From positions 1 through 29,364 of the IMG/VR virus record IMGVR_UViG_3300006880_000043: 29,364 nucleotides of DNA, one strand, 5' to 3'. This document shows positions 1 to 29,364 of this stretch, in pieces; the stretch's first letter is position 1, and every line of letters starts with the position of its first letter. The translations under genes were made by a program, and so were the position numbers. The notes under the pieces are model-generated. The model made no database searches. It was not told the origin of the DNA and worked only from the letters and a program-made list of their open reading frames with translations. Source of the DNA: a virus.

Positions 1-1
1 T

Positions 2-1132
2 AAATTTGATCATATTCCTTCTGGAAAGTTCTATGCTACTTCTCTTATTGAGGACCTTATTCCTCTACAGAAGGAGTTTAATAGAACTAGAGGCCAGATT
101 ATCGAGGCAAAGAATCGAATGGCTAAGCCTCAGATCATGGCATATAGAGGATCTGTAGACGTAAGTAAGATAACTACGGAGCCTGGTCAGGTAATCCAGG
201 TTGCTCCGGGGTATGAGCTGCCTAGGCCTCTTCCTCTTCAAGATCTGCCGTCATATGTACCACAAGAGCTTGACAGGATCTTAATTGACTGGAATGATAT
301 TTCTGGCCAGCACGAAGTTTCCAAGGGTCAGGTTCCTCCTGGGGTTACAGCTGCTACGGCTATCTCGTATCTACAGGAGAGGGACGAGTCTAAATTAGTT
401 CCGACTTTTGATTCTCTGGAAGAAGGAATCGAGAAGGTTGCTCAGATGTCCCTGAGTTATGTTTCTCAGTTCTGGGACATTGAGAGGATTGTGAGAGTTA
501 CTGGTCCGGAGGGCAGCTTTGATGCGATCACGCTCAAGGGTTCGGATCTGGCTAACAATCTGGATATTCGAATTGAGGCCGGATCATCCCTGCCTGTCTC
601 GAAGGCTGCTAAACAAGCTTTTATTATGGATCTAATGAAGATGGGTTTCATTGATCCTAATAAGGGTTTGGAAGTTATGGAGATGGGCGGAATCAATAAG
701 ATTTATGAACGTATTCAGGTAGACCAGAAGCAAGCGCAGCGTGAGAATATGCGCATGGCTAAGGTTACGCCTGATATGCTTGAGGAATATCGTACTCAGA
801 ACGACCAGATGCTGATGGAAAAGCCTGATACATTTGGTACGGATGAGATGGGTGTGCCTTTACCTCCTCCCATTTTGATTCCAGTTAATACCTGGGATAA
901 CCACAAGATCCACGTGGAGGTACACAACAACTATAGAAAGAGTCAGGCGTTCGAGAGTCTTCCGCAAGAATCTAAAGCGCTGTTTGAAGCTCACGTTCAG
1001 CAGCATTTGCAAGCTATGGCCGCAGAAATTTTTACCCAAGACCCTAAGGCTTTAGCTGGTTTGCCTCCGGAAGCCGCTCAAGAACAGGAAGAGGAAGAGG
1101 CTGAGCAACCAGGGCCTCCTCCCATGCTCTAA
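2..1132 (+). CDS. Portal protein, 5'-truncated at window edge
   Basis: The reading frame is open from base 2, so the gene begins left of the window; the first ATG in view at 119 is internal. The visible part holds the helical stretch LIPLQKEFNRTRGQIIEAKN followed by a DISGQHEVSKG region, as in portal proteins of podovirus and siphovirus heads. The portal forms the dodecameric ring at one capsid vertex, through which DNA is packaged and ejected. The C-terminus is acidic and Gln/Glu rich (about EQEEEEAEQP), then proline rich. It stands first in a portal-scaffold-capsid order, which supports the call. The stop codon overlaps the AAGGAG ribosome site of the next gene. The assignment rests on residue pattern plus gene order. 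Confidence 0.85.
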   Translation, partial: KFDHIPSGKFYATSLIEDLIPLQKEFNRTRGQIIEAKNRMAKPQIMAYRGSVDVSKITTEPGQVIQVAPGYELPRPLPLQDLPSYVPQELDRILIDWNDISGQHEVSKGQVPPGVTAATAISYLQERDESKLVPTFDSLEEGIEKVAQMSLSYVSQFWDIERIVRVTGPEGSFDAITLKGSDLANNLDIRIEAGSSLPVSKAAKQAFIMDLMKMGFIDPNKGLEVMEMGGINKIYERIQVDQKQAQRENMRMAKVTPDMLEEYRTQNDQMLMEKPDTFGTDEMGVPLPPPILIPVNTWDNHKIHVEVHNNYRKSQAFESLPQESKALFEAHVQQHLQAMAAEIFTQDPKALAGLPPEAAQEQEEEEAEQPGPPPML

Positions 1133-1141
1133 GGAGTACAG

Positions 1142-1381
1142 GTGAGTAATTTACAGTTTGGTCCGGCATTAGACTTAGGCTTTGTAGATAAGCGCCGGGC
1201 TGATGGCCAGACCGCTACTAATCCGCTGGGCACGTCTGACAACTACACGGACATCACTAATATCGAAACGCGTCTTGCTGCGATCGACGCTAATGCATAC
1301 AGTGCTGCTAATCTCCGTGTGATGACTCAGAATGATAAGATTTTTGCCCTTAGAACTCACGATGATACGGCGGGCATCTAA
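1142..1381 (+). CDS. Small hypothetical virion-region protein (79 aa)
   Basis: This starts at GTG 1142, with AAGGAG about 5 nt upstream inside the portal stop region. Its stop overlaps the next start as TAATG at 1379-1383, which implies translational coupling. The protein is short, soluble, without cysteine, and rich in Asn, Asp, Thr and Ala, ending LRTHDDTAGI. I recognise no family. Its place between the portal and a probable fibre/decoration protein suggests a structural or head-assembly role, but this is inferred from position only. Confidence 0.7.
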   Translation: MSNLQFGPALDLGFVDKRRADGQTATNPLGTSDNYTDITNIETRLAAIDANAYSAANLRVMTQNDKIFALRTHDDTAGI

Positions 1382-1932
1382 TGGCAACTACGACTACTAA
1401 CCTTGGATTGCGCAAACCAGCAACTTCTGATTTCGTGACTGTTACCACTGATATTGGTGACAACATGGATGATTTGGATGTTTGGTTTCCATCGTCAACC
1501 GATAATGGTTTTGCGGAATACTCTAAAGATGCCAACCAGACCATCACCACGGGTACGGATACCAAACTTACGTTTGCTAATGCATTAGTTCAATCTCCAT
1601 TGCTAGAGGCTAATGGCTCTTTTGATATCTTTACAGTTAAAAGAGCTGGTCTTTGGGGATTTGGCTGGGGGCACGGACGTTGGTCTGCTAGCCCTGTAGA
1701 AGCATTCTGTTGGTTAGGGCCAGCTGGTGGTGTAGCTACTCGCTGGTCTGTTGATTCGTTAGATGCTGGTGTAGCTGTAGCGCGTGGCGGATTCTATCGA
1801 GAAATTGAGTTAGCACTCAACGATCAGGTAGCAGTCTGGGTCTGGCATAATGCAGGAGCTAACAGAGATATTACGGACGAATGGCTTAGGGCCACTTACT
1901 TTACTGCTAAGTGGGTCCGTCCTACCCTGTAG
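1381..1932 (+). CDS. Putative head fibre/decoration protein, C1q-like
   Basis: The 183-residue protein has two visible parts. Residues 5-33 (TNLGLRKPATSDFVTV, then TDIGDNMDDLD) match a short N-terminal attachment segment common in phage tail and head appendage proteins. Residues about 50-183 are rich in Gly, Trp and beta-prone stretches and resemble a C1q/TNF-like jelly-roll (AGLWGFGWGHGRW, REIELALNDQVAVWVWHNAG, ending TYFTAKWVRP). Such proteins usually form trimeric surface fibres that bind cell-surface sugars. It is coupled to the preceding gene by TAATG and ends inside a CCCTGTAGGT copy of the dispersed motif. Location between portal and scaffold favours a head-attached fibre over a tail one; this is an inference. 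Confidence 0.6.
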   Translation: MATTTTNLGLRKPATSDFVTVTTDIGDNMDDLDVWFPSSTDNGFAEYSKDANQTITTGTDTKLTFANALVQSPLLEANGSFDIFTVKRAGLWGFGWGHGRWSASPVEAFCWLGPAGGVATRWSVDSLDAGVAVARGGFYREIELALNDQVAVWVWHNAGANRDITDEWLRATYFTAKWVRPTL

Positions 1933-1939
1933 GTGAGTA

Positions 1940-2164
1940 ATGGCATTCAAGTCGTATCAGGAACTCATTAACATGTCTGCTCAAGATCCAAAGCAGGCAA
2001 TGGAGTTCGTTAAAAAGGCTGAAAATAGTGGTACCCCTGTAGTAAGCTCTAAAAATTCTGGATATGGAAATGCTGCAAAGCGACGTATGCAGACTATCCA
2101 GCAGTCTCGTAAAGAGTCTGACCAGGAAATTATGAGCAGGCAAAACAAAAAGATTGGCTATTGA
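1940..2164 (+). CDS. Small basic hypothetical protein (74 aa)
   Basis: This starts at ATG 1940, preceded by the purine-rich GTAGGTGAGT. The protein is helical, hydrophilic and Lys/Gln/Ser rich, with no cysteine or membrane segment; residues 1-30 look like an amphipathic helix (SYQELINMSAQDPKQAMEFV). It is the last gene before a 74-nt gap with a strong hairpin and then the scaffold gene. No family is recognised. A minor head component or assembly factor is plausible from position. Confidence 0.65.
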   Translation: MAFKSYQELINMSAQDPKQAMEFVKKAENSGTPVVSSKNSGYGNAAKRRMQTIQQSRKESDQEIMSRQNKKIGY

Positions 2165-2198
2165 TTCCCCTACCATCAATAGCCCTTACCTGCCAGGG

Positions 2199-2224
2199 CC
2201 CCTGTAGATAGGCATCTACAGGGG
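2199..2224 (+). terminator. Perfect 11-bp hairpin ahead of the scaffold gene
   Basis: CCCCTGTAGAT at 2199-2209 pairs exactly with ATCTACAGGGG at 2214-2224 around a 4-nt AGGC loop. No T-run follows, so it is not a standard intrinsic terminator. Both arms carry the core of the dispersed CCTGTAGG motif. It may attenuate transcription, protect or process mRNA for the abundant capsid proteins, or be a double protein-binding site. Confidence 0.6.
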
Positions 2225-2244
2225 TACAGCATAAGGACTTGACA

Positions 2245-3006
2245 ATGGGCGACGAGATCTTTTACACTGATGGTGGCGAGGGACAACAGGGAGCTGAAGG
2301 CGGCAACCCCGCGTGGCAGCCGTTCCTAGAGGCGGTTCCCCAGGAGTACCACGCTAAAGTTACACCACTTCTTCAAGAGTGGGATTCAAACGTTAATAAG
2401 CGGTTCGAAAAGGTACATTCGGACTATGCGGATTACAAGGACTTCAAAGAGAATGGCGTAAACAGAGCGCAGTTAGAGCAGGGACTTAATCTCCTTAATG
2501 CTATTTCTGCGGATCCCCTTCAGGTCTATAAGGCCATGAAGGAAGCCTATAAATTTGAAGAAGATGCTCCGCCTTCCGGACAGGGCCAGCAGGAACCTAA
2601 AGTTGACGACGAGCCTTGGAAAAAGGGTTACGAGGAACTTAGGCAAAACTACGAGACTGTTGCTAAGGTTCTTGTTGCAAAACAAGAGGCCGAAGAGAAT
2701 GCCCGACAGGATCAGCTGTTAGCTACAGAAATGTCTGACCTCCGTAAGAAGTACGGGGACTATGACGAAGAGTGGGTTCTGGCTAAGCTAATGGTTAATC
2801 CTAAGAACACTCCTGAAATGGCTGTTAAGGCCTATAAGGATTGGGAAGCTCAGCAGCAGGCGAGGTTTGGGCCTAAGCCACTGTTTATTAGTGGTAATGG
2901 TGCTGTTCCTGGCGCCAATAACTTTGATCCTCGTAAGGCCAAAGATAAGGACGTCAATAGCTACGTTGCTGAAATGTTAATGCATTCTCAGCGTCAACAA
3001 GATTAG
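2245..3006 (+). CDS. Scaffold protein
   Basis: This is an acidic, strongly charged, helical 253-residue protein directly before the major capsid gene, the normal place for a capsid scaffold. It has Glu/Asp/Gln-rich coiled-coil stretches (around residues 100-175), a Gly/Gln-rich N-terminus, and a short basic/polar C-terminal tail (DPRKAKDKDVNSYVAEML) of the kind that contacts the capsid protein. I chose ATG 2245 because AAGGA lies 7 nt upstream; the in-frame TTG at 2239 is almost on top of that ribosome site. The scaffold directs procapsid assembly and is lost or cleaved at maturation. The call is firm on position and composition, less so on sequence identity. Confidence 0.8.
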   Translation: MGDEIFYTDGGEGQQGAEGGNPAWQPFLEAVPQEYHAKVTPLLQEWDSNVNKRFEKVHSDYADYKDFKENGVNRAQLEQGLNLLNAISADPLQVYKAMKEAYKFEEDAPPSGQGQQEPKVDDEPWKKGYEELRQNYETVAKVLVAKQEAEENARQDQLLATEMSDLRKKYGDYDEEWVLAKLMVNPKNTPEMAVKAYKDWEAQQQARFGPKPLFISGNGAVPGANNFDPRKAKDKDVNSYVAEMLMHSQRQQD

Positions 3007-3017
3007 GATGGTTCCCA

Positions 3018-4232
3018 ATGGCAGCATCGACTACCCTTGCTGTAGTTGATACGATTCTCAAAGAGGTCTACGAAGACCGGATTCGTGACCAGCTTCAGAG
3101 CGAAGTTGTCACGCTTAAGAGAATCGAAAAGTCTGGCGAGGGCGTGACGCACGAGGTCGGAGGTAAGTATGTTACCTTCCCGATCCGTACTAGACGTAAC
3201 CACGGTATTGGTGCCCGTAATGAAAACGAGGCCCTGCCTGACCCCCGTTCGCAGAAGTACGCGACTGCCCGTGTCGGCTTAAAGTACCTCTATGGTGCTG
3301 TTAGCCTTACCGGTCAGACTTTTGAGCTGGCTGAGAAGAATCACCAGGCTTTCGCGTCTGCACTCTCTCAGGAGATGGACGGCCTTAAGCAAACTCTAGT
3401 TAAAGACACTAACCGTCAGATGTACGGTGTGTCTACTGGTGTTATGGCAACTATTCCGGCTGGCTCTGCTGGCGCGGGTTTTGACCACACTGTTGATTCG
3501 GTTCAGTACCTCGAAGTTGGTATGATTGTCGATGTTCTCGACTCTACGGGTGCTACTACCCGTGTTGAAGAGGCTGAGATTTCGGCTATTAACACCACTA
3601 CCAAGGTTGTCACGTTCTCGAAGTCTTTCGACTCTTCGAACAACGATATCGTGACGCGTTGGCGTTCGTACGGTAAAGAGAAGATCGGGTTCAAGGAGAT
3701 TATCTCCGACTCCGGTACTCTTTACAATATCAACCCGACCACTGAGCCGGTCTGGAAGTCTGTCGTTAACTCTAACGCGGGCGTTAACCGGGCTCTGTCT
3801 GAGGGTCTGATGATTAAGATGGTGGATGATATCCGTACCAATGGTGGTAAGACTACGGTCATCTTTACCACTCTTGGTGTCCGCCGTTCTTACTTTAACC
3901 TTCTGGTGCAGCAGCGTCGTTACACCAATACTCAGTCTTTCGAAGGTGGCTTTAATGGCCTTGCCTTCACGACTGACACTGGTGATATCCCGCTGGTGGC
4001 TGACTTCGATTGCCAGCCGAACCGCATGTATTTTGTGAACGAGAAGGAAATTAAGCTTTACGAAGCTAATGACTGGTCGTTCATGAACCGTGACGGGTCT
4101 AACTGGCAGCGAGTTATTACTGCTGAAGGTAACTTCGACGCTTACCAGGCGACTATGTACAAGTACTGTGAAGTCGGTACGCACCGTCGTAACTCTCACG
4201 GTCTTATCTCGGACGTTACGGAGGCTGCGTAA
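3018..4232 (+). CDS. Major capsid protein
   Basis: The 404-residue protein has features of HK97-fold phage capsid proteins: a helical N-terminus (about residues 1-40, VVDTILKEVYEDRIRDQL), an extended E-loop-like segment (TFPIRTRRNHGIGARNENEA), a long spine helix (QAFASALSQEMDGLKQTLVKD), a beta-rich domain near 170-230, and a C-terminal region with YFNLLVQQRRYT and EGNFDAYQATMYKY. AGGA precedes ATG 3018, 11 nt after the scaffold stop. Codon choice leans to C-ending and GGT/CGT codons more than the neighbours, as expected for the most heavily translated phage gene. It lies between the hairpin at 2199 and the terminator at 4906. Confidence 0.88.
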   Translation: MAASTTLAVVDTILKEVYEDRIRDQLQSEVVTLKRIEKSGEGVTHEVGGKYVTFPIRTRRNHGIGARNENEALPDPRSQKYATARVGLKYLYGAVSLTGQTFELAEKNHQAFASALSQEMDGLKQTLVKDTNRQMYGVSTGVMATIPAGSAGAGFDHTVDSVQYLEVGMIVDVLDSTGATTRVEEAEISAINTTTKVVTFSKSFDSSNNDIVTRWRSYGKEKIGFKEIISDSGTLYNINPTTEPVWKSVVNSNAGVNRALSEGLMIKMVDDIRTNGGKTTVIFTTLGVRRSYFNLLVQQRRYTNTQSFEGGFNGLAFTTDTGDIPLVADFDCQPNRMYFVNEKEIKLYEANDWSFMNRDGSNWQRVITAEGNFDAYQATMYKYCEVGTHRRNSHGLISDVTEAA

Positions 4233-4234
4233 TT

Positions 4235-4894
4235 ATGGCAGGCAAACAGGATATTGCGTTTGCTGCTGCTGAACACGAGCGTAAGGGCTTAGGGTTTAGC
4301 ACCAGCCGTCTTCAAAAGACCGCTACAGCAGATATTGATAACTTAATCAAGTACCTGCGTATTGGTCCGGCGATGGCTCGTTACCGTACCGGTCTGTACT
4401 ACGGTCCCGATGGTGGCGCTATCGGTACTCAGCTTTTAGTTGAGGATGCGTTAGTTGTCGGCCCACTTATGTGGGAACAGTTCGCAGTAATCGAAGAAAT
4501 TGGCATCGACGTTACCACGGCTGGTACCGAAGGTAACCTTTACACGGTTCTTTATGCTGACCGTGGCGATGGTTACCCTGGTGAAGCTGTCCACGTTTCT
4601 GCTGCTCTTGCGGTTACTGCTGGTTTTAAGTCCACCACTGGTCTTGAAATCGAGCTTCCTCCGGGTCTGTACTGGGCTGGCGTGGTTTGTAACCAGGTTA
4701 CTACCACGGTTGCAACTGTCCGGTCTGTTACTGGTAACTCTCGCTTTGTTGGCGAGACTGCTGGTGCTAACGACGTCCTGCTTGCTGGTTACTCGCAGGC
4801 CGCTGTTACCGGTGCTCCTCCGACCAACTTTACCGACACTGTAACTCCTTCGGCCTTCGCTCCAAGGCTTTTAATGAAGGTTAAGTCTACGTAG
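4235..4894 (+). CDS. Capsid-accessory/decoration-type virion protein
   Basis: The 219-residue protein is cotranscribed with the capsid gene: GGAGG lies near 4220 and only 2 nt separate stop from start. It shares the same C-ending codon bias, which suggests high expression. After a charged N-terminus (residues 1-40) the rest is beta-rich and hydrophobic, with Gly/Thr/Val-rich repeats (LYTVLYADRGDGYPG, LPPGLYWAGVVCNQVTTT). This looks like a beta-sandwich such as decoration or short fibre proteins. It might coat the capsid or form part of an appendage. No specific family can be named; the structural role is inferred from context and codon use. Confidence 0.6.
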   Translation: MAGKQDIAFAAAEHERKGLGFSTSRLQKTATADIDNLIKYLRIGPAMARYRTGLYYGPDGGAIGTQLLVEDALVVGPLMWEQFAVIEEIGIDVTTAGTEGNLYTVLYADRGDGYPGEAVHVSAALAVTAGFKSTTGLEIELPPGLYWAGVVCNQVTTTVATVRSVTGNSRFVGETAGANDVLLAGYSQAAVTGAPPTNFTDTVTPSAFAPRLLMKVKST

Positions 4895-4905
4895 TCCTAA
4901 ATGAT

Positions 4906-4950
4906 AAGGCCGGAGCTAACTTCACCCCCGACGGAGTTAGCTCCGGCCTT
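4906..4950 (+). terminator. Strong hairpin terminator after the capsid genes
   Basis: A perfect 16-bp inverted repeat: AAGGCCGGAGCTAACT (4906-4921) pairs with AGTTAGCTCCGGCCTT (4935-4950) around a 13-nt loop. The T-run is short, so termination may be partial, letting capsid mRNA exceed downstream tail mRNA. A CCTGTAGG motif begins at the very next base (4951). Confidence 0.75.
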
Positions 4951-4972
4951 CCTGTAGGTAAAAGGATTTAAA

Positions 4973-5161
4973 ATGGCCAGTACTGCGGATACTGCTAGAA
5001 CTAATATGCTGGCAGCTCTAGCTCAGGCTGAGCCTCAGTTAAAATCTAACGTAGACCTGATGAGAGAAGTTGTTGCAGCAGGCGGTCTGGGATTGGTTAC
5101 AGTTACGAGTCAGACAGCAGCTGTTCATTATTGGCAGTATTTGGAGGATCTTCGTGACTGA
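4973..5161 (+). CDS. Small hypothetical protein (62 aa)
   Basis: ATG 4973 follows AAAGGATTTAAA, a usable ribosome site. The protein is a short helical, Ala-rich polypeptide (TARTNMLAALAQAEPQLKS) with no cysteine. It ends 8 nt inside the following gene, a typical coupled overlap. It opens the block of head-tail connector genes after the capsid terminator. Function unknown. Confidence 0.65.
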   Translation: MASTADTARTNMLAALAQAEPQLKSNVDLMREVVAAGGLGLVTVTSQTAAVHYWQYLEDLRD

Positions 5162-5585
5162 TATTTTTATCCCGACTCCTGATGGATCTTGGGTTTCAGA
5201 AAAATTTGAACAGTTAGCGTCTGTTATTCAGGATTACGATCACAATTTAGAGCTTAGATGGATTCCTCCGGATAAGAGAACTCGTGAGGATAAGCACCCC
5301 TATGTGATCGTAGATACCAGAATTAATCAGGTGGTGGTCTATGCTTCAGAACTTGATACGCCTGAAGGAATTCTTGCTAAGCTTTGGGGTATTGATAATT
5401 GCAAGCATAATGTCTTGGAACAGGTTGAAATCCAAGAAAGAGCGGCCAAGGCTCTTGAGATGAAGAAATGGATTGATACTAAGGAAGAGGCTGCTGATTT
5501 AGCCTACTTCTTTAAGCAGAGTCCTTTGCACACCATTAGGCATGGCGGCAAGAAATTTGACCACAATCGGAGGAGAATTGACTAA
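5154..5585 (+). CDS. Hypothetical head-tail region protein (143 aa)
   Basis: I chose GTG 5154 because TTGGAGGATC lies just upstream. A longer frame from 5070 would overlap the previous gene by 92 nt and has no good ribosome site. The product begins MTDIFIPTPDGSW, contains a probable beta segment YVIVDTRINQVVVYASELD and a charged helical C-terminal half (EQVEIQERAAKALEMKKW). It is coupled to the next gene by TAATG. Proteins of this size in this slot are often minor virion or assembly factors; no family is recognised. Confidence 0.7.
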   Translation: MTDIFIPTPDGSWVSEKFEQLASVIQDYDHNLELRWIPPDKRTREDKHPYVIVDTRINQVVVYASELDTPEGILAKLWGIDNCKHNVLEQVEIQERAAKALEMKKWIDTKEEAADLAYFFKQSPLHTIRHGGKKFDHNRRRID

Positions 5586-6241
5586 TGTTAGCCTCCGATA
5601 TTATTACTAGAGTTCAACGTCAGTTCGGTGATGAGGCAGCTGTTCAGGTCACAGAAGCTGATATCATTCGTTGGATTAATGATGGCCAACGGGAGATTAT
5701 CAAGCATAATGAAACCCTTCTTGAGAAAGCATCTACTACAAGTACGGTAGCTAATCAGCAGGCGTATAACCTCCCTACAGATCTTATGATCTTCCAAGGG
5801 ATGTTTTTTAAAGATTCTGGCATGAATTCATTCCAGAAGCTTAAAGGATACAATTTTAAGCAATTCAATGAGTTAGTGGATCAGTGGGATGGTACAGATT
5901 ATCCTGCCGGAGTTCCTACCATCTTCACTCTTTATGCAGGGCAATTTCTTTTATTCCCAATTCCATCTCTAAGCCTTAGCAATGCAATTAAAATTTACTA
6001 CAACAGGAAGCCAACAGATGTAGTTACAGGAGCTAGCTCTATTGATTTACCAGATCAATATTTTGAGGTTTTGGTAAAGCATTGTCTGTCTCAGGCATAT
6101 GAGATGGATGAAGATTGGGAGGCTGCTGGTGCAAAAATGACTGAGGTGGCTTCTGATCTTAAACTTCTTAGAGGACGTGAGGACTGGAAGGATCAAGAAT
6201 TCTATCCAGTTATTACGGTGAGACAAGAGGACTTAGACTAA
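5585..6241 (+). CDS. Head-tail adaptor / tail tubular A-like protein
   Basis: The 218-residue protein begins with an amphipathic helical segment (MLASDIITRVQRQFGDEAAV, then VTEADIIRWINDGQREI). That is the signature of the adaptor family related to podovirus tail tubular protein A and phage gp6-like connectors. This family forms a dodecameric ring under the portal. The middle has the usual YNLPTDLMIFQGMFF and PTIFTLYAGQFLLFP beta segments, followed by helices ending in the LLRGRED region. GGAGGAG precedes the start. It is coupled on both sides by TAATG overlaps. Placement before a nozzle-like gene supports a short-tailed virion. Confidence 0.8.
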   Translation: MLASDIITRVQRQFGDEAAVQVTEADIIRWINDGQREIIKHNETLLEKASTTSTVANQQAYNLPTDLMIFQGMFFKDSGMNSFQKLKGYNFKQFNELVDQWDGTDYPAGVPTIFTLYAGQFLLFPIPSLSLSNAIKIYYNRKPTDVVTGASSIDLPDQYFEVLVKHCLSQAYEMDEDWEAAGAKMTEVASDLKLLRGREDWKDQEFYPVITVRQEDLD

Positions 6242-8415
6242 TGCCTGGCGGGCAACCTCTCAGACTTGGGCCTTTCATTGGTGGCCTTAATACCGCGTCG
6301 GACCCTACGGCCATCGCGGATGCTGAGCTGGCTACCTGCGAGAATTTTGAGTTAGATATTGATGGTAGTCTTTTCTCTCGTCCTCCTATTAAGGAGACCG
6401 CTGGACATTCAGGCTGGACTGAACGTATCGTTTGCTTATGCGAAGGTATCTTCAGTGGTACATACTATGTAATCGGATCCAATGTAAATGGTGTGTACCA
6501 ATATACTGGTGGCACATGGACTCTTATTACCAGTACCTTCCAGGCTAGTGCAGCAGTACAGTATGCAGATAAAATTTATCTTATCCCCAAACCAGGCTCA
6601 GCTAACCCTGGGGGAAAATGGGATCCAGTAGGTGGCTTTACTGCTGTTGCTGCTATTCCTCAAGGACAGGCAGCAGTTATTCATAAGGAACGTTTATTTA
6701 TTGTTCCAGGATCAGCAGCTACTACAACTCCCAGCCGATTGAAATTCTCTGACGCTGGTAACTTTGATTCTTGGCCAGCTTCAAACTTTGCTGACATTTC
6801 TCAAGGTGATGGTACCAAGCTAGTAGATCTGACCACCTATCAAGATAACTTAATGTTGTTTAAGAATCAGTCGTCTTTCGTTTTTTCATATGATGTGAGA
6901 CCGGCTGATGCTGTTGTGCGTGAAATCTCTTCTACCATTGGTGTAGAAAAGCAGTTTTGCGTAGCTAATTATGAGAACCAGATTTATATTTTCCATCGTG
7001 GTTGGGTCTATGAAATCATCAACTATGATTTTCATAGAATCAACACGAAGGCCCCTTTTATTAGAGATACCACTGCTCCATCCACTCTTGCAGATGAGGA
7101 TCAGTTCCTAGGTATTATTCAAGATAGATTGGTCTGTAGGTTTCTTAAGAAGGTGTACATCTACGGATTAAGAACTCAGACCTGGTCTGAGCTTGTGTCT
7201 ATCAAAGACACTCTCCAATTCTTTGGACCTGTTGTTTGTATTCATCCACCAGCAGGTAATGAGTACTATGCAGGATCTTCGGTTTTGGCATTTAGAAGTA
7301 CGATTCAGCTTTTTGACAAGGCTACGTCTACAACTAAAGAAACTACGCTTGATGGAGATCGTAGTACTTACGATTCCTTTACTAGAACTGTATCTGATGG
7401 ATGGGGTACAGCAACCGAGATCGCTCTAGCGTATACCAATTCTGGTGGTGCTAATAGTGATTATTCGGTAACTGGTTCTGTAGGACAGATGTCTTTAGGG
7501 TCAGTTAATACTGCTAGAACTACTAAATTACCAATTAATAAAGCAGCTGTTGATATTACTCTTGAGATTAAAACTTCGGTAGCTGCCGCAGGCGCTGCCC
7601 AAACAGTTGATGCAAGAGCTAGATGGCAAGATTCTAATAATTACTACTATGCACGTCTAGTGTTGAAGCATACTGGTACTTTTGGACTTGAATTAGTTAA
7701 AAGAGTAGCAGGTGTGGAATCTTCTCTTGTTGCTGGTGTTGATTTGGGTGCATACGTTGCCACTGATACTATCAAGATGAGATTCCAATTAAGCGGTACA
7801 ACTATTAGGGCTAAGCTATGGAAAACTACTGCTCAAGAACCTAATGGGTGGACTCTTTCGGCTACAGACGTCGCTATTTCAGCAGCTGGCTCCTTGGAAC
7901 TAAAGAGTAATCTTGAGGCAGGAAATACAAATGTACTTCCTGTACTTATGCAATTTGATAATTTAACCTATGCAGACCCTACTTTAGTAGACTGGACTAT
8001 TACTTGTAAAGCAAAAACTAAAAACTTTGATATGGCTATCTCCCATCAGTTTAAGCGGTTGTGGTGGTGGGGTGCTGATGTTTCTAGTAACAACGCTGTC
8101 AAAGGTATTGCAACGCCCATCACTGTGTCCTTCGCTGTGACTTGGAGCCAATTGGCTAGCAAGACTTGGGGCGAACTTGCTACAATGACGTGGGGCCAAC
8201 CCCTGTCTGGACCCTCGTCGGTGGAAACCTCTTCACCTACAGGAACTGGTGTAAACAGAAGATTCGCTAAGTTCTTAAAGAGTATGAGATACAGACAGAT
8301 TAATTTTGAAGTTGATCTGACTACAGATGGAACTACCCTACAGGGGCCTGCCAGACTTTTTACTATGACTATTATCACTGAGTCTAAGCAGGTTGTATCT
8401 AAGGCGGTGAGCTAG
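6241..8415 (+). CDS. Nozzle-like tail protein with beta-sandwich insert
   Basis: The 724-residue protein begins with RLGPFIGGLNTASDPTAIAD and NFELDIDGSLFSRPPI, typical of podovirus tail tubular B/nozzle-type proteins with a beta-propeller body (residues about 1-370, with motifs such as AAVQYADKIYLIPKPGS and VIHKERLFIVPGSAA). Residues about 377-576 form an extra domain, starting YDSFTRTVSDGWGTA and ending LMQFDNLTYADP, that resembles the concanavalin/LamG-like sandwich of actinophage minor tail proteins. The propeller then appears to resume (TKNFDMAISHQFKRLWWWG). Near residue 633 is a repeated WxxL pattern (TWSQLASKTWGELATMTWG) echoed at the endolysin C-terminus. The protein likely lines the tail exit channel and may also touch the cell wall. 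Confidence 0.75.
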   Translation: MPGGQPLRLGPFIGGLNTASDPTAIADAELATCENFELDIDGSLFSRPPIKETAGHSGWTERIVCLCEGIFSGTYYVIGSNVNGVYQYTGGTWTLITSTFQASAAVQYADKIYLIPKPGSANPGGKWDPVGGFTAVAAIPQGQAAVIHKERLFIVPGSAATTTPSRLKFSDAGNFDSWPASNFADISQGDGTKLVDLTTYQDNLMLFKNQSSFVFSYDVRPADAVVREISSTIGVEKQFCVANYENQIYIFHRGWVYEIINYDFHRINTKAPFIRDTTAPSTLADEDQFLGIIQDRLVCRFLKKVYIYGLRTQTWSELVSIKDTLQFFGPVVCIHPPAGNEYYAGSSVLAFRSTIQLFDKATSTTKETTLDGDRSTYDSFTRTVSDGWGTATEIALAYTNSGGANSDYSVTGSVGQMSLGSVNTARTTKLPINKAAVDITLEIKTSVAAAGAAQTVDARARWQDSNNYYYARLVLKHTGTFGLELVKRVAGVESSLVAGVDLGAYVATDTIKMRFQLSGTTIRAKLWKTTAQEPNGWTLSATDVAISAAGSLELKSNLEAGNTNVLPVLMQFDNLTYADPTLVDWTITCKAKTKNFDMAISHQFKRLWWWGADVSSNNAVKGIATPITVSFAVTWSQLASKTWGELATMTWGQPLSGPSSVETSSPTGTGVNRRFAKFLKSMRYRQINFEVDLTTDGTTLQGPARLFTMTIITESKQVVSKAVS

Positions 8416-8636
8416 TGGCTTACAACCCTCGCAGTACAGCTAGCATCATGCCTTATGCAGTAGGCAATAAGATTTATGGAGGAGGCAGAAGTTTCCCTAC
8501 TATGGGGCCTGTAGATAAATCAGGCTATCGGGAACGAGATGCTCAATCCAAAGCTAGAGGGGCAGCAGTCCGGCGCAGGATGAAAGCCCTGCAAAGCGGT
8601 AAGGCTGCATCGGCTGATGCTCAGAGAAAGGTTTAA
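8415..8636 (+). CDS. Small basic hypothetical protein (73 aa)
   Basis: GTG 8415 shares its first base with the nozzle stop (TAGTG), a coupled junction. The product is strongly basic, rich in Arg, Ser and Gly (YRERDAQSKARGAAVRRRMK), with no cysteine or membrane helix. The C-terminal half looks helical. It may be a small packaged virion protein; function unknown. A GGCCTGTAGAT copy of the dispersed motif is embedded at 8507-8516. Confidence 0.65.
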   Translation: MAYNPRSTASIMPYAVGNKIYGGGRSFPTMGPVDKSGYRERDAQSKARGAAVRRRMKALQSGKAASADAQRKV

Positions 8637-8638
8637 CA

Positions 8639-9277
8639 ATGCCTCCGGTTACTAGAGATGGTGGCGGTTCGTCTAAGGGTACTCTTAGCACTATTGGTCA
8701 GCGTGCCTCTAATACGGTTGCAACGGCTCAGGCAGCACTGAGACAGGCTCAGGGAGCATATCGTCCCCCTGTAGCACCCACTCAGACGGGTCAGTATGTT
8801 AAGCCTGTACCGTCTAATATGGTTCCTGGTTCCATTGGGCAGATTCAAGGTCAAAGCAATGCTGCACCTAGCCTTGAATCGTTCTTAGGTGGAGACACTG
8901 GATATCAAAACCAGCTTAGACAATTTCAACAGGCTTTGAATGATTTCCTTGCAGACGTAACTCGTCGTAGAGGAACTTTAGAGACTGATTTTGGTACATC
9001 TAAGAAAGCTATGGGTGACCAGCGTGTTAAAGATCTCGATCTGATCGAAGATGATTTCGGTGCTCGGGGACTGTTAACTTCAGGCTTGTACGGTAAGGCT
9101 GTTGGGGACTACGAATCTGAGTATAATCAAAGACTTGAAGAACTTACTCGTAGGAATCAAGAAGCTTTAGCTGGCCTTCAGCAAGAAGAAGGAACTTTTA
9201 AGAGTCAGCAGCAGTTAAAGGAACAGGCAGCTAAAGAAGGTGCCATCCGGAGACGTGCTGAGCAGTTTGGTCTGTAA
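8639..9277 (+). CDS. Coiled-coil virion protein (212 aa)
   Basis: This starts at ATG 8639, 2 nt after the previous stop. Residues 1-75 are low-complexity, rich in Ala, Gln, Gly, Pro and Ser. Residues 85-212 are helical and charged, with likely coiled coils (YQNQLRQFQQALNDFLADV, NQRLEELTRRNQEALAGLQQ). Such Gln/Ala-rich helical proteins between nozzle and lysis genes are usually internal virion (ejection) proteins of podoviruses, or proteins that pass through the tail. That is inferred from position and composition. Confidence 0.65.
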   Translation: MPPVTRDGGGSSKGTLSTIGQRASNTVATAQAALRQAQGAYRPPVAPTQTGQYVKPVPSNMVPGSIGQIQGQSNAAPSLESFLGGDTGYQNQLRQFQQALNDFLADVTRRRGTLETDFGTSKKAMGDQRVKDLDLIEDDFGARGLLTSGLYGKAVGDYESEYNQRLEELTRRNQEALAGLQQEEGTFKSQQQLKEQAAKEGAIRRRAEQFGL

Positions 9278-9286
9278 GGAGGAGAG

Positions 9287-10549
9287 ATGGGTTTCATCTT
9301 TGGTGACCCTTTAGATGTCACTGATTGGCGGAACTATATCTTCCCTCCTGCGTCTATGGGACCAGGACTTATTGACTCTGCCATTAAGAAAGTTTTTAGT
9401 CCTACTAAGCCTAAGTACAGCGGCCCTTCAGCTATGGATAAACTTAGGGCCGAGCTGGATCGTGCAAAGCAAAGACATCCTTCACTGAATAAGAAACCTC
9501 AGCAGCGGCCCAGTAATGGAATTGCTGATATTCTGTCTAAGCTTGAGCAGTTGCAAGATCCTAGCAGATATATGCAGGATCAAGCATCTATTGAGCAACA
9601 GGCTATGTCACAAGCTTCTGCTCAGTATGATCCTCTTATTGCAGCTCTGAGAAATCAAATGGGTTCAGCTAGAGGAAGAGCTGCTAACTTTGATACTCAG
9701 CTGAACAATATGTATACCTCCCTGTCTGGCAGTTTACAGGCTGACGTACCTAAGGTTCAGCAGGTATATGCCGATACAAAAACTGCAACTCAGGGTGAAT
9801 ATGACAAGTTGCAGCAAAGTATTCAACAGAACTATGAACAGTCTCGTGCAGAGCAAGAAGCTATGTATAAGAGACTTAATATTGAAGCAGCAGCTCCGGA
9901 TACCTTAGCTCCGCAGATGCGAGATCAGGAATTTTTTGAGAATATCGCTAAATCTCAAGGGCAGACCCAACAAGCTGCTCTAGGTTTAGAGGAACGTGGA
10001 GCTACTGAATTCTCTCGTAAGGGCGCAGAAATTGCCCAATTCGAGGGGACTAATAGACGTGCTGATTTAGGTATGCAGCTTCAGGAACTTCTTGGAGCAT
10101 ATGAAGCTCAAATTGGTCAGCATGAGGCTGCTAAGTCTGCTGCTATTTCTTCTGCACGCAACAAGATGTCTAATGACTCTCAGCAGCTTGCTATGGAGAT
10201 GGCTCAGAGAGACTTTGAGAATTATATCAAGTCTATTCAGCTTGGTAGAGATCTCAGAGGCGACGAAATGAAGGGTGGCGGGGTAGTTAAGAGTCCGGCT
10301 GATATTGCTAGTCGTGCACTCAATATGGGTTTGGGCGATTCGTCTGCTCAAAGACTCCAAAGCGCATTTATGTCAGCTATTGGGTCTGATGAGGAGCTTA
10401 TCGGTGGCCTAAACCCTCAATCAGGTACCCCGGCTACTAAGGAAGCATTAGCTAGGCGTGTTGTTGAGCGCGCTAGACAGATGGGCTTGTCTCAGCCTGA
10501 ACTGAACGCTATTCAAATCATGGCTCTGGAGTACTTCGGACGGGCATAA
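9287..10549 (+). CDS. Helical internal virion protein candidate (420 aa)
   Basis: AAGGAGGAGAG directly precedes ATG 9287, the strongest ribosome site in this block. The N-terminus has a short hydrophobic/aromatic patch (FIFGDPLDVTDWRNYIFPPA). Residues about 60-310 are long Gln/Ala/Glu-rich helices with coiled-coil character (KLQQSIQQNYEQSRAEQEAM). The C-terminal 90 residues look globular (VVERARQMGLSQPELNAIQI). It is coupled to the 1219-residue gene by TAATG. I see no catalytic motif. Best guess is an ejection protein partnering its two downstream neighbours. Confidence 0.65.
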   Translation: MGFIFGDPLDVTDWRNYIFPPASMGPGLIDSAIKKVFSPTKPKYSGPSAMDKLRAELDRAKQRHPSLNKKPQQRPSNGIADILSKLEQLQDPSRYMQDQASIEQQAMSQASAQYDPLIAALRNQMGSARGRAANFDTQLNNMYTSLSGSLQADVPKVQQVYADTKTATQGEYDKLQQSIQQNYEQSRAEQEAMYKRLNIEAAAPDTLAPQMRDQEFFENIAKSQGQTQQAALGLEERGATEFSRKGAEIAQFEGTNRRADLGMQLQELLGAYEAQIGQHEAAKSAAISSARNKMSNDSQQLAMEMAQRDFENYIKSIQLGRDLRGDEMKGGGVVKSPADIASRALNMGLGDSSAQRLQSAFMSAIGSDEELIGGLNPQSGTPATKEALARRVVERARQMGLSQPELNAIQIMALEYFGRA

Positions 10550-13500
10550 TGGCAGATAGCAACTATGATATCCTCCGTAACTACTTTGGTGGGCAGTCCT
10601 CCACCGGAGCTAGTACGGGAGATATTGCTAAATTCATCGCACTCAATGCTAGACCCAAAGATTTTAGTGGTCAAAAAGCTGGGTCCGGTAAGCCATCTGT
10701 TATGGGCAGAATCTTCGACATTCTGTCCAGGCCTAACTATGCCGTCGCTGAGTTAACCCGAGAGCGTCTTGAGACCGGTGATACGGACCTGTCAGCTTTC
10801 CTGGCAGGTCTCACTGGCAAAAAGAAGACTACCTTCAAAGATGTGCTTAAAGAAGGTGGAGTAGAAAATTCTACTGTTAGAGGCGCCCTAGGATTTGTTC
10901 TGGATGTTGGTCTAGATCCTACTACTTATATTCCCGTTGCAGGTATTGCCAATAAGCTTAAAGGCGTAGCAAAGGGTGGAAACGTAGTCGAGGACCTGAC
11001 TAAACCTACCCAGGCTTCTTTACTTGATGATGGGCAGAAGATTCCTGAAGGACTATCTGGTACGCCTAGGGAATCCGAGCGTCTGCTTGATATTCTTCCA
11101 AAAACAGGCGAAGTTAAGCCAGGCTCAGCCCCTGTAGGACAATTGCAGTTTGAACTTGACGTAGTACCGACAGCTACGAAAAAACCAGGAAAAGCTTCTG
11201 TAGAAATTCCGAAGGGTCCTTCAGGTGCTCGTCAGCTTCCGCTTAAGTTTCCTGATTTCAACGTAGCTAAGGAGAGAGCCAAGGTCGCTAAACAGGCTGA
11301 ATTAGCAGATAATTTAGCCCAACGAGCCCCCTCCCAAATTGCTAGACTGGAGGCGGGTGCTATTGATGCTGCCGCCAAACTAGTACCACTGCCGCCTCCT
11401 AAGGTAACTCCGAAGCAACAAATGATTGCTGATAGTATTCTACAGAAGTGGAATCCTTCAGCTGCTAAGGGACAATTAAACAAGACCCATCCTAATACGC
11501 TAAATGCTAAGCAGCAGGCCAAATTGTATCACATGGCAGCTGCTGAAGCTGTTGGGATGACATATAAGAAGGGTCGCACTGCCCCTGTAGGTAAGTTAGT
11601 ACAGGAGCAGACTATCAAGATCTATTCGGCTATCGAACGTGGCCTAGTAGATCAGGGTTTTATCCCTAGGATTGGTACTGGCGAGAATGTAAAATTATCT
11701 GATGTTCTTGCTGAACATGTCCTACAGGGTAAGACTATTACAGATTCAACTCTTAGAGAGTTTGCATCTGATATCAAGCCTGGAAGTGATGTTTGGAAGG
11801 CCGTAGAAACTCTTAGAGCTCGTGGGGCAGTACAGGATGCTCCTGCTGTTAAAAATGTTGTAGATAAAGTTTCAGAAACTAGCACTGCTGTTAAGACTAG
11901 CGGCGTGCTTTCGCAGGCTGACCAAAAAACCTTAGATGATTTCCTTAAGAAGTTCTCTAAGAAGGCTGTGGAAATTGCTGGGGCTTCTCCTGCGGCAGGT
12001 AAGACTACAGGGCAGCTAGTGCAGATGGCACTCAATAGCGGTAAGTCTGCTGCACAGCTTGCCCTTGATGCTCGCTCCAAAATGCTGGATGATGTTATTG
12101 CAGGCGGTAAAAATCGGGTCCAAGTGAATAACATTGTAACTAAGGCCTTAGAGAAGGATTTGGGCAAGTTACCATCTTGGGCTGTTAATGATAATAAAGC
12201 CCTTGAATTTTTAATGGGCCGAGTGGCTACCTGGTGGGGACAAGCTGACCTCAGGCCTCTATCTCTTATGGCTATTGGGGCCTCGCACGCTACAGCAGCC
12301 ACTCGTGGTAAGGTTCTGGATGATCTTTTTAAGCCTTATAATGAAGCACAGCGTCACGAGGCTTGGAAAGTTATTCAGGGCTCAGCTCAAGCGTCAACTC
12401 CAGAGGTAGCTGAATTAGCTACTCGCATTAATGTAATGATGGAAAATCTGTGTAGTCAGGTTAATGGCAGTTCGGTACTGCTTCGTTCTGGTGTAGACAG
12501 AGAAATGCTTAATAAGTGGATGCGGGAGTACAACGTAGGCTTCACATTCACTAATGGTAAGGCTAAGAACCTTGTAGGTGAATCTGTCGATTATTCCAAG
12601 GGAACTGATTGGCTTAGTAGTTGGAAAACTGCTGCTGTTGTAGATGATCCTAAGGTTTTTATCTTTAAAACTCAACAGGCTATTGAGCAGGCTACTCGTG
12701 AAAAGGCGCTGTTCGATGAGATTGGAGAGCGTTTCGGATCTGTTAATCCAGGAAAGGGTTACCGTACCAAGATTACTGGCCATCCTTATCTGGAAAACTA
12801 CTACTTTACTTCCGAGATTGCAGATCAGATTCCTCGTGTTGTTAAAGACTGGGGACCTGCTAACTGGAAGAGTAACTCGCCACTCCTGAGACACTACGAC
12901 CGTGTTCTTTCTATGGTTAAGTCTGGTCTTACGATCTACAGGCCAGGTCACCATGTTAGAAACTATGTTGGAGATGTCTATTTAGGGTGGATGGACGGTG
13001 TTAATACACTACGTCCGTATCAGTTGGCCGCTCAGGTGCAGCGGTCTATGAGAGGTGCCTACAAAACCCTAGCGGATGTAGACGAACTGATTAAGCTTGG
13101 AGCTATGCCTAAAAGCATTGGTACTCCTAAGCCTAATCAGGTTATCTTCCGTAATAGAAGTGGCCAGGCTTTTACAGCTGAGCAGATTGCGGCTGCTGCC
13201 CATCAAAGAGGTCTTCTTGAGCATGTCAATACTCTAGAAGATATCATTGATATGGGTATGGAAGGCGGCAAAAAGAGTATCCTGGATGCTAAACCTTTTG
13301 GCGGGAAGGTTCAGGGTGTTGCCCGTAGCGTGTCTGAACTTTTCAGCCACAATACTCGTCTTGCCCACTTCATCGATAAGGTTATGAAATCGCGAGGCAG
13401 CGATCTACCTAAGATTTTTGAAGAGGCGGCAAACAGATCACGTAAATGGCACCCTACAGGTCTTGATCTGACTGATTTTGAAAAGAAGTATATGCGGCGC

Positions 13501-14208
13501 ATCATGCCGTTCTACTCTTGGATGCGTAAGTCTCTCCCTCTTATTATCGAGGGTTTGGTCATGAATCCAGGAAAGGCAGTTATTCCTGCTAAGGCTTATG
13601 ATGCTATGCAGGAAATGGCTGGTATTGACGTGCCTGGTCGGCATGATCCGTTCCCTGTAGATCAGATGTTTCCGGAATGGATTAGAGAGGGTGGACTGGG
13701 CCCTGTAGGATTACCTGATGGTCTCTTAGGTCCATTTAGTAATCAGGAACCTCCTGGTTATGCAATGGCAGGCATGGGCTTAAATCCATTAACAGAACTT
13801 GTTTCCCAACTCCAGAATCCTGGCAAGACTATTGCTAGTTCTTTAACTCCTGCGGTCCAGATTCCTATGGAGTTGCTGACTGGTAAGAAGACCTTCACTG
13901 GTGAACCTATTCACGGCATGGAAGCAAGAGAAGGTGCTTTTGAGCAGTGGGTTGGTGAACAAATTCCTATTTGGAGTGCGGTTCAAGGCGTTACTGGCGT
14001 TACACCCTTTGGAACTGAAACGGGCAAGAAAGAAAAGAGCGGTACAGATGCAGGCACCGAAGCCTTTATGAACTGGCTTACTGGCGCTGGCATCCGAGGT
14101 ACTGGGCCTTACATTAAGCAGGCGCGCTATGAAAAGCGCCAACCTGCTGTTATGCAAAAGAGAGAAGCTAAAGAAGATTTCCTGCGGATGCTGAAGGAGC
14201 AGCAGTAA
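10549..14208 (+). CDS. Giant internal virion/ejection protein (1219 aa)
   Basis: This is the largest gene in the window. Residues about 60-135 contain a segment with hydrophobic patches (RGALGFVLDVGLDPTTYIPVAG); residues 200-500 are Lys/Ala-rich helices; residues 520-1100 include conserved-looking blocks such as YRPGHHVRNYVGDVYLGWMD and MRRIMPFYSWMRKSLPLI, the latter resembling a membrane-active helix. The C-terminus is charged (QKREAKEDFLRMLKEQQ). Very long helical proteins just before the transglycosylase correspond in size and position to the ejected core proteins of short-tailed phages. Those proteins form a conduit across the envelope during DNA entry. I see no nuclease, polymerase or protease motif. 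Coupled at both ends by TAATG. Confidence 0.65.
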   Translation: MADSNYDILRNYFGGQSSTGASTGDIAKFIALNARPKDFSGQKAGSGKPSVMGRIFDILSRPNYAVAELTRERLETGDTDLSAFLAGLTGKKKTTFKDVLKEGGVENSTVRGALGFVLDVGLDPTTYIPVAGIANKLKGVAKGGNVVEDLTKPTQASLLDDGQKIPEGLSGTPRESERLLDILPKTGEVKPGSAPVGQLQFELDVVPTATKKPGKASVEIPKGPSGARQLPLKFPDFNVAKERAKVAKQAELADNLAQRAPSQIARLEAGAIDAAAKLVPLPPPKVTPKQQMIADSILQKWNPSAAKGQLNKTHPNTLNAKQQAKLYHMAAAEAVGMTYKKGRTAPVGKLVQEQTIKIYSAIERGLVDQGFIPRIGTGENVKLSDVLAEHVLQGKTITDSTLREFASDIKPGSDVWKAVETLRARGAVQDAPAVKNVVDKVSETSTAVKTSGVLSQADQKTLDDFLKKFSKKAVEIAGASPAAGKTTGQLVQMALNSGKSAAQLALDARSKMLDDVIAGGKNRVQVNNIVTKALEKDLGKLPSWAVNDNKALEFLMGRVATWWGQADLRPLSLMAIGASHATAATRGKVLDDLFKPYNEAQRHEAWKVIQGSAQASTPEVAELATRINVMMENLCSQVNGSSVLLRSGVDREMLNKWMREYNVGFTFTNGKAKNLVGESVDYSKGTDWLSSWKTAAVVDDPKVFIFKTQQAIEQATREKALFDEIGERFGSVNPGKGYRTKITGHPYLENYYFTSEIADQIPRVVKDWGPANWKSNSPLLRHYDRVLSMVKSGLTIYRPGHHVRNYVGDVYLGWMDGVNTLRPYQLAAQVQRSMRGAYKTLADVDELIKLGAMPKSIGTPKPNQVIFRNRSGQAFTAEQIAAAAHQRGLLEHVNTLEDIIDMGMEGGKKSILDAKPFGGKVQGVARSVSELFSHNTRLAHFIDKVMKSRGSDLPKIFEEAANRSRKWHPTGLDLTDFEKKYMRRIMPFYSWMRKSLPLIIEGLVMNPGKAVIPAKAYDAMQEMAGIDVPGRHDPFPVDQMFPEWIREGGLGPVGLPDGLLGPFSNQEPPGYAMAGMGLNPLTELVSQLQNPGKTIASSLTPAVQIPMELLTGKKTFTGEPIHGMEAREGAFEQWVGEQIPIWSAVQGVTGVTPFGTETGKKEKSGTDAGTEAFMNWLTGAGIRGTGPYIKQARYEKRQPAVMQKREAKEDFLRMLKEQQ

Positions 14209-15098
14209 TGGGTATTTTACAGCCTTTTATTTTACCTACGGCTGGAATTCCCCAGCCCGTAGTAGCTCCGACGCGTCAGCGTAGAACTATGCTTAATCCT
14301 GCTCTCTATCAGCAAGGTCAGGGCGCTAATCAGCAGGATATCTTAAAAATGCTGCCTGGCCAACCTCAACAACAGACCCAGCAAATGCAGCAAGTTGTAA
14401 CTCAGGCAGATGGTCCTGTAAATCAGTTCGCCAATCAACCTGGTACAGGAGATAATGTCCGGGAACAAATTGAGAGAATTAAAGGAAGAACTGCACCTCC
14501 TGTATTAGATCCAGGCTCACGAGTTCGTGTAGCAAATATGGATATGGTTGCTCCCTCTAATTTTCAAAAGTTCTATGAGTCTCTAAACTTAATTGATGAT
14601 ATTGGACAGCAGCAGCTTGCTACTGTTCAAGCTCAGTCTGCCTTTAAGAGGCAACAGGCTTTGCAGTCTGTTCTTAACCAAGGACCTCCTTCACCCAATG
14701 GAGGAGGCGGTTCTGCTAATCAGGCTAAATTTACTGGTAGCGGTAATGTCATGGGTTGGATTCAGCAAGCTGCTGGTATCCTATCCCAAAGTGGTATCAA
14801 ATTGTCTCCTCAGGATATGCAATGGATTGGTGTTATGATCCAGCATGAATCTGGAGGTAATCCCAATGCGATTAATAATTGGGATATTAACGCTAAGAAT
14901 GGTACGCCATCTAAGGGCTTGATGCAAACGATCGATCCCACGTTCAACTCGAACAAGCTGCCTGGCTACAATGATATCTATAATCCTATTCATAATATCA
15001 TTGCAGGTGTGCGGTATGCCATTCGGCGTTACGGCTCTATCGCGAATGTTCCTGGTATTAGGAACCTGAATAGTGGGAGAGGTTATGTCGGATACTGA
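14208..15098 (+). CDS. Virion lytic transglycosylase (SLT domain)
   Basis: The 296-residue protein has a Gln/Pro-rich disordered N-terminal half (residues 1-180). Residues 204-296 form a soluble-lytic-transglycosylase/goose-lysozyme-like domain: WIGVMIQHESGGNPNAINNW carries the catalytic glutamate (about E214), followed by SKGLMQTIDPTF and a tail HNIIAGVRYAIRRYG that is standard for SLT domains. It cleaves the MurNAc-GlcNAc bond of peptidoglycan. With its position after the ejection-protein candidates, it probably makes a local hole for DNA entry. The holin ribosome site and start lie within its last codons. Confidence 0.82.
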   Translation: MGILQPFILPTAGIPQPVVAPTRQRRTMLNPALYQQGQGANQQDILKMLPGQPQQQTQQMQQVVTQADGPVNQFANQPGTGDNVREQIERIKGRTAPPVLDPGSRVRVANMDMVAPSNFQKFYESLNLIDDIGQQQLATVQAQSAFKRQQALQSVLNQGPPSPNGGGGSANQAKFTGSGNVMGWIQQAAGILSQSGIKLSPQDMQWIGVMIQHESGGNPNAINNWDINAKNGTPSKGLMQTIDPTFNSNKLPGYNDIYNPIHNIIAGVRYAIRRYGSIANVPGIRNLNSGRGYVGY

Positions 15099-15411
15099 GC
15101 AGGAAATCAAAACTGTCCCCAGAACGGCTGTTGTTATTTGTGGGACTGTCTGTGTTTTAGCAACTCTCGGCACTTACCTCTTGATGGAACTCAATGGGAA
15201 GAATACCGGTTCTCTTCTTCCTCTTATCATGGGCATTATTACTGCTGCCGGTTCTACTGCGGCTTGGAGTAACAGTAAAGATGCTAAGAAGGATGCCAAT
15301 GAGATTAAGAGGCAGACGAACGGTCCTCTGACGGAAGGCCTGGATAGACTAGCTCTAATGGAGGAGAAGCTTACCTCTATGGACGAGCGTCTTAAAGAGA
15401 AGGGCCTGTAG
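15085..15411 (+). CDS. Holin candidate with two membrane helices
   Basis: I chose ATG 15085 because GGGAGAGG sits 4 nt upstream; an in-frame GTG at 15073 has no clear site. Product is 108 residues: a short charged N-terminus (MSDTEQEIK), transmembrane helix 1 about residues 12-32 (AVVICGTVCVLATLGTYLLM), a GKNTG turn, helix 2 about residues 38-57 (LLPLIMGIITAAGSTAAW), then a long charged tail that may form a coiled coil (RLALMEEKLTSMDERLKEKG). Size, topology and placement before the endolysin fit a class II-type holin, which permeabilises the inner membrane at lysis. Its stop codon lies within a GGCCTGTAGATG motif touching the endolysin start. Confidence 0.75.
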   Translation: MSDTEQEIKTVPRTAVVICGTVCVLATLGTYLLMELNGKNTGSLLPLIMGIITAAGSTAAWSNSKDAKKDANEIKRQTNGPLTEGLDRLALMEEKLTSMDERLKEKGL

Positions 15412-16905
15412 ATGATTGAGGGATTCGATGCATCAGGATGGACAGGAACTATTGATTTCCGTGCAGCTAAATCTGCTGGAAAACAATATGGTATCTATCG
15501 AGTGGGTCGAGGAAAACCTGACGGAACAACTAACGCACAGGGAGTTGATAATTTTTGGTTCAGAAACAAGTCGGGATCACTTTCTGCGGATCTTAGAACA
15601 GGCGGATATTGGCGTTTCTTCCCTGATGTTGATCTCCGTTCACAAGTGGCTACATTTTGTCTTGCTCTTGGTCAAAGAGACGGGATGCTCTCCCCGTGGG
15701 TTGACGTCGAAGATACTGGAGGCTACGGCCCCACTGATCTCACAAGTTGGACGATTGCTGCCCTGCGACAAGTAGAAGAAAAATGTGGGCGTAGGCCAGT
15801 TCTTTATACAGGGAAGAATTTCTATGACAACAACTTGGAGTATTGGCGACTCCCTGATTGGGAGTTGTGTATTGCATGGCAGACTACTGGAAAATGGAGA
15901 GAGTACGGATCCTGTTTCTGGCAATATAAGCTGGATACTCCCGTTCCGTGGGCACAAGGTCGTGTTGACCTCCAGAAATATGCCTTTGACGATTTGAGAT
16001 ATAACACGTTCCAAAATGATCTGAGATATCAGCTTGATGAAGACGGAATGTTTCATGGTCCGTTAGTATGGAATGATAAGTTACTGCCAGAGTGGAACCA
16101 GCAAGGAACTCAGTCTAATAAGGTAGCTATTATCCACACTATGGTCGGCTTTCTTAGTGGAACTGATTCTTATTTCCGCAACTCTTCAAGCTTAGAATCT
16201 CATCTTGGTATTGGCGGTAGATATGATGGCGTTGAATTAGACGGTTCTATCTATCAATGGATGCCTATTTGGGCAAGAGCAGATGCTAACTATGATGCCA
16301 ACCCCTATGCATTCTCTATTGAAACGTCAGACGGTGGCGGCAATAGATACTTAGAGAAATGGTCAGACCTACAGGCTGAGTCAATTGCTCAGTGTCTAGC
16401 TGCTTGGTGCTTAAAATATGATAGGCCTGCTAGACTGGTTAATAGATCTAGTTCCTCGGTTCCCGGCATCGGGCATCATAAGATTGGCACGATCCCCGGC
16501 CCTCAGGTCCCACCTGACGACTGGTGGAGCAATCCGTCCCTAGGAACTAGGGCTTGTCCTGGACCTACTAGAATTAATCAGCTTACGACAGAAACTATCC
16601 CACGAGTACAGGGAATTCTAGGAAGTCTTAACCAGAATCCTGGTGGGCCTGGAGTACCTCCGGAGGAGCCTGATATGCAGATTGAAGATGTTCTAGGAAT
16701 GGATAGTAGTGGTAATCCTATTACTGTAGGAGACTGTCTGCTTGCAGCCTACGGTGTGAAGGATGCTTTGGTTGCTCTAAAAAAGACTAACAAAGAACAG
16801 TTCGACAATCTTATGGGAGCTATGCACACTCAAGGTGACCAGATGACCTGGGGCGAGCTTCAGACTCTGACATGGGAAGAACTAGCGCAGAAAAGATGGG
16901 GATAG
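15412..16905 (+). CDS. Dual-domain endolysin: GH25 muramidase + amidase
   Basis: Two lytic domains are visible in 497 residues. Residues 1-200 match glycoside hydrolase family 25 lysozymes: FDASGW with D6 at the start, and WVDVED with the D98-x-E100 pair at the active site; it cuts the glycan chain. Residues 235-395 match a zinc amidase (Amidase_2/PGRP type): IIHTMVG (H242), SIET (E304), GIGHHK (H355/H356) and ACPGPTR (C382); it cleaves the MurNAc-L-Ala bond. A Gly/Pro linker (about 408-422) leads to a small helical C-terminal part ending MTWGELQTLTWEELAQKRWG. This points to a Gram-positive host. It follows the holin directly and precedes the terminator at 16907. Confidence 0.88.
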   Translation: MIEGFDASGWTGTIDFRAAKSAGKQYGIYRVGRGKPDGTTNAQGVDNFWFRNKSGSLSADLRTGGYWRFFPDVDLRSQVATFCLALGQRDGMLSPWVDVEDTGGYGPTDLTSWTIAALRQVEEKCGRRPVLYTGKNFYDNNLEYWRLPDWELCIAWQTTGKWREYGSCFWQYKLDTPVPWAQGRVDLQKYAFDDLRYNTFQNDLRYQLDEDGMFHGPLVWNDKLLPEWNQQGTQSNKVAIIHTMVGFLSGTDSYFRNSSSLESHLGIGGRYDGVELDGSIYQWMPIWARADANYDANPYAFSIETSDGGGNRYLEKWSDLQAESIAQCLAAWCLKYDRPARLVNRSSSSVPGIGHHKIGTIPGPQVPPDDWWSNPSLGTRACPGPTRINQLTTETIPRVQGILGSLNQNPGGPGVPPEEPDMQIEDVLGMDSSGNPITVGDCLLAAYGVKDALVALKKTNKEQFDNLMGAMHTQGDQMTWGELQTLTWEELAQKRWG

Positions 16906-16906
16906 C

Positions 16907-16932
16907 AAAAAGGGGCCAAAAGGCCCCTTTTT
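16907..16932. terminator. Bidirectional intrinsic terminator between halves
   Basis: AAAAAGGGGCC (16907-16917) pairs with GGCCCCTTTTT (16922-16932) around an AAAA loop. There is a T-run in both directions, so it ends both the + strand late operon and the - strand early operon. It begins one base after the endolysin stop and 6 nt from the end of the last - strand gene. Confidence 0.95.
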
Positions 16933-16938
16933 GTTTAT

Positions 16939-17103
16939 CTACTTTTTCTTTGGTTCTGGATGGTTACCGCCGTACCTACAACCTCCAGGGCCACCGGTTC
17001 GGGTACCGCAGACCGTGCATTCTAAATCTACCCTAGTAGATTGATTACACGTAGTGCATACCCCGCGGCCGATCTCTCTCCATTCGTGGACCTTGCAAGC
17101 CAT
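16939..17103 (-). CDS. 54-aa zinc-ribbon mini-protein
   Basis: This was found by direct translation. The ATG at 17103 overlaps the preceding stop as TAATG, and the stop lies 6 nt before the terminator, so it is the last gene of the - strand operon. Sequence features are C16-x2-C19 (GVCTTC) and C29-x2-C32 (LECTVCG), which can bind one zinc as a ribbon, plus C3, C42 and a Lys-rich tail ending EPKKK. It probably binds nucleic acid or protein; no family is known to me. The ribosome signal is coupling-dependent. Confidence 0.75.
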   Translation of the reverse strand: MACKVHEWREIGRGVCTTCNQSTRVDLECTVCGTRTGGPGGCRYGGNHPEPKKK

Positions 17104-17513
17104 TAGTCAAACTCCGCTAAGATGTTGTCGATATCATCAGGTTCAGGCTCCGGCCTGTTTTCTTGTACTAGCTTAACTGCTTGCGGGGGAACGACTGCTG
17201 GAATACATCTCCCCCAGCGTTCTGTAGGGCTCTTGTTAGGATCCCACTTAATCCCTATCTTCTCCAGTGCTTTCTTAGCACAGGAGATTGTGCAATAACC
17301 TACCCCCTTAGAGGTCCAGGAGAAGAAGAACTCTTCACCGCAATAGCTGCAATCTTTAAAATACCACTCCTCTTCTGTAGAGTAGTAGAAATTTGCAACT
17401 GCGGTAGCTTGTCGAATTAAGTCTTCACTAGACTCAAGCGGTACTTCAATCTTAGTACCGAAGGTTTCCTCAACTAATTTGAGAGCCTTCTCCAGGTCGT
17501 TCTTCCTGCCCAT
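17103..17513 (-). CDS. Zinc-finger hypothetical protein (136 aa)
   Basis: The N-terminal 50 residues are helical (KNDLEKALKLVEETFGTK). Then comes a treble-clef-like pattern, C55-x2-C58 (KDCSYCGEEF) and C74-x3-C78 (GYCTISCAKK), resembling small FCS/MYM-type fingers. Next is IKWDPNKSPTERWGRCIPAVVP and an acidic tail (EPEPDDIDNILAEFD). The family looks like one seen in actinophages but I cannot name a function; nucleic-acid binding is a reasonable guess. The start overlaps the 53-aa gene upstream, and the stop is coupled to the 54-aa zinc ribbon. Confidence 0.75.
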   Translation of the reverse strand: MGRKNDLEKALKLVEETFGTKIEVPLESSEDLIRQATAVANFYYSTEEEWYFKDCSYCGEEFFFSWTSKGVGYCTISCAKKALEKIGIKWDPNKSPTERWGRCIPAVVPPQAVKLVQENRPEPEPDDIDNILAEFD

Positions 17514-17631
17514 TTGGCAATCCCTTTCCTACAGGAAGATGGTGGCAATCACACCAGGTTCGGCCTTTACAGTTTTTATGGTGCTCGGGACGTCTCAGGT
17601 CCGCTGCCATCCTACACGCTTCACAGATCAC
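17470..17631 (-). CDS. 53-aa Cys/His mini-protein
   Basis: Found by direct translation. It starts at GTG 17631, overlapping the last codons of the RuvC-like gene, and ends at 17470 inside the next gene. Motifs are C3-x2-C6 (MICEACR) and then KNCKGRTWCDCHH, giving five cysteines and several histidines, a pattern typical of tiny actinophage zinc proteins with a TWCDC core. An alternative start is ATG 17610, which would drop the first Cys pair. Overlap at both ends is long (11 and 44 nt), so confidence is moderate; the Cys/His pattern is the main support. The CCTACAGG motif at 17528 encodes its Pro-Val-Gly. Confidence 0.6.
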   Translation of the reverse strand: MICEACRMAADLRRPEHHKNCKGRTWCDCHHLPVGKGLPNGQEERPGEGSQIS

Positions 17632-17637
17632 TGTCAA
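17609..17637 (-). promoter_or_regulatory. Candidate sigma70-like promoter
   Basis: On the - strand, TTGACA (17637-17632) is followed after exactly 17 nt by TAGGAT (17614-17609), a four-of-six match to the -10 box. It lies at the end of the RuvC-like gene and could drive the terminal zinc-protein genes. If used, transcription would begin downstream of the 53-aa gene's start codons, which would favour the 136-aa gene. Chance occurrence is possible. Confidence 0.35.
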
Positions 17638-18208
17638 GCACCTTCGCTCTAATCAGTCCTGCTTTATGCAGGTAGTAGTAACCATGAACATACGCAGACT
17701 GCCAATCCGGCATGTGAGCACCTTTCTTGTATGGAATTTGTGCCCACTTACAACCAATTTCCTTGATGTCGGATCGCTGTTCAACCACTTCGACGTTATG
17801 GCGGCGAGCCCAGGATTTGAGGTCGCCAATAACCTGAGCTGTATAGACTTTTGATCCGATATGGGCAAAGGCTTTAGACCCGTACACACGGTACTCTTCG
17901 ATAATGAATTTTTTAATTGGCTCGCCTTCGAGCGAGTCAAGGAAAGCATCTCTTTCTTTGTCACCTTTAAATTGCATCTGGGGCCCCATCAAGAGGGGCT
18001 GTGCCTTCTCATTCCAACAAGCCGCGCCTGTGGTTTCACCGGGATCCCATGATACATAATGGATACCTTTCGGCACAGTTGGTCTAATCTTACAACTAAA
18101 ACAAATATCAATGTCTACGTGAGCTTCTGCCGTGCCTGGGCATGAACTCCCAATCCCATAATTCTTTGGACAGTGAATGTCGCAGTGAAGATTTATTTTG
18201 CTCCCCAT
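17621..18208 (-). CDS. RuvC-like Holliday-junction resolvase/nuclease
   Basis: The 195-residue protein has an RNase H-fold nuclease core: YVSWDPGETTGAACW gives the first acidic site (D55), KFIIEEYRVYG the second (E104/E105), and HMPDWQSAYVHGYYYL the C-terminal HxxD motif (H165, D168). QVIGDLKSWARRHN is the usual connecting helix. Phage relatives resolve branched DNA before packaging or during recombination. Residues 1-45 form an unusual Cys/His-rich extension (C9, C13, C23, C36, C39) that may bind metal. It overlaps the polymerase gene end by 16 nt, so the two are coupled. Family-level call; resolvase activity is inferred. Confidence 0.75.
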   Translation of the reverse strand: MGSKINLHCDIHCPKNYGIGSSCPGTAEAHVDIDICFSCKIRPTVPKGIHYVSWDPGETTGAACWNEKAQPLLMGPQMQFKGDKERDAFLDSLEGEPIKKFIIEEYRVYGSKAFAHIGSKVYTAQVIGDLKSWARRHNVEVVEQRSDIKEIGCKWAQIPYKKGAHMPDWQSAYVHGYYYLHKAGLIRAKVLDSDL

Positions 18209-19944
18209 TTGTCTGCTCCAACCTTGAACTTGACTCCAAATCCTCGGACATCTTCCATGATGCGCTTTATCTCAGGGATGTAGATATCTTCTTTACCGTT
18301 TTCAATATCGAACCTAAGCTCATCATGTACCTGTAGGTCCATTCTACATTCGTCGTTGTTAAGTCCAGCTTTATCAATAGCGACCATGCGACGCTTCACA
18401 ATCTCGAAGGCCCCGCCCTGGCACACTGCGTTAAACGCCTTGTGAGCCTCATCCCGAGGGTACATGAAATGGCGACGTCTGCCAGTCCAGTATCTCACAT
18501 AGCCATTCTCCAGACAGCGCCTAGCGGCTAGATTTTTAGCTGCTGCAATCCCGTTATTAACAGTCCAGAAGTTGTCTAGAATAGCCTTAGCCGCTAGGCG
18601 ACTCATACCAAAGACTGTCATGAGCCTATCGACTCCACCACCGAACTGAGTGGTGTAGACAAGAGTCTTGGTTCGATCCCGGTTTAGTCCGAGGTCCTTC
18701 GCCATTTCTGTAAAAACATCACGTGAATCATCGTTGAAGATTTCGATAAGTCGTTTTTGACGGCCGTAAGCAGCTCCCAGCCTAAACTCCAATTGACTGA
18801 AATCGAAGGTCCAAGCTGTTCGGCCGTTCTCGACAATGAAAGCCTGTTTAAGTCGTCCATTCCAATCCTTAGAGCCTGACTTAGGGATTTGCTGAAGGTT
18901 AGGATGTTCGCAGGACATGCGGCCAGTCTTGGTACCGTGCAGCTTGAAATTAGCGTGCAGCCGCCCATCTGGCCCTAGAAGTTCAAGATAAGGTTTGTAG
19001 TTAGAAGATGTAGTTTTAGCCCAGCCCCTGTAGGTCAAAATCATCTTGGCCCGATTGTCATCTCTCTGCGAGAGAAGTTCGTCGTAGACCTCCATGACTG
19101 CTTTATTGAAAGAGGGTTTATTAGTCTTCTTGCTTCTTAAAATTACAGGAAGACCTAGCTCGTTAATGAGAAAGTTACCAAGTTCTTTAGATGACCCAGG
19201 ATTAAACCCAAGCTCCTTCTGTAGGTCTGCCATAATCCCTAAGCCGCGTTCAAGTTCACGCTCAGACAGACTCTGATCAATCAGAACCCCATTGTCTTCT
19301 ACTTTAGCCATGAGCCTGATGAAGTCCTGCTCTACATTCCACAAGTTTCCATCAAATTCTTGCTCATCAAATTCGAACTTAACCTTGGGAAATAGTTCTT
19401 CTGTAATAAAAGCATCATGAGCTGCATAGCTATACATCAGGTCAGCTGGAATGTATTCCCAGCCATTCTTACCCATTAGCTCCATAGCTTTGATGATACT
19501 TTTAGCAGCATCTGGCATTTCCTTGGGATGACCGCCATAGGCTTTGCTTAGAGAATCGAGACCCTGGTTAAAACGATTCTCGTTAACCCAGTGGCCCATC
19601 ATCATGGTGCAGTAGAAGTTCCCCAGGTATTCTTCTCCGAACAGAGCCCTTAGTGCCCTAAGGTCATGTTTTGCATTATGCATAACCAGGCACGGGTGGT
19701 TATATACTACTTCTTTGAGTCGAGGAAGCCATTCCTTAGGCATATTAACACCAAAGCGGTGGTTAAAAGGAAAGTACTGAGCACTGCCGAAAGCAGAGGA
19801 TGACAGCCCCCACGTGGTTGCAAATGGGTGATTGAGCGTTCCTTCGGTGTCTATGGCAAGATGAGAAACTTGCTGCATGAGTCTCAGCTGATTGTTGAAA
19901 TTATCTTCTAGCAAATATGGCTGAGAGAGAACTACCGCTGTCAT
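18193..19944 (-). CDS. polA: Family A DNA polymerase with 3'-5' exonuclease
   Basis: The 583-residue polymerase has an N-terminal proofreading domain: Exo I LAIDTEG (about D32, E34), Exo II MHNAKHDLRAL, Exo III YAAHDAF. The C-terminal palm/fingers contain KTGRMSCEHPNLQQIP, motif A DFSQLEFR (D381), O-helix RTKTLVYTTQFGG (K426, Y430) and motif C LQVHDELRF (H540, D541). Motif A has Phe where DYSQ is usual. The O-helix has Tyr at the F762 position of E. coli Pol I, as in T7 polymerase, which predicts low discrimination against dideoxynucleotides. There is no 5'-3' exonuclease domain. It copies the phage genome. ATG 19944 shares a base with the upstream stop (TGATG); GTG 19947 is the alternative. 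Confidence 0.93.
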   Translation of the reverse strand: MTAVVLSQPYLLEDNFNNQLRLMQQVSHLAIDTEGTLNHPFATTWGLSSSAFGSAQYFPFNHRFGVNMPKEWLPRLKEVVYNHPCLVMHNAKHDLRALRALFGEEYLGNFYCTMMMGHWVNENRFNQGLDSLSKAYGGHPKEMPDAAKSIIKAMELMGKNGWEYIPADLMYSYAAHDAFITEELFPKVKFEFDEQEFDGNLWNVEQDFIRLMAKVEDNGVLIDQSLSERELERGLGIMADLQKELGFNPGSSKELGNFLINELGLPVILRSKKTNKPSFNKAVMEVYDELLSQRDDNRAKMILTYRGWAKTTSSNYKPYLELLGPDGRLHANFKLHGTKTGRMSCEHPNLQQIPKSGSKDWNGRLKQAFIVENGRTAWTFDFSQLEFRLGAAYGRQKRLIEIFNDDSRDVFTEMAKDLGLNRDRTKTLVYTTQFGGGVDRLMTVFGMSRLAAKAILDNFWTVNNGIAAAKNLAARRCLENGYVRYWTGRRRHFMYPRDEAHKAFNAVCQGGAFEIVKRRMVAIDKAGLNNDECRMDLQVHDELRFDIENGKEDIYIPEIKRIMEDVRGFGVKFKVGADKWGAK

Positions 19945-21683
19945 CACATACCTACCATTCCTCCATCAGACATTCCTACATTATCGGCCTGATCTGCATG
20001 GAAAATCTGAGCATCTTTGCTCATCTTAGAAGATGAAATTTCAAATTCAAGTGTAGGACTTCTTCTAATTCGGAATGGTTGGAATTCCTTTACCATTCTC
20101 ATCTTCAGGCAGCTGACTTCAATCTCATCACCTACAGGCCATAGATTAATAGCACTTGTTACTGCTGCACTAATGTAGCGGTTTCCGTACAAGTCGTCTA
20201 GCTTGTTAGGTTTCTTGTTACCAATCTGCTCTTTACGTGGGTGGTGGATGAACCAGACGGCAGCTCCAAATTCATTCCTGAGAGACTCGTTAACGTACTT
20301 GAAGGTGTCAAGAACAATCTTATCAGATGACATGTCATCACTGATAGCGACACCCAGAGAGTCCATCATTACGATATCGGGTTGGTACTTTTCCATCACC
20401 TTATTTAAATGAGTCTGAGAATCTTTGTGCTTTAGTCCAATAGAATGGCCCAGTGGCATAATCAGTAGATTCTCCTTCAGAAGACCATTAGTGTCCTCCA
20501 TCTGCATGATATCCATAAAGTGTTTCAGCTCTTCTCCAGGCATCTCCATTGAGATAAACAAGGTTCTGATTGGACGGGTTGGTTCCCATCTAAGGAAAGA
20601 TTGGCACTTGGCCATTTTTTCTGCAAATCGCAATGAGGTCTGGGATTTACCAACTCTAGGAGGACCCCCGATAATGAATAGGCCCTTCTTGTGGAGCAGA
20701 TCAGGAAGGAGCCATTCGAGTTGGAAATCAGTGTTTTGAAACTCTTCGAAGGTATAGACCTTGAATCTATTCTCAACTTCTTCACCTACCGGATTTACCG
20801 GATGTCTAGCACGGCAATAGTTGATCAGATCAACTAGCCGACGCTTCCTATCATTTCTATTCTTAAACTTTCCCCAACGCTCATCTGCATGATAAAATAC
20901 AGCTAGAGTTTCAGCATTGGTCATCCCCAGCTCCATGCAAAAATGACCAAGCTTAGTTAGTGCACTCGTGCGACTTCCCTTAGGCATAGTAGGTTCCTTG
21001 AAGAACTTAAACACCTCGGGAGGCCAGGGGTACTTAGCAATCACGTCCAGAATAAGTGGGATTGTTTTGATATCATCAGCATCAACTACCTTGATCGGCA
21101 TGTCTGGAAGACCAATAAAGTCAGCAATAGACGAAGGCCGCTCATCCCACCTGAGGACCTTTACCGTATTGCCGGACTCATGGTGTTTTGTTCCTACAGG
21201 GCGTAGAACCCTATTGCCGTTCCAAGAGCCTGTGTCTGCTCCCAGATGATACGCTAGCTTTTGAGAGATACTCTCAACTACATCAATATCGTATACGAAT
21301 CCGTCAAGCTTCCAATACCAATGCTGATGTCCTGAGGTAGACGATTGCAACTTCAGGGAAGGCTCAGGGATACCCTCAACGGCGTCAGGTGCGTTTCCAT
21401 CAAATTCACACCAGACAAAATAGCTCCCCTTGAAATCTTCTTTTTCGGCACCTCGGCTTGCGAACAAAGCGGGAGCGTAATAGACCTCGCGAGACTTTGT
21501 ATGTGTCTCGATGTGTCGGAAAAAGGCAGCCTTCTCCTGTGGCCACTGGAAGTGGTACTTTTGAAAGCTGCCCGTTTCCGGATCCTTTGTAGGGCTATAC
21601 ACGTAGCCTGATTCGCCGCCAAAGATGTAATCGAAAAACCGTTCCCAGTCTTCATTTGTTCCGATAGAGGAAACGGTTCCCAC
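19944..21683 (-). CDS. PrimPol-type primase fused to RecA-fold helicase
   Basis: Residues about 30-190 look like an archaeo-eukaryotic-type primase-polymerase: FVWCEFDGN (E93, D95, an acidic motif I), SSTSGHQHWYWKL (motif II, H119/H121) and NRVLRPVGTKHHESG, matching the R-x-PGT-x-H-K pattern. Residues about 220-300 are a helical linker. Residues 315-545 are a RepA/DnaB-like ATPase: Walker A GGPPRVGKSQ (residues 339-348), RTLFISMEMPGEEL, Walker B DIVMMDSLG (D441), and a downstream WFIHHPRK sensor. One protein may thus unwind and prime the fork for the adjacent polymerase. Start is GTG 21683, 2 nt after the preceding stop. The primase assignment is weaker than the helicase one. Confidence 0.8.
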   Translation of the reverse strand: MGTVSSIGTNEDWERFFDYIFGGESGYVYSPTKDPETGSFQKYHFQWPQEKAAFFRHIETHTKSREVYYAPALFASRGAEKEDFKGSYFVWCEFDGNAPDAVEGIPEPSLKLQSSTSGHQHWYWKLDGFVYDIDVVESISQKLAYHLGADTGSWNGNRVLRPVGTKHHESGNTVKVLRWDERPSSIADFIGLPDMPIKVVDADDIKTIPLILDVIAKYPWPPEVFKFFKEPTMPKGSRTSALTKLGHFCMELGMTNAETLAVFYHADERWGKFKNRNDRKRRLVDLINYCRARHPVNPVGEEVENRFKVYTFEEFQNTDFQLEWLLPDLLHKKGLFIIGGPPRVGKSQTSLRFAEKMAKCQSFLRWEPTRPIRTLFISMEMPGEELKHFMDIMQMEDTNGLLKENLLIMPLGHSIGLKHKDSQTHLNKVMEKYQPDIVMMDSLGVAISDDMSSDKIVLDTFKYVNESLRNEFGAAVWFIHHPRKEQIGNKKPNKLDDLYGNRYISAAVTSAINLWPVGDEIEVSCLKMRMVKEFQPFRIRRSPTLEFEISSSKMSKDAQIFHADQADNVGMSDGGMVGM

Positions 21684-21685
21684 GG

Positions 21686-21856
21686 CTACTCCCTATTGGA
21701 TAACACTCTGAGCGACTTAGCAATATCAATCAGGGCCGTAGCTTTAGCCCACTCTACTCGACTTCCTGCCGGATAGATTCGTCGTGCTCTACCTTGGTCG
21801 TCCTTAGGAATAATTTCTTGTCCTGCTGCTTTTAGCTCGTCATATTCGTTATCCAT
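21686..21856 (-). CDS. 56-aa hypothetical protein
   Basis: Found by direct translation. ATG 21856 follows GCGAGGATTAT, the same ribosome-site sequence (GAGGATTATATGG) as the gene starting at 28189. The stop lies 2 nt before the primase-helicase start, so they are probably coupled. The product begins MDNEYDELKAAGQEIIPKDD and continues with a basic QGRARRIYPAGSRVEWAKAT and a helical end; no cysteines. Family not recognised; association with the replisome is only positional. Confidence 0.7.
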   Translation of the reverse strand: MDNEYDELKAAGQEIIPKDDQGRARRIYPAGSRVEWAKATALIDIAKSLRVLSNRE

Positions 21857-21995
21857 ATAATCCTCGCCAATCCTTTAATGGATAGTCAGAGTATGTAGCT
21901 GGAGTTTTAAAGAGCCAGTAGACCTTTATTCTGTAATAAGGCGTTTCTCCATTTAGGTATGCTTTGTATATTTTTATCCAAATAGGAATCCTCAC
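21849..21995 (-). CDS. 48-aa basic/aromatic mini-protein
   Basis: Found by direct translation: GTG 21995 to TAA 21849, whose stop lies in the start of the 56-aa gene (ATGGATAAC). The product is rich in Tyr, Trp, Lys and Ile, beginning MRIPIWIKIYKAYL and ending KDWRGLYG, with no cysteine. It starts 5 nt after the tRNA-Arg 3' end and I see no clear ribosome site, so the start is uncertain. It fills the only gap between that tRNA and the replication genes. Confidence 0.45.
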   Translation of the reverse strand: MRIPIWIKIYKAYLNGETPYYRIKVYWLFKTPATYSDYPLKDWRGLYG

Positions 21996-21999
21996 TAGG

Positions 22000-22072
22000 T
22001 ACCCCTGACTGGACTCGAACCAGCAACCGACAGATTAGAAGTCTGTGACTCTATCCATTGAGCTACAGGGGC
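22000..22072 (-). tRNA. tRNA-Arg(TCT)
   Basis: Cloverleaf folded by hand: acceptor GCCCCTG with CAGGGGT (one G-U), D-arm GCTC/GAGT with one G-U pair, anticodon stem ACAGA/TCTGT around CTTCTAA (anticodon TCT), T-arm GCTGG-TTCGAGT-CCAGT with one G-U. Discriminator is A; the next bases read CC. It reads AGA codons, rare in high-GC hosts but common here. A CCTGTAGG motif lies 3 nt upstream of its 5' end. Confidence 0.93.
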
Positions 22073-22088
22073 GGACCTGTAGGTTCAG

Positions 22089-22601
22089 TTAGAAGTTAAT
22101 CGGTTCGAGATATCCGTCGTAGTTTTCTTTAATCCAGTTGTAGACTCTCATGTTCCACATTGCATCGTCAAGTGCCTGGTGTTGATTTAAATCTTCGTGC
22201 AGCTCTACTGGAATATCTTCCTTGTGGATATTGAGATGCCACATTAACTGCTTCAGGTCTCTACAGAAGAACGGCCACCCCTTAGGGAGGTCAACCATCT
22301 TCCCGGACAACGAAGCTAGAAGAACCCAGTCGTAATCTGCAAAATAGGCCCAGAATTCAGGATTTTCGCCTGCGAATCCTTGTAGATTGGCCATAACCTG
22401 AGGCGCAGTTTTAACGCAATCGCCTCCAACAAGATGAGGTGCAACGTTTTCTAGCACAAAACTATTAGCCAGGGACCAATCTACGCCTGCCAATTCAGCA
22501 TAGTAGGTGGCTCCATCTTCTCGTACCGCACCAATTGAAACTAGCTGCGGAAAATGATACGAACCATTCTCGATAAACTCTGTATCAAAAAAGATACGCA
22601 C
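22089..22601 (-). CDS. DEDDh-type 3'-5' exonuclease
   Basis: The 170-residue protein carries the exonuclease fold: IFFDTEFIE (D6, E8) as motif I, FWAYFADYDWVLL (D89/D91) as motif II, and NQHQALDDAMWN with H141-x4-D146 as the DEDDh motif III. Phage proteins of this type resemble polyadenylate-specific or RNase T-like exonucleases and could trim RNA (including tRNA 3' ends) or DNA. The protein is short and lacks extra domains. GTG 22601 is preceded by TAGGAGTTTTCA. It sits directly upstream of tRNA-Arg in transcription order, making RNA maturation one possibility; the substrate is not shown by the sequence. Confidence 0.8.
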   Translation of the reverse strand: MRIFFDTEFIENGSYHFPQLVSIGAVREDGATYYAELAGVDWSLANSFVLENVAPHLVGGDCVKTAPQVMANLQGFAGENPEFWAYFADYDWVLLASLSGKMVDLPKGWPFFCRDLKQLMWHLNIHKEDIPVELHEDLNQHQALDDAMWNMRVYNWIKENYDGYLEPINF

Positions 22602-22610
22602 TGAAAACTC

Positions 22611-22868
22611 CTAGCTGGTAGGGGTAGTGGTTTCCCTAAGCTTGTTAACGCGAAGTTCCGGACGGTATCCAATACCAATATAGCATCCGTTACGAAATTC
22701 TCCAATAACTTCGTTTTGGAGGTTCTTAATGGAAACTCGTTGATCGTTGTACTCCCAGGCATCTCCTCTAGGAAATACAACTGTCTGCGCTACAAGCTCG
22801 CCGGTAGAGTCCGTAGCGGCACCCAGAACAACAATCACTCCTCTAGGGGTTGGAGTCGGAGTCGTCAT
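22611..22868 (-). CDS. Hypothetical protein (85 aa)
   Basis: I chose ATG 22868 because AAGGAGG lies 7 nt upstream; a longer frame to 22928 would overlap the zinc protein by 86 nt with no such site. The product begins MTTPTPTPRGVIVVLGAATD and is beta-rich (GELVAQTVVFPRGDAWEY, GEFRNGCYIGIGYRPEL), possibly a small barrel. It overlaps the upstream zinc gene by 26 nt. Family not recognised. Confidence 0.7.
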   Translation of the reverse strand: MTTPTPTPRGVIVVLGAATDSTGELVAQTVVFPRGDAWEYNDQRVSIKNLQNEVIGEFRNGCYIGIGYRPELRVNKLRETTTPTS

Positions 22869-23049
22869 CCCTATCCTCCTTGTAGTATTTAGCCCTATTT
22901 TCTTCAGTTTGGGGAACTGGCTTACCACAAGACGTACATTTATTGTTCCTACTCACACGAGTGTGGTAGCAAGTTTTCCAGTTAAATGGACGTCTATCAC
23001 AAATCTTAGTATGGCCATTTCTGCATCTACATTCAGGGCATCTCCCCAT
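22843..23049 (-). CDS. Cys-rich zinc-binding protein (68 aa)
   Basis: ATG 23049 follows AGGAGGCACGCAT, an excellent ribosome site. The protein has C4-x2-C7-x-C9 (MGRCPECRC), C17, C27 and C38-x2-C41 (NNKCTSCGKPVP), plus His residues. This is consistent with a double zinc ribbon, followed by a charged tail (EDRDDDSDSNP). It overlaps the end of the uracil-DNA-glycosylase-like gene by 17 nt. It may bind nucleic acid or act as an adaptor; function unknown. Confidence 0.75.
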   Translation of the reverse strand: MGRCPECRCRNGHTKICDRRPFNWKTCYHTRVSRNNKCTSCGKPVPQTEENRAKYYKEDRDDDSDSNP

Positions 23050-23614
23050 ATGCGTGCCTCCTAAGACTTGCGTATCCGGATCGCACCTCCCCCTTCTTAG
23101 ACGGGTTGTGAGTTACGACAGCCGGGTGGTACAGTGGTACGTAACGATTATTGTAGAGTTTTCCGTGCCATTCGTGAAACTTCTTTGCCAACTCAGGAAC
23201 GATAGTAAGTAGGGGAATCCTACCTGCGAGGGCCACGATTCCTGGATTAACAATTTCAATTTCGCGTAACAGATACGGTCGAGACGATTTCATCTCTTCA
23301 ATAGTTGGAGTCCTAGGTTTACCGCTAGTCTCCGTTGGCAGATACTTTACTGAGTTAGTTAGGTAAATGTCATGCATATCAATATTGACATCATCTAAAA
23401 TATTAGCTAGATTGATGCCTGCACGACCAAGAAATGGGATCTGCCTAGCGTTCTCTAATCGCCCCGGCGCTTCCCCAATAATCATAATACGCGGATTAAC
23501 TGGACCAGTTCCTGGAACAAACCGGATGCCAGGCTTACGCATATGATTAAAATGAGCATCTTCCATGTACTCCAGGTTTAAATCCTGAAGCCGTTCAATC
23601 TGTGTTTTATTCAC
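23033..23614 (-). CDS. Uracil-DNA glycosylase superfamily protein, no Cys
   Basis: The 193-residue protein has motifs of the family 4/5 glycosylase group: IIGEAPGRLENARQIPFLGR (residues 45-64) as motif 1, IYLTNSVKYLP (84-93), VNPGIVALAG for the following strand, and YHPAVVTHNPSKKG (162-175) as the HPS/HPA-type motif. Such enzymes remove uracil from DNA. Classic family 4 members bind a 4Fe-4S cluster through four cysteines; this protein has no cysteine, so it lacks the cluster or belongs to a divergent phage subgroup. The start is GTG 23614 after GGGGAGTTAG. Its role in the phage could be repair, or handling of modified or host DNA. Confidence 0.78.
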   Translation of the reverse strand: MNKTQIERLQDLNLEYMEDAHFNHMRKPGIRFVPGTGPVNPRIMIIGEAPGRLENARQIPFLGRAGINLANILDDVNIDMHDIYLTNSVKYLPTETSGKPRTPTIEEMKSSRPYLLREIEIVNPGIVALAGRIPLLTIVPELAKKFHEWHGKLYNNRYVPLYHPAVVTHNPSKKGEVRSGYASLRRHAYGEMP

Positions 23615-23659
23615 CTAACTCCCCTTCAATGAAACAATCACCTCCGCTTTGAGGATTTG

Positions 23660-23732
23660 TGCCCTCGGCGGGACTCGAACCCGCACTAGCGCGATTTTAA
23701 GTCGCGTGCCTCTGCCATTGGGCTACGAGGGC
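23660..23732 (-). tRNA. tRNA-Leu(TAA), short variable loop
   Basis: Acceptor GCCCTCG with CGAGGGC, anticodon stem CGCGA/TCGCG around CTTAAAA (anticodon TAA), T-arm GCGGG-TTCGAGT-CCCGC, discriminator A. The variable loop is only about 5 nt (CTAGT), whereas leucine tRNAs normally have a long variable arm. The D-stem has one mismatch (GCCC/AGGC). It would read TTA codons, which occur throughout the phage genes and are rare in high-GC actinobacteria. Confidence 0.88.
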
Positions 23733-23956
23733 TCACCTACAGGAGGACCCCGAAGAATTAGCGCGCTCTATGCTAATCGAATCAGGCTTACACCTGTAGG
23801 CTTCATGGCTTTGTAGTTGTTAATCCTGCCTCAGCATCAGAATCAACTACTAGTCACAGACGCGGCTGAGGAGAGGCTGTGACTAAGTCGGCAGATCCTC
23901 ATATCTTTAAGATCGCGACTCTTATTGATTGAAGCACTGACCAATTCCCGACCTCG
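23733..23956. other. Non-coding gap between tRNA-Leu and tRNA-Gln
   Basis: No convincing gene is seen in these 224 nt on either strand. The gap contains two CCTGTAGG motif copies in opposite orientation (23736 and 23793) and the interleaved hairpin arms described at 23814-23885. No T-loop consensus for a further tRNA was found. Confidence 0.6.
23814..23885 (-). ncRNA. Possible structured RNA with interleaved stems
   Basis: Three inverted repeats interlock: TAGTTG (23814-23819) with CAACTA (23844-23849); CCTCAGC (23829-23835) with GCTGAGG (23865-23871); TAGTCACAG (23851-23859) with CTGTGACTA (23877-23885), a perfect 9-bp stem. Each later stem crosses the one before, so a pseudoknot or alternative folds are possible. 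The strand is assumed from the flanking tRNAs; short repeats may be chance. Confidence 0.35.
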
Positions 23957-24028
23957 CTCCCCCACCAGGATTCGAACCTGGAATGACAGTACCAAAAGCT
24001 GCCGTGTTGCCAATTACACTATGGGGAA
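23957..24028 (-). tRNA. tRNA-Gln(TTG)
   Basis: Acceptor TTCCCCA with TGGGGGA, D-arm GTGT/ACAC, anticodon loop TTTTGGT giving TTG, T-arm CCAGG-TTCGAAT-CCTGG, discriminator G. The pair closing the anticodon loop is a C-A mismatch, and the stem includes a G-U. A weak U-A-type 31-39 pair is normal in tRNA-Gln, but here it is fully mismatched. The 5' end lies 3 nt from a CCTACAGG motif (24032). Confidence 0.88.
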
Positions 24029-24031
24029 TTG

Positions 24032-24075
24032 CCTACAGGGGACTATATGCAGACCGGTGATATTGCCCCTGTAGG
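24032..24075. repeat. Inverted pair of the dispersed octamer
   Basis: CCTACAGGGG (24032-24041) faces CCCCTGTAGG (24066-24075), a perfect 10-bp inverted repeat with a 24-nt spacer containing ACCGGT. It separates the acb2-like gene from tRNA-Gln. A second small hairpin, CCTAGG-TTTT-CCTAGG (24078-24093), lies beside it. It could be a processing hairpin freeing the tRNA, a weak terminator, or a two-site operator. Confidence 0.6.
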
Positions 24076-24098
24076 TGCCTAGGTTTTCCTAGGACAGC

Positions 24099-24326
24099 TT
24101 AGAAGCCTTCAGGCTTAGCTACAGCCTTGACAGCCCACATCATGCCTTGCTGAAGATTAGTCTTAGCAATCGAAACGCAACGCTGGTCTAATTCCGGCAT
24201 AGCTTGTAAGTCTTCAACTACCGTCTTCAGAGTAGCGCTGACACCTTTAAGCTCTACGATTAGATCAATCTCTGCTTGGGTCAGGTCCCTGTAACCCGGA
24301 ATCTGCCTGTGTTGATTATCAACCAT
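24099..24326 (-). CDS. acb2: Acb2-like cyclic-nucleotide sponge (anti-CBASS)
   Basis: The 75-residue protein reads NQHRQIPGYRDLTQAEIDLI, then VELKG, then a second helix, then LDQRCVSIAKTNLQQGMMWA and VKAVAKPEGF. This matches, from memory, the pattern of the Acb2/Tad1-hairpin family: GYR-L--EI-LI-x-K in helix 1 and D-R---I--T-LQ-G-M---RA---P--F in helix 2. Acb2 proteins form hexamers that sequester cyclic di- and trinucleotides, blocking CBASS and related defence signalling. Length is close to the family norm. The ribosome site CAGGAGATAAAA precedes ATG 24326. It lies between tRNA-Glu and tRNA-Gln in the accessory block, a common place for counter-defence genes. Binding residues were not checked against a structure. 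Confidence 0.65.
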   Translation of the reverse strand: MVDNQHRQIPGYRDLTQAEIDLIVELKGVSATLKTVVEDLQAMPELDQRCVSIAKTNLQQGMMWAVKAVAKPEGF

Positions 24327-24370
24327 TTTTATCTCCTGGATTCTCTAAACCAAATTCTCCGCCAAGCATG

Positions 24371-24442
24371 TGACCCCTACGGGATTCGAACCCGTAACCT
24401 CTAGGTTGAAAGCCTAGTGATCTACCGTTGATCTAAGAGGCC
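24371..24442 (-). tRNA. tRNA-Glu(TTC)
   Basis: Acceptor GGCCTCT with AGGGGTC (two G-U pairs), D-arm GATC/GATC, anticodon stem CTAGG/CCTAG around CTTTCAA (anticodon TTC), T-arm ACGGG-TTCGAAT-CCCGT, discriminator A. It is the only intact tRNA here without a CCTGTAGG motif at its 5' side; a long hairpin sits there instead. Confidence 0.92.
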
Positions 24443-24443
24443 T

Positions 24444-24478
24444 AAAGTTAGGGGAGCGATCCATACTCTCCCAACTTT
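24444..24478. terminator. Hairpin in the leader of tRNA-Glu
   Basis: AAAGTTAGGGGAG (24444-24456) pairs with CTCTCCCAACTTT (24466-24478) around a 9-nt loop, with one mismatch and one G-U. On the + strand it ends in TTTT like a terminator. On the - strand its base is one nt from the tRNA-Glu 5' end, so processing or attenuation is also possible. No gene lies between here and the tRNA fragment at 24517. Confidence 0.5.
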
Positions 24479-24516
24479 TCTAACCCCACCGTGTAGGCTA
24501 CTATCGGAGTAACCCG

Positions 24517-24545
24517 TGCCCCCTGTAGGACTCGAACCTACAGCT
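24517..24545 (-). pseudogene. Orphan tRNA 3' half (T-arm and acceptor strand)
   Basis: The - strand reads a perfect T-arm, GTAGG-TTCGAGT-CCTAC, followed by AGGGGGC and A, exactly a tRNA 3' end with discriminator. The matching 5' acceptor GCCCCCT and D-arm are absent within 90 nt upstream. That space is the 3' end of the HNH gene, whose stop codon lies at the edge of the fragment. GGTCT plus TAGCT just upstream would fit an anticodon-stem strand and a 5-nt variable loop. It is either a remnant left by HNH-linked invasion, the 3' part of a split tRNA, or a tRNA-type attachment core. Confidence 0.7.
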
Positions 24546-24816
24546 AAGACCGTCGAGGCTTTTGGTGCAAACTAGAATGTCTTCCTCTCTTAATACTATC
24601 AGCTATATTCTGCTTCTGCGTACCTAGTTCTAGATGTGTTATCTCGTAACAATGCCGTATATCGCATTTATGTCTAATAACAAGACCTCTAGGTATAGGT
24701 CCATTATGCTTTTCCCACTCTAATCTGTGTACGTAGCAGACAACTTTATTTACTTTCTTAGACCCATAGCCATCTTTGGTTTTTGCCCCTTCCCATAATT
24801 TACAAGGTGTATCCAT
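24544..24816 (-). CDS. HNH homing-type endonuclease (90 aa)
   Basis: The protein starts MDTPCKLWEGAKTKDGYGS and continues VHRLEWEKHNGPIPRGLVIR, HKCDIRHCYEITHLELGTQK and an N-terminal-to-RGRHS tail. This is the layout of small HNH_3 homing nucleases (CxLWxG...GYG, HRxxWxxHxGPIPxGxxIxHxCD, HLxxGTxxxN). The usual NP pairs (CDNP, CVNP) are replaced by CDIR and CYEI, so the central Asn of H-N-H is missing and activity is uncertain. The ATG lies 1 nt after the tRNA-Lys 3' end and the stop abuts the tRNA 3' fragment. I see no ribosome site except within the tRNA itself. This is a mobile gene inserted exactly between two tRNA ends. Confidence 0.8.
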   Translation of the reverse strand: MDTPCKLWEGAKTKDGYGSKKVNKVVCYVHRLEWEKHNGPIPRGLVIRHKCDIRHCYEITHLELGTQKQNIADSIKRGRHSSLHQKPRRS

Positions 24817-24817
24817 G

Positions 24818-24890
24818 TGCCCTCTCGGAGGTTCGAACTCCGGACCCGCGGATTAAAAGTCCGCTGCTCTACCAACTGAGCTAAGAAGGC
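24818..24890 (-). tRNA. tRNA-Lys(TTT)
   Basis: Acceptor GCCTTCT with AGAGGGC (one G-U), D-arm GCTC/GAGC, anticodon stem GCGGA/TCCGC around CTTTTAA (anticodon TTT), T-arm CGGAG-TTCGAAC-CTCCG, discriminator A. All stems are intact. A CCTACAGG motif lies 4 nt upstream of the 5' end (24895). Confidence 0.95.
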
Positions 24891-25006
24891 TTGCCCTACA
24901 GGGGCTTAGAAGTGTCCACTAGCGCGCTTACCCCTGTAGGTCTATCCTAGGTTACTGCGAGCCTCGTTCGGTTTTACCCTAAAGTAGAGACTTACCCTAG
25001 GAAGTT
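24891..25006. other. Non-coding leader of the tRNA block with motif pair
   Basis: No gene is seen in these 116 nt. CCTACAGGGG (24895-24904) and CCCCTGTAGG (24931-24940) form a perfect 10-bp inverted repeat with a 26-nt spacer. Two CCTAGG palindromes follow near 24946 and 24996. It lies between the ssDNA-binding-protein gene and tRNA-Lys, a natural place for processing or transcription control. Confidence 0.55.
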
Positions 25007-25531
25007 CTAGATACCGAAGGAGCCTGCATCGCTAACTGCTTGCTCTCCCTTTTCCTCTTCCCAGAGACGCTTACTAACAGCATCCTGAACGTTAGTAAAC
25101 TGCTTACCCGCGTTGGCCCCGGTACCGTCACGGACAACTACGGTCACGAAGGCTTCGCCGCCGACAAGCTGAGAAGGACGGAGACGATTAATTTCCTCCT
25201 CAGAGAGGTCGAAACCACGACGCAGCCGACGCTTAAGGAACTTGAGCGCCTTCTTTTCGTTGGCGTCCAGAGTTTCCCATGCACGACCAGGGAAGAGAGA
25301 ATACCACTCAGTAAGAGTGTTACCGTGGTACTCAGATTCCGGCTCATCAATCATCCACTTGATGATGAGCTGAGTCTTAGTCTCACCATCCTTGGTAGAT
25401 TCCTTAACAAGAGCTTCCGTACAAGTGCTCCAGTAAGTATTAGGCGCTACCTCCCACGGATCGTCAGAAATATTGCTGACGTCCATATCCCCAAAAAGGG
25501 AAAAAGCTTCTTCAGTCACTTGTTCATCCAT
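25007..25531 (-). CDS. Putative ssDNA-binding (OB-fold-like) protein
   Basis: I start this at ATG 25531 (174 aa), which overlaps the ATPase gene by 16 nt like its neighbours do; the longer frame to 25663 would overlap by 148 nt and adds only a low-complexity Ser/Asp/Arg stretch. Residues about 28-100 look like a beta-barrel (PWEVAPNTYWSTCTEALVKE, TQLIIKWMIDEPESEYHG, LTEWYSLFPG), residues 105-125 are helical and basic (KKALKFLKRRLRRGFDL), then EAFVTVVVRDGTGANAGKQF. The C-terminus is acidic before GSFGI. It resembles the proteins next to Sak4-like ATPases that bind single strands. The function is inferred from fold impression and neighbours. Confidence 0.6.
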   Translation of the reverse strand: MDEQVTEEAFSLFGDMDVSNISDDPWEVAPNTYWSTCTEALVKESTKDGETKTQLIIKWMIDEPESEYHGNTLTEWYSLFPGRAWETLDANEKKALKFLKRRLRRGFDLSEEEINRLRPSQLVGGEAFVTVVVRDGTGANAGKQFTNVQDAVSKRLWEEEKGEQAVSDAGSFGI

Positions 25532-26289
25532 TTCTCTACCAGTTCTGGAATCTGATCTACTTCCAGAATGCTTTGCGGAATTGTCGCGATCTGCGACTTT
25601 GCTGTCTCCGTCAGAGTCGGCTGGGTTTGAATTAGGTACTTTCCTTTTTCCACGTGTAGCCATCCGATTAACGACACTTCCCGTGAGACTACGTTGTAGG
25701 ATGCTTGCGGCATATTAGGCCGAATAGCAAACCTCTTCTTTGCCTTATCGTTATCGTTGGGATCTCTAATGTGTGCTGTATAGAAGACGTTCAGGTCTGT
25801 TCTATTTAGTTCGTTTACCGTATCTAGAAGGGCTCTCTCTGTAATACGGTAGTGGGGCCACCCTTCCACGAGATCGTGAGGTTGTTGAGCCTTCACCTTG
25901 GGATCCTTCACAGTGTCTACCAGCTTTCGCATCACTGTGTCAACTCCTGTTGAGACCGTGTCTAGGACAAAGTGCTCATAGGAAGCGTAAGGCTCAATTC
26001 CTTCTTTCCTGGCCTCAATAATGGCCTTGACTTGAGAGAATCCCGCGAACGGGTAACGGTCGATAGAATCTCTGATATCGTTAAACTGATCCTTAAAAAG
26101 AACTGTCCAAGCCGAATCTGTAGTAAGGAGAGCTGTCTTGCCTCCTAGTCTACGAATAATCTCGAAGATTAGGGAAGTCTTGCCTACACCAGGATCGCCA
26201 TAGAAAAGAATTCTGAGAAGTCTCTTCTCTTCTGCTAGCGACATAGGCTGACACAGAGAACTCAAGGCATCCTTAGTCTTGGCGTCCAT
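25516..26289 (-). CDS. RecA-fold ATPase, Sak4-like recombinase
   Basis: The 257-residue P-loop protein has ILFYGDPGVGKTSLIFEI with Walker A at residues 31-39, a TALLTTDSAW strand, Walker B HFVLDTVSTG (D110), and LNVFYTAHIRDPND as the sensor strand. Compact RecA-like proteins of this kind (AAA_24/Sak4 group) load on single-stranded DNA and support strand annealing or exchange in phage recombination. It lacks the long C-terminal domain of cellular RecA. It is coupled to the gene before it by TGATG and to the ssDNA-binding candidate after it by a 16-nt overlap, forming a recombination unit with the Cas4-like nuclease. Confidence 0.78.
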   Translation of the reverse strand: MDAKTKDALSSLCQPMSLAEEKRLLRILFYGDPGVGKTSLIFEIIRRLGGKTALLTTDSAWTVLFKDQFNDIRDSIDRYPFAGFSQVKAIIEARKEGIEPYASYEHFVLDTVSTGVDTVMRKLVDTVKDPKVKAQQPHDLVEGWPHYRITERALLDTVNELNRTDLNVFYTAHIRDPNDNDKAKKRFAIRPNMPQASYNVVSREVSLIGWLHVEKGKYLIQTQPTLTETAKSQIATIPQSILEVDQIPELVEKWMNK

Positions 26290-26531
26290 CAGTCCTCATC
26301 ATAGACGACGGGATTCAACCACAGCTCAGCCTCTTCTCCGTGGCCTTCCCACTCGGGGATAACCTCGATCTTAGCAAGAACGATAGACTCATCTACAGGG
26401 CGCAGGATTTCAATACCTACATCCTTAAAGCACTCTTGATGGACTTCCTTCTCCTGGCAGTCGTCAGGACAAACAAGCCGGGAATCATACCCATAATGCT
26501 TAGACCCGACCAATTCAATCTTGTGGCTCAT
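26289..26531 (-). CDS. Small acidic protein in recombination operon (80 aa)
   Basis: It starts at ATG 26531, overlapping the nuclease stop as ATGA, and ends overlapping the ATPase start as TGATG. The product is acidic, with CPDDCQEKEVHQEC (C21, C25, C34 and H31), a possible metal site, and a beta-rich second half (DESIVLAKIEVIPEWEGHG). It sits between two recombination proteins in strict coupling, so a partner or regulator role is plausible. Family not recognised. Confidence 0.7.
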   Translation of the reverse strand: MSHKIELVGSKHYGYDSRLVCPDDCQEKEVHQECFKDVGIEILRPVDESIVLAKIEVIPEWEGHGEEAELWLNPVVYDED

Positions 26532-27406
26532 TCTTCTGCTCCTAGGTCAACGTATCCATATGTAGTAGGCTGGTAGCGAGTAGATAGCAAGTTTTCTGTG
26601 TTTTGCCCCATCAGGTCCGCATTGCAAACCTCATCAAAGTAGCAACCTCGGCACGAGATTGTAGTTAGTGTGCGCAATGGCTCTTCAGGACTGTTGACAA
26701 TCTTGTCAGCGTACTTCTTTTGCTCATTCCAGATAGCTTCTGTTTTGTATGGGAACAGTCTAGCTGGTGTCCGCTTGAAGATGTCTGAGGGCTTAGGGTC
26801 CTTCATCTTCCTGTAGCGAACCTGGTTAAAGCAGCCCTTCCCGATCGTAATGCCATTAGACTTGAGTGTCTTGATATACTTAGGCATCTGCCCGTCTAAC
26901 TCCAACTCTCTAACAGATTTGAAGTTATAGACAAACTTGTGGTCAATCAGCTCATAGTCGCCGCGATATGGCCCCTGAACATGCTGAATAAGTAGATCCA
27001 GCTTCATGCCGTAGAGAATATCATCAGAGATCGGAGTCTGGAATTCCTTCTCTACTGCAATGATTTTGAATTTCTCATTACGATAGTACTCTGCATAAGC
27101 TTCAATTAAACCTGAAAGCTCAGTCAGCAGAATGATACGATCGTACTCTTCAGGGGTAGAAATAGAGACTCGCATGATCTCAGCCTTGACTGTATCAATT
27201 GCAAGCTTCTTGGCTTCGTCTACTGTAGCTTCATCCTTCAGAGCCATATAGTAGACCTCTAGAGCCTGGTGGCCGATAATTCCCCTGTAGAGAGCTGGGG
27301 AAAGCAAATCAGGTTTAGGCTCGATGCCCATGTTAAAGCGGTAGAAGTGCTGCCGCTTACAGAGGGAATAAGAAGACACCTCTGTATTAGAAACGACTCT
27401 AGTCAC
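26528..27406 (-). CDS. Cas4/AddB-like PD-(D/E)XK nuclease with Fe-S site
   Basis: The 292-residue protein has the RecB-type nuclease core: GIIGHQALE (H46), a glutamate in AVEKEF, GMKLDLLI (D137) and YELIDHKF (D155, K157), then a QMPKYIKTL helix that fits the Q-x3-Y motif. Four cysteines, C16 near the N-terminus and C252-x2-C255-x5-C261 (CRGCYFDEVC) near the C-terminus, match the 4Fe-4S arrangement of AddB and Cas4. Such enzymes resect DNA ends for recombination or replication. I start at GTG 27406 (AAAGGGATTGGAC upstream) because the promoter at 27430-27458 would place the frame's earlier GTG 27439 ahead of the transcript start. It heads the recombination operon. Confidence 0.8.
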   Translation of the reverse strand: MTRVVSNTEVSSYSLCKRQHFYRFNMGIEPKPDLLSPALYRGIIGHQALEVYYMALKDEATVDEAKKLAIDTVKAEIMRVSISTPEEYDRIILLTELSGLIEAYAEYYRNEKFKIIAVEKEFQTPISDDILYGMKLDLLIQHVQGPYRGDYELIDHKFVYNFKSVRELELDGQMPKYIKTLKSNGITIGKGCFNQVRYRKMKDPKPSDIFKRTPARLFPYKTEAIWNEQKKYADKIVNSPEEPLRTLTTISCRGCYFDEVCNADLMGQNTENLLSTRYQPTTYGYVDLGAEE

Positions 27407-27429
27407 GTCCAATCCCTTTCGACGGCTAG

Positions 27430-27458
27430 ATACTACCACAAAAATAGGGCCTTGTCAA
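27430..27458 (-). promoter_or_regulatory. Strong sigma70-like promoter of recombination operon
   Basis: On the - strand a perfect TTGACA (27458-27453) is followed after 17 nt by TAGTAT (27435-27430), five of six matches to TATAAT. Predicted initiation is near 27423, giving a leader of about 17 nt with AAAGGG before GTG 27406. The TGA stop of the upstream gene lies inside the -35 box. A host-type sigma factor would recognise it, consistent with early expression. Confidence 0.75.
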
Positions 27459-27808
27459 CTTGACTTCTGGAATTCTGCCAACTGGAATTTGTAACCGGAA
27501 GTCAGAAGTACATACTTCCAAAGTACTGTAAGATATGCTTCCCACTCCCTTTGATCCCAATTAGCAGGCTTCCTAGCAAATCCCTTATGTAGACTGCCTT
27601 CACTCAGAGCCTGCTTGGCATGAGTATTGAGCGAGCACAGGTCATGCCAGGCCGTCCAGACAATAGTAATTTCGTCTAGCCGATCAGACCACTGGCCCAA
27701 ATCAATTACAGATTGAGATTGTCTAGCTAATGGTGGTTGGGTAATCATCTCTTGAATTGAATCAGAGACCGAGTCCCACAGATTCTTTTCTGCACTACTC
27801 CAAGGCAT
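27455..27808 (-). CDS. Hypothetical protein (117 aa), Trp-rich
   Basis: ATG 27808 follows GGAGAAATAA. The product is mostly helical, with six tryptophans (IVWTAWHDL, NWDQREWEAYLTVLWKYV), one cysteine and no clear motif. It ends within the -35 box of the promoter that serves the next operon. Family not recognised; probably an early accessory protein. Confidence 0.7.
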   Translation of the reverse strand: MPWSSAEKNLWDSVSDSIQEMITQPPLARQSQSVIDLGQWSDRLDEITIVWTAWHDLCSLNTHAKQALSEGSLHKGFARKPANWDQREWEAYLTVLWKYVLLTSGYKFQLAEFQKSS

Positions 27809-27819
27809 TTATTTCTCCA

Positions 27820-27951
27820 TTACTTACACGGTCCGCCTACATTGTGATATTTTCCACAAATAGGGCAAACATGCTTCTGTGGCGGGTCATTAGGCTTAGG
27901 GCAGGGAGTTGTTGATGGGTGCCCCTTACCACATATGGGACAATTAGCCAT
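27820..27951 (-). CDS. 43-aa double zinc-knuckle mini-protein
   Basis: Found by direct translation. ATG 27951 overlaps the end of the preceding gene (TATGGCTAA). The product has two similar units: CPICGKGHPSTTPC at residues 4-17 and CPICGKYHNVGGPC at residues 29-42, each C-x2-C-x3-H-x5-C, one residue shift from the classical C-x2-C-x4-H-x4-C zinc knuckle. The units are joined by a Pro/Lys linker and almost nothing else. Two knuckles suggest single-stranded nucleic-acid binding. The gap of 11 nt to the next gene holds that gene's ribosome site. The repeat and coupling make it convincing despite its size. Confidence 0.78.
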   Translation of the reverse strand: MANCPICGKGHPSTTPCPKPNDPPQKHVCPICGKYHNVGGPCK

Positions 27952-28189
27952 AAATATCTTCAACCTCGTCTAGTAGGCTATTCAAGCAGTCACCCATAGA
28001 GAATGAACTAGTTCCTGTAGCTAATAGACCAATCCCTTTAACATCATCTACTGTAGTTAGAGTTGCCAGGTAATCGGTATATTCTCCGTAAGTCCCCCTA
28101 ACTGAAGACGATATAGTTACCGAAGCAGTTTTCTCTTCGAGAATATCAGCCAGCTTTTGAAGCATTTCGTTGAACGTTCGCTGACCCAT
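27944..28189 (-). CDS. Hypothetical acidic protein (81 aa)
   Basis: ATG 28189 follows AGAGGATTAT, matching the ribosome site of the 56-aa gene at 21856. The first 20 residues form a helix (TFNEMLQKLADILEEK), then a Ser/Thr-rich strand region (ASVTISSSVRGTYGEY), then an acidic end (LLDEVEDIYG). It overlaps the coiled-coil gene by 44 nt, long for this genome, so a later start is possible. Family not recognised. Confidence 0.65.
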   Translation of the reverse strand: MGQRTFNEMLQKLADILEEKTASVTISSSVRGTYGEYTDYLATLTTVDDVKGIGLLATGTSSFSMGDCLNSLLDEVEDIYG

Positions 28190-28634
28190 ATAATCCTCTT
28201 AGCTTCCTATCCTTGTGTGTAATGTGCCAATATAGTTCACCAGTTCTCTTATTTACTGGGCACTTTTCACACTCATATGGTTCGAAATGATGATTTAACC
28301 TTCTTCTAGCGTGAAAAGCAAACTCCTTAGCTTCAGCTCTAGTACAACACTTCACCTTCAGACAGGGTGAGTCTTCAGTTCCCTGTTCAATTGTTATTGC
28401 CAAAGAGTTGATCTCATCGATGTATTTTTGCACAGGCAAAGATAGTAAATCAATGCGTTCTCTCTGTGCTTCGACTACTTGTTTTAGCTCATCAATAGTA
28501 CGATTTCTATCTTGAGCTTGTGAAAGCAATCGCGTTAGCTCTTGGCGTTGAACTGCAATTTTATCTTCTAGAGTCTTAACCTTTCTTTTATATCTTATAA
28601 GAAATCGGAGAGAGCTAAACATCCTCCTTAGCAT
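28146..28634 (-). CDS. Coiled-coil protein with Cys-rich C-terminus (162 aa)
   Basis: ATG 28634 has AAGGGAG 4 nt upstream. Residues 1-18 are basic and hydrophobic (MLRRMFSSLRFLIRYKRK). Residues 18-85 form a long coiled coil (LEDKIAVQRQELTRLLSQAQ, LKQVVEAQRERIDLL). Residues 90-162 carry cysteines (SPCLKVKCC, YECEKCPVNK) and histidines, probably a zinc module, near TGELYWHITHKDRKLRG. It may attach to the membrane through its N-terminus with its membrane-helix neighbour. Family not recognised. Confidence 0.68.
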   Translation of the reverse strand: MLRRMFSSLRFLIRYKRKVKTLEDKIAVQRQELTRLLSQAQDRNRTIDELKQVVEAQRERIDLLSLPVQKYIDEINSLAITIEQGTEDSPCLKVKCCTRAEAKEFAFHARRRLNHHFEPYECEKCPVNKRTGELYWHITHKDRKLRGLYGSANVQRNASKAG

Positions 28635-28743
28635 CTAGCTCCCTTCTAAACTCTTTAATCTCCCTGGAAGCCTTCCACATTTCATATATCACTACAAAGG
28701 CCCAGGCCCTGATAATTATATCAACAAAAAATCCCAGTAGCAT
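28615..28743 (-). CDS. 42-aa single-pass membrane mini-protein
   Basis: Found by direct translation. AGGAG lies 4 nt before ATG 28743, and the gene ends 20 nt inside the coiled-coil gene. Residues 2-21 form one hydrophobic helix (LLGFFVDIIIRAWAFVVIYE), followed by a charged cytoplasmic-type tail rich in Glu, Lys and Arg. Such tiny membrane proteins are common among early phage genes; it could be a membrane anchor or an exclusion factor, but no function is evident. Confidence 0.65.
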   Translation of the reverse strand: MLLGFFVDIIIRAWAFVVIYEMWKASREIKEFRRELDAKEDV

Positions 28744-28753
28744 GGCTCCTGGA

Positions 28754-29200
28754 CTAAGATTGAGCACGTTCCATCATCTCCTGTGGAGTCATTGGCCGTG
28801 GCTCCTTAGGAGAGATTCCCTCAGGGCATTTTTCGTCTCCATAAAGAGGATCATTTTTTGCATGCCATCTATTATGGCATGGGGTACAGATTCTAGAGAT
28901 GTTTGTTCTAGTGTTATTTGTAGTTGTTTTATCTGGGCCGTGGTGGATATGCTGCTGCTTACCCACAAGGCATCCGAGAATTGGAACAAATCCACCTCCA
29001 CAATTTGCCTGCATTTGCCATTCGCATAATGCGTCAGTGTCTACAGGCCATAATCGTGCAGCTTCTTTACGGCCTGCCGAGATAGTAACCTCCCGTTTAG
29101 GCTTTTCATCCTCTACTATCTCGACAGACTTTACCCCAGCGCAGCAACATGGATCTCCACATTCCTCATGGAATTGTCTGCCGCAACTGATACATCCCAT
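28754..29200 (-). CDS. HNH nuclease with N-terminal zinc finger (148 aa)
   Basis: The N-terminus has CISCGRQFHEECGDPCCCAG, a cysteine-rich metal site. The C-terminal half has an HNH/ββα-metal pattern: CEWQMQANCGGG, HIHHGPDKTTTNN and ISRICTPCHNRWHAKND, with the conserved His pair, Asn and CxxC-HNRWH. This is like phage recombination or homing HNH nucleases. It may nick DNA as an early accessory enzyme. ATG 29200 overlaps the preceding stop (TAATG), so it belongs to the operon entering from the right. Confidence 0.75.
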   Translation of the reverse strand: MGCISCGRQFHEECGDPCCCAGVKSVEIVEDEKPKREVTISAGRKEAARLWPVDTDALCEWQMQANCGGGFVPILGCLVGKQQHIHHGPDKTTTNNTRTNISRICTPCHNRWHAKNDPLYGDEKCPEGISPKEPRPMTPQEMMERAQS

Positions 29201-29364
29201 TAATTTTCCTTGACACTCCAGGACCCATCAAAACCCCGAACGACCCAAATAGGATTGTGCTCTGGGTACATAGGTCGCAGCTTCTGTAGGACTAAGTTAC
29301 CTTCTTCGTCTAGCCATACAAAGCTAGTGTCGCCTGAATCCTGCAATACCTGAACATTAGGTAA
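29200..29364 (-). CDS. Partial CDS, 3' end of an early gene
   Basis: The - strand frame is open to the window edge, so only the last 54 codons are seen; the start lies beyond 29364. The visible end is hydrophilic with Trp and Val stretches (TSFVWLDEEGNLVLQKL, IWVVRGFDGSWSVKEN), resembling a small beta-rich domain. The stop is coupled to the HNH gene by TAATG. Family not recognised. Confidence 0.75.
   Translation of the reverse strand, partial: LPNVQVLQDSGDTSFVWLDEEGNLVLQKLRPMYPEHNPIWVVRGFDGSWSVKEN

Follow-up and report, generated by a model that had tools for sequence, protein, structure and literature searches.

A 75-residue Acb2-family protein encoded in the tRNA block of an uncultivated phage is a predicted sponge for CBASS cyclic oligonucleotides

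Does a small gene lying between two tRNA genes of an uncultivated phage encode a member of the Acb2 family, and would its product act on the cyclic nucleotides of CBASS, as the initial annotation of this locus had proposed? The gene belongs to IMG/VR virus record IMGVR_UViG_3300006880_000043, of which the whole stretch of 29,364 nucleotides was analysed (the window). A single ORF of 75 codons and a stop codon, starting with ATG, was found at positions 24099 to 24326 (stop included) on the minus strand, a strand that the initial annotation had left unstated for what proved to be a real ORF. The plus-strand reading of the same positions was rejected because stops interrupt the frame. The open frame around the acb2 ORF is of 81 codons only. 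The ORF has a CCAGGAGATAAAA ribosome-binding site before its ATG (AGGAG at 24331 to 24335, minus strand, 4-8 nt upstream of the ATG), and the upstream sequence of the minus strand reads ...AATCCAGGAGATAAAA-ATG. The three peptides on which the family had been proposed, IPGYRDLTQAEIDLI, DQRCVSIAKTNLQQGMMWAV and AVAKPEGF, all lie within this ORF.

The results of our profile searches showed that Pfam family PF24729 (Acb2_Tad1_hairpin) matches residues 11-71 of the protein over model positions 1-58 of 58 (E=1.9e-18); in this search, which the initial annotation had recommended, the score of 66.8 bits was far over the curated cut-off of 27 bits. The next family in the Pfam scan was below its own cut-off. 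In a six-frame search, PF24729 was found once in the whole 29,364-base virus record and not at all in 14 control genomes. PHROG 717 also matched the ORF (E=4.9e-20), at the C-terminal end of its 289-position profile. The best phmmer matches among PDB sequences were those to the Acb2 protein p26 (8h2j at 2.3e-11 and 8ixz at 5e-11), and the profile of alignment A2, in which the query is aligned with 16 relatives encoded on IMG/VR contigs, returned only 8h2j (1.2e-30), 8ixz (1.2e-29) and T4 Vs.4 7uq2 (1.3e-8) from the PDB. A tblastn search gave 226 phage records, each with a match spanning 80% or more of the query, at identities up to 56%; the phages matched are those of Vibrio, Pseudomonas, Erwinia, Aeromonas, cyanobacteria and others, and the genes concerned mostly carry the annotation 'hypothetical protein'. 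The E-values of the Pfam and PHROG 717 matches and the number of phage records argue against a chance ORF. NCBIfam gave no match to the ORF, a silence that is uninformative since the known T4 Vs.4 and PaMx33 Acb2 proteins are likewise unmatched by this library, which is without an Acb2 model. PADLOC returned nothing beyond a chance-level match to HerA. At the nucleotide level, relatives in the phage collection were limited to tRNA matches, so that no near-identical phage was available for selection tests.

The AlphaFold2 monomer model, built on alignment A2 (mean pLDDT 87.7, pTM 0.68), is a helical hairpin with helices at residues 17-41 and 48-70 and no strand of three or more residues. Its N-terminal 10 residues or so are of low confidence (pLDDT 54) and include a short turn or helix at residues 5-7. 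A Foldseek search of the PDB with this model placed Acb2 or Vs.4 chains in all of the top nine positions, with a probability of 1.00 and E-values from 2.5e-4 to 3.4e-2 (2.5e-4 to 1.1e-3 for Acb2 8h2x and 8h2j, about 0.03 for Vs.4 7uq2), and the first unrelated match was Rop, at an E-value of 2.2. VIA-align also ranked the Acb2/Vs.4 entries first, with Z-scores of 7.8-8.1 and rmsd of 2.1-3.0 over 67-71 residues, the next entry being at 6.4; the best PDB matches were Acb2 8h2x and 8h2j (Z of 8.1 over 71 residues). The two-helix pattern noticed at the outset is in agreement, as a predicted monomer fold, with the solved Acb2 structures. It is the sequence evidence that carries the case, since such a Z-score margin is by itself weak for helical hairpins.

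Residues were mapped to T4 Vs.4 on an alignment of 28 distinct proteins (A1). In T4 Vs.4, the ligand is contacted by stacking of Y8 and F82 and by hydrogen bonds or salt bridges of Y8, H11, K23 and R79, while T12 is a helix cap and L29, A66, A73 and A77 are located at the hexamer interfaces (PMC10097602). Y8 and K23 correspond to Y12 and K27 of the query, which are invariant in 28 of 28 aligned sequences and are predicted by this mapping to have the most direct part in the binding of cyclic dinucleotides. R79 corresponds to K67, a conservative change at a position that is an arginine in 26 of the 28 sequences, and the helix cap T12 to T16. H11 and F82 are not kept and are replaced by L15 and A70; leucine and alanine are present at these positions in 27 of 28 sequences, including the validated PaMx33 Acb2, and the histidine and phenylalanine are peculiar to T4. 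We judged the pocket to be retained, two of its five positions (Y8, H11, K23, R79 and F82) being identical, one conservatively changed and two T4-specific. The initial annotation had held that a lack of ligand-binding residues would speak against an Acb2 protein, and the main ones are present. The hexamer interface was likewise judged to be retained, with L33, A54, G61 and A65 in the query for L29, A66, A73 and A77, and the small residues at this predicted interface are kept. T68 of T4 Vs.4, of which the T68M substitution is annotated as affinity-lowering (PMC12657230), corresponds to T56.

R67 of PaMx33 Acb2 aligns with R49 of the query, and this arginine is kept in 27 of 28 sequences (D61 in T4). 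The position is reportedly the cyclic-trinucleotide site (Cao et al. 2024). The presence of R49 makes it plausible, on the aligned sequences, that the protein binds cyclic trinucleotides in addition to dinucleotides.

With its PF24729 profile match, a predicted fold like that of solved Acb2 proteins and the main residues of the ligand pocket, the family identity first proposed for this protein was borne out, and by sequence and model the gene is clearly a new, confidently assigned member of the known Acb2 family, whose phage proteins sequester the cyclic nucleotides that serve bacteria as alarm signals in anti-phage defence. Homology, the predicted hairpin fold and the conserved pocket and interface residues were all found here, and we consider it very probable, from the sequence and the model, that the product is a hexameric Acb2-family (T4 Vs.4-like) sponge for CBASS cyclic oligonucleotides. 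The solved Acb2 and Vs.4 proteins are hexamers with three cGAMP bound (PMC12043709, PMC10097602), and it is by homology to them that we infer the hexamer, its ligands, an anti-CBASS effect and the possession of CBASS or a related system by the host. The 75-residue hairpin would assemble into a homohexamer with, by homology to the solved members, three cyclic-dinucleotide pockets located between paired protomers and formed by the conserved GYRDL segment near the N-terminus, by K27 and by the C-terminal tail. These pockets would bind, without cleaving them, the cyclic dinucleotides made by the CBASS enzyme of the host, so that the CBASS effector would stay off and the infected cell would not be killed. 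The gene would then imply an encounter of the phage's host with CBASS or some other defence based on cyclic nucleotides.

The protein could also be of the Tad1 type, with gcADPR, the signal of Thoeris, as its main target in place of CBASS nucleotides, since PF24729 spans both Acb2 and Tad1 and the ligand ranges of the two overlap for CBASS nucleotides (PMC12043709). However, Tad1 has an N-terminal antiparallel beta-sheet (beta1-beta4) ahead of its two helices (PMC12043709), for which the query, with 75 residues, an open frame of 81 codons and a model devoid of strands, offers no counterpart, and its Foldseek and profile matches go to Acb2/Vs.4; we regard a Tad1-type protein as very unlikely. 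We consider it just as unlikely that this Acb2 homologue no longer has its usual ligand, being inactive or binding another nucleotide, as a way out of Panoptes-type systems, by which sponges are penalised. Binding by Acb2 is under negative selection from Panoptes, T4-like phages include natural loss variants (PMC12657218, PMC12657230), and K67 of the query departs from the arginine of most aligned sequences, but the frame of acb2 is intact, the exchange of arginine for lysine is conservative and the signature Y12, K27, T56, A70, P72 and F75 is retained. There is next to no chance that the protein is a helical hairpin of a generic type, such as a Rop-like one or a coiled coil, devoid of any nucleotide-binding role: such hairpins are common and Rop is in the weak part of the Foldseek list, but its E-value there is above 2, while the query has a family match at 1.9e-18 and invariant pocket residues.

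Comparison of the predicted sponge with the Acb2 of Pseudomonas phages PaMx33 and PaP2 (gp24 and p26; PDB 8h2j, 8h2x and 8ixz) showed 31% identity and 59% similarity over 93 columns. They share the N-terminus DNQH..I.GYRDL..EID, the PDSF/PEGF end and the hairpin fold, and K26 and R67 of these proteins are also matched in the query; however, the query is a short form of 75 residues rather than 93, with a loop between the two long helices that is shorter by about 18 residues. The query has in common with T4 Vs.4 (PDB 7uq2) the GY motif with Y8, T12, K23, the IAKT segment, A66, A77 and the hairpin fold, whereas H11, F82 and D61 of T4 Vs.4 are replaced by leucine, alanine and arginine in the query and in almost all relatives, and the DNQH start of the query is missing from T4 Vs.4. 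Leptolyngbya phage Lsp-JY19 is among the phages with short Acb2-like proteins of the same 75-residue form, which are 50-57% identical to the query. The Lsp-JY19 homologue lies beside capsid genes and that of Microcystis phage Mwe-JY05 beside a portal gene, whereas the query is in a tRNA block. Tad1 (Thoeris anti-defence 1) shares the PF24729 hairpin family with the query, which lacks its N-terminal beta-sheet domain.

The DNA polymerase and capsid protein of the window, which is a phage fragment, are closest, at about 30-45% identity, to those of Arthrobacter phages Casserole and Jasmine, Cellulosimicrobium phage DS1, Microbacterium phage Shocker and ctEqG8 (Podoviridae), a genome from a freshwater spring. 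DS1 and ctEqG8 have tRNAs among small ORFs in the corresponding part of their genomes, and the fragmentary contig L023 has a tRNA-Leu and a tRNA-Arg beside a uracil-DNA glycosylase ORF. No PF24729 gene was found in DS1, ctEqG8 or the L023 contig. In Casserole, gp9 (L029:4432-4632, 66 residues, just before the terminase) gave a match of 16.9-17.9 bits to PF24729; it was not counted as Acb2, being below the cut-off of 27, and could be a divergent Acb2 or a chance match. Since the four related records, of which one is fragmentary, hold no confident copy, we take acb2 to be most probably an accessory gene within a variable tRNA block. Acb2 is already known in actinophages, from Microbacterium phage Statler (PMC13348362) and from two Mycobacterium phages, Xandras and BigBubba (PMC11953737). 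This gene therefore extends rather than opens the distribution of the family and documents an Acb2 in an uncultivated phage; the isolates nearest to this phage have Arthrobacter, Microbacterium and Cellulosimicrobium as hosts.

Five tRNAs were found in the window by ARAGORN and Rfam, of which four are within about 1.2 kb around acb2 and share the minus strand with it. The gene is flanked by tRNA-Gln (TTG, 23956 to 24028) and tRNA-Glu (TTC, 24370 to 24442), with tRNA-Leu (TAA, 23659 to 23732), tRNA-Lys (TTT, 24817 to 24890) and a 90-residue HNH endonuclease ORF (24544 to 24816, minus strand; PF13392, E=2.8e-16) close by, in line with the surroundings first described; the fifth, tRNA-Arg (TCT), is at 21998-22072. 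Short Acb2 homologues also lie within a tRNA block in the jumbo phages CBB, XbC2 and Munch (L032, L037 and L038). Only 3 of 20 IMG/VR acb2 loci have a tRNA in flanks of up to 5 kb, and other homologues adjoin capsid, portal or ribonucleotide-reductase genes; acb2 genes do not, in general, sit in tRNA blocks. The initial annotation had suggested that the neighbouring mini-genes may be counter-defence factors as well, a suggestion left unsupported by family scans, which gave an HNH nuclease, a uracil-DNA glycosylase, a 3'-5' exoribonuclease, an AAA ATPase, a PD-(D/E)XK nuclease or no match, and no recognised counter-defence domain. The block of this actinophage-type virus might in turn be a small counter-defence cassette, in which the cyclic-nucleotide sponge is paired with tRNAs that perhaps replace those cut by defence systems and in which the 75-residue form has a ligand preference of its own. 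We give this cassette a slim chance, in view of these scans and because acb2 genes do not generally have tRNAs close by.

The uracil-DNA glycosylase superfamily protein is encoded at 23033-23614 on the minus strand (PF03167, E=1.2e-28), and the ORF beside the tRNAs of the L023 contig is similar to it (GEAPGRLENAK motif). Rfam matches above threshold in the tRNA block were tRNAs only, with no group I intron or riboswitch. A stretch at 24515-24560 (minus strand) resembles the 3' half of a tRNA, with a T-arm and an acceptor strand (AGGTTCGAGTCCTACAGGGGGCA), and brings the copies of the tRNA 3'-end repeat to six; the HNH ORF reaches into it with its 3' end. As the window nowhere contains the matching 5' acceptor strand (GCCCCCT, minus strand), this stretch appears to be a remnant of a tRNA. 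The ATG of the HNH ORF abuts the 3' end of tRNA-Lys (24816-24817) and its stop codon is inside the tRNA remnant, so that the HNH gene is tightly fitted between tRNA sequences. Inverted CCTACAGGGG / CCCCTGTAGG repeats are located between genes of the tRNA block, at 24887-24948 and also at about 24030-24076, and are possibly processing sites or terminators.
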